A DNA stretch of 64,000 bases, taken from assembly GCF_004116495.1 (NCBI RefSeq), contig NZ_PDKC01000009.1, positions 1 to 64,000 of the forward strand, written 5' to 3'. The DNA is from Arcobacter sp. CECT 8985. GTDB lineage: Bacteria; Campylobacterota; Campylobacteria; Campylobacterales; Arcobacteraceae. Shown piece after piece: positions 1 to 64,000 of the stretch. Numbering within the stretch: position 1 is the stretch's first letter; each line of letters begins with the position of its first letter. The notes beneath the pieces are model-generated. The model was not told the origin of the DNA and searched no databases. It was given only the letters and a program-made list of their open reading frames with translations. Position numbers and translations under genes: made by a program.

Positions 1-198
1 GATCAATGATATAGCTTTATTAACTTCAAGTTTTAAATTTTTTTTCTCTTGTTGTAAAAATTTCTCTTTTATGAGTTTTTTATTATTTTGGTATTCATTA
101 TATTCAAAAGACAAATCAAAAACTTTCATAATAATTATAGAAAATAAAGAAACAAATAAAACTAGATTTAATATAGTTTTAGATAATTTTTTAGTCAT
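1..198 (-). CDS. N-terminus of a membrane-anchored sensor-like protein (partial)
   Basis: The first 66 codons of a gene that runs off the left edge of the window. The ATG at 198 follows a very strong ribosome-binding site (AGGAGGAT). The product begins with a short basic stretch, then one hydrophobic segment (about residues 10-24), then a charged region rich in Lys, Glu and Gln. This layout is typical of Cache-type periplasmic sensor proteins (histidine kinases, diguanylate cyclases, chemoreceptors) in this group. The output domain lies outside the window, so the class of sensor cannot be stated. It is divergent from the ABC exporter, with 123 bases between the starts. Confidence 0.7.
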   Translation of the reverse strand, partial: MTKKLSKTILNLVLFVSLFSIIIMKVFDLSFEYNEYQNNKKLIKEKFLQQEKKNLKLEVNKAISLI

Positions 199-321
199 AA
201 ATCCTCCTAAAATAACTTCTTATGTTATATAAAATAATATTATGAATATATTAATTAAGACTAAACTTAATATTTTTATTGTAAAACTTCTATATAAATA
301 CAATAAAATTTCAGGAATCAA

Positions 322-2088
322 ATGACAAAAAAAATATCTATAAAATATATTTGGAATTTACTACTACGTAAAAAGAAGCAATTAATTTTAGGTCAAATCT
401 TTACAGTTATTGCTATTTTAATAAGTGTACCAATTCCCTTGATGTTACCAGCTTTAGTAGATGAAGTATTACTTCATAAACCCAATTTCTTTGTAAATAA
501 TATAAATAATTTATTTGGAGGTGGAAGTGCTTTTTATTATATTGCTATTGTTACAATTAGTGTTATATTTTTAAGATTTATACACTTTTTATTTAGTGCA
601 ATTACTACTAAAATATTTACTTCTATTGCAAAATATATAACTTTTAAAATTAGAGAAAAACTTCTAAATCATCTAAAAATAGTATCTATGAATGAATATG
701 AGACAATAGGAAGTGGCTCAATTTCTGCAAATTTAATAACAGATGTAAATACTCTTGATGGATTTATAATAACAGGAGCTAGTAAACTTGTATCTTCAAC
801 TTTAACTTTACTTGCTGTTTCATTTGTACTTATTGCAATTCATCCCGTTTTAGGTTTAATGATTCTTATCATTCAACCAATAATAATTTTTCTATCTAAA
901 AAAATAGCAAGAAGTGTAGGTTCACTAAAAAAAGAAGAAAACAATGCAATAGCAAACTTTCAAGAAAATGTTGGAGAAGTACTTGAACTTTTTGGACAAA
1001 TAAAAGCAAGTAATAAAGAAAAAGATTTTTTTGATGAAAGTATAAAAAAAGCACAAAGTGTAAAAGATACATCAAATGAATTCAATTATAAAAGTATTGC
1101 ATATGAAAGATTTTCTTTTACTATTTTTCTTGCATCTTTTGAGATTTTAAGAGCATCTGGACTTTTGATGGTTGCTTATAGTGATTTAAGTATTGGTATG
1201 ATGTTTGCAATGTTTGGATATATTTGGTTTATAATGACGCCTGTTCAAGATATATTATCTTTACAATACTCATATGCACAAGCAAAAACTGCACTTGAAA
1301 GAATAAATAAAATACTAGAATTAAAAACAGAAAATAGTGGAGATAAAAAAATAGAAGAAAATTATCTAAACATAGAATTGAAAGATCTATACTTTAAATA
1401 CAACGAAGATAAAGATATTCTAAAAAATATCTCTTTACAAATAAATCATAAAGATAAAGTAGCACTAATTGGAGCAAGTGGAAGTGGGAAAACAACACTA
1501 GCACAAGTTATTTCAAGTTTTTATAACAAATATAAAGGTGAACTTTTATACAACAATATAAAAGTTGAGGAGATTGAAAAAAGTTCACTAAGAAACTCTA
1601 TCTTTCTTGTACTACAAATGCCAATTTTATTTAATAATAGCCTAAGATTTAATATAACAATGGGAAATGACAATATAAAAGATGATGAAATTTATAAAGC
1701 CTTAGAAATTGCACAATTACAAGAAACCATATCTAAAATGCCAAAAAAACTTGATACAATTGTAGGAAGACACGGTATAAGGCTAAGTGGAGGACAAAGA
1801 CAAAGACTCTCAATTGCAAGAATGATAATAGCAAATCCAAAAGTAGTAATCTTTGATGAGTCAACCTCTGCACTTGATGTACATACTGAAGTAAAACTTT
1901 TTGAAGCACTAGAGCCAATACTAAAAGATAAAACAGTAATAACTATTGCCCATAGATTAAGTACAGTAAAAAATGCCCATAAAATATATGTTTTAAATGA
2001 TGGAGAGTTAGTACAAGAAGGTACACACAATCAATTAGAACAAGAAGAAGGTCATTACCAAGATTTTGTAAAAAATCAATTGATTTAA
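322..2088 (+). CDS. ABC exporter, fused membrane and ATPase domains
   Basis: A 588-residue half-transporter of the type I ABC exporter family (MsbA/MdlB-like), expected to work as a dimer in the inner membrane. Residues about 1-320 form the six-helix membrane domain. The ATPase domain follows, with Walker A GASGSGKT near residues 384-391, the signature LSGGQRQR near 488 and Walker B ending in D-E near 512-513, then the H-loop in IAHRLST. All ATPase motifs are intact. The ATG has an AGGA ribosome-binding site. Ten bases separate it from the Aat-like gene. In E. coli aat also follows an ABC exporter gene (cydC), but this protein is not clearly CydC and its substrate cannot be told from sequence. 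Confidence 0.92.
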   Translation: MTKKISIKYIWNLLLRKKKQLILGQIFTVIAILISVPIPLMLPALVDEVLLHKPNFFVNNINNLFGGGSAFYYIAIVTISVIFLRFIHFLFSAITTKIFTSIAKYITFKIREKLLNHLKIVSMNEYETIGSGSISANLITDVNTLDGFIITGASKLVSSTLTLLAVSFVLIAIHPVLGLMILIIQPIIIFLSKKIARSVGSLKKEENNAIANFQENVGEVLELFGQIKASNKEKDFFDESIKKAQSVKDTSNEFNYKSIAYERFSFTIFLASFEILRASGLLMVAYSDLSIGMMFAMFGYIWFIMTPVQDILSLQYSYAQAKTALERINKILELKTENSGDKKIEENYLNIELKDLYFKYNEDKDILKNISLQINHKDKVALIGASGSGKTTLAQVISSFYNKYKGELLYNNIKVEEIEKSSLRNSIFLVLQMPILFNNSLRFNITMGNDNIKDDEIYKALEIAQLQETISKMPKKLDTIVGRHGIRLSGGQRQRLSIARMIIANPKVVIFDESTSALDVHTEVKLFEALEPILKDKTVITIAHRLSTVKNAHKIYVLNDGELVQEGTHNQLEQEEGHYQDFVKNQLI

Positions 2089-2098
2089 AGGATTAAAA

Positions 2099-2800
2099 AT
2101 TATTAAATATATAGATAAACAATCACTTGAAGATAATCTTGTTTTAGAATATATTTATAACAATAAAAAAGAAAACTACTATTATAGTGATGATTTTTCA
2201 AATGAGTTTTATATCAAAGCTGCATATGAAGGTTTTATAAGTGTTTCATATGAAGAGGAAGGATACTTTGTGATTCTTCCAGAGATGCAGTTTGATTATG
2301 CAGTTTTATATTTTGAAAACTTACATATCTCAAAAAAAGTAAAAAAACTTCTAAATGATAACTCATACAGTTTTAGAATAAATAAAAATATAAAACAAAC
2401 ACTAGATTTAATAGAACAATATCATAAAGACTCATGGATAAAAGATGAATACAAACAGACACTTCTAAACTTACAAAATTATCCCAATAATTTAGGTTTT
2501 GAGATATTTTCAAGCGAAATAATAGACAAAACTACAAATCAAATAGTAGCAGCAGAAATAGGATATAAAATAGGTGCAATTTACACAAGTTTAAGTGGCT
2601 TTTATAGAAAAGAAAAAAAGTATAATAATTATGGAAAACTGCAACTTGTATTATTAGGCAAATATCTTCTAAATAATGGCTATAAAATCTGGAATTTAGG
2701 ACATCCATATATGAAGTATAAGTTTGATTTAGGTGCTACACTTTTATCTAGAATTGAGTTTATAAAACAACTTAAAAAATATAGAGATTTAAAAATTTAA
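2099..2800 (+). CDS. Leucyl/phenylalanyl-tRNA-protein transferase-like protein, non-standard start
   Basis: Resembles Aat, which adds Leu or Phe to N-terminal Lys/Arg of proteins and so feeds them to ClpS/ClpAP. The family order is visible: an F-Y-I-K-A-A-Y-E-G-F block, a segment aligning with the Aat WWSP region, HISKKVKKLL, a D-S-W-I block, and near the C-terminus N-L-G-H-P and LGATLLSRIEF. The first ATG/GTG/TTG in frame is GTG at 2270, which would remove the first conserved block. The frame stays open upstream to a stop at 2081. AAAGGA at 2087-2092 sits six bases before ATT at 2099, so an AUU start is proposed, giving 233 residues. Sequence identity to classical Aat looks low, so specificity is uncertain. 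The 3' end overlaps the convergent lipoprotein gene by four bases. Confidence 0.7.
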   Translation: MIKYIDKQSLEDNLVLEYIYNNKKENYYYSDDFSNEFYIKAAYEGFISVSYEEEGYFVILPEMQFDYAVLYFENLHISKKVKKLLNDNSYSFRINKNIKQTLDLIEQYHKDSWIKDEYKQTLLNLQNYPNNLGFEIFSSEIIDKTTNQIVAAEIGYKIGAIYTSLSGFYRKEKKYNNYGKLQLVLLGKYLLNNGYKIWNLGHPYMKYKFDLGATLLSRIEFIKQLKKYRDLKI

Positions 2801-3216
2801 TGATTACCATTTTCTTGTGAATAGTTTTCTAAATTCATATCATTAAAAAATTTCTCAGGATTTGAAACAACAGCTTCAAACTCATAACAATAGTTATCTA
2901 AATCATCTGTAAAATAAGTTCTTTTTTTATCTATATTTATCATATTTGAATTAAAAAACTCTTCATAAGAATCATGAGAAGGACTATTTTCCTCTAAAAA
3001 TAGAAATAAAGCATCTTTTTTTGCTTCATTATCAAACATTTTATTTATTTGCTTTTTTGAATAATATAAAAGTACACTGCTTTTCACACAATATCTTTTT
3101 GAAACAACAAAACTATTTTTATTTTTCACAACTTTAGCACTACTATCTTTATAAGTACATCCAGAGAATAAAACAACTAAAATGGTAAAAAAACTATAAT
3201 AAAATATCTTTGACAT
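2797..3216 (-). CDS. Small predicted lipoprotein, function unknown
   Basis: A 139-residue protein with a lipoprotein signal peptide: a hydrophobic segment ending in the lipobox L-F-S-G-C, so it should be acylated on Cys and membrane-anchored. The rest is charged and without a domain I recognise. A GTG two codons earlier (3222) is in frame, but AAGAAG lies five bases before the ATG at 3216 and directly abuts the GTG, so 3216 is preferred. It is convergent with the Aat-like gene and overlaps its stop. Confidence 0.75.
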   Translation of the reverse strand: MSKIFYYSFFTILVVLFSGCTYKDSSAKVVKNKNSFVVSKRYCVKSSVLLYYSKKQINKMFDNEAKKDALFLFLEENSPSHDSYEEFFNSNMINIDKKRTYFTDDLDNYCYEFEAVVSNPEKFFNDMNLENYSQENGNH

Positions 3217-3315
3217 AATCACTTCTTAAAAATTATTCTAAGAAAAAATCATATCTTATTTATATAAATATCTAACTTAATTTTAATATTTGAAAAAATT
3301 TTGTATTATTACACT

Positions 3316-3618
3316 ATGTTAAAAAAATATTTAAAAATATCAATCATTTCAGCAACCATTGGTTTTGCACTTGCTTTTGTTTTTGTGGAGTTTTTTTCAT
3401 ATAAAGTAAAACAAGAGTTATACACTTACCAACAAAAAAAGATGCAAATACAGTCTTTAGCAGATGCTTATGCACTTTGCATAGGATTGCATAATGCAAA
3501 TCCATCAAAAAATAGAAAACAGTTATGTCTAGATATAAGAAGTAAAGTTTTTGAAGAAGTAAAAGGATTAGAAGGAAGTTATCCTTATATCTCTTTTTAT
3601 AATAAAGTATTTAATTAA
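3316..3618 (+). CDS. Small single-pass membrane protein, unknown
   Basis: About 100 residues: one transmembrane helix near the N-terminus (roughly residues 7-27), a Lys/Gln-rich stretch that may be a short coiled coil, then a region with two cysteines (A-L-C-I-G and L-C-L-D-I). A TTG at 3301 is in frame, but the ATG at 3316 puts the membrane helix in the usual place; neither start has a clear ribosome-binding site. No family recognised. It lies between the lipoprotein gene (divergent) and the 3' end of rnpB on the other strand. Confidence 0.6.
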   Translation: MLKKYLKISIISATIGFALAFVFVEFFSYKVKQELYTYQQKKMQIQSLADAYALCIGLHNANPSKNRKQLCLDIRSKVFEEVKGLEGSYPYISFYNKVFN

Positions 3619-3621
3619 ATA

Positions 3622-3944
3622 TTATTAGGCACCACATAAGCCGAGTTTTGTTCATGACGATAATTTATCTACTTACTTAGATTACTCTAGTACTCTAGCA
3701 AAGAGCGAAATTGTGAAGTTAATACCATGCTCTTCTTGCTGCAGGTTGGGTTTACAAAGCACTTAAGATTACTCAAAAGTCTGGTGAGCTCTTACCTCGC
3801 CGTTTCACCCTTACCCAAAATGGGCGGTTTAATTTCTGTTGCACTATCCCTTAGATTACTCTAGCCATTCGTTAAATGGAACCATACTTCACTGCAGCTC
3901 GGACTTTCCTCTTATTGAAGCTACCGTCTGCTGTACCTAATAAT
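3622..3944 (-). ncRNA. rnpB: RNase P RNA (rnpB), bacterial type A-like
   Basis: The catalytic RNA that trims 5' leaders from tRNA precursors. On the minus strand, in order, it shows the universal elements: GAGGAAAGTCCGAGCT (P4 5' strand), TGCAACAGAAA, the block GGGTGAAACGGCGAGGTAAG followed by AGCTCACC, then AACAAAACTCGGCTTA near the 3' end. The ends pair as helix P1 (ATTATTAGG with CCTAATAAT). Three GUAA tetraloop hairpins with similar stems match the expected P9, P14 and P18 positions. A possible -10 box (TACTAT, 3951-3956) fits a start near 3944. It lies 24 bases downstream of lolA on the same strand. Confidence 0.95.
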
Positions 3945-3950
3945 TTTGAA

Positions 3951-3956
3951 ATAGTA
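3951..3956 (-). promoter_or_regulatory. Possible -10 box of rnpB
   Basis: TACTAT on the minus strand, seven bases before the predicted 5' end of RNase P RNA at the base of helix P1. No convincing -35 box is seen. This spacing suggests rnpB has its own promoter rather than being only processed from a lolA transcript. Confidence 0.45.
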
Positions 3957-3968
3957 CCCTTTTTTTCT

Positions 3969-4496
3969 TTATTTTCTTATAATGTCATAATAATTTGGCG
4001 CAGTAAATTTAAAAATTTTATCATCTAAACTGATATTTTGTTTAATATTAGAGAATTTTATTGTAATTTTATTTTCTAATTCATCTTTATATAAAATCTC
4101 AGATATTTTTTTGTCTTTTACAACTATTTCATAATCTACATTATAAAGTTTTGCACTATATTTATTTTGTCCTACTTTTTTTGCACTATTAAGTAACTTT
4201 ACTATATCTATTTTTTTATCAAGTGATGTAAATATAGCTTGTTCTAACTCTGGCTCATCAACTATTGCGAAGTTTTTATTAATATAAACATTTTTAATAA
4301 TAGGAGATTTATATCTCCACAAAACTTTCCCATCATTTTTTATAAAAACTTGACCTTTATATTCAATATTTTTGTTTGAGCTGTTTTTGATGAGTTGAAC
4401 AAAATCTGCTTGGAAACTATTTATATTTTTAAAAATATTTGCATTTGCAAATGATATAAAAAATATTCCTAAAAAAATGATAATTTTATAAAACAT
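3969..4496 (-). CDS. lolA: Outer-membrane lipoprotein carrier LolA
   Basis: The periplasmic chaperone that takes lipoproteins released by the Lol ABC transporter and ferries them to the outer membrane. 175 residues, with a Sec signal peptide ending near A-N-A (about residue 19). The mature part begins with the family pattern of an N-terminal helix (S-F-Q-A-D-F-V-Q) and continues with K-G-Q-V-F-I and K-V-L-W-R-Y-K-S-P, typical of LolA. It is divergent from secA with 57 bases between, and a LolC/E-type permease follows secA, so two parts of the Lol pathway sit together. Confidence 0.9.
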   Translation of the reverse strand: MFYKIIIFLGIFFISFANANIFKNINSFQADFVQLIKNSSNKNIEYKGQVFIKNDGKVLWRYKSPIIKNVYINKNFAIVDEPELEQAIFTSLDKKIDIVKLLNSAKKVGQNKYSAKLYNVDYEIVVKDKKISEILYKDELENKITIKFSNIKQNISLDDKIFKFTAPNYYDIIRK

Positions 4497-4553
4497 ATTT
4501 TAACCTTACTTTGTATATAATCTATGTGATTATAACAAAAAGGAATTTATTTT

Positions 4554-7178
4554 ATGTTAAACGTATTTGCAATGATATTTGGTAATAAAAACGATAGAGA
4601 AGTTAAAAAATATAAAAAACGAGCAAATGCCATTACAGCCCTTGAAAGTAAATATAAAGAACTTACTGATGAACAATTACAAAGTAGTTTTGAATCACTT
4701 AAACAATCAGTACTAAATGAAGAAAAAAAATTAGATGATGTTTTAAATGACTCTTTTGCACTTACAAGAGAAGCAAGTAAAAGAGTATTGGGGATGAGGC
4801 ACCATGATGTACAGCTAATCGGTGGGATGGTTTTGCATGAAGGAAGAATTGCGGAAATGAAAACTGGTGAAGGTAAAACTTTAGTTGCTACACTACCAGT
4901 TATTTTAAATGCAATTACAGGTAAAGGTGTGCATGTTGTTACGGTAAATGACTACCTTGCGCAAAGAGATGCATCTGAATTAGAAGCACTATACAACTTT
5001 TTTGGTCTAAGTGTTGGTATTATTTTAGGTGATCTTAAAGATGAAGCAGAGAGAAAAGAACAATACAACTGCGATATTACTTATGGTACAAACAATGAAT
5101 TTGCATTTGACTACTTAAGATCAAATATGTCACTTGATATTGAAGAGAAAGTTCAAAGAGACTATAACTTTGTTATTGTTGATGAAGTTGACTCAATTCT
5201 TATTGATGAAGCAAGAACTCCTCTAATTATTTCAGGACCTACAAATCACAAAAATTCAAATTATGTAAAAGCAAATGAGATTGCATTACAACTTGAAAAA
5301 GGTGAATTAATTGAGCCAAAATCTGCAGATGAAAAACCATACTCTACTGGTGATTTTACAGTAGATGAAAAAAACAAAACCATTTTAATTACAGAACAAG
5401 GTATTGCAAAAGCAGAAAAACTTTTTGAAGTGGACAATATGTATTCACTAGAAAATGCTATGCTTTCACACAATCTTGACCAAGCTTTAAAAGCAAACTA
5501 TATCTTTGAAAAAGATGTTGATTATGTTGTAAAAGAAAATGAAGTTATTATTGTTGATGAATTTACAGGAAGACTTAGTGAAGGAAGAAGATTTAGTGAT
5601 GGATTACACCAAGCTCTTGAAGCAAAAGAGAATGTATCAATTCAAGAAGAATCACAAACGTTAGCAGATGTTACTTTCCAAAATTATTTTAGAATGTATG
5701 ACAAACTTGCAGGTATGACAGGTACAGCACAAACAGAAGCAACTGAATTTGCAGAGATTTATAAATTAGATGTTGTATCTATTCCTACAAATGTACCAGT
5801 TCAAAGAATAGATAAAAATGATTTAATCTATAAAAGTGAAAGAGAGAAGTTCAATGCAGTTTGTGCAAAGATTAAAGAACTTAATCAAAAAGGTCAACCA
5901 GTACTTGTAGGTACAGCTTCAATTGAAAGATCTGAACTTTTACACAGCTTATTAACTAAAGAAAAAATACCTCATACAGTATTAAATGCAAAACAGCATG
6001 AAAAAGAAGGTAAAATTATTGAAAGAGCAGGTGAAAAAGGTGCCGTTACAATTGCTACTAATATGGCAGGACGGGGAGTTGATATTAAACTTAATAAAGA
6101 AACACTTGAATTAGGTGGATTAGCTATAATTGGTACTGAAAGACATGAGTCAAGAAGAATTGATAATCAGTTAAGAGGTAGAAGTGGTAGACAAGGAGAC
6201 AAAGGTGAGTCTCAATTTTATTTATCATTAGAAGATAATTTATTAAGAATTTTTGGTAGTGATAAAATCAAAAATATTATGAATAGACTTGGTATTGAAG
6301 AAGGTGAACATATTGAGTCTAAGATGGTTACAAGAGCCGTTGAAAATGCACAGAAAAAAGTTGAGTCTATGCACTTTGAAAGTAGAAAACACTTACTTGA
6401 ATATGATGATGTTGCAAATGAACAAAGAAAAGTAATTTATAGCTTTAGAAATGACCTTTTAAATCCAGAATTTGATATAAGTTCAAAACTTGAAGAAAAT
6501 AAAAGAGAGTATGTTCAAAACTTACTTAATGAGTGTGAGATTATTGATGGTATGGCATCAGAAGATTATAACTATGAATTGCTTATTGCAAAACTTCAAG
6601 AAGAGATAAACTTAATAGTTGAGAAAAAAGATATTGAAGCTTCAAACTATGAAGAATTAGAAGACAAAATTACTAATATCTTAAAAGAAGTATATGCAAA
6701 CAAAATGAGCATTGCAGCACCTGATCAAAGAAATGAAATAGAAAGAATTTTATACTTACAAATTTTAGATAATGCATGGAGAGAACACTTATACTCTATG
6801 GATACTCTTAAAACAGGTATTGGACTTAGAGGGTACAACCAAAAAGATCCATTAGTTGAATATAAAAAAGAATCTTATAATATGTTTATTGAACTTATTA
6901 ACTCTATTAAAAATGAAATTATAAAAATTCTATTTACAATTCAACTTCAAAGTAAAGAAGATGAACAACATGAACAAGAAGCACTTGAAAGAATGAGAGC
7001 TCAAATGGAAGAAGCAAATGAAAATCTTCAAACAAACTTTGAAGAGATTGAAGCTTCAATCTCAAAAAAAGAAAAAAGAATAGCAAGAAATGAACCTTGT
7101 CCTTGTGGTTCTGGAAAAAAATACAAAAATTGTTGTGGGAAAAGTGGACCTAAAAGAGGTTTAATGGCGGGAAACTAG
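4554..7178 (+). CDS. secA: Preprotein translocase ATPase SecA
   Basis: The motor that pushes unfolded preproteins through SecYEG. 874 residues, full length. N-terminal ATPase domain with M-K-T-G-E-G-K-T near residue 102-109 and the DEVDS Walker B near 209. The second helicase domain carries [12 protein letters not shown] and [11 protein letters not shown]. The C-terminus has the zinc-binding [13 protein letters not shown] motif (from about residue 848) that binds SecB and lipids. The ATG has an AAGGAA ribosome-binding site. The next gene starts two bases after the stop, so they are probably co-transcribed. Confidence 0.98.
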
Positions 7179-7179
7179 T

Positions 7180-8385
7180 TTGAATAAGAAATTAGTAAAC
7201 TTTATTGTCAAAAAATATTTAAGATTTGACAAAAAAAACCCTTTTATATCAGTAAGTGCCATTTTGGCATTTATTGGTGTAGCTATTGGTGTTATGGTTC
7301 TTATCATTTCAATGGCAATAATGAATGGAACAGCAAAAGAGTTTGAAAGTAAACTTTTTACGATGAATTACCCATTATCAATCTATCCTAGATATAAAAA
7401 TAGTGTAAATAAGCAACTACTTCATAAACTTGAGAAAAAATATCCAAAATTAAAATTTTCACCATATTTAACATCACAAGCTATTGTTCAAAGTGGTGAT
7501 AAAATGGGTGGTGCTGTAATTTTTGGAGTAGACCAAAAAAGAGAAGCATCTATTAATTCAATTTACAAAAAAGCAACACATGGACTAAAACTTAAAAAAT
7601 ATGATATTGTTGTAGGAGAAGGAATTAGTGATGAATTAATGCTTTTTAAAGATGAAAAAGCAACATTATATTTCACTTCATTAAATCCAAATGGATTTTC
7701 AATGATGCCAAAAATGAAAAGATTTAAATATGAGGCATCTTTTCGATCTGGACTTCATGCTTATGATAAAGCTTATATTTATACTTCTATAGAAGCTTTG
7801 CAAACTGTTCTTAGAAAAGATAAAAACAGTTTTGATGGTATTCATGTTTATTCAAATGATGCTTTTAACGATATTAAAGTTTTAAGAGAAGATTTAAAAA
7901 GTGATGGTGTTGGACTAATTGGTTGGTGGCAACAAAATGGAAACTTTTTTTCTGCAATGAAAATGGAGAAAAAAGCACTATTTATTGTATTAATGCTAAT
8001 AATTTTAGTTGCTTCACTAAATATTATCTCTTCACTATTAATGACAGTTATGAGTAGAAGAAAAGAGATTGCCCTACTTTTATCTTTAGGAGCTAGTTCA
8101 AAAGAGATTAAAGCAATATTTTTAAGACTTGGCATTGCTATTGGTTTTTCTGGAATTTTAACAGGAACTGCTCTTGGCTTATTTGGAATGTGGTTATTAG
8201 ATACTTTTGATATCATCTCGTTACCAGCTGATGTTTATGGTACTTCAAAACTTCCAATTGATTTGGCAACAACTGATTTAATTTCTATTATTGTAGGCGC
8301 AGTTGTAATTGTAATTTTATCATCTTATTACCCTGCAAAAAAAGCTACTAATATTGATGTTATTGATGTATTAAGAAATGAATAG
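7180..8385 (+). CDS. LolC/LolE-family lipoprotein-releasing permease
   Basis: Membrane subunit of the ABC transporter that extracts lipoproteins from the inner membrane for LolA. 401 residues: an N-terminal transmembrane helix (about 24-46), a periplasmic MacB-like domain, then three C-terminal helices of the FtsX domain, with R-R-K-E-I-A-L-L-L-S-L-G-A before the third helix. The start is TTG, right after the secA stop, with a weak G-rich site upstream. Only one LolC/E-type gene is seen here. If no second exists elsewhere it may act as a homodimer (LolF-type); that is inference. A hairpin terminator overlaps its stop. Confidence 0.9.
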   Translation: MNKKLVNFIVKKYLRFDKKNPFISVSAILAFIGVAIGVMVLIISMAIMNGTAKEFESKLFTMNYPLSIYPRYKNSVNKQLLHKLEKKYPKLKFSPYLTSQAIVQSGDKMGGAVIFGVDQKREASINSIYKKATHGLKLKKYDIVVGEGISDELMLFKDEKATLYFTSLNPNGFSMMPKMKRFKYEASFRSGLHAYDKAYIYTSIEALQTVLRKDKNSFDGIHVYSNDAFNDIKVLREDLKSDGVGLIGWWQQNGNFFSAMKMEKKALFIVLMLIILVASLNIISSLLMTVMSRRKEIALLLSLGASSKEIKAIFLRLGIAIGFSGILTGTALGLFGMWLLDTFDIISLPADVYGTSKLPIDLATTDLISIIVGAVVIVILSSYYPAKKATNIDVIDVLRNE

Positions 8386-8404
8386 TTAGAAACTCTAACT
8401 ATTC
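8380..8404. terminator. Bidirectional hairpin over two convergent stops
   Basis: A perfect 11-base inverted repeat (GAATAGTTAGA / TCTAACTATTC) with a three-base loop AAC. It contains the stop codons of both convergent genes (TAG of the permease at 8383-8385, TAG of the AsmA-like gene at 8399-8401). The A/T-rich flanks are only moderately T-rich, so termination efficiency is uncertain. Confidence 0.75.
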
Positions 8405-11293
8405 AAATATTTTAAATGGTGAAGTAAATATTCTTTTAATTACATTTACTGGTGCATTTAAAGAGTCTTCTGCTACATTTGATTTTATTTTAGGATTATT
8501 AATTGTTCCACTAATTTCTACTTTTGTTTCTACTTTCTTCTCATCACCTAAAATAATATAGTTTAATACAGGAACTGCTCCAACTACTTTTGAATATCCT
8601 TTAAAGAAACTAAGATCTAAATTCCCATCTATTAATGAAGTATTAAAATCCATCTTTAAATTTCCATCAAAATCAATACCATTTCCTACAGTTACTATTT
8701 TGGTCATATCTAAAAAATCACTATCCAAATCATATATAAAATCAATAAATCCATCATTTACTTTATAACCTGAAAATGTAAACCCTTTTGTTGTTGCCAT
8801 AGAAGCGATTGAAGGAATTGCTAAAAGAGGATTTATTAATGCAGGTGAAGTATTAATTAAAGTGATTAAATTAGTCAAAACTGTAAGGTTTTTAACATTT
8901 GTTTCACTTAAAATAACTTTCCCTTTAATTCTATCACTCTTTCCTTTGGCAATAATCATTATTTTCCCACCAGAAATCAAATTTTTATTTAATGCACTAT
9001 TTACAAATTTGTCTGATAAGTTATTTGCTTTTAACTCTATATTTCCATTATTATCTTTTATATATGAAACAAAAATGTCTTTATTTTTTAAAATAAGATT
9101 CTGCTTTTTCCCAATAATATTTAATTTATAAGTTTTTGCTAATACTTTATATTTGTTATTTATTAGTATATTAGAATTTTTTGCGTTAATACTAAAACTT
9201 TTTAAGTCATTCTCTTTTTCTTTAGAAGTATCATAAACTAAATCATATGAATCTACATTTAATTTTAAATCATCTCTATTTTTTAAATTTATTGATAATT
9301 TTTTATCTTTTGTATTTAAATTCAAAATATCTTTTTTTGTATCATACTCTCCTATTACATCTAATTGATCTACTTTCTTACCTTTTTGTAATAAAGGTAA
9401 ATCTAAATTAGAGAACACCCCTTTAAATTTAACTATATTTTTTAATAAACTAATTTTTACATCTTTTGATAAAAATGAAAAATCATCAATTTTTATATTT
9501 GTATTTTTTAAATATAAATTCAAATTATCAGAAACTAAAGATTTTTTAGTTGAATTTGAGTCTTTTATGTATAAATCAATTCCATTTAAATATAAATCAA
9601 GATTCTTACCTTTATTATAAATTGCTTTTATACTCTTATCTTGTGATACTAAAATTAAATCTCCATTATTTATTGCACCACTTATATTAAATACTTTTAT
9701 TTGTTTTTCATCTCTATAAAAAGGCAAATCAAGATTTTCAATTTTTGCACTAAAATCAATATTATTTTCATCTAAAACATTTAAGTTTATACTTCCTTTA
9801 TCTAAATTAATACTTTTTAAAAGTTTTGAATAAGTATATATTTTTGATAAATCATTCAAAGATATTGTTATGTCATTTTTATTGATGTTTAATTTTGTTT
9901 TTAAATCATCAAAGTTTAATTTAGTATCATCTTTAAAAGAGACTTCAATCTTACTTTTTACATCTTTTGCATCAATTATTTCATTTTTATTATTTTTAAT
10001 TAAAATTCTATTAAAAAATACATCACCCTTAGCAGTCGAATTGTTTGTGTTAATATTTAGATTTAATATCCCATCAATCATATCTTGATGTTTAATATGT
10101 GAATTTTTAATTATTACATGTGAACCTTTTAATTCTACATTTGCTTTTTTAGTAAAAAATTTAAAATTTTGTAGTTTAAATGTTGCATCATTAGCGATAA
10201 AATCACCTGTTGTTTTCATCCCTCTACTCAACATATAAGGAACAACAAGCTTAAATTTTGAATTTGTAAATCCATTAGTTTGTATTAAAGGCAAATTTAT
10301 TTTATAAGATTTCAAAATACCTAAAATATCATCATTTAGTGCACTTTTAGTTTTTATATTGATTACAACTTCACCTTTTTTTTCACTTGTAAGATGGTTT
10401 ATTACTACATTACTTCCATATATTTTTGTACTATTATTATAAACAGGTTTATCCATACTAAAAAATAATCTATTATCTTTATAATCAACTGTTAATTTCT
10501 TTGTTTTTACACTCTTAGCTTTTTTATTAAATTTAATTTTTGCATTTTTAATTACTGCTTGTCCTTTAAAGTCATTAAGAAGTGGTTTAAAATTTGAAGT
10601 TTGTAATTTTCCATAAAGATATTTTAACTTCATATTTCCAGTTACATTATCATACATCCACTCTTCAGCAGTTTTAGGTAAATCAACAAAATCTTTAACA
10701 AACTTAATATTTTTAATTTCATTTGTATCTACATAAAAATCTATAAATTTTTTATTTGCTTGTAAATTGAATTTACCATTAATATCTTTATAAGAGTAAT
10801 CCCCTACAAAAGTTGCTACTTCTTTAAAAAGATTAAGTTTAAAATCACCTCTTAAAAGCACATTTACATCTTTTAAATATAAAGAATAAAGATTAAAAAA
10901 GATACTTTTTGAATATACATTTACTTTTGTTGATAAATTTAAATATTTGTTATCAAGATACAAGAATTTTTTATCATAATATATAGAAAATTCATTATCT
11001 GCAATCTTAAGACTCTCTATATCGATCTTTTGAAAATATTTTAATAATGTAGGAAATTTTTTTATATTTGCCTTCATATCTTCAAATGAGTTATTTGTTG
11101 TAGTCTTTTTTGGTTTAAAAGTTAGCTGTTTTATATTTACAATAAGCTTTTTATCTAATTTAATATACAATTTCGAAACTGAAACTTCACCAAAAGAGAT
11201 TGAATCAATTTTTATGCCAGAAAATAAGAAAAAAACAAACGTAAAAACTAAACAGACAAGCGCTATAAAAAATAGTTTTATTTTTTTTAACAT
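8399..11293 (-). CDS. Large AsmA/YhdP-like envelope protein
   Basis: 964 residues. An N-terminal membrane anchor (about residues 7-28) is followed by a long region of alternating beta-type segments with repeated 'K-x-K-x-L/I' patterns. The C-terminal part (T-F-S-G-Y-K-V-N-D-G through N-P-K-I-K-S-N) fits the AsmA-like C-terminal domain. Such proteins (YhdP, TamB, AsmA) are thought to bridge the periplasm and move phospholipid to the outer membrane. The ATG at 11293 follows AAGGAT at a spacing of about 11. Its 5' end overlaps the divergent mltG frame by 80 bases. Assignment to YhdP rather than another AsmA-clan member is tentative. Confidence 0.8.
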   Translation of the reverse strand: MLKKIKLFFIALVCLVFTFVFFLFSGIKIDSISFGEVSVSKLYIKLDKKLIVNIKQLTFKPKKTTTNNSFEDMKANIKKFPTLLKYFQKIDIESLKIADNEFSIYYDKKFLYLDNKYLNLSTKVNVYSKSIFFNLYSLYLKDVNVLLRGDFKLNLFKEVATFVGDYSYKDINGKFNLQANKKFIDFYVDTNEIKNIKFVKDFVDLPKTAEEWMYDNVTGNMKLKYLYGKLQTSNFKPLLNDFKGQAVIKNAKIKFNKKAKSVKTKKLTVDYKDNRLFFSMDKPVYNNSTKIYGSNVVINHLTSEKKGEVVINIKTKSALNDDILGILKSYKINLPLIQTNGFTNSKFKLVVPYMLSRGMKTTGDFIANDATFKLQNFKFFTKKANVELKGSHVIIKNSHIKHQDMIDGILNLNINTNNSTAKGDVFFNRILIKNNKNEIIDAKDVKSKIEVSFKDDTKLNFDDLKTKLNINKNDITISLNDLSKIYTYSKLLKSINLDKGSINLNVLDENNIDFSAKIENLDLPFYRDEKQIKVFNISGAINNGDLILVSQDKSIKAIYNKGKNLDLYLNGIDLYIKDSNSTKKSLVSDNLNLYLKNTNIKIDDFSFLSKDVKISLLKNIVKFKGVFSNLDLPLLQKGKKVDQLDVIGEYDTKKDILNLNTKDKKLSINLKNRDDLKLNVDSYDLVYDTSKEKENDLKSFSINAKNSNILINNKYKVLAKTYKLNIIGKKQNLILKNKDIFVSYIKDNNGNIELKANNLSDKFVNSALNKNLISGGKIMIIAKGKSDRIKGKVILSETNVKNLTVLTNLITLINTSPALINPLLAIPSIASMATTKGFTFSGYKVNDGFIDFIYDLDSDFLDMTKIVTVGNGIDFDGNLKMDFNTSLIDGNLDLSFFKGYSKVVGAVPVLNYIILGDEKKVETKVEISGTINNPKIKSNVAEDSLNAPVNVIKRIFTSPFKIFE

Positions 11294-12374
11294 TACTGAA
11301 TTTATCCTTGTCTTTTCAATAGTTATACTTTATTATATTACTATTCCTTTAAGTACAACTAATGTAATATTTATACCTAAAGGTAGTACTAATAGTATTA
11401 TAACATATTTAAATAAATCTGATTATGAGCTAGGAATTATAGATAAAATATATCTAAAATTTTTGGGTTATCCTCAAAGTGGATGGATTGATATAAAAAG
11501 TAATTATCTTACAAAAGCTGATTTTTTATATAAATTAACTACATCAAAAGCAGCTTTAAAAAATATAACTTTAATTCCTGGTGAAACTTCATATATATTT
11601 TTAAATCAAATTGCAAAAAAAATGAATCTATCTAGAAAAGAACTACAAAAAATATATGATGAATATGCATATAAAGAAGATGGAAATATATTAGCAGATA
11701 CATATGCACTTCCATATGGGATGAAAGAGTATCACTTACTTTTCTATTTATTTTCTAATACAAATAAACAATATGAAGATATCTCTAAAAAAATATTTGG
11801 TACTTATAATAGAAAAAGATGGTATTACTATATTACATTAGCCTCTGTAATTCAAAAAGAAGCTGCAAATGAAAGTGAAATGTCATATGTATCAAGTGTG
11901 ATACATAATAGATTAAAAAAAGGCATGAAACTTCAAATGGATGGAACATTAAACTATGGGCAATATTCTCATGTTAAAGTAACTGCCCAAAGAATTAGAG
12001 AAGATAATAGTTCATATAACACTTATAAAAAAACGGGACTTCCATCAAGTCCAGTTTGTGCAGTTAGTATTGATGCAATTAAAGCTGCAATTTTTCCAGC
12101 AAAAACAGATTATTTATATTTCGTAAAAAATGAAAAAACAGGTCTTCATGATTTTTCAAATAGCTATAAAAAACATCTAAATAATATAAGAAAAAATAGA
12201 ATAATTAAAAGAAATTTAAATAAAATAAGAAGAAAAAAAACACAAGAAAATACAAAGGAAACAACAAAAAAAACAACTCCTACAGCCCATAAAAAAGAAG
12301 TTTCTGTATTTCCTAAAAAAAGTGCTACTAAAAAAAGCACTTCCATCAAATCACTTTGGGATAATGTAAAATAA
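11214..12374 (+). CDS. mltG: Endolytic murein transglycosylase MltG
   Basis: Cuts nascent peptidoglycan strands and so limits glycan length. 386 residues: a short cytoplasmic N-terminus, one transmembrane helix (about 30-48), a LysM-like region, then the YceG domain with the catalytic Glu in A-S-V-I-Q-K-E (about residue 216) and L-Q-M-D-G-T-L-N-Y. After the domain the protein carries an unusual Lys/Thr/Ser-rich tail of about 60 residues. No ATG, GTG or TTG lies between 11214 and the membrane helix, so this start is favoured even though it lacks a good ribosome-binding site and overlaps the opposite gene by 80 bases. Confidence 0.92.
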   Translation: MPENKKKTNVKTKQTSAIKNSFIFFNITEFILVFSIVILYYITIPLSTTNVIFIPKGSTNSIITYLNKSDYELGIIDKIYLKFLGYPQSGWIDIKSNYLTKADFLYKLTTSKAALKNITLIPGETSYIFLNQIAKKMNLSRKELQKIYDEYAYKEDGNILADTYALPYGMKEYHLLFYLFSNTNKQYEDISKKIFGTYNRKRWYYYITLASVIQKEAANESEMSYVSSVIHNRLKKGMKLQMDGTLNYGQYSHVKVTAQRIREDNSSYNTYKKTGLPSSPVCAVSIDAIKAAIFPAKTDYLYFVKNEKTGLHDFSNSYKKHLNNIRKNRIIKRNLNKIRRKKTQENTKETTKKTTPTAHKKEVSVFPKKSATKKSTSIKSLWDNVK

Positions 12375-12405
12375 TTTATGTGCAATTATGAAACAAACTA
12401 CTTAT

Positions 12406-12411
12406 TATAAT
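12406..12411 (+). promoter_or_regulatory. Possible -10 box upstream of icd
   Basis: TATAAT preceded by an A/T-rich stretch, 114 bases before the icd start. No good -35 box is apparent. If used, the transcript would carry a leader of about 105 bases that includes the inverted repeats at 12479-12499. Confidence 0.35.
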
Positions 12412-12478
12412 AGATTAGTACTAAAGTTTTAAACTCTCTAAACTAAACAAATGTTATTATTCTGTTACATTTGAATTT

Positions 12479-12499
12479 GGTTAATTTAACCTAAATTAA
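12479..12499. promoter_or_regulatory. Overlapping inverted repeats upstream of icd
   Basis: Two overlapping symmetric elements: GGTTAA-T-TTAACC (12479-12491) and TTAATTT-AACCT-AAATTAA (12481-12499, perfect 7-base arms). They end 13 bases before the GAGGAA ribosome-binding site of icd. They could be a repressor or activator site, or alternative mRNA hairpins; no known regulator consensus is recognised. Confidence 0.4.
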
Positions 12500-12515
12500 T
12501 TGAACAAAAACCTGA

Positions 12516-14735
<2,220 letters not shown>

Positions 14736-14766
14736 TTTAATTCTAACTATCAAAAAAATCTATCAG

Positions 14767-14798
14767 GGCAAAAGAGTTTATACTCTTTTGCCTTTTTT
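14767..14798 (+). terminator. Intrinsic terminator of icd
   Basis: A perfect 11-base stem (GGCAAAAGAGT / ACTCTTTTGCC) with a four-base loop, directly followed by six T residues. This is a textbook Rho-independent terminator 31 bases after the icd stop. Confidence 0.95.
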
Positions 14799-14863
14799 AT
14801 TTACAACTATTTAACAAAAGTGATATAATCATAATAATAAATTTTTATAAAAGGAGTATTATT

Positions 14864-15244
14864 ATGAGTATTTATAAACATGGTATAGATATTGGACTTC
14901 AAAAGATTAATAATGATTTTTTCCTTACAATGAAAGTAAAAGGTAAACTAACACATGAAGATTATGAAACAATAATACCTTTAATAGACAATGCCTTAGA
15001 AGGTATTAAACAACCAAGAATAAAAGCATTAATAGATTGTAGTGAATTTGAAGGTTGGGAAATACAAGCAGCTTGGGATGATTTTAAACTTGCTTTTAAA
15101 CATGGTAATGAGTTTGAAAAAGTTGCAATTATAAATAATAAAAAATGGCTTGAGGTAAGTTCAAAAATTGTTTCTTGGTTTATCCAAGGAGAAATAGAAA
15201 ATTTTGATAATGAACAAGAAGCTTTTAATTGGTTAGAGGTATAA
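14864..15244 (+). CDS. SpoIIAA/STAS-like protein
   Basis: 126 residues, cytoplasmic, no signal peptide. The pattern (K-V-K-G-K-L-T-H-E-D-Y early, A-L-I-D-C-S-E-F-E-G-W, then a helix, then V-A-I-I-N-N-K-K-W) fits the SpoIIAA-like family (STAS-related fold) found as stand-alone proteins in many proteobacteria; their role is not established. The ATG follows AAAAGGAG. An extended -10 (TG-A-TATAAT, near 14820) lies upstream. The bidirectional hairpin at 15243 follows. Confidence 0.8.
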   Translation: MSIYKHGIDIGLQKINNDFFLTMKVKGKLTHEDYETIIPLIDNALEGIKQPRIKALIDCSEFEGWEIQAAWDDFKLAFKHGNEFEKVAIINNKKWLEVSSKIVSWFIQGEIENFDNEQEAFNWLEV

Positions 15245-15265
15245 AAAGGAAATAAATTCCTTTTT
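15243..15265. terminator. Bidirectional terminator between convergent genes
   Basis: A perfect nine-base stem (AAAAAGGAA / TTCCTTTTT) with a five-base loop between the stops of the SpoIIAA-like gene and the thioredoxin-fold gene. A-tract and T-tract flanks make it suitable in both directions. Confidence 0.88.
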
Positions 15266-15851
15266 ATTTTATAAAGTTTACAAGAGGTAAAAGAGATTTT
15301 TTCTTCTCTTCTTCACTCATACTACCATCTAAAGCACCCTCTTTTACACTTCCTTTAGCTACTTTAGATATATTTCCATTTTTATCAATAATATATGCTA
15401 TATATGATGTTTTACCATTATCAGTTACACCTAAAGCTTTAACCATGTCTCCATCAAAATCGTAAATCATAGGAATATTACTGCCTTTATTTAACTCTTC
15501 TAATTTTGAAGGAATAAACATTTTTTTAACAAACCAAGGAGCAGCAGAAATATTTGCTACCATTACATATGGAATTTGTAAATCATAAAATTTTGGTAAA
15601 TCTTTAACAACAGATAAAGAGTCATGATTTCCTACAATAACTAATGTTTTTGTATTTTCTTTAAACAATTCATCTTTAGAAACTTTTCCATCTTTTCCAA
15701 CAATTTCATAACTTGCTGGTAACGTTGATAACTTAATAGAAGAAGTATCTACTTTACTTACATTTGTATCCGGTTTATCTGCAGTAGCATAAACTATAAT
15801 TGCAAATGCAATAACTCCTAAAACAACTACTTTAAGTATATTTTTTAACAT
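15264..15851 (-). CDS. Membrane-anchored thioredoxin-fold protein without cysteines
   Basis: 195 residues with an N-terminal membrane anchor (about residues 6-23) and a periplasmic domain. The order of strands (T-L-V-I-V-G-N, then Y-V-M-V-A-N, then M-I-Y-D-F-D-G-D and S-Y-I-A-Y-I-I-D-K-N-G) looks like a thioredoxin/peroxiredoxin-type fold. There is no Cys in the whole protein, so it cannot be a thiol redox enzyme. It may be a binding or scaffolding protein. Family not recognised with certainty. AAAAAG lies before the ATG. Confidence 0.65.
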   Translation of the reverse strand: MLKNILKVVVLGVIAFAIIVYATADKPDTNVSKVDTSSIKLSTLPASYEIVGKDGKVSKDELFKENTKTLVIVGNHDSLSVVKDLPKFYDLQIPYVMVANISAAPWFVKKMFIPSKLEELNKGSNIPMIYDFDGDMVKALGVTDNGKTSYIAYIIDKNGNISKVAKGSVKEGALDGSMSEEEKKKSLLPLVNFIK

Positions 15852-15896
15852 CTTTTTCCTATCCTATTTTTTTCTTTTGATTTTATCTTATTTATA

Positions 15897-17045
15897 TTAA
15901 TGGATATTTAATTTAGACTTCTTAACCCATCTTTTAAATAATCTATTAGGTAAAATTTCTTTATCAATTTGCTCACCATTAAATATATTGTCAACTAACA
16001 TATTTGCTAAATATGCAGATAAAACAAACCCTCTTCCGCCAACTCCATTAAGTACATATAAATTTTCATGATAAATAAGTTTATCATCAGTTATAAAACT
16101 TCCATTTATTAAGTGAGGGTATTCTTTTACTGTTTTTTTAGAATCAACAAGTTTTCCAACAATTGGAAGATAATCTGTACTACAAGCTCTTGCTGCAATT
16201 TTTATATCAACTATTTTTGTATCTTCTAATTTGATAATATCTTCTGCTAAATTTAACAATTTTTTACTATCATCATCTATTATATCTTGAGTATAAAATT
16301 TTTCAATTTCATCTACATTATCAATTTGCATATTTTCAAAACGATGATGTGTTGCTCCAATGGATACTATATTTTTACCATTTTGTTGAGATAATACAGT
16401 AGATATTGAACATTGTTTATGATAATTTATCTTTGTTGATGTTGAAGTTTCAACATCCATTTTCTGACCCCATACAGGTCTTATTTTAAAATAAGGTTCT
16501 TGTATCAAGTCTACATTTACACCTATTGTTAAAATAAGTTTTTTTGCTTTAATTTCATCATTTAAAAGCCAACTATTATCTTCAAGTTTTTGTATTTTTG
16601 TTACATCATAACCTAAAAGTTTTTTAGTATTTAAAGTCATTTTATTTGTAACTTTTTTAGGGTTTATTATTGAACCTATTTTGAAAAAGAAGCCATCATT
16701 TAATTTTTCATATTCAAAATCAATAAAAGTTTTATATGAATCAAATTTTTCTTTATCTTTTTCATCTTTTGGAATTCTATTAACACCACAATTTATTAAT
16801 AAATCACCTTCAAGACTTTTATAAAAATTTATTGAAAAACTAAGTGCAGAAGTAACTAAATCTTTAAAATTATTTGTTTTCCCTAGTAAAGGAGATAAAA
16901 ATGCTCCTGCAGCACCACTAGCACCTGAACAAATATCATTATGTTTATCTATTAATAAAACATTATTTGAATGTTTATTTAAATAGTGACAAACACTACA
17001 CCCTGCAATTCCTGCACCAATAACTACAAAATCATATTGTTTCAT
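15897..17045 (-). CDS. mnmC: MnmC-type FAD-dependent tRNA-modification oxidoreductase
   Basis: 382 residues. The N-terminal FAD site GAGIAG is at residues 9-14, followed by a D-K-H acidic end of the second strand. G-A-A-G-A-F-L-S-P-L-L, I-R-P-V-W-G-Q and the C-terminal N-G-V-G-G-R-G-F match the oxidoreductase half of MnmC, which converts cmnm5(s2)U34 in tRNA to nm5(s2)U. In enteric bacteria this half is fused to a methyltransferase; here it is alone. A glycine-oxidase/DadA-like function is the main alternative. Its start overlaps the preceding rhodanese-like gene by 14 bases, so the pair is co-transcribed. Confidence 0.8.
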   Translation of the reverse strand: MKQYDFVVIGAGIAGCSVCHYLNKHSNNVLLIDKHNDICSGASGAAGAFLSPLLGKTNNFKDLVTSALSFSINFYKSLEGDLLINCGVNRIPKDEKDKEKFDSYKTFIDFEYEKLNDGFFFKIGSIINPKKVTNKMTLNTKKLLGYDVTKIQKLEDNSWLLNDEIKAKKLILTIGVNVDLIQEPYFKIRPVWGQKMDVETSTSTKINYHKQCSISTVLSQQNGKNIVSIGATHHRFENMQIDNVDEIEKFYTQDIIDDDSKKLLNLAEDIIKLEDTKIVDIKIAARACSTDYLPIVGKLVDSKKTVKEYPHLINGSFITDDKLIYHENLYVLNGVGGRGFVLSAYLANMLVDNIFNGEQIDKEILPNRLFKRWVKKSKLNIH

Positions 17046-17364
17046 TATTATTTGATTCCTCTAAAAGTTGAAAATATGGTCGCCAATAACCTCTACCACC
17101 TTTTAAGCTAATACATTTATAATCTGGAAATTTATCTTTATAATATTGTAATCTTTCATTTGTTGTCTTACCTGTATCACAATAAAATACAAAAACTGTA
17201 CCCTTTTTATACTCTTTCATCTCAAAAGGGTTATATTTAATTGTTTTCTCATTATCCAATGGCTTTAATATCGTATCAACTAATACAACTTCAATACCTT
17301 GTTTTTTTAATTCTAATCTATTACGAAATAACTCTTCTTGTGTCCATGTATCTTTATCAAACAT
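17032..17364 (-). CDS. Rhodanese-like small protein
   Basis: 110 residues, cytoplasmic. The second half (V-F-V-F-Y-C-D-T-G-K-T, a helix, then S-L-K-G-G-R-G-Y-W) reads like the active-site loop and C-terminal part of a rhodanese domain, with Cys as the likely persulfide carrier. The N-terminal half is shorter than usual. Overlap with the mnmC-like gene suggests a link to tRNA wobble-uridine modification, where 2-thiolation needs sulfur relay; that link is inference. Confidence 0.6.
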   Translation of the reverse strand: MFDKDTWTQEELFRNRLELKKQGIEVVLVDTILKPLDNEKTIKYNPFEMKEYKKGTVFVFYCDTGKTTNERLQYYKDKFPDYKCISLKGGRGYWRPYFQLLEESNNNETI

Positions 17365-17509
17365 ACTTTAACCTACTAAAATTTTTATTATATATATTAA
17401 TACCAAAATATTCAAAAAATATCACTTAATAGTTAAATATAGCTTTAATATTTATATATTAAAATAAATTGAGCATATATGAGTCACCACTGCTAAAATA
17501 TTTCATATA

Positions 17510-17530
17510 GTTGATTGACTTTGACTCAAC
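17510..17530. promoter_or_regulatory. HAIR-like HspR operator of the cbpA-hspR operon
   Basis: GTTGATT-N7-ACTCAAC, an imperfect inverted repeat with seven-base spacing. It matches the HspR-associated inverted repeat CTTGAGT-N7-ACTCAAG at 11 of 14 positions. It overlaps the -35 box (TTGACT, 17515-17520) of the promoter upstream of cbpA, the position expected for a repressor. The operon encodes HspR itself, so autoregulation is likely. Confidence 0.75.
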
Positions 17531-17544
17531 TTTTTTGATATAAT
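17515..17544 (+). promoter_or_regulatory. Promoter of cbpA-hspR
   Basis: -35 TTGACT at 17515-17520 and -10 TATAAT at 17539-17544 with an 18-base spacer. This is a near-consensus vegetative promoter, 42 bases upstream of the cbpA ATG, and the HAIR-like element overlaps it. Confidence 0.75.
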
Positions 17545-17585
17545 ATATATAAATACAAACAATTATGTTAAATGGAGTGAATAAA

Positions 17586-18479
17586 ATGGCAAAAAGTTTA
17601 TACGAAACATTAGAAGTAAATGAACATGCTTCTAAAGATGAAATAAAAAAAGCATATAGAAAACTTGCAAGAAAATACCATCCAGATGTAAACAAAGACC
17701 CAAAAGCAGAAGATAAATTTAAAGAGATAAATGCTGCTTATGAAGTACTTAGTGATGCAGAGAAAAAACAACAATATGATCAATTTGGTGACTCTATGTT
17801 TGGTGGACAAAATTTCCATGATTTTGCAAGGGGACAAGCAGGTTCAGGAATTGACTTAGATGAGATTTTAAGACAAATGTTTGGACAACAAGGTGGATTT
17901 GGAGGAGCGTCTGGTTTCTCAAGTGCCTTTGGACAAGGTGGATTTAGTCAAAGTGGATTTGCAGGATATGATGAGCCTGATTTAGATATGAATGCACAAA
18001 TAACAATTGCATTTGATGTATCTGTATTAGGTGGTAAACAACATATTTCTTTAAATAATGAATCATTTGATATCAAAATACCAGAAGGTATAAAAGATGG
18101 ACAAAAAATTAGAGCTAAAGGAAAAGGGAAATCTATGGGCTCTAAAAGAGGTGATTTAATTATAAAAGTAAATGTTTCACCAAGTCCAGAGTATCAAAGA
18201 GATGAAGATACTTTAATTAAAACATTTGATATCCCATTAAAAACTGCACTATTTGGTGGAAAAATAGAAATAAAAACAATTCATAAAACTATTACTCTAA
18301 AAGTTCCACAAAATACAAAAGAGAATCAAAGATTTAGAGTAAAAGAGTTAGGGGTATATAATAGAAAACTTGGTAAGAAAGGTGATTTACATCTAAAAGC
18401 AAATATAAAACTTCCAAAAATTGAAGATTTAGATGAAAATTTAGTTGAAATGTTAAAAGAAAAATTACCAGAGGAGTAA
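17586..18479 (+). CDS. cbpA: DnaJ-class co-chaperone CbpA
   Basis: 297 residues. N-terminal J domain with the HPD triplet in Y-H-P-D-V-N (about residue 31-35), a Gly/Phe-rich linker (about 75-130) and the two C-terminal substrate-binding domains. There is no zinc-finger region, so it is the CbpA type rather than DnaJ. It would stimulate DnaK. An in-frame ATG at 17565 exists, but GGAGTG lies six bases before the ATG at 17586, so that start is chosen. hspR starts four bases after its stop; this gene pair is typical of Campylobacterota. Confidence 0.93.
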
Positions 18480-18482
18480 AAT

Positions 18483-18866
18483 ATGAATGAAAATGCATCA
18501 TATAAAGAACCTGTATACTTAATATCAGCAGTTGCACAAATTCTTAATATACATCCTCAAACGTTAAGACAATATGAAAGAGAGGGTTTAATAAAACCTT
18601 CTAGAACAAATGGAAAAATTAGACTCTACTCTCAAAAAGATATTGATCATATAAAATATGTTCTTACATTAACAAGAGAATTAGGAATAAATTTAGCGGG
18701 AGTTGATTTAATTTTAAGATTAAATGAAAAAATTGAAAAATTAGAAACTGACGTAGTAAAATATAAAAATAAATTAAAAGAAGTTAATAGATTTGGAATA
18801 GTTCCAAACTCAAAAGCTTTAGTAATTAAAAAAAGTTCCTATGATGTAGTTATATTTGAAGAGTAA
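18483..18866 (+). CDS. hspR: MerR-family heat-shock repressor HspR
   Basis: 127 residues. The MerR-type winged helix-turn-helix spans about residues 12-75 (I-S-A-V-A-Q-I-L-N-I-H-P-Q-T-L-R-Q-Y-E-R-E-G-L-I-K-P in shorter parts), followed by a Lys/Glu coiled coil (about 85-110) and a short C-terminal tail. It represses chaperone operons, in related bacteria with DnaK or CbpA as co-repressor. It is the second gene of the cbpA operon, which has a HAIR-like site at its promoter. Confidence 0.92.
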   Translation: MNENASYKEPVYLISAVAQILNIHPQTLRQYEREGLIKPSRTNGKIRLYSQKDIDHIKYVLTLTRELGINLAGVDLILRLNEKIEKLETDVVKYKNKLKEVNRFGIVPNSKALVIKKSSYDVVIFEE

Positions 18867-18876
18867 AATACTCTTC
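18858..18876. terminator. Bidirectional hairpin between hspR and ftsZ
   Basis: A perfect eight-base stem (GAAGAGTA / TACTCTTC) with loop AAA. The hspR stop (18864-18866) lies inside it and the convergent ftsZ stop is just beyond. T-rich sequence follows on the plus strand. Confidence 0.75.
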
Positions 18877-18878
18877 AT

Positions 18879-20009
18879 TTATAATTGATACTGAACAACA
18901 TACTCTCTCATCAATGGAGGAATATCTAAATAGTTTTCATCATTAGATGATACTTTCAGATTTTTTTCTTGATTATCATCTTCATTAGACTCTTCATCAA
19001 ACTCATTTTTAGACTCAAATCCAGTTGCAACAATAGTAATTTTTACTTCATCTTTTTCTAATGTACTATCTGAAGTTGTACCAAATATTATTTCAGCATT
19101 TGAATCAATATTATCATGAATTGAGCCCATTACATTATTAATTGCAAATAATGAAACTTGAGGATGTATATTAAAGTGAATTAAAATACCTTTTGCTCCA
19201 CTTAATGATACTTTATCTAATAGTGGTGATTCAATAGCATCTTCTAAAGCATGTACTGCTGCATCTTCACCTTTTGCTCTACCTATTCCCATAAGAGCCA
19301 TACCCTTATGTTGCATGATAGTTTTAACATCTGCAAAGTCAGTATTAATATCAGAGTTACCTGGGTTTAAAATAACCTCACTCATTCCATTAACTGCTTG
19401 ATATAAAATATTATCAATAATTTTGAAAGCATCTTTCATACCAACATTTTCATCAATTATATCCAGCAATCTATCATTTGGAACTACAATAATTGAATCA
19501 CTAACTTTTTTAAGTTCTTCTAAACCTAAATTAGCCAATCCTGCTCTTTTTTTACCTTCCCAAGTAAATGGTTTTGTAACAACAGAGACTGTTAATGCAC
19601 CAACTTCTTTAGCAGCTTTTGCAATAATTGCAGCAGCACCTGTTCCTGTACCACCACCAAGTCCAGCAGCAATAAAGACAATATCTGCACCACTTATTGC
19701 ATTTTTAATATCTTCATAACTTTCAACAGCAGAATCTCTACCAACTTCTGGTTTCATTCCTGCACCAAGACCTTTTGTTAGTTTAACACCTAATTGTATC
19801 TTTTTGGGAGCTTTTGATATATGTAAAACTTGCAAATCTGTATTTGCTGCAATAAGATCAATCTTATGCGTTCCTTCTTGGATCATGTGGTTAATCATAT
19901 TACAACCACCTCCTCCAACACCAATTACTGAAATTTTAGCTATATTTTCTCCGATTGTTTGATTAGGCATTTCCACTGTAATATCATCCACATTAAATAA
20001 ATTATCCAT
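18879..20009 (-). CDS. ftsZ: Cell-division GTPase FtsZ
   Basis: The tubulin-like protein that forms the division ring. 376 residues, with GGGGCNMI near the N-terminus, the tubulin signature G-G-G-T-G-T-G, and N-D-R-L-L. The C-terminal peptide reads L-D-I-P-P-L-M-R-E followed by eight more residues, a variant of the usual D-I-P-x-F-L-R. The ATG at 20009 overlaps the ftsA stop (TAATG) and has GGAG eight bases upstream, so it is preferred over an in-frame GTG at 20018. Translation is probably coupled to ftsA. Confidence 0.96.
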   Translation of the reverse strand: MDNLFNVDDITVEMPNQTIGENIAKISVIGVGGGGCNMINHMIQEGTHKIDLIAANTDLQVLHISKAPKKIQLGVKLTKGLGAGMKPEVGRDSAVESYEDIKNAISGADIVFIAAGLGGGTGTGAAAIIAKAAKEVGALTVSVVTKPFTWEGKKRAGLANLGLEELKKVSDSIIVVPNDRLLDIIDENVGMKDAFKIIDNILYQAVNGMSEVILNPGNSDINTDFADVKTIMQHKGMALMGIGRAKGEDAAVHALEDAIESPLLDKVSLSGAKGILIHFNIHPQVSLFAINNVMGSIHDNIDSNAEIIFGTTSDSTLEKDEVKITIVATGFESKNEFDEESNEDDNQEKNLKVSSNDENYLDIPPLMREYVVQYQL

Positions 20010-21403
20010 TAGAACCACTCCGAAACTTTGCTCCAGAATCTAGACATACCTCTACCTTTGTCTTTTTTTGAAAGAGTTGGTAATCGTGTTGTGTCTTCTT
20101 TTTCTAAAGGCTCTTTTATGTTAGCACTTTCGCTTACCTTTTCTTCCTTAACTACCGTTTGTTTATTAACTGTTTGACCAGCTGATAATTCTTCTTTTTT
20201 TACTGCCTTTTTCATTAGATTTTTATTTGAATCCAATTCAAAAGTTCTATTTTCATATAAAGAATAAAATAGTAATCCTACAATTGTTGACATTGTTGGA
20301 TCATCAAAATTCATATATCCATTTTTAATATTAATTGGATTTGATATTTTTACTGGAATATTATCAAAAACTTTTATTGCAAGTTCTTTTATTCCTGATA
20401 ATTGGCTCATCCCACCAGTAATAACAATCCCTGCACCAATATTTTCTTGAATACCACTATTTTTTAATTTATTTTTTATTAAAACTAAAATTTCTTCAAT
20501 TCTAGCATGTATAATTGTTTGAATATGATCAAGAGATACTTCTGTCGTACTTTGTTCATCTCCAATTCTTGGTATTTTTACTTTTTTTATACTAAGTTCT
20601 TCTGATTCACTTAATTGTAATAAATTACCATATTTAATTTTTAAAGTCTCTGCTGCATTTGGTGGTGTATGTAACATAACCGACAAATCATTTGTTATAT
20701 GATTTGAACCAACAGGTATAAATCCATTATAAACAACTGCACTTCCTTTATAAGATACGAACTCTGTAGTAGTTCCACCTATATTTATAACAGTTGCACC
20801 AAATTTATTTTGTTGCTCATCTAAAAGTGAAATTGCACTAGCATATCCATCAAGTACAAAATTTGTAAGCTCAATTCCTGCTGCTTTTAGTGCTGATTTT
20901 ACATTAGTTAATGCAGTTCTTTTTGCAGTTACAATATATACTGAAACTTCAAGTCTTGAACCATTCATATTTAAAGGATTTTCTATATCTTTAGAATCAT
21001 CAACTTTAAAAAATATAGGCAATACATGTACAACTTCATACTCTGGAATAATTGTTGCATTATATAATGCCATTTGCATTACTTGATTAATTTCAGTTTC
21101 TGTAATAATTCCATTTGGAACATTTACAGAACCTAAACTTCTTAAACCTTTTGTATAAGCACCTGAAATAGAGATAGATGAAGAATCAATTACTTCTGAT
21201 GTACTTCCTCTTGCTATACTTACTGCTTTTTTTATAGCTTTTGAAGCCACTTCGATATTTGTAATTGACCCTTTATTTATACCTTCACTTCTACTTGTTC
21301 CCGTACCTAGAATGTTGATTTTTCCATCAGGATTATTTTTAGCAATAACAGCAGTAATACTAGTAGAACCAACATCTATGGCTAAAAGAGTCTTATTACT
21401 CAA
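20009..21403 (-). CDS. ftsA: Cell-division protein FtsA
   Basis: Actin-like ATPase that tethers FtsZ to the membrane. 464 residues, with the phosphate-1 loop D-V-G-S-T-S near residue 10, I-N-I-G-G-T-T-T-E-F (phosphate 2) and V-I-T-G-G-M-S-Q (adenosine motif). A charged linker (about 395-450) leads to a C-terminal amphipathic helix (S-R-F-W-S-K-V-S-E-W-F) for membrane binding. It lies between the ppiD-like gene (three bases upstream) and ftsZ (one-base overlap). Confidence 0.95.
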   Translation of the reverse strand: MSNKTLLAIDVGSTSITAVIAKNNPDGKINILGTGTSRSEGINKGSITNIEVASKAIKKAVSIARGSTSEVIDSSSISISGAYTKGLRSLGSVNVPNGIITETEINQVMQMALYNATIIPEYEVVHVLPIFFKVDDSKDIENPLNMNGSRLEVSVYIVTAKRTALTNVKSALKAAGIELTNFVLDGYASAISLLDEQQNKFGATVINIGGTTTEFVSYKGSAVVYNGFIPVGSNHITNDLSVMLHTPPNAAETLKIKYGNLLQLSESEELSIKKVKIPRIGDEQSTTEVSLDHIQTIIHARIEEILVLIKNKLKNSGIQENIGAGIVITGGMSQLSGIKELAIKVFDNIPVKISNPINIKNGYMNFDDPTMSTIVGLLFYSLYENRTFELDSNKNLMKKAVKKEELSAGQTVNKQTVVKEEKVSESANIKEPLEKEDTTRLPTLSKKDKGRGMSRFWSKVSEWF

Positions 21404-21406
21404 TTA

Positions 21407-22867
21407 TTATTCCTTTTTGTCTAATGATGACTGAATTTCATATCGATTTTCAAGTCTTTTTATTAAATTATCCATTAGCTCTGAATTTTGTAAATTTGAA
21501 AGAGTTTCTCTAACTGTTTTATCTCTTTTTTCATCATATTTTGCAAATTTAGAATCATTAATTTTATAAAGTACAACTTTTGAACCTAAATTAACTTCAC
21601 CTTTTTTAGTATCTTCTGAAAATAATTTATTTAAAAATTGTGAAGTTTCTCTAGAATCTAAACCATCTATATTTGCATCAGAATTTCTATCAACCCATCC
21701 AATATTCTTTCCATTAAAATTAGCTAACTCTTTCTTAGATAGTGCTTTTAATTTCATATTTTTTTGATTATTTATATAATCTTCAGTAACTGAAGCTTTT
21801 GCTTCTTCAAAAGATAATACTTTTGGAGAAATAATTTCATTTAATTTTACAATTACATATTTATTATTATATAAAAATGGTTTTTGTAAACTACCAACTT
21901 TTGATTTTAAAATAGTTGAGTTATTTTTACCATATGGTAATTTGTTTTTCGCAACAACAATTTTTTCTTTAAATTGTTTTTCTTTCTTTTTATACTTTAA
22001 ATACTCTTTTAAAGCATCTGTTTTTGTATCTTTTACCTCTAATGCTTTTATAACATCATCTTTTGCTTCTTCAAAACTTTTAATTTTATCATTTTCTTTT
22101 CTAAAATCACTTTTGAAATTTTCATAATATTTTTTTAATTCATCAAGTGAATATTGTTTATTTTTAATATCCACAAATGCATAACTTATATCATATTTTG
22201 TATCAGATAAATAGTTTGCTTTATTTTTGTCCCAATATTTTTTGATAGCAGCTTCATCTTTTGCAACTTCAATATTACTCATACTTAGAACTTTTACATC
22301 AATATTATCTTTTAAAAATAGTAATTGATTAAGTGCATGAACTTCTGATTGAGAAGGAGTTATTTTAAATAGTTTTTCAATCTTTTCTAAAAGTAAATTT
22401 CTTTTTAAAGAATTTTCAAACTCTTTAATTGTTGTTCCATTTCTTGATAAAACTTTTTCATATGTAGATTTATCAAATTTACCATTTTTAATAAACGCTT
22501 TGTATTTTAATAATTCTTTAGCAATGTCTTCATTTGTAACTGTTAAACCTAATTCATCACCATAAGATAAAATAAGATTTTTTTGAATAGCCATTTTATA
22601 CGCTAAATCTTTTAGATTTAACTTTTCAGCCATTTGTTTATTAAACTCTTTTCCAAAGATTTGTGCATACTGTCCATATAAAGATGAATACTCTCGTTGA
22701 AATTCATTAATTGAAATTTCTCTATCTCCTACAACTGCAACTGCTCCACCTTTTTTACCATAGTTGTAATTACCCCAACCTACAAATCCAGCACCAACAA
22801 ATGCTATTGTACTTACCCAAATAGTACTTACTAGCCATTTCTTATGTCTTTGCATCCAAGTTATCAT
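21407..22867 (-). CDS. PpiD/SurA-type periplasmic folding factor
   Basis: 486 residues: a short cytoplasmic N-terminus, one membrane helix (about 12-31), then a SurA-N-like chaperone region (G-D-R-E-I-S-I-N-E-F, L-N-L-K-D-L-A-Y-K-M-A-I). The centre and C-terminus hold parvulin-like segments (P-K-V-L-S-F-E-E-A-K), but a clear PPIase active-site pattern is not obvious, so it may act mainly as a chaperone for outer-membrane proteins. First gene of a ppiD-ftsA-ftsZ run. The name ppiD is by layout only. Confidence 0.8.
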   Translation of the reverse strand: MITWMQRHKKWLVSTIWVSTIAFVGAGFVGWGNYNYGKKGGAVAVVGDREISINEFQREYSSLYGQYAQIFGKEFNKQMAEKLNLKDLAYKMAIQKNLILSYGDELGLTVTNEDIAKELLKYKAFIKNGKFDKSTYEKVLSRNGTTIKEFENSLKRNLLLEKIEKLFKITPSQSEVHALNQLLFLKDNIDVKVLSMSNIEVAKDEAAIKKYWDKNKANYLSDTKYDISYAFVDIKNKQYSLDELKKYYENFKSDFRKENDKIKSFEEAKDDVIKALEVKDTKTDALKEYLKYKKKEKQFKEKIVVAKNKLPYGKNNSTILKSKVGSLQKPFLYNNKYVIVKLNEIISPKVLSFEEAKASVTEDYINNQKNMKLKALSKKELANFNGKNIGWVDRNSDANIDGLDSRETSQFLNKLFSEDTKKGEVNLGSKVVLYKINDSKFAKYDEKRDKTVRETLSNLQNSELMDNLIKRLENRYEIQSSLDKKE

Positions 22868-22926
22868 ATAATATATTCCTCAAAAATTTTTATAAATATA
22901 TTACAGAAAAGTTGCTTTTAGTAATG

Positions 22927-25215
22927 TTAAATTGCAGTTTGCATCAAATCATTTATAACAGATTCTCTTTTTGTAGTTTCTATTCTCTTACAAGCACTTT
23001 TAAATGCATCATCTTCACCCACAATATAACACATTCTTTTTGCTCTTGTAATAGCCGTATAAAGTAACTTTGTGTTATGCATTATATAATGAGAAAAACT
23101 CATGGGAATCAATGCATTATCGTACTCCATACCTTGCGTTTTATGTATAGTTAAACAATAAGCTAAAGATAAAAGTGAATTCAAATCGTCAAAATCATAA
23201 AAAACAACCATATCATCATTTGGATATAAAACTATACATTTTCTATCATCAAAATTTAGTTTAATAATCAAGCCTAATTGTCCATTAAAGACTCTTCTTT
23301 CCATAAAATCTTGTGAGTTTGACTTGTACATTTGCATTGTTTGACACTTCATATTTTCATTTTTAATATGAATGACTTTATCACTTAATTTATACTCATA
23401 TAATCTAGCTTTATAAGATTGTTCCCTTGAGCTATTAAAAAGTTTTTGAAGCTGCATATTCAAATTCTCAACACCTAAAATACCATTTTTCATGGGTGTA
23501 ATAAGCTGAAAAAGAATTAATGCATTTGAAATATTTTTTTCTTTTATTAGTTTATAAAATTCAGCAATATAACTAGCTGATATATTTAAAATATTTGATA
23601 ATATCATATCTGAATTTTGAAGACGCATAGAAGAAAAATCATTTGAAGAAACTGAATTTTTTAAAGCATAATAATTATCAATTGATACATCAATAAATTT
23701 AAAATCTTCATAGTTTTCTTTATATTCAGGAACTTGCCCTTGTCTAATATCATTTGCAATAACTGCAATTGCTTGATTCTCATTTTGTCTATAAATTTTT
23801 GTTAATTTGCAAATTGGTGCTAAATCATACTTTATGGCATCTGAAAGTATATTCCCCGCTCCAATTGCAGGTAACTGTCCATCATCACCAACTATAATAA
23901 AAACTGAATCATCACTAATTTTTTTTATAATTTGATAGAAAGTAACTGAGTTTACCATAGAAGCTTCATCTAAAAGTATAACTTTATATGGAAAAAAATC
24001 TTTGTCTTTATGTTTTACTAGTAAAGATTGTATTGTTGAACTTTCATACCCTGTAGTATCAGATATTCTTTGACTTGCTATACCACTTAATGCAATAGTA
24101 ATAATATCATCATAACCAACAATCTCTTCTAATAACTCTAAAATTGCCCTACTAGATGTTGATTTACCAGTTCCTGCATAACCAATTAGAAATAAAGTAT
24201 TTTTACCTTCATTTATAAGTTCAACTGCCTTTTTTTGTTCTTCACTTAATTTAAAACCCAAAGATTCTTCTTTTTTATCCAAATATTCATCTATATTTGA
24301 AACAATATTTTTTAAGTATCGTTCATCTTTTCTTCTTTGGAAAAATTCTAAAATATTTTTTTCTGCATTATAAAGCATTGATATTGCCAACCTATTTTCA
24401 CTAGTTGTATATAATTCTTCATTTGCAAGCATTTGAACAATACAGTTTTCATATAACATATCTTCTTGATTAAATCTCAAAGATTCATCTAAAAGCCTAT
24501 ATAAATGATACTTATCAATTGAAGAGTTTCCATTGTTATCACAAAACTCTCTTAAAGTATAATTTAGACAAGCCATTATTCTAAATTCCGAACGTTCATC
24601 AATTCCTAATGATTTTGCAATTTCATCAGCTTTTTTAAAACCAATTCCTTTTATATTAATAAGAATATAGGGATTATTTTTTATTTTTTCTATTAGATCT
24701 TCAATTTCACCAAAATTAGAGTAGATTTTTGTTATTAGATTTGAGCTAACTCCATACTTTGATAAAAAACTTCCAAGTTCTCTTAAATGTTGAAACTTTT
24801 GCCATGAAGAGACAATTGTTTTAAGTTTTTTTTCTTTTATACCTTTAAAGTTAAGTAACTCTTCTGGATTTTCATTTAATATTTTAATTAATTCTTCTTC
24901 AGTATATTTATCAAGCAACTCTTTTGCAAACTTTTGGCCTATACCTTTTACTATTTTTGTCAAGAAAAAATATAGTTCAGCTTCTTTTATTTCTAATGTA
25001 TCAAAAATAAACTGCACACCATATTTTTTATGAGTTGTCCAATTACCTGTTAAGACTATCTCTTCTCCAACTATTTTATCAATATCAGTATCAAAATATA
25101 CCCCACAAATTCTTTGATTATTTTCTAATACTGCTGAAATAAATTTAGTCTCATCATTTTTGTAAAAAACTTTTTTTATCACTCCTGATAATTTAAATTT
25201 TTGTTCCTCTTCCAT
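22927..25215 (-). CDS. RecD2-like helicase / AAA ATPase
   Basis: 762 residues. The N-terminal OB-like region (about 1-80) is followed by helix-hairpin-helix repeats (G-I-G-Q-K-F-A, F-K-G-I-K-E-K, I-K-G-I-G-F-K-K-A-D), then a superfamily 1 helicase core with Walker A G-Y-A-G-T-G-K-S-T near residues 343-351, L-L-D-E-A-S-M-V, G-D-D-G-Q-L-P and the C-terminal L-T-I-H-K-T-Q-G-M-E. This is the RecD2 layout, a 5'-3' DNA helicase without RecB/RecC partners. Its ATG overlaps the previous stop (TAATG). Confidence 0.88.
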   Translation of the reverse strand: MEEEQKFKLSGVIKKVFYKNDETKFISAVLENNQRICGVYFDTDIDKIVGEEIVLTGNWTTHKKYGVQFIFDTLEIKEAELYFFLTKIVKGIGQKFAKELLDKYTEEELIKILNENPEELLNFKGIKEKKLKTIVSSWQKFQHLRELGSFLSKYGVSSNLITKIYSNFGEIEDLIEKIKNNPYILINIKGIGFKKADEIAKSLGIDERSEFRIMACLNYTLREFCDNNGNSSIDKYHLYRLLDESLRFNQEDMLYENCIVQMLANEELYTTSENRLAISMLYNAEKNILEFFQRRKDERYLKNIVSNIDEYLDKKEESLGFKLSEEQKKAVELINEGKNTLFLIGYAGTGKSTSSRAILELLEEIVGYDDIITIALSGIASQRISDTTGYESSTIQSLLVKHKDKDFFPYKVILLDEASMVNSVTFYQIIKKISDDSVFIIVGDDGQLPAIGAGNILSDAIKYDLAPICKLTKIYRQNENQAIAVIANDIRQGQVPEYKENYEDFKFIDVSIDNYYALKNSVSSNDFSSMRLQNSDMILSNILNISASYIAEFYKLIKEKNISNALILFQLITPMKNGILGVENLNMQLQKLFNSSREQSYKARLYEYKLSDKVIHIKNENMKCQTMQMYKSNSQDFMERRVFNGQLGLIIKLNFDDRKCIVLYPNDDMVVFYDFDDLNSLLSLAYCLTIHKTQGMEYDNALIPMSFSHYIMHNTKLLYTAITRAKRMCYIVGEDDAFKSACKRIETTKRESVINDLMQTAI

Positions 25216-25568
25216 TAATATCCATCGTTAAATTTTGATTTTCTATGTTTCTCTTTTTTATATGTTTTTTTATTTTTCTCTTTTTGAAGTAAATTGGCAT
25301 CTTTTAATAGTACTGCTTTTTCATCTTCAAAAGTATCAGAAGGATTATTAATATATTGCATAGTCTTATTAATAAAGTCTTTTAGTGCGATTAAGTAGTT
25401 AGAGTGAAGGTCAATAGCTTTTACTCTATTCATATCTTCAAAGTTTTTTTTAGTTCTTTCAATAAAAAGTTCTTTATCAAAATCTTCTAATTTTAATAAA
25501 CAAAGAGTTCTTGTAAAAAACTTTTCTAGAACTCTTATATATCTAATTCTTAATTGTTTATCATGCAT
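25215..25568 (-). CDS. Hypothetical protein between arsC-like and recD2-like genes
   Basis: 117 residues, charged, mostly helical, ending in a very basic tail (K-K-T-Y-K-K-E-K-H-R-K-S-K). No signal peptide, membrane segment or known motif seen. Both its ends overlap neighbouring genes by one base (TAATG junctions), so it is translated together with them. The basic tail would suit nucleic-acid binding, but that is only a guess. Confidence 0.75.
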   Translation of the reverse strand: MHDKQLRIRYIRVLEKFFTRTLCLLKLEDFDKELFIERTKKNFEDMNRVKAIDLHSNYLIALKDFINKTMQYINNPSDTFEDEKAVLLKDANLLQKEKNKKTYKKEKHRKSKFNDGY

Positions 25569-25918
25569 TACATAAATAACTTTTGAATATTTTCTTTTGG
25601 TCTTGCAATTACGGCATCTCCATCTTTTATAACAATTGGTCTTTCAATTAATTTTGGATGTTCAACCATAGCTTTTATAATTTCTTCTTCATTATCAACA
25701 TCTTTTAGATTTAGCTGTTTATATATATCTTCTTTTGTTCGTAGTAATTCTTTTGCTGGTATTCCTAACATTTGAAGAACTTCTTTTATCTCTTTTTCAT
25801 TTGGAACAGCTTCCAAATATTTTACAATTTTAATATCAAGATTTTTTTCTTCTAACATTTTTAATGCGTCTCTTGATTTTCCACATCTTGGATTGTGCCA
25901 AATAGTTACGTCTTGCAT
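25568..25918 (-). CDS. ArsC/YfgD-family reductase-like protein
   Basis: 116 residues with a thioredoxin-like fold. N-P-R-C-G-K-S-R-D-A-L places the catalytic Cys at residue 12, and a later E-R-P-I-V is the family's arginine loop. Arsenate reductases of this glutaredoxin-coupled type and the YfgD subfamily share these motifs; there are no other arsenic genes nearby, so arsenate may not be the substrate. First gene of a three-gene run with recD2. Confidence 0.87.
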   Translation of the reverse strand: MQDVTIWHNPRCGKSRDALKMLEEKNLDIKIVKYLEAVPNEKEIKEVLQMLGIPAKELLRTKEDIYKQLNLKDVDNEEEIIKAMVEHPKLIERPIVIKDGDAVIARPKENIQKLFM

Positions 25919-26000
25919 AAAAATCCTTTTGTAATCATTATTTAAAACGATTATACCAAAATTTATTTTATACTAAATAAATTATTACATTTTGTAATAT

Positions 26001-26375
26001 TCAAAAATTAGGTAGCATATCAGTAAGCCCTTCAAGACCTAATTCTTTTAAATCTAATTGTATTTGACCCATTTTTTTTGATTTATTATTTAAAATAATA
26101 GGAGAAAAAGTATTTAAGCTATTATCATTGTTTGCAGTTTGTAAAACAAAGATATAGTAAATTGATATATCTTCAATAGCTTTTATTTCTAACTTTTCAA
26201 TAAAATAATCTGGCAGTTCAAAATTTAATGATTTTAGTGCTCCAAAGCTCATTAATCTTAATTCAGAATCTGTATCAACTCCTTTTATTAAAGAAAAAAA
26301 ATCATCTATTTTTTCTAAAATAAATTTAGTTTCATTTTCAAATCCTTCTATATTTACAACAACATCATATTCCAT
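26001..26375 (-). CDS. fliW: Flagellar assembly factor FliW
   Basis: 124 residues. The order I-E-G-F-E-N-E-T-K-F, L-N-F-E-L-P, I-Y-Y-I-F-V-L-Q and F-S-P-I-I-L-N-N-K-S-K-K-M-G-Q fits FliW, which binds flagellin and antagonises the translational repressor CsrA. Divergent from the FliK-like gene, in keeping with a flagellar role. CsrA is not in this window. Confidence 0.82.
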   Translation of the reverse strand: MEYDVVVNIEGFENETKFILEKIDDFFSLIKGVDTDSELRLMSFGALKSLNFELPDYFIEKLEIKAIEDISIYYIFVLQTANNDNSLNTFSPIILNNKSKKMGQIQLDLKELGLEGLTDMLPNF

Positions 26376-26436
26376 AATATTAAAGCCTTTAGAAACTAGA
26401 TAGATTATTTTATCTAAAACAAAGTGTATAAGTCAA

Positions 26437-26467
26437 TTGACAAAAAAAACAATTTTTATGATATACT
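26437..26467 (+). promoter_or_regulatory. Promoter of the FliK-like gene
   Basis: TTGACA at 26437-26442 and TATACT at 26462-26467, spacer 19 bases. The ATG at 26475 is only seven bases after the -10 box, so the mRNA would be leaderless or nearly so. Confidence 0.5.
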
Positions 26468-26474
26468 TTATTTT

Positions 26475-28742
26475 ATGATAGTTGGAAATAGTAATACACT
26501 TTTAAATATACTCTTGCCTAATCAAGACAATAAAGTACTAAAAGATGTTTTAAAAGAAGCCGATTCAAAAGCATTGAGTAGTATGCTAAAAAATAATGCC
26601 TCAATTGAAGATGTTTTATCAAATTTATTTGAAGATTTAAAGACATCAAATAAAAGTAATGAAACAATACAAAATATACTAAAGAACTCTTCTATTTTTA
26701 AAGACTTAGGAAGTTTTTCCTCAACAATAAAAACACTATTTTCTCAAATTCCAGAAGATTCACCTCTTGGAAAATATAAACCTCAACTACAAACATTTTT
26801 ATCTCAAATTGACAATTTAGATGAAAATAGTCTAAAAGAACTAATGAGTAAATCTGGAGTATTTTTAGAATCTAAGATGTTAAATAAAGCAACATCAGGA
26901 AATTTACCTACAAAATTACTAGATGTATTAAATCAAATACAAAATATTATTAAAGATATAAAAACACCTCAAGCAAAACAGTTAAATGAAGTTATTTCAA
27001 AAATTATAGAAAATCCAAAACAAGATGCTTTAACTTTACAAAATAATATAAAATCAGTAATTAATTCCATTCAAGATATTGCAAAAGGATTAAATGATAA
27101 GAATGTTCAAAATCTAAATAACTTAACAAATCAACTAAAAAGTTTAACAAATGATGCGCAGCTTGTTGAATCTAAAATTCAAAATAATATACCAAATAAC
27201 TTAACATCAAATCTTTCAAATGAAAAACTCACTAATTTAGTAGATCAATTAAAAAACCAATTGCAAAATATTAAAACACCTGAAGCTAATAATCTATTAA
27301 CAAAATTAAACAATATTTCAAACTTAGCTGATAATTTAAAACAACCAGAATTAAAAAACCTATTAAATACCACAGACTTTCAATCAGTAGCAGCAAAAAA
27401 TAACACAATTTTAAATATTACAAAAAATATAAATCTACAACTTGCACAAACAAATGTACCAACAAATAATAATATATCAATTAATAATCAACTTGATAGT
27501 GAAAAATTACAAATTCAAAATCAAGTAAAAAGTATTTTAACTGATTTAAAAACTGAAGTTCTTACAAATAGAAGTATTGAACCTCAAAAATTATTAAGCA
27601 AAATAGATAATCTTTTAAATAGTAAAGATTTATTTATTAATGACAACAAGATTGAACCTAAGAACTTACTTCAACAATTAGTTAATAGTAATGAAATAAA
27701 AAACTTAAGTCAAACTAATCCTAATATTTCTACTTTAGTAGATAAATTAAAAAATATCTCTGATGAAATTGTTTTAATAGAAAATAAAATAAACTCAAAC
27801 CAAATTGTAAATAATAGCGATAAAAACAATATATTAGGTCAACTCAAACAAAATCTTACTAATCTAAAAAATGAACTATTAAATACTAATTTACCAAAAA
27901 ATAATCCGATTACTCAAACAATTGATAAACTCTTAAATATTCAAAATATTTTTGATAATATTGATTTTCCAAATGATTTGAAATTACTACAAAATCAAAC
28001 AAATAGCCTTTCAACTTTTCAAAGTAATTTTACATCAAATATAAATAATTTATTACTCAGTTTAAAAGAGACTATAAATTCTATTTCTTCAAATCCAAAT
28101 GCACATAATATTCAAAATGAATTATTACAAACTGTAAATAAAATTGAAAATATTATAAAAGATGGTTTACTAACTCAAACAAATTTATTAAATAATCAAA
28201 AAGATAATAGTTCTATTCAAAATGACATGAAATCTGTGCTTTTACAAATGCAAGATGATATTGTTTCAAAAATGGCATCAGACCCAAGTTCAAATGATAT
28301 TTCTAAAAATGTTGATAAACTACTTTTTCAAGTTGATTATTATCAACTTTTATCTTTAACATCAAATTCAAATTATATATATTTACCTTTTTTATGGGAT
28401 ATGTTAGAAGATGGTTCAATATCTATGAAAAAAGCAAATGAAAAAAAATTTTATTGTGAGATAAATTTAACGCTTAAAGATTTTGGACAAGTACAACTTC
28501 TTCTTGCTTTATATGAAAAAAATAAACTGGATTTGACTATCTTTACTTCTAGAGATTCATTTAAAAATTTAGTAAAAAAGAACTTGACTAATCTAAAGCA
28601 GTCTTTAAATGCTGCAAGATTAATTCCTATGGACATAAAACTAATTGATTTAGAGAAAAGACAAAAACAACAAGAAAAACCCAAAGAGGTATACCAACAA
28701 AATAGTTCTCAATATAATCTTGGACTAGATATTAGGGCATAA
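26475..28742 (+). CDS. FliK-like flagellar hook-length control protein
   Basis: 755 residues. The C-terminal domain (F-Y-C-E-I-N-L-T-L-K-D-F-G-Q-V-Q-L-L-L-A-L and the following L-T-I-F, F-K-N-L-V-K-K-N-L) fits the FliK C-terminal domain that switches export specificity through FlhB. The long centre is very rich in Asn, Gln, Leu and Lys with repeated L-x-x-I/L-x-N heptad-like runs, as expected for a molecular ruler. A GTG at 26424 is in frame but lies before the -35/-10 boxes, so the ATG at 26475 is chosen. flhX starts one base after the stop. Confidence 0.8.
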   Translation: MIVGNSNTLLNILLPNQDNKVLKDVLKEADSKALSSMLKNNASIEDVLSNLFEDLKTSNKSNETIQNILKNSSIFKDLGSFSSTIKTLFSQIPEDSPLGKYKPQLQTFLSQIDNLDENSLKELMSKSGVFLESKMLNKATSGNLPTKLLDVLNQIQNIIKDIKTPQAKQLNEVISKIIENPKQDALTLQNNIKSVINSIQDIAKGLNDKNVQNLNNLTNQLKSLTNDAQLVESKIQNNIPNNLTSNLSNEKLTNLVDQLKNQLQNIKTPEANNLLTKLNNISNLADNLKQPELKNLLNTTDFQSVAAKNNTILNITKNINLQLAQTNVPTNNNISINNQLDSEKLQIQNQVKSILTDLKTEVLTNRSIEPQKLLSKIDNLLNSKDLFINDNKIEPKNLLQQLVNSNEIKNLSQTNPNISTLVDKLKNISDEIVLIENKINSNQIVNNSDKNNILGQLKQNLTNLKNELLNTNLPKNNPITQTIDKLLNIQNIFDNIDFPNDLKLLQNQTNSLSTFQSNFTSNINNLLLSLKETINSISSNPNAHNIQNELLQTVNKIENIIKDGLLTQTNLLNNQKDNSSIQNDMKSVLLQMQDDIVSKMASDPSSNDISKNVDKLLFQVDYYQLLSLTSNSNYIYLPFLWDMLEDGSISMKKANEKKFYCEINLTLKDFGQVQLLLALYEKNKLDLTIFTSRDSFKNLVKKNLTNLKQSLNAARLIPMDIKLIDLEKRQKQQEKPKEVYQQNSSQYNLGLDIRA

Positions 28743-28743
28743 A

Positions 28744-29016
28744 ATGGCAGAAAAAATACAAAAAGCAGCAGCACTAAAATATGACATAGAAAAAGATGAA
28801 GCACCAAAACTTGTAGCCAAAGGACAAGCCCAAGTTGCAAAAAACATAATAAAAATTGCAAAAGAGAATGATTTACCAATTAAAAAAGATGAAGACTTAA
28901 TAGAATTACTATCTAAATTGGATATAGAAAAAGAGATACCATCAAGTATGTACAAAGCTGTAGCAGAAATATTTGCTTTCATATATTCAATGACAAAAAA
29001 GAATAGCAATAATTAA
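28744..29016 (+). CDS. flhX: FlhB C-terminal-domain paralogue (FlhX type)
   Basis: 90 residues that match only the cytoplasmic tail of FlhB/YscU: A-A-A-L-K-Y, then D-E-A-P-K-L-V-A-K-G, then I-A-K-E-N-D-L-P-I and the S-M-Y-K-A-V-A-E end. The N-terminal membrane part and the N-P-T-H autocleavage site are absent, as in the FlhX proteins of Helicobacter and Campylobacter, which can replace the cleaved FlhB fragment. Adjacency to the FliK-like gene, whose partner is FlhB, supports this. Confidence 0.88.
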   Translation: MAEKIQKAAALKYDIEKDEAPKLVAKGQAQVAKNIIKIAKENDLPIKKDEDLIELLSKLDIEKEIPSSMYKAVAEIFAFIYSMTKKNSNN

Positions 29017-29086
29017 TCTTTCATTGATATAAATATAAGAGTTATTATAATATAATCTCCCATTAATTAAAGAAGTATATGGGCTT

Positions 29087-29527
29087 ATGAATAAAAATAT
29101 ATTTGATAGACTTTCAACAGTTATAATAGTATTTATTAGCACAATTTTAATAAACTTTATTTCATCTATTTATTTTAATCCAATTTTTTTGGCGGGTGTT
29201 TTATTTTTGACATTTATTAAGATATTGAAAAGAGAGTATTATTATAGTGCATTTTTTTTAGCAATTGCTATGCTATTTATTGAACTAAATAATGGATTTA
29301 AACCCTTTAGTTTAATACTACTTACATGTTTTATCTACTCATTTATAGTTCCATATATAAAAAGAATTATTTCATATAGTCAATTAAATGAATACCTATA
29401 TATTCTAACTTTTTACATAGGTTTTACTATTATTTATATTTTAAATAATAGCTTTAGTAATGAACTATTTTTTACAATATTTATAAATATTGTAATTGAT
29501 TTCTTAATTGTGGGGTTAATGATTTGA
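29087..29527 (+). CDS. MreD-like small membrane protein
   Basis: 146 residues, almost entirely hydrophobic, with four or five predicted membrane helices. No strong motif, but it lies directly before mrdA (PBP2) and overlaps its start (TTGA), the place of an MreD-like rod-shape protein in many bacteria. The assignment rests on size, topology and position. AAGAAG lies upstream of the ATG and TATAAT-like boxes precede it at about 29050. Confidence 0.65.
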   Translation: MNKNIFDRLSTVIIVFISTILINFISSIYFNPIFLAGVLFLTFIKILKREYYYSAFFLAIAMLFIELNNGFKPFSLILLTCFIYSFIVPYIKRIISYSQLNEYLYILTFYIGFTIIYILNNSFSNELFFTIFINIVIDFLIVGLMI

Positions 29528-31293
29528 AAAGATTAAATTTAATATTTATTTTTATTGCTCTTTTAATGCTTGTATTACTAGCAAGAGTCTATTTTTTAAG
29601 TATCAAATCAAACACATATTATGAACAATTATCAAAACAAAATTATATTAAAAGAGTTTATAAAGCACCTTCAAGAGGTATTATTGAAGATAGAAATGGA
29701 GTTGCACTAGCTATTAATAATCTAGGCTTTTCAATTACAATAAAACCACATTTACGTTCTTACAAAAATAAACAAAAATTATTAAAAATAGTAAAAGTAA
29801 TTTCAAAACATTTTCCTGAATATAATGAAGAAGATTTAATAAAAAAATATAAAAAACTTGATTCCCCATATAAACATGATTATGTTGATCTAATTGATTA
29901 TATTGCATATGATGATTTTTTCTCTAAATTTACTCTATTTAATTCAATTGACGGAATAAAAGTAGAACCATCTGTAAAAAGATATTATCCATACCACAAT
30001 GTTGCATCACATATTCTTGGATATGTAGGTACAGCTTCAAAAAAAGATATTGAAAAAAATGAGCTTTCAAGATATAGTGGAATTATTGGTAAAAATGGAC
30101 TTGAAAAATATTATAATAAAAGACTTCAAGGGAAAATTGGATACAAAGATGTAAAAGTAAATGCATTGAATAAAGAAATTGAAGTACTTGAAGAGAAAAA
30201 AGCAGATGAAAATAATAATTTACAAATTACAATTGATGTAAGACTTCAAAAATATATTCAAGAAAATTTTCATCATAAAAGTGGTGCTATAATTGTAATG
30301 AATGTAAATAATGGCGAAATTTTAGCAGCAGCATCTTTCCCTGAATTTGATAATAACATTTTTGTAGGAGGTATTTCTCAAAAAGATTGGGATGATATGA
30401 GAAATAGCTTTGATCATCCATTTACAAACAAACTTGTAAATGGTCTTTATCCTCCAGGTTCTGTTTATAAAATGGGAGTTGCACTTGCATTATTAGAAAA
30501 TGGTATTAGCCCAAGTTTCTCTGTATATTGTACAGGTGAATTACAAATTGGAAATAGAAAATTTAGATGTTGGAAAACAACAGGACATGGAAAAACTGAC
30601 TTTAGGAAAGCAATTAGAGAAAGTTGTGATGACTTTTTTTATAAAGCAAGTTTAAAAGTTGGTATAAATAAAATATCTAAAACAATGGATAAGTTAGGTT
30701 TTGGTCATAAAACTGGTGTTGATCAAATCAACGAATTTATTGGAGTAAATCCAAATAAAGCATGGAAAAGAAAAAAATATGATAAACCATGGTATATTGG
30801 AGAAACAGTTATCTCTTCAATTGGTCAAGGTTATACTCTTGTTACACCAATGCAAATAGCTAGATATACTGCATTTTTAGCAACAGGAAGTCTTCCTTAT
30901 CCTCACTTTTTAAAAGGTAAATATAAAAAACCAAAAAAACTTGATATTGATCCTAAATATTTAAAAATAGTAAGAGAAGGTATGTATGATGTGGCAAATA
31001 AAAGATTTGGTACTGCATCAAGACACCTAAAAGCAAAAGTAACTCTTGCAGCTAAAACTGGTACAGCTCAAGTTATCTCTATTCCACAAATAGAGAAAAA
31101 AAGAATGAAAGAGTATGAACTAGAATACTATCATCGTTCACATGCATGGCTAACAACATATGGTCCATTTAGAAAACCTGAATATACAGTTGTAGCATTA
31201 GTAGAACACGGTGGGCATGGTGGTTCAGCAGCAGGATCAATCGTAACAAAAATCTATAATAAATTGTATGATTTGGGATATATAAAAAAATAG
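29524..31293 (+). CDS. mrdA: Penicillin-binding protein 2 (peptidoglycan transpeptidase)
   Basis: Cross-links peptidoglycan during side-wall elongation with RodA and MreBCD. 589 residues: N-terminal membrane helix (about 5-24), dimerisation domain starting at R-G-I-I-E-D-R-N-G, then the transpeptidase domain with active-site S-V-Y-K (Ser about 313), the S-C-D motif in R-E-S-C-D-D and K-T-G-T near 511. The start is TTG, overlapping the previous stop as TTGA, so translation is coupled. Confidence 0.95.
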   Translation: MKRLNLIFIFIALLMLVLLARVYFLSIKSNTYYEQLSKQNYIKRVYKAPSRGIIEDRNGVALAINNLGFSITIKPHLRSYKNKQKLLKIVKVISKHFPEYNEEDLIKKYKKLDSPYKHDYVDLIDYIAYDDFFSKFTLFNSIDGIKVEPSVKRYYPYHNVASHILGYVGTASKKDIEKNELSRYSGIIGKNGLEKYYNKRLQGKIGYKDVKVNALNKEIEVLEEKKADENNNLQITIDVRLQKYIQENFHHKSGAIIVMNVNNGEILAAASFPEFDNNIFVGGISQKDWDDMRNSFDHPFTNKLVNGLYPPGSVYKMGVALALLENGISPSFSVYCTGELQIGNRKFRCWKTTGHGKTDFRKAIRESCDDFFYKASLKVGINKISKTMDKLGFGHKTGVDQINEFIGVNPNKAWKRKKYDKPWYIGETVISSIGQGYTLVTPMQIARYTAFLATGSLPYPHFLKGKYKKPKKLDIDPKYLKIVREGMYDVANKRFGTASRHLKAKVTLAAKTGTAQVISIPQIEKKRMKEYELEYYHRSHAWLTTYGPFRKPEYTVVALVEHGGHGGSAAGSIVTKIYNKLYDLGYIKK

Positions 31294-31345
31294 ATGTTTA
31301 ATCATACTTTAGTTATGATTTTGCATAAAAATAAGAGGATTTAGA

Positions 31346-32074
31346 TTGAAAATATTAGTTAGTTTATTGTTATTTACATCATTACTTTTTGCAGCAGATA
31401 CACCTCCTGTAGTGAATTTATCAGTTGCCGCATTACAAGAACCAACTCAATTTGTAAGAACAATAAATATAGCAATAATTTTAGGTCTTTTAGTACTAGC
31501 TCCAACTCTTTTATTAATGGTGACAAGTTTCACAAGAATTTTAATTGTATTTTCATTATTAAAACAAGCAATGGGATTACAACAAACACCACCTTCTCAA
31601 GTTATAGTATCAATGGCTTTAATTTTAACAATATTTATTATGGAACCTTATGCAAAAAAATCATGGAATGAAGCAGTTGTTCCATATATGGATAAAAAAA
31701 TTGGTTATGAAGTAGCTTTTGAAAAAGGCGTTCAACCTTTCAAAGAATTTATGATTAAAAATACAAGAGAGTCTGATTTAGGACTATTTTATAGAATCAA
31801 AAAACTAAAAAATCCTAAAAACATAAATGATGTACCATTAACTTTATTAATGCCTGCATTTATAATAAGTGAATTAAGAACTGCCTTTGAAATAGGTTTT
31901 TTAATATTTTTACCTTTTTTAGTTATAGATATTATTGTAGCTTCTATTCTTATGAGTTTAGGGATGATGATGCTTCCACCTGTAATGATATCCTTACCTA
32001 TAAAACTTATTTTCTTTATTGTAATTGATGGATGGTTTTTAATTATAGGAAATTTAGCACAATCCTTTAAATGA
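31346..32074 (+). CDS. fliP: Flagellar export-gate protein FliP
   Basis: 242 residues, the usual length. N-terminal signal sequence, then four membrane helices; T-S-F-T-R-I-L-I-V, the run T-P-P-S-Q-V and the C-terminal G-M-M-M-L-P-P-V-M-I-S-L-P are FliP hallmarks. Part of the FliPQR core of the flagellar type III secretion channel. The start is TTG with a GAGGA site seven bases upstream. It is apart from other fli genes here, as is common in Campylobacterota. Confidence 0.96.
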   Translation: MKILVSLLLFTSLLFAADTPPVVNLSVAALQEPTQFVRTINIAIILGLLVLAPTLLLMVTSFTRILIVFSLLKQAMGLQQTPPSQVIVSMALILTIFIMEPYAKKSWNEAVVPYMDKKIGYEVAFEKGVQPFKEFMIKNTRESDLGLFYRIKKLKNPKNINDVPLTLLMPAFIISELRTAFEIGFLIFLPFLVIDIIVASILMSLGMMMLPPVMISLPIKLIFFIVIDGWFLIIGNLAQSFK

Positions 32075-32188
32075 TAAGTTTTACTTATAATTATTAACTT
32101 TTGAAATATAACTATTTTTTATAATAAAACTCTTTTATTTTTTATAAGAATACGATATAATACTCGCAAAAACACTTGGAGTATATTA

Positions 32189-33529
32189 ATGCATAAATTT
32201 TTACTTTATTTTTTTATTGTTTCATTTGCATATTCTCAGACTGTTAATTTTGATGAAGTATTAAATGATACATTAAATGACAATAATGATTTAAAAAATT
32301 CAAAACTAAATATTAATCTTAGCTCTTTAAATATAAAAGAAGTAAACTCTTTTAACTATGGTAAATTAAACTTACAATCTGAAGTTAATAAAACAAATCA
32401 TTCTGGTTATATATTTAACTCAAAATTATCATCTAGAGAAGCAACTTTTAAAGATTTTGGATTTGCACAAATGGGTGAGCCAATTGATACTGAACCAAAA
32501 GATTTAAATTATCCAGATTCAAGAACAAATGTAAATACAAAACTAACATATGATATTGCTTTATTTACTGGTTTTAAAATATCTACTCAAAAAGATATAA
32601 TGAAACTTGAAAAAAAAATCAATAAATTAAAATATGACATGAATAAAACTGAATTATCATTTGAAGTTTTTAAAGCTTATAATGGTGCAGTAATTGCAAA
32701 AAAGTATATAAAAGCTTTAAAACAAACATTAATAAGTGTAGATAATATTGTTAAATCTGCTTTAATTTTCTATAAAGAAGGTCTTACTACTTCAATTGAT
32801 GTAAAACAAGCAAAAGCACACAAATTTGAAGTTCTATCAAATTTACAAAATGCAAAAAATAGATTTAACTTTGCAATCTCATACCTTAGATTTCTTAGTT
32901 CAAATGATAAAATAACAGATGTAAATAGTCCAAAGAAAATAGATATAAAACTATATAATAAAAAAGAACTAATATCTCAAGCACTAAAAACAAAAGATAG
33001 TATAAAAGCTTCTAAACTTTATAAGAAGATTATGAAAAAAAATATCGATATTTCAAAAAGCAATTATTATCCAACAATATATTCTCATTTAGAGTATGGA
33101 TATAATGATAATAGATTTAACTTTTCAGATGATAAAGATTACTATAATGCACTAATAGGAGTAAAATATACTCTATTTGATGGAACTAGAAATATAAAAG
33201 TGCAAAAAGACAAAATCAAATATTTAAAAGCAAAAATAAATCATAAAAAACAAGAAGATTATGTAAAAATGCAAATAAATAATGCATTAGATAGTTTAGA
33301 AACAAAAATTGCAATTTTAAGTGCAAAACAAAGTTCACTTGATCTAACTGCAAAAGTATTTGAGCAAGCAAATAAAATGTACAAAAATCACCTAATTTCA
33401 ATGACTGATTTACTTAAACAAAAATCAAATTACGAAAATGTACAAGCGCAATTTTTTGATGCAAAATACCAAAAATATATTGCAAAAGCAAAAGTTGCAA
33501 AAATTTTAAATTTAGATTTTTTAAACTAA
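32189..33529 (+). CDS. TolC-family outer-membrane protein
   Basis: 446 residues with a Sec signal peptide ending about residue 17. The long helical pattern with two similar halves, and N-A-K-N-R-F-N-F-A-I and K-Q-K-S-N-Y-E-N-V-Q in equivalent places, fits the outer-membrane efflux (TolC) family. It usually pairs with a periplasmic adaptor and an inner-membrane pump, but none is adjacent. The ATG has TTGGAG upstream, and TATAAT lies near 32155. Confidence 0.88.
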   Translation: MHKFLLYFFIVSFAYSQTVNFDEVLNDTLNDNNDLKNSKLNINLSSLNIKEVNSFNYGKLNLQSEVNKTNHSGYIFNSKLSSREATFKDFGFAQMGEPIDTEPKDLNYPDSRTNVNTKLTYDIALFTGFKISTQKDIMKLEKKINKLKYDMNKTELSFEVFKAYNGAVIAKKYIKALKQTLISVDNIVKSALIFYKEGLTTSIDVKQAKAHKFEVLSNLQNAKNRFNFAISYLRFLSSNDKITDVNSPKKIDIKLYNKKELISQALKTKDSIKASKLYKKIMKKNIDISKSNYYPTIYSHLEYGYNDNRFNFSDDKDYYNALIGVKYTLFDGTRNIKVQKDKIKYLKAKINHKKQEDYVKMQINNALDSLETKIAILSAKQSSLDLTAKVFEQANKMYKNHLISMTDLLKQKSNYENVQAQFFDAKYQKYIAKAKVAKILNLDFLN

Positions 33530-33587
33530 TTTATATCAAATGATTAGAAAAGTATTTAACTAAACAACTACTATATAATTAATTGGT

Positions 33588-33624
33588 AAAATCTTGTGTT
33601 TAATATAATTAATCACAAGGTTTT
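33588..33624. promoter_or_regulatory. Inverted repeat around the promoter of the thioredoxin gene
   Basis: AAAATCTTGTG-N15-CACAAGGTTTT, matching at 10 of 11 positions, ending two bases before the ATG. The TATAAT at 33604-33609 lies in the centre and AAGG, the likely ribosome-binding site, in the right arm. It could be an operator across the -10 region, or an mRNA hairpin hiding the ribosome site if transcription starts further upstream. Confidence 0.5.
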
Positions 33625-33626
33625 AA

Positions 33627-34130
33627 ATGAATCAAAAAATCAAAAAATTTTTAAAAGAGATTATAAAATTTGCGATAGTTGCATTTATTGCAATAAATGC
33701 ATTTAGTTATTACAATTCACTTGATTTAAACAAACAAAACCTTCATATAAATCAATTTAAGCTACTTGATGATTCAAAATATAGTATAAAAGGTGATAAA
33801 CCATTAGTAATTCATTTTTGGGCTACATGGTGTCCTATTTGCAAATTAGAAGCTCCTAATATACAAAAACTTTCAAAAGATTATAATGTAATAACAATAG
33901 CAACTCAATCAAAAAATAAAAAGCATATACAAGAATATCTAAATGAACATAATTTAAATTTTAATGTAGTTGAAGATAAAAGTGGAAAATACGCAAAAGA
34001 GTTTAATATAAAAGCATTTCCTACAACACTAATATATGATAAAAATAAAGTTTTAAAATTTAGTGAAGTAGGATATACATCAACTTTTGGTTTATATTTA
34101 AGAATGTGGTATATTAAGCTATTTTCATAA
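33627..34130 (+). CDS. Membrane-anchored thioredoxin-like disulfide protein
   Basis: 167 residues: N-terminal membrane helix (about 12-30) and a periplasmic TlpA/ScsD-type domain with active site W-C-P-I-C near residues 70-74 and the cis-Pro segment A-F-P-T-T. Likely a periplasmic thiol-disulfide exchange protein. It is monocistronic, convergent with the GNAT gene (one base between). The electron partner is not in the window. Confidence 0.87.
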   Translation: MNQKIKKFLKEIIKFAIVAFIAINAFSYYNSLDLNKQNLHINQFKLLDDSKYSIKGDKPLVIHFWATWCPICKLEAPNIQKLSKDYNVITIATQSKNKKHIQEYLNEHNLNFNVVEDKSGKYAKEFNIKAFPTTLIYDKNKVLKFSEVGYTSTFGLYLRMWYIKLFS

Positions 34131-34131
34131 T

Positions 34132-34593
34132 CTATAAATCATAAACCATTGCTATTTCTTCACAAATAGGAAATAGTTTACACCTAATACAATCTGCCCA
34201 GATTTTATGCTCTGGAATATTCTCTTTTTCTATTTTTCTAAATCCAAGACTTTCGAAAAATCCTTGTTCATATGTTAAAGAAAGAATTTGCGCTAATTCA
34301 TACTTTTTACCCTCTTCAATACATGCTTCAACAAGTTTTTTTCCAAGTTTCATACCTCTAAACTCTTTACCAATTATTAGACTTCTAACTTCAGCTAATC
34401 TCGAAGAATGAATATGAAGTGCAGTAAAACCTGCAATTTTACTATCAACACTAACAACAATATAAGATCTAATTGTATTTGCCATTTCATCTTCAGTTCT
34501 TAGTAAAATCTTACCACTATCTACTTCAGGTTTTACTAATTCTTGCATTTGTGCAATATGTGATACAGTGGGTTTAAAAAATTTGATTTCCAA
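34132..34593 (-). CDS. GNAT acetyltransferase, short ArgA-like N-acetylglutamate synthase family
   Basis: 153 residues with a GNAT fold: V-R-S-L-I-I, the acetyl-CoA loop R-G-M-K-L-G-K-K-L, and the G-F-F-E-S-L-G-F-R strand. The end has a cysteine cluster (D-C-I-R-C-K-L-F-P-I-C) seen in short stand-alone N-acetylglutamate synthases that start arginine synthesis. Substrate is inferred from that feature only. Overlaps engB by 20 bases. Confidence 0.78.
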   Translation of the reverse strand: MEIKFFKPTVSHIAQMQELVKPEVDSGKILLRTEDEMANTIRSYIVVSVDSKIAGFTALHIHSSRLAEVRSLIIGKEFRGMKLGKKLVEACIEEGKKYELAQILSLTYEQGFFESLGFRKIEKENIPEHKIWADCIRCKLFPICEEIAMVYDL

Positions 34594-35185
34594 ATAAGTG
34601 CTCCGTTATTGCATTTTGAAGATCAATCATTCCTCTTTTTTTCAAATTAGAAATAAAAATACCATCAGGATAATCTCTTTTCAATTTTGACAAATCATTT
34701 TGTTTTAATTTATCAGTTTTTGTAAAAGCATTAATGATGATTTGATCGCCTCTTTTTATTGTTTTTAAAAACTCATCAACATTTTTATCTATTTCTAGAT
34801 TTGGATGCCTTGAATCAATTAGATGTACAAATACTTGAAGACAAGGTCTCTCTTCTAAATATCCAGTCAAATTTTTATTCCAATCTCTTTTTAATCCTTT
34901 AGAGACTTTTGCATATCCAAAACCTGGTAAATCTACAAATCTTGCAAAAAGATAAGGTAACTGTTCATTTTCTGTTTTAAATTTTATATCAAAATAGTTT
35001 ATCAACTGCGTTTTACCTGGAGTAGAAGAGGATTTAGCTAATCCTTTTCTATTTGTCAAAGTATTTAATAATGAAGATTTTCCTACATTACTTCTACCTA
35101 AAAAAGCAATCTCAGCTGTATCTGGACTAGGAGAATCAACAATACTTTGGGCAGAAGTTAAAAATGTCGCTTCTACAATTTTCAT
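34574..35185 (-). CDS. engB: Ribosome-biogenesis GTPase EngB (YsxC/YihA)
   Basis: 203 residues. G1 G-R-S-N-V-G-K-S-S near residues 30-38, a T-P-G-K-T-Q switch, D-L-P-G-F-G-Y (G3), T-K-x-D (G4) and the S-N-L-K-K-R region near the end. A GTPase for large-subunit assembly, usually essential. It overlaps the lptA stop by one base and lies in the long minus-strand run. Confidence 0.95.
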   Translation of the reverse strand: MKIVEATFLTSAQSIVDSPSPDTAEIAFLGRSNVGKSSLLNTLTNRKGLAKSSSTPGKTQLINYFDIKFKTENEQLPYLFARFVDLPGFGYAKVSKGLKRDWNKNLTGYLEERPCLQVFVHLIDSRHPNLEIDKNVDEFLKTIKRGDQIIINAFTKTDKLKQNDLSKLKRDYPDGIFISNLKKRGMIDLQNAITEHLFGNQIF

Positions 35186-35694
35186 TATTTATTGGCCTTT
35201 TTATCTTTTGAAGTTTTATTATCATCTAGATTAATAATAAATCTAACTGGCTCATTTTTTGTTCCATTTACTCTTGCTTGACCAGTTTTTTGATCAATAA
35301 AGATTTTCTCTCCATAAATTTTTCTATCTTCAACTCTTTCTTTTATAAAACCATTACCAATAATAACATATCTATCTTCTTGAGGATAGTAAATTACTTT
35401 ATTTCCTTTTCCTTCATACTCTTTTTTATTTTGAGAAATAATAGTAAAAGAAACATTTCCTATTGCTACATATTTTAATGGTACTCTTTTTTTATTTGCA
35501 CTTTTTTTAGACATATAAACTTCTAATTTATCTGAATCTAATTTATCTTGTTGCTTTCTTAATTTTACATCCCCTGTAAAAATAGATATACCTTTACTAT
35601 CATTACCCTCAAACTTCTTAGCATCAATTATTAGTTTATTACTTGCCATTAGTATAGATGTAGTAAAGAACAGTAATATAAATAAATTTCTCAT
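35185..35694 (-). CDS. lptA: Lipopolysaccharide transport protein LptA
   Basis: 169 residues with a signal peptide (about 1-17). The OstA-type beta-jellyroll is shown by I-F-T-G-D-V-K-L, V-A-I-G-N-V-S-F and the later I-I-G-N-G-F-I repeats. It bridges the periplasm carrying LPS from LptC to LptD. Located directly after lptC and kdsC, the usual LPS cluster. The ATG follows a short spacer from the lptC stop. Confidence 0.92.
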   Translation of the reverse strand: MRNLFILLFFTTSILMASNKLIIDAKKFEGNDSKGISIFTGDVKLRKQQDKLDSDKLEVYMSKKSANKKRVPLKYVAIGNVSFTIISQNKKEYEGKGNKVIYYPQEDRYVIIGNGFIKERVEDRKIYGEKIFIDQKTGQARVNGTKNEPVRFIINLDDNKTSKDKKANK

Positions 35695-35702
35695 TTTTTT
35701 CC

Positions 35703-36230
35703 TTATTTTGTAGTTTCAATTTCAAAGTGTGAATTTCTAGATTTCATTATATTTTTTTGTAAATCTAAATATAAATTTTTACCTTTAGTATAATTATTAT
35801 AATATTTTCCATTAAAAGCTACCTTATTTGTAGCTATTTGTGTTTTATCATTATAATATAACTCTTCAGTATTTAAAGTGATAAAATCATTTCTTCTAAA
35901 TTTAACATCACCAATAAATGTATAATCATCAACTTTTTTTATTATTACATTTGCACTAATAAAATCTGTTGCATTTTTAACTTTTTTATCTTTTGCTTTT
36001 AATATAAAGTTTCCTTTATACATAATATCATGAGTTTTAAATCTTGAAGCTTTTTTTGCTGTTACAATTTTAGTTGTTGTCTCTTGATTTAAAGTATACA
36101 TTGTAGAATCATTAAATGTAACTAAAGGAATATCCTTTTTTTTATCTATTTCATTATTTAAATGAACAGGGATAAAATAAATTGTTAAAGAGATTAGAAA
36201 AAGTGCATAAATAAAAAATTTTACAACCAT
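35703..36230 (-). CDS. lptC: Lipopolysaccharide transport protein LptC
   Basis: 175 residues: one N-terminal membrane helix (about 4-21) and a periplasmic domain with the LptC pattern (Y-K-G-N-F-I-L-K-A, A-T-D-F-I-S-A-N-V, then N-T-E-E-L-Y-Y). Passes LPS from the LptBFG transporter to LptA. Its ATG overlaps kdsC by 10 bases. Position between kdsC and lptA supports the call, as LptC sequences are poorly conserved. Confidence 0.88.
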   Translation of the reverse strand: MVVKFFIYALFLISLTIYFIPVHLNNEIDKKKDIPLVTFNDSTMYTLNQETTTKIVTAKKASRFKTHDIMYKGNFILKAKDKKVKNATDFISANVIIKKVDDYTFIGDVKFRRNDFITLNTEELYYNDKTQIATNKVAFNGKYYNNYTKGKNLYLDLQKNIMKSRNSHFEIETTK

Positions 36231-36718
36231 GCTTTTAAAAACTCCTCTTCAATTTTATCTTTTTTTACAATATATTCAATCATCTCTCGAACCGCACCTT
36301 CTCCACCTTTTTTTTGACAAATAACATCAACAAAATCTTTTAAATAATTTGTACCATTTGCTGGTGTAAAAGATAATTGTGATTTTTTCAACATTTTATA
36401 ATCATTTAAATCATCACCAATTGAAGCAACTTGATTCCAAGTTAATCCCTCTTTTTTTAATATATTTTCTAAAATTTCATCTTTATTATGAACTTTTTGA
36501 TATAGATGAGTAATTTTTAAATCATCAGCTCTTTTTTCAACAATCTTAGATGTTCTTCCCGTAATAATAGCAGCTTTTTTTCCCAACTTTTTAGTCCAAG
36601 TTGCAATGGCCAAACCATCTGATACATCAAATGATTTAAGCTCATCTCCATTATTTGTATAAGTTATTTTTCCATCTGTTAATGTTCCATCCACATCAAG
36701 AACAATAAGTTCAATCAT
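36221..36718 (-). CDS. kdsC: KDO 8-phosphate phosphatase KdsC
   Basis: 165 residues, HAD-superfamily phosphatase that releases KDO for the LPS inner core. Motif I is D-V-D-G-T-L-T-D-G near residues 8-16, motif II I-I-T-G-R, motif III/IV I-G-D-D-L-N-D. The ATG overlaps the hisB stop by four bases. Forms an LPS unit with lptC and lptA. Confidence 0.95.
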   Translation of the reverse strand: MIELIVLDVDGTLTDGKITYTNNGDELKSFDVSDGLAIATWTKKLGKKAAIITGRTSKIVEKRADDLKITHLYQKVHNKDEILENILKKEGLTWNQVASIGDDLNDYKMLKKSQLSFTPANGTNYLKDFVDVICQKKGGEGAVREMIEYIVKKDKIEEEFLKAWL

Positions 36719-37287
36719 AAAATACCTTTTGTACTAGGAATACCTAATTTTTCATTTTTAGCCATTGCTCTTCTTAATGCAACTGCTACTGATTTAAAAG
36801 CAGCTTCTAAAATATGATGTTTATTTTTCCCTCTTTCATAAATTATATGACAAGTTAAACCTGCATTCATTACAAAAGCATTGAAAAACTCTTCTGCTAA
36901 TTCAACATCAAATTGCCCTACTTTTTCATTTATATCTATTTCATAAACTAAAAATGGTCTATTACTTAAATCTAATGCACAAGTAACAGCAGCTTCATCC
37001 ATAACTACAGTTGCATTTCCATATCTTTCAACTGCTTGAATAGGGAAAATCGACTCTTTTAAAGCTTTACCAAGAACAATACCACAATCTTCTACACTAT
37101 GATGAAAATCAATATGTAAATCACCTTTACAAGATAACTCTATATCTATTCCACTATGCTTTGATAATGCTTCTAACATATGGTCAAAAAAACCAATTCC
37201 AGTATTTATTTTGCTACTACCAGAACCATTAATATCAAGTTTACATCTAATATCAGTCTCTTTTGTTTTTCTATTTACTTCAACCAC
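36715..37287 (-). CDS. hisB: Imidazoleglycerol-phosphate dehydratase HisB
   Basis: 190 residues, the monofunctional form. It removes water from imidazole glycerol phosphate in histidine synthesis. The two metal-binding motifs are H-H-S-V-E-D (about residues 62-67) and H-H-I-L-E-A (about 163-168). No other his-biosynthesis gene is adjacent; the downstream genes are kdsC and lpt. Confidence 0.97.
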   Translation of the reverse strand: MVEVNRKTKETDIRCKLDINGSGSSKINTGIGFFDHMLEALSKHSGIDIELSCKGDLHIDFHHSVEDCGIVLGKALKESIFPIQAVERYGNATVVMDEAAVTCALDLSNRPFLVYEIDINEKVGQFDVELAEEFFNAFVMNAGLTCHIIYERGKNKHHILEAAFKSVAVALRRAMAKNEKLGIPSTKGIL

Positions 37288-37298
37288 TGTTTTTTCCT

Positions 37299-38126
37299 TT
37301 AATGTGCAATAATCATTGCACCTTTGATTCCTAATTTTTGTTTAAAGTCATTTGCTTCAGCTTCACTTCTAAAACCACTTACCCAAACTCTATTTATTGG
37401 TTTATTATCAAAGAATCCTTTTTTAATAATAACATTATAGTTATTTCCAATAATATTTTCAAATTTTCTTTGAGTTATTTTAGCACCTTCATATCTTCTA
37501 AATGCACCAACTTGAACATAATATCTGCCAACAGACATAACCTCTTTTTTCTCAGATTCTGATTTTGCAATTTTACCATGAAATCCAAGAACTGTAAGTT
37601 TAACTTTTGCTGTTCCTCTTTTGACCATGTCAATAGCTCTTGCAGCTTTATTAGATAGATCAATTATTCTTCCACTTACAAATGGTCCTCTATCATTAAT
37701 TCTAACTACAACTGAACGATTATTCTCTAAATTATCTACTCTTACCATTGTATTCATTGGCAATGTCTTATGTGCAGCTGTCATTGCATACATATTGTAA
37801 ATTTCGCCATTTGAAGTTTTTCTTGCGTGAAAATTTGGTCCATACCAAGAGGCTATTCCTCTTTGAGTATCATTAACTTTTGCAACAGTAGGATAATACC
37901 ATTTACCAGCAATTTCATATGGACGCATTGTTGCTCTGTGCATAGCTTTTGAATTTCTCATTTTTTGTTTAGGTATTTTTTTATACCCAGATGAATAACT
38001 TCCCGAAGATCCACCATAATATCCACCATTAGAATATGAGGAAAAACATCCAGTAAACAAAAGTGTAGCACTTACACAAATAGAACTACTAATAAAGAAA
38101 TTATTTAAACTATTTTTTGATAACAA
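37299..38126 (-). CDS. rlpA: RlpA-type lytic transglycosylase lipoprotein with SPOR domain
   Basis: 275 residues. Lipobox L-F-T-G-C gives a mature lipoprotein. The double-psi beta-barrel domain (G-I-A-S-W-Y-G through R-I-N-D-R-G-P-F and I-I-D-L-S-N-K-A-A) is about residues 90-185, followed by a SPOR domain ([14 protein letters not shown]) near the end, which binds denuded septal glycan. A TTG at 38138 is in frame, but GGAG lies six bases before the TTG at 38126, so that start is preferred. It overlaps mltD. Confidence 0.92.
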
Positions 38127-39525
38127 TTTTATCTCCAATATTTATAAAATTAGATTCCAATTTATTGTCTGCTATAAGTTTTTTTAACGTAATCTTATAT
38201 TTTTTAGCAATTGAATATAATGTATCACCATTTCTAACTTTATAAATAAGTTTTCTTCTTAAAACTTTTTTGTTTTTAGAAAGTTTTAAATTAACTGATG
38301 ATTTACTAGTTGTAGTAATTGGAATAATTAACTTTTGTTTTAAAGACAAAAGATTTGAATGCAACTTATTAAAATCTTTTATAATCTTATATGAAACATT
38401 ATATTTATGACCAATTCTAAGTAAAGAATCACCTCTTTTCACAACATAAACTAAATATCTACTATCTTTAATCAAATCCTTATTTGCTTGATATCTAGCA
38501 AGTCTACTGTAAGGGATATAAATATCATAATGTTTTGCATAAGGAGGAACAATTTGAAGTTTTAAATGTTTATTTAAATTTTTTAATTCATTATAATTAA
38601 GTCCCACAGCATTTGCAATAGATTTTAAATGTAAACCACCCTTTACACTAATTGTAGCAACTGATGAAGTAGCTCCAATATTTAAAAGATGTGCATTATT
38701 ATGCTCAGTAATAAAACTTTGATTATTCATCATACCAAGTGCAATAATCTTTCTTATATACATTCTACTTTCATTTGGAATATATTGTCTTCTAACTTTA
38801 TTTTGAACTTCTAACATCTCATCAATATCTAAAGAAATACCCCATTTTTTAACTTGATTATAAACTCTTCTTAGTTTATAAAATGGCTCTTTTCCTCGTT
38901 GATATGCATAAATTATTTGTCTATATTCTTGAATTATTTTACTATGTTTCTTTTTTGGATGTTCTTGAATATACTTATCAATTGTAGCTCTTGTAATACC
39001 TTCAATTACTCTACCCTCACCACAATTATATGCAAGTGCTGCTAAGTACCACTTACCAAATCTTTTATGTAAATGTTTTAAATATGTTGCAGCTGCTTTA
39101 GTGGATTTAACTAAATCCATTCTTTCATCAACATACAAATTTATATCTAAATCATAATGTTTCCCCGTTCCATACATAAATTGCCAAATTCCCATAGCTT
39201 TTACATTTGATTTTGCATCAATTGTAAAATCCGATTCTGCCATTGCCATATATAAAAATACTGAGGGAACTTTTTCATCTCTTAATATCTTTTTTATTTT
39301 AGGAACAAACAGTGAAGCATCACTCAACTTCTGTACATAGTGCTTCTGGTTATGCTTTCTTAATAAATTTTCATATGTTTTTTGAAGTTTATAATCAGTA
39401 ATAAAAGAAGATTTAATATCTAAATCTTCTAATATTTGTAAATCTCTTTGATTGTAATTAGCACCAATTAATGATGCAAATGTATAATTAACTAATATAA
39501 ATAAAAATAAGCCTAATCTTAACAA
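38110..39525 (-). CDS. mltD: MltD-like lytic transglycosylase with two LysM domains
   Basis: 471 residues with a signal peptide (about 1-17). The lysozyme-like SLT domain (about 95-215) has the catalytic Glu in M-A-E-S-D-F and the A-L-A-Y-N-C-G-E-G motif. Two LysM repeats follow ([10 protein letters not shown] and [10 protein letters not shown]) for glycan binding. It comes just before rlpA, so two glycan-cleaving enzymes are made together. No lipobox cysteine is present. Confidence 0.93.
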
Positions 39526-39561
39526 ATAATTTCCTAATTCATAAAATAACGCTTATTTTAT

Positions 39562-40350
39562 CTAATTTATATTAGAGAACTCCTTAAATAAGGTTTTAGC
39601 ATTTTTTGTAGTAAATTCTTCTACTTCTTCAACACTAATTTCAAGTAGTTCAGATATTTTACTTGCTACTAATGTTGTATAAAAAGGTTCATTTCTTTTA
39701 CCTCTATGAGGATGAGGAGTAAGATATGGTCCATCTGTTTCTATAATAATTTTTTCTTTTGGGATTTTAGGAAAAACTTGTATTAACTTTCTTGCATTTT
39801 TGAAAGTCAACACTCCTCCAATTCCAAAGTAAAAATTGTGTTTTGCAAGAGTTAATAGTTGTTCATCTGCATTAAAACAGTGTAAAACACCACCAACATC
39901 ACCTGCATTATAATCTAACAATATCTTTTTTGAATCATTAGAAGCATTTCTTACATGCACAATTAAAGGTTTTTTCACCTCTTTTGCAAATTCAATTTGT
40001 TTAATAAATATATCTTTTTGAATTGCAAGTTCTTCTTCTTTTTCTTTTTCATCTTCTGGTAATCTAAAATAATCTAATCCACATTCACCTATTGCGATAC
40101 ATTTTGGGTGAGTTACATACTTTTTCATAATTTCAATATCATATGCTCTTGCATCATAAGGATGAACACCAACTGCAAAATATACTTCATCATACTTTTC
40201 AGCTAATTTTACAGCTCTTGGTAAATCTTTAGGATCTGCACCAGGTATTAAAAAACCTTTTACATTTGAATCTAAAGCTTTTTTTATTACAGCATCAATA
40301 TCTTCGTAATATTGTTCATTATCTAGATGACAGTGTGTATCAATAATTAT
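39562..40350 (-). CDS. tatD: TatD-family metal-dependent hydrolase, non-standard start
   Basis: 262 residues if started at ATA 40350. All family motifs are present: D-T-H-C-H-L-D at the N-terminus, G-E-C-G-L-D-Y, V-H-V-R-N-A, L-H-C-F-N-A-D and T-D-G-P-Y-L-T-P. The first ATG in frame is at 40128, which would lose the first 74 codons including the metal-binding D-T-H-C-H. No ATG, GTG or TTG exists upstream of it in frame. ATA 40350 overlaps the preceding stop (ATAA) and has AAGG eight bases before it; ATT 40347 and 40344 are alternatives. Family members are 3'-5' exonucleases or D-aminoacyl-tRNA-like hydrolases. Confidence 0.85.
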   Translation of the reverse strand: MIIDTHCHLDNEQYYEDIDAVIKKALDSNVKGFLIPGADPKDLPRAVKLAEKYDEVYFAVGVHPYDARAYDIEIMKKYVTHPKCIAIGECGLDYFRLPEDEKEKEEELAIQKDIFIKQIEFAKEVKKPLIVHVRNASNDSKKILLDYNAGDVGGVLHCFNADEQLLTLAKHNFYFGIGGVLTFKNARKLIQVFPKIPKEKIIIETDGPYLTPHPHRGKRNEPFYTTLVASKISELLEISVEEVEEFTTKNAKTLFKEFSNIN

Positions 40351-40652
40351 GATAAAAACCTTTTTTCTACTAGATTTATAATTCCATTGATATCTTGAAT
40401 ATCCTCACCTTGAATCCAAGCATCAATTCCAAAGTTTTTAAAAGCATCATAATCACTGTCATCATCAATTACTGCTATTGAAACAAATTTTTCTTTACAA
40501 ACTTCATGTTTGTTTTCTTCAAAATCAAAAATTGAATTAATATCTAAAATAGCAATATCTGCTTTTTCAGAAACAGAACTATCAAAATGTTCTACTTTGT
40601 GTTTATTATCAATTAATGATTCATCAATATTACAAAAAGTTACTATATTCAT
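40347..40652 (-). CDS. Small receiver-like (CheY-fold) protein, degenerate
   Basis: 101 residues. The layout (A-D-I-A-I-L-D-I-N in the place of the phospho-acceptor strand, F-V-S-I-A-V-I-D-D-D, then F-G-I-D-A-W-I-Q-G-E-D) looks like a response-regulator receiver domain, but the usual conserved Lys near the end is not in place and the first acidic pair is absent. Probably not phosphorylated in the normal way. Its stop overlaps the proposed tatD start. Confidence 0.6.
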   Translation of the reverse strand: MNIVTFCNIDESLIDNKHKVEHFDSSVSEKADIAILDINSIFDFEENKHEVCKEKFVSIAVIDDDSDYDAFKNFGIDAWIQGEDIQDINGIINLVEKRFLS

Positions 40653-40709
40653 AACTACACCCCTTGTTTGTCTTATGTAAATTATTTTAGCGAATTAAAA
40701 ATTAAAAAA

Positions 40710-42038
40710 CTACAAAATATATCTTGCAGTATCTTCATTTTCAACAATATCTTCAAGTTTTTCATTAACTAAAGATTCATCTATTACAATAGTTTCACCT
40801 TTTTTCTCATCTGCAGTAAAACTAATATCTTCAATTACTTTTTCAATTACAGTATGTAATCTTCTTGCACCAATATCTTCAGTCTTTTCATTTGCCGTTA
40901 CTGAATATTTAGCAAATGCTTTAATTGCTTCATCTTTAAACTCTAAAGTGACACCTTCTACTTCCAATAATGCTTTATATTGTCTTAGAAGTGAATTTTT
41001 AGTATTTGTAAGAATTTTATATAATGCCTCTTCATCTAAAGAATCTAACTCAACTCTTAAAGGGAATCTTCCTTGTAATTCAGGAAGTAAATCACTTGGT
41101 TTACTAACATGAAATGCACCAGCAGCAATAAATAAAATATGGTCTGTTTTTACTTGACCAAATTTTGTTTGAACACTACTTCCTTCAACTATTGGAAGTA
41201 AATCTCTTTGAACACCCTCTTTTGAAGGATCTTGATTTTGTGTTTTAGAACCTGTTGCAATTTTATCAATTTCATCAAGAAAAATAATTCCACCATTTTC
41301 AGTTCTTTTTATAGCTTCAATTTTTATAGCTTCTTGATCTAATAATTTTTCACTTGCAACATCTTTTAATAAAATTTTTGCATCTTTAATTGACACTTCT
41401 TTTTTTACTTTTTCTTTGTTTAATCCACCAAGCATTTTAGATAAACTTTCTTGCATTGAAGTCATATCCATTGGCATTGAAGAATCAATAATTTCAACGT
41501 GTGTTTTTTTAGGAAGTTCAATTTCAATTTTTTTATCATCTAATTGTCCACTTAAAAGTTTATCTTCCATTTTATTATATGTTTTAATAAATGACTCTTT
41601 TGCACTCTCACTTGCACTTTCTGGAAGTGGTGGAACAAGTTTTTCAATTATTTGTTTATTTACTTCTTCATCAATTTTATCAACTATTTTTTCTTCAAAC
41701 TCTTTAGTTACAAGATTTATTGATTCATAAACCAAATCTCTAATCATTGATTCTACATCTCTACCAACAAAACCAACTTCTGTATATTTACTAGCTTCAA
41801 CTTTTACAAAAGGAAGTCCCATCATTTTTGCAAGTCTTCTAGCAATTTCTGTTTTACCAACACCAGTACTACCAATCATCAAAATATTTTTTGGCATAAT
41901 CTCTTCTTGTAAAACTGGTTCTACTTGCATTCTTCTAAATCTATTTCGAAGTGCTAATGCAATTGTCTTTTTAGCATCATCTTGACCGATAATATAATCG
42001 TCTAAATATTTAACAATTTGTTTAGGAGTTAAATCCAT
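40710..42038 (-). CDS. hslU: ATP-dependent protease ATPase subunit HslU
   Basis: 442 residues, AAA+ unfoldase that feeds HslV. D-Y-I-I-G-Q-D-D-A near residue 12, Walker A G-S-T-G-V-G-K-T, G-F-V-G-R-D-V-E pore region, the insertion domain, Walker B I-I-F-L-D-E-I-D and the C-terminal A-R-Y-I-L that docks into HslV. Follows hslV by one base. Confidence 0.97.
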   Translation of the reverse strand: MDLTPKQIVKYLDDYIIGQDDAKKTIALALRNRFRRMQVEPVLQEEIMPKNILMIGSTGVGKTEIARRLAKMMGLPFVKVEASKYTEVGFVGRDVESMIRDLVYESINLVTKEFEEKIVDKIDEEVNKQIIEKLVPPLPESASESAKESFIKTYNKMEDKLLSGQLDDKKIEIELPKKTHVEIIDSSMPMDMTSMQESLSKMLGGLNKEKVKKEVSIKDAKILLKDVASEKLLDQEAIKIEAIKRTENGGIIFLDEIDKIATGSKTQNQDPSKEGVQRDLLPIVEGSSVQTKFGQVKTDHILFIAAGAFHVSKPSDLLPELQGRFPLRVELDSLDEEALYKILTNTKNSLLRQYKALLEVEGVTLEFKDEAIKAFAKYSVTANEKTEDIGARRLHTVIEKVIEDISFTADEKKGETIVIDESLVNEKLEDIVENEDTARYIL

Positions 42039-42039
42039 A

Positions 42040-42576
42040 TTAGTCCTCTATTTTTAAAATTTTTATATTTTGATTTGTATATATACATAAGTCACCTGCA
42101 ATCATTAATGACTCTTTTACTAAATCTTCTGCTTGCAAATCAGAGTGTTTTGCAAGTGCACGAGCTGCAGATATTGCAAAATTTCCGCCACTTCCTATTG
42201 AAGCGATTTGTCCATCTTCTGGTTCAACAACATCACCATTTCCACTTAATATAAAGATATGTTTTTTATTTAAAACAATCATCATTGCTTCAAGTCTTCT
42301 TAAAACTTTATCTTTTCTCCATGCTTTAGAAAAAGCAATTACTGCTTTTAATAAATCACCTTTTGTTGTTTCAAGATGTTCTTCAAACATATCAAATAGA
42401 TTAAATGCATCAGCAGTACTTCCTGCAAAGCCTGCTAAAATTTGGCCATTATATAATGTTCTAATTTTTGTTGCATTACCTTTTAATACTGAATTACCAA
42501 ATGTAACCTGTCCATCTCCGCCAATTACAGCTTCTTTCTCACTTTTATATGCAAGTATTGTAGTAGCTTCAAACAT
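42040..42576 (-). CDS. hslV: ATP-dependent protease peptidase subunit HslV
   Basis: 178 residues. The sequence opens M-F-E-A-T-T-I-L, so a four-residue propeptide must be removed to expose the catalytic Thr (residue 5). [10 protein letters not shown]-x-R near residue 38 and G-S-G-G-N-F-A follow the proteasome-like family. It sits between rplI (five bases upstream) and hslU. Confidence 0.97.
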
Positions 42577-42581
42577 TCTTA

Positions 42582-43028
42582 CTACTCTCCAATAATATCA
42601 ATTTTTAAATTTGCATGAACTGCATGACCTAATTTACAATCAATTTCGTAAATTCCAGGAGCTTTAATCTTTTTATCAACAGTAATATTCTTTTTATCAA
42701 TTGTTATATTAAAATCTTTTTCTAAAGCATCACTGATCTCTTTATTTGTAACAGAACCAATTAAATGTCCATTAGCACCTAGTTTATGTTTGATTGTTAA
42801 TTTTGTAGCATTAAGTTTTTCTGCTAAAGTTTTTGCTTGAGCAATCTCTTCAGCTTCAATTTCTTTTTCTCTTTTTTTCTGAGCTTCATATTTTTTTAGT
42901 ACATCATTAGTAGCATGTAAAGCCAGTCCTTTTCCAATTAAGAAGTTTTTACCATAACCATCTTTTACTTCTTTAACTTCACCAGCTTTACCTAAGCTTT
43001 TTACATCTTTTATTAATAATACTTTCAC
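42582..43028 (-). CDS. rplI: Ribosomal protein bL9
   Basis: 148 residues. N-terminal rRNA-binding domain with [10 protein letters not shown] and [10 protein letters not shown], a long connecting helix, and the C-terminal domain with L-F/I-G-S-V-T. Normal length. It heads the rplI-hslV-hslU operon, a common order in this phylum. Confidence 0.97.
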
Positions 43029-43096
43029 AATAACTCCAATATTTGTTTAATTGATGATTATTGTACAATAATTAATTTAAAGTAAAAATAAATAAT

Positions 43097-43738
43097 TTAA
43101 CTTGCTATATCAAGTGTGTTTTTTATATTCTCTCTTATATTTCTTTTTTTAACATAATTGTTTAATCCAATATGATTACTATAACCTAAAAGTTTTGCTA
43201 TTTTTCGTACTGATAAACCAACCCCTAATAACTCTTCAATCTTTTCCCGTTGAGCATCAAATTTTGATTTTTGAATTGTGCCTTTTGGTTTTCCAAGATG
43301 AGCACCTTCTAATTTTTTTGCAGTTAATGCTTCTTTTGTTCTTATACTCATTAACTCTTTTTCTAATTTTAAAGTCATTGAAATTACACCTAAAATCATC
43401 TGTGTTAACATATCATTGTCATCAATTAAATCTAAGTTTTGTCTTATTACTATTATTCTTATTTTATTACTTAGCAAAAATTTAACTATCTCTAAAATTG
43501 TTTCAGTTGTTCTTCCAAATACATTTAAATCTGCAACTAAAAGAGTAGTTTTACTTTGACAACTTTTCAAAAAATCTAACATATTTTTTTCTTCATGTGG
43601 AGTATTAATTTCTATCTCAATACTTTGAAAAATCTTTATATTTTTCTTCTTTATATACTCCTGCAAAATCTTACTTTGTTGTTGGGTATACGACTCATTA
43701 TTTTTATTAACTCGAATAAAACTAAAAATTTTAGACAT
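43097..43738 (-). CDS. Degenerate serine recombinase-like DNA-binding protein
   Basis: 213 residues with the layout of a resolvase/invertase: N-terminal resolvase domain (about 1-140), the long helix with E-K-E-L-M-S-I-R-T-K-E-A-L, L-G-K-P-K-G, and a C-terminal helix-turn-helix (V-G-L-S-V-R-K-I-A-K-L-L-G-Y-S). The active-site segment reads F-I-R-V-N-K-N instead of Y-x-R-V-S, so the nucleophilic Ser is Asn; the D-R-L-x-R block reads L-N-V-F-G-R, losing Asp and one Arg. It is therefore probably unable to recombine DNA. No inverted repeats or mobile-element boundaries were seen. AAAGGA precedes the ATG. Confidence 0.82.
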   Translation of the reverse strand: MSKIFSFIRVNKNNESYTQQQSKILQEYIKKKNIKIFQSIEIEINTPHEEKNMLDFLKSCQSKTTLLVADLNVFGRTTETILEIVKFLLSNKIRIIVIRQNLDLIDDNDMLTQMILGVISMTLKLEKELMSIRTKEALTAKKLEGAHLGKPKGTIQKSKFDAQREKIEELLGVGLSVRKIAKLLGYSNHIGLNNYVKKRNIRENIKNTLDIAS

Positions 43739-44045
43739 AAAGATTCCTTTTACATTAAGTATTATATTTATATTTTTATATAAACATATTGTTTAAGTTT
43801 TAATTATTATATTTATACGAAATGTTAATACAAATTTGATAAATATATTCTTAATTTTTTCTTATTAGCATCCTTTTTTTCAATATTTACTCTTTTTGTC
43901 TTATACAAGTATTTGTTATACAATTTGAAAATTGAAAATAAGTACACTTTAAAAGCTCTTTTGATTTGTTTTTATTTGATTTGCTATAAAGCATTTTTTG
44001 GCTAATATTTATTTTGTTTATTTAAACCTTGTTAAAGGATTTGTA
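43739..44045. other. Divergent intergenic region, 307 bases
   Basis: Very A/T-rich and gene-free. On the plus strand a near-consensus promoter (43896-43924) is visible, followed by about 115 bases of leader before ubiX; it includes a short hairpin TGCT-ATAA-AGCA followed by six T (about 43983-44000) that is too weak to call a terminator. On the minus strand a TATAAT-like box lies before the recombinase gene. No RNA gene, tRNA or long repeat is recognised. Confidence 0.6.
43896..43924 (+). promoter_or_regulatory. Promoter upstream of ubiX
   Basis: -35 TTGTCT (43896-43901) and -10 TACAAT (43919-43924) with the ideal 17-base spacer. It would start the ubiX-coaD-tmk-hisS-speA-cysE transcript with a leader of about 115 bases. 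Confidence 0.6.
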
Positions 44046-44600
44046 TTGAAATTAGTTGTTGCAATAACAGGAGCAAGTGGCTCAAGTTTAACTTTAAAAT
44101 TTATTGATAAACTTCCAAAAGATATTGATCTTTATTTGGTAGTTTCAAATAGTGCAAAACTAGCACTACAACTTGAAGAAAACATCTCAATTAGAAACTA
44201 TTTTGAAAAAAGAGAAAATATAACAATATTTAAAGACAATGATATTTCAGCATCAATTGCTTCAGGTTCATTTGGTATAGATAAGATGATTATTTTGCCA
44301 TGTTCTATGAATACTCTTGCAAAATGTGCGGTTGGAATTTCTGATACTTTAATTACAAGAGCTTTTACTGTTATGTTAAAACAAAAAAAAGATATTATTT
44401 TAGCTCCAAGGGAGATGCCTTATAATCCAATAATTTTAGAAAATATGCTAAAACTATCAAAACTTGGTATAACAATTGCACCACCAAGTCTTGGTTACTA
44501 TTCAAAACAACAAACACTTGAAGATATGGAAAATTTTCTAATTGGTAAATGGTTTGATTTATTAGGTATTGAAAATAATTTATATAAAAGATGGGAATAG
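44046..44600 (+). CDS. ubiX: Flavin prenyltransferase UbiX
   Basis: 184 residues. Makes prenylated FMN for UbiD-type decarboxylases. A-I-T-G-A-S-G-S-S near the N-terminus binds FMN; P-C-S-M-N-T-L-A-K, A-P-R-E-M-P-Y-N and the C-terminal G-K-W-F-D-L-L follow the family. TTG at 44046 is chosen because AAAGGA lies six bases upstream and the residues after it match the family's start; an earlier TTG (43998) would add 16 unsupported residues. Confidence 0.95.
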   Translation: MKLVVAITGASGSSLTLKFIDKLPKDIDLYLVVSNSAKLALQLEENISIRNYFEKRENITIFKDNDISASIASGSFGIDKMIILPCSMNTLAKCAVGISDTLITRAFTVMLKQKKDIILAPREMPYNPIILENMLKLSKLGITIAPPSLGYYSKQQTLEDMENFLIGKWFDLLGIENNLYKRWE

Positions 44601-44603
44601 ATT

Positions 44604-45098
44604 ATGGAGAATAACACACATACAAATAACGGCTCTTATAAAAAAGCTATCTATAGTGGGACTTTTGATCCAATAACAAATGGCCATATGGACATCATAA
44701 GAAGAGCATCATTTATTTTTGATGAAGTTATAATTGCAATTGCTAAAAGTGAGACTAAAAGTCCTATGTTTTCTCATGAACAAAGAGTTAAATTTGCACA
44801 AGAAGCTACAAAAAATTTAACAAAAGTAAAAGTTATAGGATTTGATACACTTTTAGTTGATTTAGCATCTCAATTAAAAATAAATACGATAATAAGAGGA
44901 TTAAGAGCAGTAAGTGATTTTGAATATGAATTACAAATGGGCTATGCTAACTCCTCTATAAATAAAAATTTAGAAACACTTTATTTAATGCCCACATTAC
45001 AGAATGCTTTTGTTAGTTCTACAATTGTAAGAGAATTAATTAGATTTAATGGAAGTTTTTCTCATCTCGTACCAAAAGAAGTTTTAGAATGTATATAG
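44604..45098 (+). CDS. coaD: Phosphopantetheine adenylyltransferase CoaD
   Basis: 164 residues. Adds AMP to phosphopantetheine, the fourth step of coenzyme A synthesis. S-G-T-F-D-P-I-T-N-G-H-M-D (nucleotidyltransferase H-x-G-H-type motif), I-R-G-L-R-A-V-S-D-F-E-Y, and S-S-T-I-V-R-E near the end. Overlaps tmk by 10 bases, so the two are co-translated. Confidence 0.97.
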   Translation: MENNTHTNNGSYKKAIYSGTFDPITNGHMDIIRRASFIFDEVIIAIAKSETKSPMFSHEQRVKFAQEATKNLTKVKVIGFDTLLVDLASQLKINTIIRGLRAVSDFEYELQMGYANSSINKNLETLYLMPTLQNAFVSSTIVRELIRFNGSFSHLVPKEVLECI

Positions 45099-45655
45099 TA
45101 ATAGAAGGAATAGATACAGCTGGGAAATCTACTCAATTAGAAATTTTAGCTGATAAATTTAAAGATGCTGTCTTTACAAAAGAACCAGGAGGAACTCAAA
45201 TTGGTTCAAAATTAAGACAAATGGTTTTAAGCGGTGAAGCAAAAAGTAAACTTGCTGAAATGTTTTTATTCTTAGCAGATAGAGCTGAACATATGCAAGA
45301 AGTAGTAATAAAAAATAAAAATAAAGTTGTTATTTCAGATAGATCAATGATTTCAGGTATTGCCTATGCAAAGACTTTACCTTTAGATAAAGTTATTGAT
45401 TTGAATTTAATATCAACTCAAAATATACTTCCAAGTCATGTTATTTTACTTAAATTATCAAAAGAAGAGTTAACAAATAGATTATCACAAAAAGAACATG
45501 ATTCTATTGAAGCAAGAGGAATTGATTATTTACTTGATATTCAAAATAGAATGGAAGAAACAATAAAAAAATTAAATTTAAATTATATATTTATAGATGC
45601 TAGTTTAAGTATCGAAGAGATTTCAAAAGATATAGAGGATTTTTTAAATGAGTAA
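45089..45655 (+). CDS. tmk: Thymidylate kinase Tmk
   Basis: 188 residues. Phosphorylates dTMP to dTDP. P-loop G-I-D-T-A-G-K-S-T at about residues 7-15, K-E-P-G-G-T, S-D-R-S-M-I-S-G (DRx motif) and a lid region with R. Overlaps coaD and hisS, inside the ubiX-cysE run. Confidence 0.97.
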   Translation: MYIVIEGIDTAGKSTQLEILADKFKDAVFTKEPGGTQIGSKLRQMVLSGEAKSKLAEMFLFLADRAEHMQEVVIKNKNKVVISDRSMISGIAYAKTLPLDKVIDLNLISTQNILPSHVILLKLSKEELTNRLSQKEHDSIEARGIDYLLDIQNRMEETIKKLNLNYIFIDASLSIEEISKDIEDFLNE

Positions 45656-46874
45656 AGAAAATGTTATACAGAGTTTAAGAGGTATGAATGACCTTACAAA
45701 TGAACAGAGTAAATTATTTACATACTTCTGTGAAAATGCTGCAAAAATTGTAAAAAATTATGGATTTGAATATATAGAAACACCTATTTTAGAAAAAACA
45801 TCTTTATTTAAAAGAAGTGTTGGTGAGAGTTCAGATATTGTAAATAAAGAGATGTACCAATTTATAGATAAAGGTGAAAATGACGTTTGCCTAAGACCTG
45901 AAGGAACAGCAGGTGTTGTAAGAAGTTTTATTCAAAATAAACTTGATAGAGCTGGTGGAGTTAAAAAATGGTTCTATTATGGACCTATGTTTAGATATGA
46001 AAAACCTCAAAAAGGTAGATTAAGAGAATTTCACCAATTTGGAGTAGAAGTTTTTGGTATTAGTTCTGTTTACGAAGATGCAAATATTATAATGATGTTA
46101 AAAGAGATTTTAGATTTCTTTAAAATTGGTCATAAGATTCAATTAAACTCATTAGGATGTAAAGAGTGTATGCCTCCTTATAAAGAAAAACTTATTAAAC
46201 ACCTAAATAGTTTCAAAGATGAGCTTTGTGAAGATTGTAATAAAAGAATAGAAACTAATCCAATTAGAGTATTAGACTGCAAAGTAGAAAAGTGTCAAAA
46301 TTTATTAAAAGATGCTCCTAAAATTACTGATAATTTATGTTCTTCTTGTAATACTGATTTTGAAAAACTAAAAGAGATTTTAGATTTTAATGAAATTGAA
46401 TATGAAATCAATACTAATTTAGTAAGAGGATTAGATTATTACTCTAAAACTGCATTTGAATTTGTAAGTGATGAGATTGGTGCTCAAAGTGCAATTGCAG
46501 GTGGAGGAAGATATGATAGACTTATTGAGTTTTTAGGAGGAAGAGAAACTCCTGGAATAGGATTTGCAATTGGAATAGAAAGACTTCTTGAACTAGTAAA
46601 AATGAAAGAAGAACAAGAAGATATTTATTATGTAGGTGCATTAAATGAGCAGGCTTTAAATCAAGTAGTAAAAGTGGCAAATTTAAAAAGAAAAACAAAT
46701 AAAACATTTGTTGAGTACTCATCAAGAGGATTTGGAAAACACTTTACATTAGCTGAAAAGAACAATGCAAATATTGTGATTTTAATTGGTGAAGATGAAC
46801 TAAAAACAAATACAGTATATATGAAAAATATTAAAACAAAAGAAGAGAAAAAAGTTAAAGTAGAGGAACTATAA
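45648..46874 (+). CDS. hisS: Histidyl-tRNA synthetase HisS
   Basis: 408 residues, class II synthetase. R-G-M-N-D near the start, motif 2 with F-R-Y-E-K-P-Q-K-G-R-L-R-E-F-H-Q-F, L-V-R-G-L-D-Y-Y, A-G-G-G-R-Y-D and motif 3 G-I-G-F-A-I-G-I-E-R. Between tmk (8-base overlap) and speA (two bases). Confidence 0.97.
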   Translation: MSKENVIQSLRGMNDLTNEQSKLFTYFCENAAKIVKNYGFEYIETPILEKTSLFKRSVGESSDIVNKEMYQFIDKGENDVCLRPEGTAGVVRSFIQNKLDRAGGVKKWFYYGPMFRYEKPQKGRLREFHQFGVEVFGISSVYEDANIIMMLKEILDFFKIGHKIQLNSLGCKECMPPYKEKLIKHLNSFKDELCEDCNKRIETNPIRVLDCKVEKCQNLLKDAPKITDNLCSSCNTDFEKLKEILDFNEIEYEINTNLVRGLDYYSKTAFEFVSDEIGAQSAIAGGGRYDRLIEFLGGRETPGIGFAIGIERLLELVKMKEEQEDIYYVGALNEQALNQVVKVANLKRKTNKTFVEYSSRGFGKHFTLAEKNNANIVILIGEDELKTNTVYMKNIKTKEEKKVKVEEL

Positions 46875-46876
46875 TA

Positions 46877-48670
46877 TTGAATAATTTTGGTATAGATTTA
46901 TGGAGTAATAATAATTTTATTATTGAAAATGGTTTATTAAAATTAAATTATAAAAGTAAACCATCATTACTTTCACTTGTAAAAGAGTTAAGAATTCAAA
47001 ACTACAAAGGACCACTGTTATTTAGATTTCCTCATCTTATAGAAAAACAAATAACTAGACTTTATAATACTTATAATGCTGCAATAAAAGAAAATGATTA
47101 TCATGGAAATTTCAATGCAGTTTTCCCATTAAAAGTAAATCAGTTTCCATCTTTTGTACACCCCTTAATTGAAGCTGGTGAAAAATTTAATTATGGATTA
47201 GAAGCAGGAAGTAAAGCAGAACTTATAATTGCAATGACTTATAATAAAAAAGCTCCAATTACAGTAAATGGATTTAAAGATAAAGAGATGATTCATTTAG
47301 GTTTTATTGCAAAACAAATGGGTCATAATATAACATTGATTATTGAAGGTTTAAATGAACTTGAAACAATAGTTGAAGTAGAAAAAGAGACAAAACTACC
47401 TTGTCCAAATATTGGTTTAAGAGTAAGACTATTTAATAGTGGAAGTGGTGCATGGGCAAAATCAGGGGGAATTGATTCTAAATTTGGATTAAGTTCAACT
47501 GAAATTTTAGAAGCTTATGAAGTTTTAGAAAAAAACAATCTTTATGATTGCTTAACAATGATTCATTTTCATATTGGTTCATCTATGAATACAATAAAGC
47601 CATTAAAAAATGCTTTAAAAGAGTCTGGACATATATATGCAGAGTTAAAAAATCTAGGAGCAAAAAATCTTAGTTCAATTAATATTGGTGGTGGATTAGG
47701 AGTTGAATACTCACAATATAAAAGAACTATAAACTACTCACTACAAGAATTTGCTAGTGATGTTGTTTTTACTCTTAAAAATATTGCTAAACAAAAAAAT
47801 GTTGAAGAGCCAAATATTTTTACAGAATCTGGAAGATTTATCTCTGCATCTAGTGCTGTATTAATTGCTCCTGTATTGGAACTATTTTCAGCAGAATATG
47901 AAGCAGGACATCTAAGACTAAAAGATTTAAATCCTCCATTAATTGAAGAACTAAATGAACTATTTCAAGATATGAAAAAGAAAAATGCATTAGAATATAT
48001 GCATGATAGTATTGATCACTTAGAGTCTTTACTAAAGCTTTTTGATTTAGGGTATATTGATTTAGAAGATAGATCAAATGCTGAAATTTTAACAAACCTA
48101 ATAATAAAAAAAGCGATTTCATTTTTAGAAATAGATGATTATGATGAGTTAAAAAGAATTGATAACAAAATTCAAGAAAAGTATCTTTTAAACTTTTCAA
48201 TATTCCAATCACTTCCAGATTTTTGGGGAATTAATCAAGAATTTCCAATTATGCCAATTACACATCTTGACAAAAACCCTACAAGAAGTGCGGCAATTTG
48301 GGATATAACATGTGATAGTGATGGAGAAATGGAATTTAATCCTAAAAAACCTCTATATTTACATGATGTAAATTTAGATGAAGAAGAGTACTTTATTGGA
48401 TTTTTTCAAGTTGGAGCATATCAAGATGTATTAGGAATGAAACACAATCTATTTTCTCATCCAACAGAAGTAAATGTTACTTTTGAAGGTGAAGATGTAA
48501 AACTTGAGCAAATAGTTGAGTCTCAAAAAATTATCGATATTTTAGATGATATTGATTATGATATAAATGAAATTAAATCAATTTTGAATAGTAAAGTAAA
48601 TAAAGATATATATTTAATATTAGAAAAATATTTAAATGATAATTCATATTTAAAAACAACTTGGAGTTAA
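46877..48670 (+). CDS. speA: Biosynthetic arginine decarboxylase SpeA
   Basis: 597 residues, PLP-dependent. Converts arginine to agmatine, the entry to polyamine synthesis. The PLP lysine lies in F-P-L-K-V-N-Q; H-F-H-I-G-S, N-I-G-G-G-L-G-V-E-Y and E-S-G-R are family motifs. The start is TTG, with GAGGA ten bases upstream. Slightly shorter than the E. coli enzyme but with all domains. Confidence 0.95.
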   Translation: MNNFGIDLWSNNNFIIENGLLKLNYKSKPSLLSLVKELRIQNYKGPLLFRFPHLIEKQITRLYNTYNAAIKENDYHGNFNAVFPLKVNQFPSFVHPLIEAGEKFNYGLEAGSKAELIIAMTYNKKAPITVNGFKDKEMIHLGFIAKQMGHNITLIIEGLNELETIVEVEKETKLPCPNIGLRVRLFNSGSGAWAKSGGIDSKFGLSSTEILEAYEVLEKNNLYDCLTMIHFHIGSSMNTIKPLKNALKESGHIYAELKNLGAKNLSSINIGGGLGVEYSQYKRTINYSLQEFASDVVFTLKNIAKQKNVEEPNIFTESGRFISASSAVLIAPVLELFSAEYEAGHLRLKDLNPPLIEELNELFQDMKKKNALEYMHDSIDHLESLLKLFDLGYIDLEDRSNAEILTNLIIKKAISFLEIDDYDELKRIDNKIQEKYLLNFSIFQSLPDFWGINQEFPIMPITHLDKNPTRSAAIWDITCDSDGEMEFNPKKPLYLHDVNLDEEEYFIGFFQVGAYQDVLGMKHNLFSHPTEVNVTFEGEDVKLEQIVESQKIIDILDDIDYDINEIKSILNSKVNKDIYLILEKYLNDNSYLKTTWS

Positions 48671-48671
48671 T

Positions 48672-49409
48672 ATGACAGAAAAAAATAAAGAAGAGTTATC
48701 CCTTTGGCAATTATTAAAAGAGGATTTTTCTGTTCCAAAACAGAATGACCCTGCTTTAAACTCAACTTTAGAACTATTTTTTAATTATCCTGGAGTATGG
48801 GCAATTATAAACTATAGAATTGCAAATACCTTAAGAAAAAAAGGTTTTAAAAGACTATCTAGAATAATTAGTGGGATTTCAACATTTCTTACAAAAACAG
48901 ATATTCACCCAGGATGTACAATAGGAAGAAGAGTATTTATTGATCATGCAATTGGTGTAGTAATTGGAGAAACTGCAATAATTGAAAATGATGTATTAAT
49001 CTATCAAGGGGTAACTTTAGGTGGAGTGTCACTAAATAAAGGAAAACGTCACCCTACAATTAAATCAAATTGTGTAATTGGAAGTGGAGCAAAAGTTCTA
49101 GGCAATATTACTGTAGGTAAAAATTCAAGAATTGGAGCAAACTCTGTTGTTATTTGTGATGTACCAAAAAACTCAACAGCAGTTGGAGTTCCAGCTAAAG
49201 TAATAAAAAGAGATGACCAAAAATGTAAATTATCACATAATGACTTGCCTGATATTAATAAAGAGATGTTTGATTACTTATTAAAAAGAGTTGCCGTACT
49301 AGAAAATGCTATTAAATCATATGATGGGATTGACCTTACAAGTGAAGATAAAGAACTTGAAGATATATATCAAAGATTTATAAAAGCAATGAACTCAATC
49401 AAACAATGA
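48672..49409 (+). CDS. cysE: Serine O-acetyltransferase CysE
   Basis: 245 residues. Makes O-acetylserine for cysteine. The left-handed beta-helix of hexapeptide repeats is clear (I-H-P-G-C-T-I-G-R-R, I-D-H-A-I-G-V-V-I-G-E-T, K-R-H-P-T-I), with the catalytic Asp/His pair D-H. TTGGAG precedes the ATG; the stop overlaps the next start as ATGA. Confidence 0.96.
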   Translation: MTEKNKEELSLWQLLKEDFSVPKQNDPALNSTLELFFNYPGVWAIINYRIANTLRKKGFKRLSRIISGISTFLTKTDIHPGCTIGRRVFIDHAIGVVIGETAIIENDVLIYQGVTLGGVSLNKGKRHPTIKSNCVIGSGAKVLGNITVGKNSRIGANSVVICDVPKNSTAVGVPAKVIKRDDQKCKLSHNDLPDINKEMFDYLLKRVAVLENAIKSYDGIDLTSEDKELEDIYQRFIKAMNSIKQ

Positions 49410-50140
49410 TAGAGCTATCACTTCTAGGAATATTCACAGGATTTGCATCCGGTTTTTTTGGTGTTGGAGGAGGAACAATTCTTGTTCCTTTACTTGTAGT
49501 TTTAAATTTTCAAATGAAAGAAGCAATTGCAATTTCTGTTATGCAGATGGTATTTAGCTCTATTTTTGGAACTTTTTTAAATGTAAGAAAAAGTTTTGAA
49601 ATGCTAAAGGATGGTATATTTATAGGTATTGGTGGAATAATTGGAGGTTCTTTTAATGGAGTTGTTATCTCTAATTTTTCAAATATTACCTTACAATATC
49701 TCTTTGTTTTAATAATTATATTATCAATTCTTAGAATCTTTTTTTCTCCAGCAGAGCCAGTAAAAGAAGTAAAAAAACAAAATAAATTCTTATTAATATT
49801 AATAGGATTTATAATTGGATTAATTTCAATGAGTATTGGTATTGGTGGTTCAGTTATTCTTACTCCCATATTAGTAGGTTTTATGAACTATAGCCTAAAA
49901 AAAGCCACTTCATTAGGACTATTTTTTGTTGTTTTCTCTTCTATATCAGGATTTATTTCGTTAAGTTTACATGGGAAAATGTTATTTTCTCAAGGACTTA
50001 TAGTAGGTGTTTGTTCTTTAATAGGTGTATATTTTGGAATAAAATTAAAAACTATAATAAAAGCAACTTCATATAAAAAATATATACTCTTATTAAATAC
50101 TTCTGTATTGATACTAATGGTAAGTAAAACATTTTTTTAA
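49406..50140 (+). CDS. TauE/SafE-family membrane permease
   Basis: 244 residues, about seven to eight membrane helices, with two related halves each starting G-x-G-G-G-x-x-x-x-P-L-L-V (G-V-G-G-G-T-I-L-V-P and G-I-G-G-S-V-I-L-T-P). This family exports sulfur-containing anions such as sulfite or sulfoacetate. Translational coupling to cysE (ATGA) suggests a link with sulfur metabolism; substrate unproven. Confidence 0.88.
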   Translation: MIELSLLGIFTGFASGFFGVGGGTILVPLLVVLNFQMKEAIAISVMQMVFSSIFGTFLNVRKSFEMLKDGIFIGIGGIIGGSFNGVVISNFSNITLQYLFVLIIILSILRIFFSPAEPVKEVKKQNKFLLILIGFIIGLISMSIGIGGSVILTPILVGFMNYSLKKATSLGLFFVVFSSISGFISLSLHGKMLFSQGLIVGVCSLIGVYFGIKLKTIIKATSYKKYILLLNTSVLILMVSKTFF

Positions 50141-50158
50141 TCTGTTTTACTTTTATTT
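50122..50158 (+). terminator. Hairpin terminator after the TauE/SafE gene
   Basis: A perfect 10-base stem AAGTAAAACA / TGTTTTACTT with an 11-base loop that holds the gene's stop codon, followed by TTATTTT. A second perfect hairpin TTTAACT-GAA-AGTTAAA (50157-50173) follows directly. Confidence 0.75.
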
Positions 50159-50183
50159 TAACTGAAAGTTAAATTCTTTAACT

Positions 50184-50202
50184 TACATATTTCCTATATG
50201 TA
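50184..50202. promoter_or_regulatory. Inverted repeat at the uvrA promoter
   Basis: TACATAT-TTCCT-ATATGTA, a perfect seven-base inverted repeat, 61 bases before the uvrA ATG and just upstream of the likely -10 box (TATAAT, about 50220-50225). It covers the -35 region, a typical repressor position. Confidence 0.5.
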
Positions 50203-50262
50203 GTTTCATCTTTCTTTGGTATAATAAGGGTTTTTAAAATTTAGAAACATAGGTCAATAATA

Positions 50263-53082
50263 ATGAAAGATTCAATAAAAATATATAATGCAAAAGAAAA
50301 TAATTTAAAAAATATTAATTTAGAAATTCCAAAAAATAAACTAATTGTTTTCACTGGATTATCAGGTTCTGGTAAATCTACTTTAGCATTTGATACTCTT
50401 TATGCAGAAGGTCAAAGAAGATACATAGAATCATTATCTGCATATGCAAGACAATTTTTAGATAAGGTTGGAAAACCTGATGTTGAAAGAATAGAAGGAC
50501 TAACTCCTGCTATTGCTATTGACCAAAAAACAACATCTAAAAATCCACGTTCAACAGTTGGTACTATTACTGAAGTTTATGATTATTTAAGACTTTTATA
50601 TGCAAGAGTTGGAAAACAACACTGTCATAAATGTGGGCAACCAATATCTCAAATGAGTTCATCTGATGTAATTGAACAAGTTTTAAATCTTCCACCTGAA
50701 GCAAAAACAATTATTCTTGCACCTTTAATAAATAGAAAAAAAGGTACATTTGCAGATCTTTTTGAAAGTCTTAGATCAAAAGGATATGTAAGAGCTATTA
50801 TTGATGGTGTAATGGTAAGACTTGATGAAGAAGTTGAACTCGAAAAAAATAAAATGCATACAATAAAAGTTGTAATTGATAGAGTTGTAATAAGAGAAGA
50901 AAATAGAGATAGAATTGCACAAGATGTAGAAAAAGGACTTAAAGAAAGTTTTGGAGAGCTTGAAGTTGAGATATTGAACTTTAAAGAACTTGGATGCGAA
51001 AAACACATTCATTACTCAGAACATATGGCATGTTTTGATTGTAAAATATCTTTTGAACCTCTTGAACCACTAAGTTTCTCATTTAACTCTCCTAAAGGTG
51101 CTTGTCCTTCTTGTGATGGATTAGGAATTAGATACTCTTTAGATATGAAAAAAATTATCAATCAAGATTTAAGTTTAAAAGATGGTGCTATTAGAATCAT
51201 ATATGGTTTTAATAAAGGCTACTATTTTAAAATGCTAACTGCATTTTGTGAAGCTGCAAATATTGATATGAATAAAACATTTAATGAATTAGAAGAACAT
51301 GAACAAAAAGCAATTTTACATGGTGGAGTTGAAGAAGCTGTATTTACTTGGAAAAGACATAAACTAAGAAGAAAATGGGAAGGTATTGTAACAATTGCTT
51401 ACAATATGGTAAAAGATGAAAAAGACATGGCTGAATATATGACTGAAAAAGTTTGTGATTCGTGTAATGGTAATAGATTAAAGCCCTCTTCTCAAAGTGT
51501 TTTTGTAGCAAATCAAACAATTTCTAATATTATAAATCTTCCTATAGAAGATGCACATGCTTTTTTCCAAGATAATAAAAACTTCGATTATTTAAGTGAT
51601 CAGTCAAAAATGATTGCTGCACCGATTTTAAAAGAGATAAAAGAAAGAATATTTTTCTTAAATGATGTGGGATTAGGATACATTACATTAGGAAGAGATG
51701 CCAGAACTATCTCAGGAGGTGAAGCTCAAAGAATCAGAGTTGCAAGTCAAATTGGTTCTGGATTAACAGGAGTAATGTATGTATTAGATGAACCTTCAAT
51801 TGGTTTACATGAAAGAGATACTGCTAAACTTATAAAAACACTTAAAGCCTTACAAGAAAAAGGAAATACAGTTATAGTTGTTGAACATGATAAAGAGACT
51901 ATAAAAGAAGCAGATTATATTGTAGATATTGGGCCTAATGCAGGGAAATATGGAGGTGAAATTGTATTTGCAGGAACTATAAAACAAATGTTAAAAGCAA
52001 ATACTTTAACTTCTCAATATGTATCTGGTAAAAAACAAATTTCTTATATTTATAATAGACCTCAAGAGGATTTTATAGGAATAAAAAATGTTAATATAAA
52101 TAATATTAAAAACTTAAGTGTTCAAATTCCTTTGAAAAATCTTGTTTCAATAACAGGAGTTAGTGGAAGTGGTAAGTCTTCACTTATTTTACAAACATTA
52201 TTACCTGTTGCAAAAGAACTTCTAAATCATGCAAAAAGAGTTAAAAAAGTTGATGGAGTAGAAATTACTGGGCTTGAAAATCTAGATAAAGTAATATATC
52301 TTGATCAAAGTCCAATTGGAAGAACACCAAGAAGTAATCCAGCAACATATACAGGATTAATGGATGAGATAAGAGTACTTTTTACTAAAACTAAAGAAGC
52401 AAGTCTTAGAGGTTATAAAGTTGGAAGATTTTCATTTAACGTAAAAGGTGGAAGATGTGAAAAATGCCAAGGTGAAGGTGAAATAAAAATAGAAATGCAC
52501 TTTCTTCCAGATATCATGGTTAAATGTGATGAGTGTGATGGACAAAGATATAATAAACAAACACTTGAAATTCTTTATAGAGGTAAAAATATTGCTGATG
52601 TATTAAATATGAGTGTAGATGAAGCTTTAGAGTTTTTTGCTAAAGTTCCTAAAATTTATGCAAAATTAAAAACTCTTAGCGATGTTGGACTTGGTTATAT
52701 AACTTTAGGACAAAATGCCGTAACATTAAGTGGTGGGGAAGCTCAAAGAATTAAGCTAAGTAAAGAGTTAAGTAAAAAAGATACAGGAAATACTCTTTAT
52801 ATTTTAGATGAACCAACAACAGGACTTCATTTTGCAGATATTGATAGACTTACAAAAGTACTTCATCATTTAGTAGAAATAGGTAATTCTGTACTTGTAA
52901 TTGAACATAACCTTGATATTATTAAAAATTCTGATTGGATTATTGATATTGGTCCTGAAGGTGGAAATAAAGGTGGTAAAGTAATTGCACAAGGAACACC
53001 TGAAGAGTTAGCGAAAAATCACAAAAAAACTAAATCTTATACTGGTTACTATTTAGAAAAAGAATTAAACGAACATAAATAA
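50263..53082 (+). CDS. uvrA: Excinuclease ABC subunit UvrA
   Basis: 939 residues, the DNA-damage recognition ATPase of nucleotide excision repair. Two ABC modules: Walker A G-L-S-G-S-G-K-S-T near residue 32 and G-V-S-G-S-G-K-S-S near 635; two signature S-G-G-E-A-Q-R motifs. The zinc fingers C-H-K-C and C-E-K-C...C-D-E-C are present. Full length, single gene, with its own promoter region and a perfect palindrome downstream. Confidence 0.98.
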   Translation: MKDSIKIYNAKENNLKNINLEIPKNKLIVFTGLSGSGKSTLAFDTLYAEGQRRYIESLSAYARQFLDKVGKPDVERIEGLTPAIAIDQKTTSKNPRSTVGTITEVYDYLRLLYARVGKQHCHKCGQPISQMSSSDVIEQVLNLPPEAKTIILAPLINRKKGTFADLFESLRSKGYVRAIIDGVMVRLDEEVELEKNKMHTIKVVIDRVVIREENRDRIAQDVEKGLKESFGELEVEILNFKELGCEKHIHYSEHMACFDCKISFEPLEPLSFSFNSPKGACPSCDGLGIRYSLDMKKIINQDLSLKDGAIRIIYGFNKGYYFKMLTAFCEAANIDMNKTFNELEEHEQKAILHGGVEEAVFTWKRHKLRRKWEGIVTIAYNMVKDEKDMAEYMTEKVCDSCNGNRLKPSSQSVFVANQTISNIINLPIEDAHAFFQDNKNFDYLSDQSKMIAAPILKEIKERIFFLNDVGLGYITLGRDARTISGGEAQRIRVASQIGSGLTGVMYVLDEPSIGLHERDTAKLIKTLKALQEKGNTVIVVEHDKETIKEADYIVDIGPNAGKYGGEIVFAGTIKQMLKANTLTSQYVSGKKQISYIYNRPQEDFIGIKNVNINNIKNLSVQIPLKNLVSITGVSGSGKSSLILQTLLPVAKELLNHAKRVKKVDGVEITGLENLDKVIYLDQSPIGRTPRSNPATYTGLMDEIRVLFTKTKEASLRGYKVGRFSFNVKGGRCEKCQGEGEIKIEMHFLPDIMVKCDECDGQRYNKQTLEILYRGKNIADVLNMSVDEALEFFAKVPKIYAKLKTLSDVGLGYITLGQNAVTLSGGEAQRIKLSKELSKKDTGNTLYILDEPTTGLHFADIDRLTKVLHHLVEIGNSVLVIEHNLDIIKNSDWIIDIGPEGGNKGGKVIAQGTPEELAKNHKKTKSYTGYYLEKELNEHK

Positions 53083-53111
53083 TATAGTAAAGTATTAAAT
53101 ACTTTACTATA
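53083..53111. terminator. 29-base perfect palindrome after uvrA
   Basis: Two 14-base arms starting TATAGTAAAG around a single central A, beginning directly after the uvrA stop. The next bases (ACTTCATTTT) are only moderately T-rich. Most likely the uvrA terminator; the perfect symmetry would also suit a protein-binding site. Confidence 0.7.
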
Positions 53112-53223
53112 ACTTCATTTTAACTTAAATATATAACTTAATTTAATTTTTTTTGATAATATAAGTTTTTACTAAAATATTCTTTATATAATACAATTAC
53201 AATTATAAAAAAGGAAAATAATT

Positions 53224-54453
53224 ATGTCACAAACTAAAAAGAGCATTCTATCTAATATAGGTGTTCAAATAATTATTGCAATGATAATAGGGGTTATTAT
53301 TGGTCTACTTATGAAAGATCAAGCTTCTATGTTTGCACCACTTGGAACAATTTTTATTCATCTAATAAAAATGCTTGTTGTTCCATTAATCGCTATTTCA
53401 ATTATAAGTGGAGCAGCAAGTATTGGTGGAACAAGTTCTGCTGGTAAAATTGGTGTATCTACATTCGCATTTTTTTTGATAACTTCTGCTTTTGCGGTTG
53501 CACTTGCATTGGCAATGGGAGAATACTTTCAACCAGGTGTTGGAGTTGATTTAACAAGTGTTAAACATATGTTTTCAAATGAGTATGCTGATAAAGGTGG
53601 AGTACCTGGTTTTTTTGAAACAATTACAGGAATTATTCCAACAAATGTATTTCAATCATTAACAGATGCAAATATCTTACAAATTCTATTTTTCTGTCTA
53701 TTTCTAGGAATTGCTATTTCAAAACTTGAAAAAGAAAAAGCTGCTCCATTATTAAATGGATTAAATGCTTTAGTTGAAGCTTTTATTTGGATGATTAATA
53801 TTGTAATGAAATTTGCACCAATTGGGGTATTTGGACTTATGGCAGATGCAATTGGTACATTTGGATTTGATGTATTAAAACTAATTACAAATTTAGTTGT
53901 TGTTTATATGGTAGCTATTTTAATTTTTGGATTTTTGTTCTTCCCAGGTTTAGTAAAAATATTCTCTTCTTTGAGTCCTAGAAAATTTATTAGTGCAATG
54001 AAAAAACCACAAACTGTTGCACTTTCTACTGCTTCATCAATGGGAACTCTTCCTGTTACAATGGAAGTATGTGAAGATGAATTTAATGTTTCAAAAAGTA
54101 CATCAGCTTTTGTTTTACCTTTAGGTGCAACAATCAATATGAGTGGTAATGCAATTTATTATGGACTTGTTGCCATATTTTTTGCACAAGTATTTCATAT
54201 AGACTTAGGATTTGCTGAGTATGGAGCAATTATATTAACAGCAACTATTGGTGCAATTGGACAAGCAGGTGTACCTGGTCCATCTTTCCTAGTAGTTGCT
54301 GTATTGCTAGCTGCAAATATACCAATAGAAGGATTACCTTTATTATTTGCGCTTGACAGAATATTTGATATGACAAGAACAGCATTGAATATTACAGGCG
54401 ATGCCGCTTGTGCTGTAATTGTAGATCAAAAATTCAATACAACAGATAAATAA
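53224..54453 (+). CDS. Dicarboxylate/amino acid:cation symporter (DAACS family)
   Basis: 409 residues, about eight membrane helices plus two re-entrant loops. Family motifs are L-I-K-M-L-V-V-P-L-I, the serine-rich loop T-A-S-S-M-G-T-L-P, P-L-G-A-T-I-N-M-S-G-N-A, and G-Q-A-G-V-P-G-P-S-F. These proteins import glutamate, aspartate or C4-dicarboxylates with Na+ or H+; which one cannot be told here. Preceded by AAAAAGGAAAA. Single-gene unit. Confidence 0.93.
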   Translation: MSQTKKSILSNIGVQIIIAMIIGVIIGLLMKDQASMFAPLGTIFIHLIKMLVVPLIAISIISGAASIGGTSSAGKIGVSTFAFFLITSAFAVALALAMGEYFQPGVGVDLTSVKHMFSNEYADKGGVPGFFETITGIIPTNVFQSLTDANILQILFFCLFLGIAISKLEKEKAAPLLNGLNALVEAFIWMINIVMKFAPIGVFGLMADAIGTFGFDVLKLITNLVVVYMVAILIFGFLFFPGLVKIFSSLSPRKFISAMKKPQTVALSTASSMGTLPVTMEVCEDEFNVSKSTSAFVLPLGATINMSGNAIYYGLVAIFFAQVFHIDLGFAEYGAIILTATIGAIGQAGVPGPSFLVVAVLLAANIPIEGLPLLFALDRIFDMTRTALNITGDAACAVIVDQKFNTTDK

Positions 54454-54467
54454 TTAATTTTAAGCTT

Positions 54468-54833
54468 TTAACTTATAGCTTGATCATGTTCAGCTTTAAG
54501 TAAAAAAGCTTTTAATTTCATCATTTCTTCTGTTGGATATTGATATTCTGAGTCACCTCTTTTTACTTTCACAAAAAAATCTTTTGAGTTACGATTATAC
54601 CCAAAATTAAGATTCGTAAGAGTAAACTCAACAAAATCAGATGTATTTACATCTTTTTTTTCAGATTTTATATTTTTTGATTCGCCTAACTTAGAAAACT
54701 CTTCAGTTGAAATTTTAGTAGACTTTTTATTCTCTATTACTTCTGAAGTAGCATTCAAAGGTTGAACTGTTTGTGCTTTATACATTTGTTCATCTGAATA
54801 AGCATCAAGTTTAGGCATTACACCATATTCCAT
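54468..54833 (-). CDS. Small FlaG-like protein, unknown
   Basis: 121 residues, no signal peptide. The N-terminal two thirds is low-complexity (Lys, Ser, Thr, Glu). The last part (F-F-V-K-V-K-R-G-D-S-E-Y-Q-Y-P-T-E-E-M-M-K-L-K) resembles the end of FlaG-type flagellar proteins (V-K-V, R-Q-I-P-P-E-E-M-L-K-L) but this is a weak match. It has a strong promoter (TTGACA and TATAAT) and AAGGAGG ribosome site, so it is expected to be well expressed. Confidence 0.65.
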   Translation of the reverse strand: MEYGVMPKLDAYSDEQMYKAQTVQPLNATSEVIENKKSTKISTEEFSKLGESKNIKSEKKDVNTSDFVEFTLTNLNFGYNRNSKDFFVKVKRGDSEYQYPTEEMMKLKAFLLKAEHDQAIS

Positions 54834-54872
54834 AACAACCTCCTTTTTTAGAGTACTTCAATCACTTATCTA

Positions 54873-54902
54873 ATTATATAAAATTTTTATATTTTTTGTC
54901 AA
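54873..54902 (-). promoter_or_regulatory. Strong promoter of the FlaG-like gene
   Basis: On the minus strand: consensus -35 TTGACA (54902-54897) and consensus -10 TATAAT (54878-54873) with an 18-base spacer, 40 bases before the ATG. Confidence 0.75.
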
Positions 54903-54987
54903 ATATTTAATTTTTAAAGTTTAATTATGATAATATTCAGTGTATTTTATTCAAAATATCAACTTTATAATTCTTAAGGAGTAATTA

Positions 54988-55047
54988 TTGGAAGATAGTT
55001 CCCAGAGGTGCATTTTATTTACAGGTAACAAAAAATGGAAATATTAA
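54988..55047 (+). CDS. Candidate 19-residue leader peptide upstream of the CNNM gene
   Basis: A short reading frame: TTG at 54988, preceded by AAGGAG at a spacing of seven, then 19 sense codons in all and TAA at 55045-55047. The peptide reads M-E-D-S-S-Q-R-C-I-L and continues F-T-G-N-K-K-W-K-Y. It overlaps the first 13 bases of the CNNM gene in another frame. The ribosome site is stronger than that of the CNNM gene (AGG, nine bases away), which suggests translational coupling or attenuation. Evidence is positional only; codons are few. Confidence 0.45.
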   Translation: MEDSSQRCILFTGNKKWKY

Positions 55048-56081
55048 TCCTTCTATTTTTTCTTGTAATTGGTACATCATTTTTATGTTCTGTTTTAGAA
55101 TCAATAGTTCTATCAACTACAATTTCATATATTTCAGTAATGGAAGAGAAGAGTCCAACTACAGGAAAATTACTAAAAAAATTAAAATCAGATATTGACG
55201 TTTCTATTTCCTCAATTTTAATAATTAATACAATTGCAAACACACTTGGGGCAACTGCAATTGGGGTTCAAGCACAAAATGTGTTTGAAGGACATAGTCA
55301 ATTAGTAATGTTAATTTCAATTATTCTAACTTTTATGATTCTGTTTTTTGCAGAAATTATACCAAAAACTATTGGTGCAGTTTATTGGAAAGAGTTAGCT
55401 CCAATTGCAGCGAGGTTAATAAATATATTTGTATTTATTACATATCCTATTATATTAATTACACAATTTGTTACAAAAAAAATTTCAAAAAATTCTACAA
55501 GTTGTGATTCCTTTTCACGAGAAGAGTTAATACACTCTACTTTACTGAGTGAAGAAGAAGGAGTAATTGGAGATTTAGAATCAGATATTATAGAAAATAC
55601 ATTATCATTAAATGCTATAAAAATTAAAGATATTTTAACACCTCGTTCTGTTGTTTATGCAGTACAAAAAGATACTTTAATTAAAGATATTTTAGAAGAT
55701 AAAAGAACTTATAAATTTTCAAGAGTTCCAGTTTATGATGACTCAATTGATAATATTATAGGTGTTGTATTAACTAAAAAACTATTTAAGCAAGCAATTA
55801 AAGATAAAAATGTGCCTATTGAAAATATTATGACTTCAGTGTTTACACTAAATGAAAATATTCCAGTAGGAAAAGCATTAAATAAATTTATACAAAAAAA
55901 AGAACATATGTTTATTGTTCTTGATAATTATGATCAAACTGAAGGATTAGTTACTTTAGAAGATTGTATTGAAACACTATTAGGCTTAGAGATCATGGAT
56001 GAACTTGATACAACAGCAGATATGAGAAGACTTGCATTAAATAAAATGAAAGCAAAAAGAAAAGAAAAAGAAGATAAATAA
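55035..56081 (+). CDS. CNNM/CBS-domain membrane protein (HlyC/CorC-like)
   Basis: 348 residues. N-terminal CNNM domain of about four helices (residues 1-170) with F-F-A-E-I-I-P-K-T and A-N-T-L-G-A-T-A, then a pair of CBS domains (about 195-320: I-L-T-P-R-S-V-V-Y and L-E-D-C-I-E-T-L-L-G). It lacks the C-terminal CorC/HlyC domain of longer members. Proteins of this class are linked to Mg2+/Co2+ efflux; a haemolysin name is historical. It has an intrinsic terminator. Confidence 0.88.
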   Translation: MEILILLFFLVIGTSFLCSVLESIVLSTTISYISVMEEKSPTTGKLLKKLKSDIDVSISSILIINTIANTLGATAIGVQAQNVFEGHSQLVMLISIILTFMILFFAEIIPKTIGAVYWKELAPIAARLINIFVFITYPIILITQFVTKKISKNSTSCDSFSREELIHSTLLSEEEGVIGDLESDIIENTLSLNAIKIKDILTPRSVVYAVQKDTLIKDILEDKRTYKFSRVPVYDDSIDNIIGVVLTKKLFKQAIKDKNVPIENIMTSVFTLNENIPVGKALNKFIQKKEHMFIVLDNYDQTEGLVTLEDCIETLLGLEIMDELDTTADMRRLALNKMKAKRKEKEDK

Positions 56082-56097
56082 AGAGTTATCTCTTTAT
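56078..56097 (+). terminator. Terminator of the CNNM gene
   Basis: An eight-base stem ATAAAGAG / CTCTTTAT with a four-base loop, overlapping the stop codon, followed by CTTTTC. Moderately strong. Confidence 0.7.
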
Positions 56098-56195
56098 CTT
56101 TTCTAATCTACAAAATAACTTAAAAACTACCCTACTTTAAATTTCATATAAGCTATTAATCTTTTATAGTTATAATAAAAATAAAAAGGCATTTT

Positions 56196-56675
56196 ATGTT
56201 AAATGAATTTATAAATAGTTTTAAAAGTACAGTTCTTTCTACTCTTGATGAAAATAATTATCCTTTTGGTAGTTATGCTCCATTTATAAAATATAATAAC
56301 AAATACTATGTTTACTTAAGTGATATGGCAAAGCATGCAAGAAATCTAAAAGATAATCCAAAAGTATCGTTATTTTTTATTGAAGATGAACAAAGTAGTG
56401 AAAATATTTTTGCAAGAAAAAGAGTTGTTCTTCAAGGAAAAACAATAGTGATAAAAAGAGGTTCAGATGAATTTGAAAAGATATTAGATAAATTTGAAAA
56501 ATTAAATGAAGATACAGTAAAAGTTACAAGAAAAATGATTGATTTTAATCTTTTTGAAATAACTCCTATTTATGGTGAAGCTGTTTTTGGATTTGGTAAA
56601 GCCTATAATATTGGTGGTGAACACTTTGATAAATTAATTGAAAGAGAGAATTTAAAAGGTCATAAAAGTAAATAA
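56196..56675 (+). CDS. HugZ/HutZ-family heme-utilization protein
   Basis: 159 residues with the split-barrel FMN-binding fold of pyridoxamine oxidase-like proteins. Y-L-S-D-M-A-K-H-A-R-N-L, V-S-L-F-F-I-E-D-E and I-F-A-R-K-R-V match HutZ/HugZ heme-degrading proteins, as does the end F-G-F-G-K-A-Y with G-H-K. It would release iron from heme. The conserved heme-ligand His region at the C-terminus is retained. Shorter than H. pylori HugZ. A TATAAT-type -10 lies at about 56170. Confidence 0.82.
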   Translation: MLNEFINSFKSTVLSTLDENNYPFGSYAPFIKYNNKYYVYLSDMAKHARNLKDNPKVSLFFIEDEQSSENIFARKRVVLQGKTIVIKRGSDEFEKILDKFEKLNEDTVKVTRKMIDFNLFEITPIYGEAVFGFGKAYNIGGEHFDKLIERENLKGHKSK

Positions 56676-56750
56676 TATTATTAAATTAACTTATATATAA
56701 GTATTATAAAATTATAATATATTATTATAATACTAACATAAGGAAAAGTT

Positions 56751-57170
56751 ATGAAATTATTCTTCTCTGTAATTGCTATTTTTATTTTAGGAAGCAATTT
56801 ATATGCAGAAAATATAAAAGGGTTAAATGTTTTAGTTACATCAAAAGATTCTCAAACACAAATGATGTCAATGGTTCTATCAATGATGAGTTTAAAACAA
56901 AAAAAAGCTGTTAATATTGTACTTTGTTCTGATGGTGGGAATTTAGCTCTTAAAAACTTCAAAGGAGAAGTTTTAAAGCCTATGAATAAAACACCTAAAA
57001 TGATGTTACAAGCACTTATTAAAAAAGGTGCGAGTGTAAAAGTTTGTCCTTTATTTTTACCAAATAAAAATATGAAAAAAAGCGATTTAATACATAATGT
57101 TTCAGTTGCTAAACCAATGGAAGTAGCAAAATTCTTACTAAAAGATGATTTTAAAAACCTTACTTTTTAA
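56751..57170 (+). CDS. Exported DsrE-like protein
   Basis: 139 residues with a Sec signal peptide (about 1-19, ending Y-A-E). The mature part (A-V-N-I-V-L-C-S-D-G-G, then L-I-K-K-G-A-S-V-K-V-C-P-L-F) matches the DsrE/DsrF-like fold, with two cysteines at plausible active-site places. DsrE proteins carry sulfur; an exported copy with these cysteines may act in the periplasm. Role unknown. Confidence 0.72.
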   Translation: MKLFFSVIAIFILGSNLYAENIKGLNVLVTSKDSQTQMMSMVLSMMSLKQKKAVNIVLCSDGGNLALKNFKGEVLKPMNKTPKMMLQALIKKGASVKVCPLFLPNKNMKKSDLIHNVSVAKPMEVAKFLLKDDFKNLTF

Positions 57171-57199
57171 TAGATTAGCTCAATTAAGGAGCTAATCTA
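57171..57199. terminator. Bidirectional hairpin between convergent genes
   Basis: A perfect 11-base stem TAGATTAGCTC / GAGCTAATCTA with a seven-base loop between the DsrE-like gene and pdxH. It starts right after one stop and covers the other. No T run on either side, so it may act with Rho or only protect 3' ends. Confidence 0.65.
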
Positions 57200-57819
57200 T
57201 CTATTTGCCAATTATTATCAATTAAAGTGTATTGAAATCTATCATGTAATCTATTTTTTGCACCTTGCCAAAACTCAATTTTTTCTGGTTTTACTATGTA
57301 TCCACCCCAAAATGAAGGAAAAGGTATTTCACCTTTTACAAATTTATTTTTAATTTCATTAAACTTTGCTTCTAATACACTTCTTGAGCTTATAACCTCA
57401 CTTTGATGTGAAACCCAAGCACCCATTTGACTACCTTTAGGTCTTGATAAAAAGTATTTTAATGATTTTGAAGAAGATATTTTTGAAGCTCTTCCTTCAA
57501 TTTTCACTTGCCTTTCCAATCCTAACCATGCAAAGTGTAAGGCAACTTTATCGTTTTGATCTATTTGCTTTGCTTTTTGACTCTCATAATTTGAAAAAAA
57601 GACAAAGCCACTCTCATCAAAAAATTTCAAAAGAACTGTTCTTATAGAAGGCATTAGATCTTCACCAACTGTAGCTAAACTCATTGCATTTGGTTCAATA
57701 AGATTTGCTTGCATTGCTTGGGAAAACCATTTTTCAAACTGTTTTACAGCATTATCATCTAAGTCTTTTCTTCTCAATCCATTATTTACATACTCTTCTC
57801 TCATAGAACTAATATCCAT
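57184..57819 (-). CDS. pdxH: Pyridoxamine 5'-phosphate oxidase PdxH
   Basis: 211 residues. Oxidises PNP/PMP to pyridoxal phosphate with FMN. R-T-V-L-L-K, F-F-S-N-Y-E-S-Q-K, R-Q-V-K-I-E-G, S-R-P-K-G-S-Q-M-G-A-W and the C-terminal F-W-Q-G-A-K-N-R-L-H-D-R are diagnostic. Complete length. The ATG has GGAG upstream. First in the order after the glutathione peroxidase gene on the same strand (12 bases). Confidence 0.97.
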   Translation of the reverse strand: MDISSMREEYVNNGLRRKDLDDNAVKQFEKWFSQAMQANLIEPNAMSLATVGEDLMPSIRTVLLKFFDESGFVFFSNYESQKAKQIDQNDKVALHFAWLGLERQVKIEGRASKISSSKSLKYFLSRPKGSQMGAWVSHQSEVISSRSVLEAKFNEIKNKFVKGEIPFPSFWGGYIVKPEKIEFWQGAKNRLHDRFQYTLIDNNWQIDRLAP

Positions 57820-57831
57820 GATATTTATCTC

Positions 57832-58368
57832 CTAAAGTAATTTTTCTATATCTTTTTCAATACTTTCTGGTGTTGTTGAAGGAGAAAATCGTTCAATTAC
57901 TTTTCCATTTTTATCTACTAAAAATTTTGTAAAATTCCATTTTATTAATTCTGTTCCTAATACACCAGAAACTTGTTCTTTTAAGTATTTATATAAAGGT
58001 TCAGTATCATCTCCATTTACATCTATTTTTGAAAACATAGGAAACTTAACTTGATATGTTAAAGAACAAAACTCTTTTATTTCTTCATTTGTTCCTGGTT
58101 CTTGATTCATAAACTGATTACAAGGGAATCCAAGTATTACAAAGCCTTTATCTTTATATTTCTCATAAAGTTTTTCTAAGCCTTCATATTGAGATGTAAA
58201 TCCACATTTGCTTGCTACGTTTACAATCAATAACACTTTATGTTTATATTCACTCATACTTATTGTTTTTCCATCAATTGTCTTTACATTAAAATCATAA
58301 ATACTTTCTTTCATATTTGCTCCTATTAAATTAGATATAAGTAGTAATAAAACAACTAAATATTTCAT
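57832..58368 (-). CDS. Glutathione peroxidase-family protein, exported
   Basis: 178 residues with an N-terminal signal-like segment (about 1-17). Family blocks are [10 protein letters not shown] (peroxidatic Cys), F-P-C-N-Q-F, and W-N-F-T-K-F-L-V-D. It uses Cys, not selenocysteine. Such proteins reduce hydroperoxides, often with thioredoxin. Overlaps the SRPBCC gene by one base and clusters with HugZ-like, PdxH and ankyrin genes. Confidence 0.92.
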
Positions 58369-58817
58369 TATTCTTTCTCCTCTAATATTTTTTTTGTAAT
58401 TTTATGTCTATAGTTAAACATATTATCGATATCTTTATAAACAAAAAAGTTAAATAATTTTCCTAAAAATCCAAATGGAAGTTCATATCTTACCACATCT
58501 TTTAACAAAATTCTATTTCCTCTTTGTTCAAAAATATGTTGATGTTCCCAAAATTTGAATACTGATTTTTCTGCAACATCAACAAGAAGATTTGGGTATT
58601 GTAATTTTTTAATTTTTACACTCCATTTTAAGGGTATGAAGTTTTTAGTAACTATTAAATTCATTACACTATCTTCTTTAGGCACAAACTCTTTATCAAG
58701 AAGTTTAACACTTATGTTTGGTGGTGTAATTTTTACTAAATTTTTAGTATCAATATGAAAATTAAATATCTCATCCAAAGATGTATTTATATAAGTCTGT
58801 TTTGTATAAGTTTCCAT
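58368..58817 (-). CDS. SRPBCC-family (START-like) protein
   Basis: 149 residues, no signal peptide. Opening [11 protein letters not shown], the middle W-S-V-K-I and the end with F-x-Y-R-H are typical of SRPBCC ligand-binding proteins similar to the cyclase/dehydrase group. Ligand unknown. It overlaps the glutathione peroxidase gene by one base, so they are co-transcribed, perhaps binding a hydrophobic substrate. Confidence 0.72.
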
Positions 58818-58877
58818 AAATACTCCTTTTATTGAATATTATATCAATAAAAGATGTATTTATATATAGTGTTTATG

Positions 58878-59444
58878 TTATTTAGTTTCTAATTGTTCTA
58901 ATCTTGTTAATATTTTATCTATTTTTAAATCTTTTGCTAAAGTGTATGCACTATTTCCTAAAATGTCAGATTGATAAATATCTGCTCCATTTTTTAGTAA
59001 ATAATCAAAACACTGAACTCTATTGTAAAGTACAGAATAGATAAATGGTGTTGCATTTATACTATCTAAAAAATTAATATCCAAACCTGATGATTTTAAA
59101 CTCTTAAGCATTTTTACATCATCATTATATACAGCATAATGAAGTGCAAAAAGTGTAGGAGTTACATATAAATTAATTCCTAGTTTAATTAGTTTTTTAA
59201 CTGCAATACTATTTTTATGGTACATAGCCCAATAAAGAGCATTACGTCCCTTTTTATCTCTAATATTAATATTTGCACCTAATGAGATTAAAGCTTCAAT
59301 ATTTTCATTATTAGCAATGGATTCAAAAAGTACACACCAACCATCTTTATCCTGATAATTTACATCATGATTACTATGTAAAAGTTTTTTTATTGTTAAA
59401 GATTCACAAAATTCATCACTTGTTAAAAAAACATTTCGGCTCAT
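58878..59444 (-). CDS. Ankyrin-repeat protein
   Basis: 188 residues with about five ankyrin repeats (G-W-C-V-L-F-E-S-I, G-R-N-A-L-Y-W-A-M, F-A-L-H-Y-A-V, A-T-P-F-I-Y-S-V, G-N-S-A-Y-T-L-A) at 33-residue spacing. No signal peptide. In C. jejuni a small ankyrin protein next to catalase helps load heme into it; here the neighbours are glutathione peroxidase and a HugZ-like protein, so a similar role is possible. A Fur-box-like site lies upstream. Confidence 0.85.
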   Translation of the reverse strand: MSRNVFLTSDEFCESLTIKKLLHSNHDVNYQDKDGWCVLFESIANNENIEALISLGANINIRDKKGRNALYWAMYHKNSIAVKKLIKLGINLYVTPTLFALHYAVYNDDVKMLKSLKSSGLDINFLDSINATPFIYSVLYNRVQCFDYLLKNGADIYQSDILGNSAYTLAKDLKIDKILTRLEQLETK

Positions 59445-59500
59445 AATCCTCTCCTTTTATTAATTATTACAATTCTAGCAAATCAAAACTTAAATTATAT

Positions 59501-59515
59501 TGATAATCGTTATTA
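59501..59515. promoter_or_regulatory. Fur/PerR-box-like site
   Basis: TGATAAT-C-GTTATTA, matching the 7-1-7 Fur pattern TGATAAT-N-ATTATCA at 12 of 14 positions. It lies in the divergent region between the ankyrin gene and the DTW-domain gene. On the minus strand a TATAAT follows within a few bases, so the site sits over the ankyrin promoter. Confidence 0.55.
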
Positions 59516-59578
59516 ATATGATAGTAATTATAAGTTTTTTGATTTTTTTTATATTATAATTGCATCAAAGGATTATAT

Positions 59579-60226
59579 TTGGAAGATTATTTAAATCAAA
59601 GAGATTTTTGTTATACATGTAACAGACCAGAAAGTTCATGTATGTGTAGTTATATCAATAGTTTTAATACAAATACAAAATTTGTAATACTAATGCATCC
59701 TAAAGAGCATAGAAAAACAAAAAATGGAACAGGCAAGCTTACTTCTTTACAACTTAAAAATAGTGAGATTTTTGTAGGTATTGATTTTACAAACCATAAT
59801 ATAATAAACAATTATATTAAAAATTTTGAATGTTTTGTTTTGTATCCACATAAAAATGCAATTGAATTAAATAAAACTTCTATAAAAAGCAATAAAAAAC
59901 AAGTTTTATTTATCATTGATTCTACTTGGCCTTGCTCAAAAAGAATGTTAAAATTAAGTAAAAATCTTGATACTCTTCCTAAAGTTAGTTTTATTTCATC
60001 GAAAAAATCAAATTTCCAATTTAAAACTCAACCACAAGAATATTGTTTATCTACTATTGAATCTACTAAGATAATTCTTGAACTATTAAATAAACATAAA
60101 ATTGAAAATATAAAAGAGTCTAAACTAAATAATTTTTTATTACCATTTGAAAAACTAGTTGAATACCAAGTTTTATGTAGCAAAAAGAAAAATATTAGAT
60201 ATAAACCACCTTTATTTAAATCTTAA
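59579..60226 (+). CDS. DTW-domain tRNA-uridine aminocarboxypropyltransferase-like protein
   Basis: 215 residues. An N-terminal cysteine cluster C-Y-T-C-N-R-P-E-S-S-C-M-C, then H-P-K-E-H and the name-giving motif, here D-S-T-W (in I-I-D-S-T-W-P-C), with later C-L-S-T-I-E-S. The DTW family (TapT/TuaA) adds the acp group to uridine in tRNA using S-adenosylmethionine. The start is TTG, with AAAGGA eight bases upstream. Overlaps the convergent membrane gene by 15 bases. Confidence 0.85.
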   Translation: MEDYLNQRDFCYTCNRPESSCMCSYINSFNTNTKFVILMHPKEHRKTKNGTGKLTSLQLKNSEIFVGIDFTNHNIINNYIKNFECFVLYPHKNAIELNKTSIKSNKKQVLFIIDSTWPCSKRMLKLSKNLDTLPKVSFISSKKSNFQFKTQPQEYCLSTIESTKIILELLNKHKIENIKESKLNNFLLPFEKLVEYQVLCSKKKNIRYKPPLFKS

Positions 60227-60799
60227 TATAAACTCTTTAATCTCTTCTTTCATTGTATTTCTGTATCCATTTAAAGAAGTAAATAAAAAGAAAACTGATT
60301 GAACCATAAAGAAATAAAATCCATTTGAATAACCAACAAATACATATAATAAATCTGCTAAGAAAAATAAAATAAAAGCATATGATCTTATTATATGACT
60401 TCTACTTGAAAGTAAAAAGTTTCCAATAATTGCCATAAAAGCTGCTGAACTATCAAGAAAAAGTACTTCAAAATGAATTGATGAAATTGATTTAAAATAT
60501 AAAGACATTAATAATATTATAAAATAAACAATAGATATTGCTGTAACTATTTTAAAATCTCTTTTTGGTGAATTTGATTTTTTAATTATTCCTAAAAATG
60601 CTCCTGCATAAAAAAAACAAAGTTGAATCAGCATAGGAACTTTTCCCTCAAATAAAAAGAAAGCTAATAAAGATAAATTTGCACACAAAAAACTAATAAA
60701 CGCAAAGTATAAAGGTCGTTGATTATCTTTTGTACTTAAAGACATCAAAAATGCGCCAAGTATAGAAAAAATTGCACCAAAAGCTTCAAGTATTAACAT
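60212..60799 (-). CDS. Six-helix membrane protein, unknown (YgjV/PnuC-like layout)
   Basis: 195 residues, about six membrane helices, in two loosely similar halves. It has few charged residues apart from the loops (S-P-K-R-D-F-K). The size and paired-triple-helix layout resemble PnuC or YgjV-type proteins, but no firm motif is seen. GGAG lies seven bases before the ATG. Function unknown. Confidence 0.65.
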   Translation of the reverse strand: MLILEAFGAIFSILGAFLMSLSTKDNQRPLYFAFISFLCANLSLLAFFLFEGKVPMLIQLCFFYAGAFLGIIKKSNSPKRDFKIVTAISIVYFIILLMSLYFKSISSIHFEVLFLDSSAAFMAIIGNFLLSSRSHIIRSYAFILFFLADLLYVFVGYSNGFYFFMVQSVFFLFTSLNGYRNTMKEEIKEFILRFK

Positions 60800-60850
60800 A
60801 AATTCTCCAAATTTTTGGCGTATTATAATCTAATTTATATTACTACTAGA

Positions 60851-61999
60851 TTACATTGATGTTATATATTTTTCTTCTAGCTTTTTAGTTATAGCATTAA
60901 TATTTTTTATAAGAAGTCTATCTTCAGGTTTTAATATTTTAACAATAAATTTTGTCTCTTTATTTGTAAAACCTTCAGGATCTTTTGTCTCTACTGTAAC
61001 TTTATTATTTGTTAATGCAATTCTTTTTAACTTATGGTCACATTGTCTTGCATAATAAACAATTTCAAACTTTTTTTGATTTATTTTTTCTATTGATACA
61101 ATTACTTTATTATCTTTAACTTTTTCTGTATAAGAAGGAACTAATTGTTTTAAATCTTTTGTATAAATAAAACCTATATATAATTTAGTAAAAACATCAA
61201 AATATAAAGATAGTTTATTTGATTTAAAAAAACTTAAATCAACTGCATGAGTTTTGTGTGATCTACTCTTTTGTAAAATCCATTCTAATGTTTGAAAATA
61301 TGAGAATTTTTTATAATTTACACTAACTGCTTCAATATACTTTTTATCTTTATATGAAATCAAATCAGTCTTTGGATATTTTTTCAAAATTAGTTCTTTT
61401 AAAATTTGATCATCATCAAAATCTTTAGTTATCCAAATAGTACAATAATCAGGAAATCTACTAATTCCTGTAGAACCTTCAGTTAAAACAATCAATGCTT
61501 TAATATTAAAACTAGGGAAAAGTATCTTAAGTAACGCAGATTTTTTAAATAATCTCTTATTTAAATTTGCAGTTTTTTTTGATTTACTCATTTCCACAAA
61601 ATATAAGCTGTCTTTAGTAAAAAAAAGTGCATCAAATTCACTTATATCTTTATAAACAGACTTATATACAACTTGTCCACCTTTATCAATTAATAAGCCA
61701 TTTTTCTTAAAGATATTATTTTTATTTTGATGAGGACCTTTTAAAATAAATCTCTTTACTTCATCTTTATCTTTTACATATCTAAGTAAGTGTTCATATA
61801 TGATATTTTCAAATATTTCACCTTTAAAACTATGATATTGTAAATCTTCTTTACACTCTTGCCTTAAATTACCATTATCATCATAAAGTTTTTTTAAATA
61901 TTTATTATCAAAGTTATAATGAAAAAGATTTGTTCTGATATTTGTTAAGTCTAAGTTTTTTATTTCGTCTGTGATTTTAAATTCTTGCAATTGTTTCAT
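60851..61999 (-). CDS. Uncharacterised protein, possible PD-(D/E)XK-fold
   Basis: 382 residues, no signal peptide or membrane helix. Residues about 58-75 (G-E-I-F-E-N-I-I-Y-E-H-L-L) form a helix with acidic residues; then D123 in S-E-F-D-A-L-F-F and E136 with a Lys at 139 in Y-F-V-E-M-S-K come 12-16 residues later. This helix-strand-strand order with E, D, E and K is the arrangement of PD-(D/E)XK nucleases, though the exact E-x-K is shifted by one. It is followed by strand/helix I-K-A-L-I-V-L-T-E. No other motif. Between a membrane protein and metQ. Confidence 0.5.
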   Translation of the reverse strand: MKQLQEFKITDEIKNLDLTNIRTNLFHYNFDNKYLKKLYDDNGNLRQECKEDLQYHSFKGEIFENIIYEHLLRYVKDKDEVKRFILKGPHQNKNNIFKKNGLLIDKGGQVVYKSVYKDISEFDALFFTKDSLYFVEMSKSKKTANLNKRLFKKSALLKILFPSFNIKALIVLTEGSTGISRFPDYCTIWITKDFDDDQILKELILKKYPKTDLISYKDKKYIEAVSVNYKKFSYFQTLEWILQKSRSHKTHAVDLSFFKSNKLSLYFDVFTKLYIGFIYTKDLKQLVPSYTEKVKDNKVIVSIEKINQKKFEIVYYARQCDHKLKRIALTNNKVTVETKDPEGFTNKETKFIVKILKPEDRLLIKNINAITKKLEEKYITSM

Positions 62000-62091
62000 T
62001 TTAGTATTATAAATACTGTTTTCCCTATTGTATTTTATAAGATTATATCTAAACGAAATGGTATTGTAAAGAAAAAGTGTTGAGAAATACT

Positions 62092-62117
62092 AAAAAGAGA
62101 ACAAAAGTCCTCTTTTT
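62092..62117 (-). terminator. Terminator of the met operon
   Basis: On the minus strand AAAAAGAG / CTCTTTTT (eight-base stem) with a ten-base loop, 12 bases after the metQ stop. The T tract closes the stem's 3' side. Confidence 0.85.
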
Positions 62118-62128
62118 AATGAGTAGAA

Positions 62129-62935
62129 TTAGAATGCCTCTATAATAGCACCTTTATATTTTGTTCTAATAAATTTTTTGATTGCATCAGAGTTAATCGC
62201 TTTATCTAAAGCTTTAATATATGGTTTATTTTCATTGCCTTTTTTAACAGCAATTACATTTACATATGGAGAGTCTTTTGACTCAAGTGCCAATGCATCT
62301 TTTAATGGGTTAAGTTTTGCAAGTAATGCATAGTTAGTATTAATAACAGCTGCTGTTACTTCATCTAAAACTCTTGGTAATTGAGGAGCATCTAACTCTT
62401 TAATTTTTAAATTTTTAGGATTATCTAAAATATCTTTTGCAGTTTTTAGTTCTACATCTTTGAAAGTTAATAATCCCTCTTTTTGTAAAATATCAAGTGC
62501 TCTACTCTCATTTGTAGGGTCATTTGGCACAGCAATAGTATCACCATCTTTAATTTCATCTAAAGATTTAATTTTGTGAGAATATACACCCATTGGTTCT
62601 AAGTGTACTTTTGCAGTTGCTACTAAGTGAGTATTTTTATTTTTATTGAACTCTTCCATATAAGGAACATGTTGGAAGAAGTTTGCATCTAATTCACCCT
62701 CTTCTACTGCAATATTTGGTGTAACATAATCTGTAAACTCAACTATTTTTAGAGTATAACCTTCTTCTGCTAAGATTTTTTTCACTTCTTGTAAAATCTC
62801 TGCATGAGGAATTGGAGTTGCTCCAATTTTAATAACCTTCTTCTCCTGAGTTTTTGACTTGTCATTGTTATCAGAACAAGCACCTAAAAATAATGCAACA
62901 AGTGCAACTAAAACAACTTTAAAAATGTTTTTCAT
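62129..62935 (-). CDS. metQ: D-methionine-binding lipoprotein MetQ
   Basis: 268 residues. The lipobox L-G-A-C gives a membrane-anchored periplasmic binding protein. I-G-A-T-P-I-P-H-A-E-I-L near the start, N-F-F-Q-H-V-P-Y and A-V-P-N-D-P-T-N-E-S-R-A are NlpA/MetQ hallmarks. Last gene of metN-metI-metQ, 11 bases after metI. Confidence 0.95.
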   Translation of the reverse strand: MKNIFKVVLVALVALFLGACSDNNDKSKTQEKKVIKIGATPIPHAEILQEVKKILAEEGYTLKIVEFTDYVTPNIAVEEGELDANFFQHVPYMEEFNKNKNTHLVATAKVHLEPMGVYSHKIKSLDEIKDGDTIAVPNDPTNESRALDILQKEGLLTFKDVELKTAKDILDNPKNLKIKELDAPQLPRVLDEVTAAVINTNYALLAKLNPLKDALALESKDSPYVNVIAVKKGNENKPYIKALDKAINSDAIKKFIRTKYKGAIIEAF

Positions 62936-62946
62936 TTTTATCCTTT

Positions 62947-63585
62947 CTATTTTTTTGTAATTTTATATAAATAGTCACCAAGACTTTGGAAAATCTGTAC
63001 TAATACAATTAAGATTAACACAGTATATAACATAACATCCGTTTGGAATCGATAATATCCATATTTTATAGCTATATCACCAAGACCTCCTCCACCAACT
63101 GCACCAGCCATTGCAGAGAAACCAATAACAGTAATCAAAGTCAAAGTTATTGCTGAAATAATACCAGGTAATGCTTCAACAAACATTATTTTAAATACAA
63201 TTTGAAAATTACCTGCACCAAAAGATTTTGCTGCTTCAATAACACCAAAATCAACCTCTTTTAATGCACTTTCAATTAACCTAGCAACAAATGGTGCTGC
63301 ACCAATTGTCAAAGGAACTATAGTTGCAGTCGTACCAATACTTTTACCAACTATCATTTTTGTAACAGGAAATAGTATTATTATTAAAATAATAAAAGGA
63401 AAAGATCTTAAAGTATTTATTACGACATCTAAAACTCTATATAATTTTACATTTGGAGTAAGCCCACCTTCTTGAGTCATTATTAGTATAATAGCTATAA
63501 AAAAGCCAATAATAACTGCTAAAAAAGTAGAAGCTAAACTCATATACAAAGTTTCCCATATTGCGGGAAGTAAAATATTACCCAT
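62947..63585 (-). CDS. metI: Methionine ABC transporter permease MetI
   Basis: 212 residues, about five membrane helices. L-R-S-F-P-F-I-I-L, T-I-G-A-A-P-F-V-A-R and the EAA loop E-A-A-K-S-F-G-A with G-A-V-G-G-G-G-L-G-D match MetI. It starts directly after the metN stop (one base). Passes methionine into the cytoplasm with MetN and MetQ. Confidence 0.96.
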   Translation of the reverse strand: MGNILLPAIWETLYMSLASTFLAVIIGFFIAIILIMTQEGGLTPNVKLYRVLDVVINTLRSFPFIILIIILFPVTKMIVGKSIGTTATIVPLTIGAAPFVARLIESALKEVDFGVIEAAKSFGAGNFQIVFKIMFVEALPGIISAITLTLITVIGFSAMAGAVGGGGLGDIAIKYGYYRFQTDVMLYTVLILIVLVQIFQSLGDYLYKITKK

Positions 63586-64000
63586 TTATAGTATCTCCCA
63601 ATTTATATCTTTTGTTTTTAAATAGTTACAAACCATCTCTTCTTGAGAATTTTGAATATTTATTACTATATTTCCAATTATATGAGTATTTATCTCTTCT
63701 AGTTTTCCCCATACAATATTGAAATCAATATTAAGTTCTCTAGCCATTGAAGTTACTAAAGATTGGTGAACTGTATCTTTTGGAAAATAAATTTTAATAT
63801 TTACTCCTTCTTCAGGAACAACTTCATCTTCACCTAAAAAACGTTTCATCTTTTCATCAGGCTGCAAAAATAGATCTTCTGTTACATCAAGTCCAATAAT
63901 ATTTCCAAACTCTAAAAGAAGAGCTTTTTGGGCAATTTGTTTTACAACTTCCATCTCATGAGTTACTAAAATAATAGTAATATTTAACTCGTTATTTATC
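63586..64000 (-). CDS. metN: Methionine ABC transporter ATPase MetN, C-terminal part
   Basis: 138 codons of the 3' end; the gene continues past the right edge. The frame is open to position 64000 and reads I-L-V-T-H-E-M-E-V-V-K (H-loop) followed by the NIL regulatory domain (about the last 80 residues), which binds methionine and inhibits the transporter. The ATPase core (Walker A, signature, Walker B) is outside the window. Confidence 0.92.
   Translation of the reverse strand, partial: INNELNITIILVTHEMEVVKQIAQKALLLEFGNIIGLDVTEDLFLQPDEKMKRFLGEDEVVPEEGVNIKIYFPKDTVHQSLVTSMARELNIDFNIVWGKLEEINTHIIGNIVINIQNSQEEMVCNYLKTKDINWEIL

Follow-up and report, generated by a model that had tools for sequence, protein, structure and literature searches.

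A serine recombinase without its catalytic serine raises the question of what such a protein still does and why its gene is kept. The case considered here comes from Arcobacter sp. CECT 8985 and lies in a stretch of 64,000 nucleotides (positions 1 to 64,000 of contig NZ_PDKC01000009.1), referred to below as the window. The gene occupies 43097..43738 on the minus strand and starts with ATG, and its 213 codons contain zero internal stops, in agreement with the uninterrupted 213-residue frame given in a preliminary description of this DNA. The product, a degenerate serine recombinase assigned with its close orthologues to group A, comprises a resolvase domain (residues 1-146), which includes a long E helix (110-143), and a C-terminal helix-turn-helix (HTH) domain at about 156-204. 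Its match to Pfam Resolvase scored 59.6 bits (cut-off 23.3), and its match to HTH_38 scored 26.4 bits, slightly under the cut-off of 27. The NCBIfam model for Mpi invertases (PRK13413) gave 84.9 bits, below its curated cut-off of 272, a value likewise not reached by the catalytic-type paralogue L086 at 157 bits. An AlphaFold2 model from a 24-sequence alignment (pLDDT 82) placed a 34-residue helix at the position of the recombinase E helix, and a Foldseek search with this model returned a Tn3 resolvase-DNA complex at the top (5cy1, E 5e-8), with gamma-delta complexes also ranked first. Pfam, AlphaFold2, and Foldseek agree on a resolvase fold with a long E helix and a C-terminal HTH, and the preliminary view that the HTH end is intact is further borne out by alignment, in which this DNA-binding half is nearly invariant and the most conserved part of the protein (column conservation averages 0.92 over residues 146-201 vs 0.57 over residues 1-40).

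The active site was compared in a MAFFT alignment of 172 proteins, comprising 54 close orthologues (group A, window protein included), four proteins from genus g8 (group B), 100 members of a second degenerate lineage (group C), and 14 catalytic-type paralogues (group X). Asn11 pairs with the catalytic Ser both in this alignment and in a phmmer alignment to Tn3 resolvase 5cy1, as had been proposed from the sequence. Among the 53 group A rows with a residue in the nucleophile column, 48 have Asn, three have Ile, and two have Ser (L050 and L052), and the catalytic Ser is therefore lost in 51 of 53. A nearby serine, Ser16 of the N-E-S-Y segment, had been flagged as a possible occupant of the active site; it was rejected as the nucleophile because it falls off the active-site column in both the phmmer and the MAFFT alignments. 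In gamma-delta numbering for these columns (R8, D67, R68, R71, and R125), the second catalytic Arg (R68) is absent in 54/54 group A proteins, replaced by Val in 52, the window protein among them, and by Ala or Ser in two, while the first (R8) is kept in all 53 rows with a residue, and the third (R71) and the E-helix Arg (R125) are kept in 54/54, the latter confirming an earlier observation. The preliminary description had listed the Asp and one catalytic Arg as gone, and of these only the Arg carries weight; the loss of the Asp means little because the D67 column holds Ser in 12 of the 14 catalytic-type paralogues. All 14 paralogues carry Ser at the nucleophile position and 12 retain the second Arg, and in the four group B rows the aligned nucleophile residue is Ser, the first Arg is replaced by Lys, and the second Arg is missing. 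The full catalytic set was present in none of the close relatives in the alignment, and the window protein lacks the catalytic Ser and complete Arg set of active small serine recombinases such as Tn3/gamma-delta, Hin/Gin, and Mpi.

The gene is widespread in its family, the Arcobacteraceae, with matches at E <= 1e-3 in 57 of 60 other genomes (53 close and four in genus g8), and the window genome has one copy. Titled genome contigs, when scanned, yielded 36 loci, the best labelled Malaciobacter halophilus with 90 percent identity and the remainder Halarcobacter, Poseidonibacter, Aliarcobacter, and Arcobacter, with a few records labelled otherwise. Conservation across a bacterial family places the observation far beyond chance. 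The dN/dS comparison called for in the preliminary description gave omega values of 0.013-0.443 (median 0.226, all below 0.45) for 226 orthologue pairs with dS < 1 and a median of 0.065 for the 11 pairs with dS < 0.6, and judged by these ratios, selection on the group A gene is purifying. The genus g8 orthologues (L055-L058), from small genomes, are fast-evolved, with about 40 percent identity and a retained HTH, and all four loci are without a ubiX neighbour and without the upstream array described below in the DNA examined.

The usual setting of the group A gene is divergent from ubiX-coaD-tmk. In the window, ubiX, encoding a UbiX family flavin prenyltransferase, lies at 44046..44600 on the plus strand and is followed by coaD and tmk. 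Of the 48 loci that extend 900 bp or more upstream, 46 have ubiX as the divergent neighbour. Its start in the window is placed at TTG 44046, with TTG 43998 also possible, and the 307-base intergenic gap reported earlier is correct provided that the former is used. The rplI-hslVU neighbourhood mentioned in the preliminary description holds in the window, where rplI (42582..43028, minus strand; TIGR00158, 134 bits) lies downstream and is followed by hslV and hslU, with a promoter-like element of its own between rplI and the recombinase-like gene. This adjacency is not conserved beyond the window, rplI lying within about 450 bp in only 24 of 54 loci, whereas ubiX is. The interval between the two genes (43029-43096) also contains a perfect 14-bp palindrome, TTATTGTACAATAA, whose place in related loci is taken by a TTGTAnAAT-like -10 element of rplI. 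A role for the locus as a landmark at the origin or terminus was considered and rejected, map fractions varying among complete genomes when compared by eye.

Expectation maximisation on 47 recombinase-ubiX regions yielded the motif TAACATTTTGTATAA. The resulting site I, TAACATTTYGTATAA, matches 45 of the 47 loci at no fewer than 12 of its 15 bases and falls under this threshold in the other two. In 37 of the 45 loci it lies 87-92 bp from the start codon; the distance is 52-54 bp in five others, 98-99 bp in two, and 44 bp in one. When one locus per genus was considered (15 genera), C at +3 and G at +9 were invariant in 15/15. The window copy, TAACATTTCGTATAA (43813..43827, minus strand), is 89 bp away from the start codon and contains the dyad ACATTTCGT (43817-43825) and probably the -10 element (TATAAA, by eye). 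Within site I, TTGTATAA resembles a -10 element and a similar one occurs in the rplI promoters of the same loci, so the conservation of site I may partly reflect a promoter rather than an operator.

Further ACAnnnTGT-like dyads follow site I by about 33 and 65 bp, represented in the window by dyad II, ACAATATGT (43784..43792, minus strand), and dyad III, ACTTAATGT (43752..43760, minus strand), the latter with 5 of 6 fixed bases and adjoining the ribosome-binding site. The 39 loci with sufficient room contain 61 further dyads in which five or all six fixed bases match, at offsets of 34-36 bp (30 dyads) or 65-68 bp (31 dyads) and no others, compared with a mean of 16 and a maximum of 29 in dinucleotide shuffles, and exact dyads numbered 20 vs 0.5 in shuffles (at most 3); these controls leave in the shared ancestry among loci. 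The outer length from TGT to ACA is mostly 29-31 bp when the dyads are read as dimer sites, and site I and the two dyads therefore place half-sites 29-31 bp apart, as in resolvase sub-sites. Resolvase sub-sites measure 28-34 bp. The array thus has the form of res-type tandem dimer sub-sites upstream of the gene, with the promoter overlap identified by eye and dimer occupancy presumed.

This array is essentially confined to the group A promoter, as far as pattern searches indicate. A search of 61 family genomes gave 30 exact copies of site I, WAACATTTYGTATAA (about 32 for a reversed-pattern control, summed by eye), 21 of them at the recombinase-like gene, and the other nine copies are at unrelated genes, mostly inside ORFs. 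With one mismatch allowed, site I occurs 49 times in the window genome vs 87 for the reversed control, and the paired-dyad pattern occurs there once, at the recombinase-like gene. No second group A target was found by exact site I in the family genomes or by the paired dyad in the window genome, and a lone target would be unusual for a transcription factor.

The reading favored here, with a probability of roughly 75 percent, is that the group A protein derives from small serine recombinases, is catalytically dead, and has been domesticated to control its own gene through sequence-specific DNA binding. Sequence-level support for this role consists of the lost catalytic residues, purifying selection, vertical inheritance, the position and geometry of the array, and its near-uniqueness; dimerisation, binding of the protein to the array, repression rather than activation, and any further targets are what we infer. 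Dimers would form through the intact long E helix, and the two HTH domains of a dimer would contact TGT...ACA half-sites separated by about 30 bp. With the tandem sites occupied, the stretch between the -10 element and the ribosome-binding site would be filled and the promoter silenced, possibly with an effect on the divergent ubiX as well. Strand cleavage would have been lost and the autorepression half of a Tn3-type resolvase/res system retained, a proposal made because the catalytic residues are gone and because Tn3 TnpR represses from promoters inside res (PMC7157771). Against this reading stand the Ser at the nucleophile column of L050, L052, and the genus g8 proteins, the lack of the array at the g8 loci, the two loci with site I under threshold, the -10 resemblance within site I, and the failure of the searches above to find a second group A target.

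Other explanations account for some of the same features. The dead recombinase may be a structural protein that marks or loops one chromosomal place, with autoregulation as a by-product, and the single paired dyad in the window genome, the near restriction of site I to this locus, and three dyads at 31-34 bp steps, which suit a wrapped complex, would all accommodate such a role. It is nevertheless unlikely, as the array keeps a fixed distance to the start codon and runs across the promoter and the ribosome-binding site, as an operator would, the map position of the locus differs among complete genomes (by eye), and predicted operators stand at several promoters in the separate lineage C. Quite unlikely, too, is that the array belongs to another regulator, such as the HP1043/HsrA orthologue, while the dead recombinase acts elsewhere. 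Of 45 loci, 44 do have a TTAAG-N6-TTAA box just upstream of site I, where 3.7 would be expected, and the window copy (TTAAG-N6-TTTA, 8 of 9 bases; 43840..43854, minus strand) resembles the HP1043 consensus, published as ttTAAG-5bp-tTTAAg (PMC8345958). This box suggests control of the gene by the orphan response regulator of these bacteria, yet it is apart from the dyads, which are unlike it, the TGT...ACA outer length of 29-31 bp suits a recombinase dimer, and exact site I was not found at other conserved promoters in 61 family genomes.

It is very improbable that the gene is what is left of a mobile element in decay or encodes an active recombinase with an unusual nucleophile, an idea that draws on recombinase homology and the few relatives with Ser at the nucleophile column but conflicts with the fixed neighbourhood, omega values far below 1, the second Arg lost in 54/54, and Asn as the commonest residue at the nucleophile. 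A decaying gene was rejected by family-wide presence, alignment, and omega. The choice of a domesticated regulator over a decaying mobile gene, made in the preliminary description, is accordingly supported by retention in 57/60 genomes, ubiX in 46/48 loci, omega below 0.45, the conserved HTH half, and the operator-like array upstream.

A second degenerate lineage, group C, offers a comparison for the domesticated autoregulator proposed for group A. A profile built from ten relatives from other families strongly matched proteins in many of the phylum's genomes, and the lineage is present in eleven or more other families of the order (f2, f4, f6, f7, f10, f13, f16, f17, f18, f20, and f22). From these, 100 distinct proteins were extracted, and ccoG (TIGR02745, 468 bits; cut-off 316.7) lies directly downstream on the same strand in 98 of 100; of the two that differ, one lies at the end of a contig. 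The catalytic Ser is present in 2/100, the second Arg is absent among the residues listed, R71 and the E-helix Arg are mostly lost, and two cysteines are near-invariant (Cys87 in 99/100 and Cys212 in 98/100, L073 numbering), which makes a metal or thiol sensor possible.

The promoter of the group C genes themselves contains a predicted inverted operator, TGACG...CGTCA, of 38-40 bp. TGACG is found upstream in 90/100 and a TTGA[CT]..CGTCA-like..TAnnnT promoter form in 87/100, and inverted TGRCG/CGYCA pairs have an outer length of 38-40 bp in 71 of 77 cases, across 67/100 loci (shuffles: mean 0.1, maximum 1). A search for the operator without a -10 requirement gave many matches in coding sequence. 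The pattern TTGACNTTNNNCGYCA-N6-9-TANNNT, searched in 74 group C genomes, was found at 57 distinct places (by eye) in 51 genomes, compared with 3 for a reversed control, and 48 of the 57 are at the recombinase-like gene. The other nine comprise four places before a FAD oxidoreductase gene (Pyr_redox_2), two before a PF02579 gene, one before a small gene without a family match, and two in ORFs; the six FAD and PF02579 places come from five genomes of a single genus (g67). In loci with 6 kb of sequence, the FAD oxidoreductase neighbours ccoG in 7/14 and PF02579 in 2/14, and an upstream half-site at 39-40 bp is present in 6/7 of these FAD, PF02579, and small-gene promoters. The operator thus follows operon genes when they are relocated, as expected of a transcription factor, and these relocated-gene operators are the best support for the group C protein, and by analogy the window protein, as a regulator. 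The group C protein appears to control a copper- and sulfur-related operon in the sister families. No such tie holds for group A and was rejected, as neither of the two ccoG homologues of the window genome (L091 and L092) is near the recombinase-like gene or near a site, and the FAD partner is present in 1/8 Arcobacteraceae genomes tried. By eye, one of these ccoG homologues is beside a TetR-type regulator gene and one is behind a proA-like gene.

Groups A and C share a superfamily, the loss of catalysis, a retained HTH module, and an operator array in their own promoter. They differ in that group C forms a separate branch (100/100), has mostly lost R71 and the E-helix Arg, carries the two cysteines, uses a TGACG...CGTCA operator of 38-40 bp, and sits in the ccoG operon. 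In a midpoint-rooted maximum-likelihood tree of 57 short rows that included 14 catalytic-type paralogues, groups A and B together formed another branch (100/100), placed among the catalytic-type paralogues with weak support (88/76), and two independent catalytic losses, in A and in C, are favored. A pair of proteins from genus g15, L089 (4030-4641, plus strand) and L090 (3960-4571, minus strand), retains the Ser, with the first catalytic Arg changed to Gly and the second to Lys, and is possibly a third degenerate lineage.

The window protein is similar to Tn3/gamma-delta resolvases in its fold, three catalytic Arg residues, and HTH end, and its array is similar to Tn3 res in its tandem sub-sites directly upstream, which overlap the promoter and have a divergent gene beyond. 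Unlike those systems, it lacks the nucleophile and second Arg, is associated with no transposon, and is inherited vertically in the chromosome, and its dyads are spaced 31-34 bp apart, tighter than Tn3 sites I and II. Mpi-type invertases (PRK13413) are the best named family, with a C-terminal SKFD..HTH module common to the window protein and the catalytic-type paralogues, but the window protein falls far under 272 bits and its catalytic residues are gone. A further likeness is to MrpR, the master repressor of prophage SPbeta, described as a recombinase fold that has lost recombination and become a DNA-binding repressor acting on repeated elements (PMC10516654). The window protein shares the catalytic loss and has a conserved array at its own promoter, known here from sequence, and would share repression. 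MrpR is a phage gene product with a tyrosine recombinase fold, whereas the window protein is a serine recombinase, chromosomal and family-wide.

It is known already that recombinases repress their own elements and that a dead tyrosine recombinase serves as a phage repressor. A literature search, with subscription papers mostly outside its scope, found no description of a serine-recombinase-derived chromosomal regulator in these bacteria for either lineage. A broader proposal, for which the odds are about even, is that Campylobacterota at least twice made serine recombinases into chromosomal transcription factors: a res-like autorepressor in the Arcobacteraceae and, elsewhere, a more degenerate two-Cys copper, redox, or sulfur sensor controlling ccoG, a FAD sulfide-quinone-reductase-like enzyme, and a PF02579 protein via an operator of recombinase geometry with half-sites 38-40 bp outer to outer. 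Because catalytic-type paralogues persist in genomes of the same family, these bacteria would then provide a clean natural test of the passage from mobile-element enzyme to regulator. If this reading is true, a dead serine recombinase fixed across families as a chromosomal regulator would be a new origin for transcription factors, ones whose operators are unusual and widely spaced, and the group C protein would be a candidate ccoG regulator in these bacteria.
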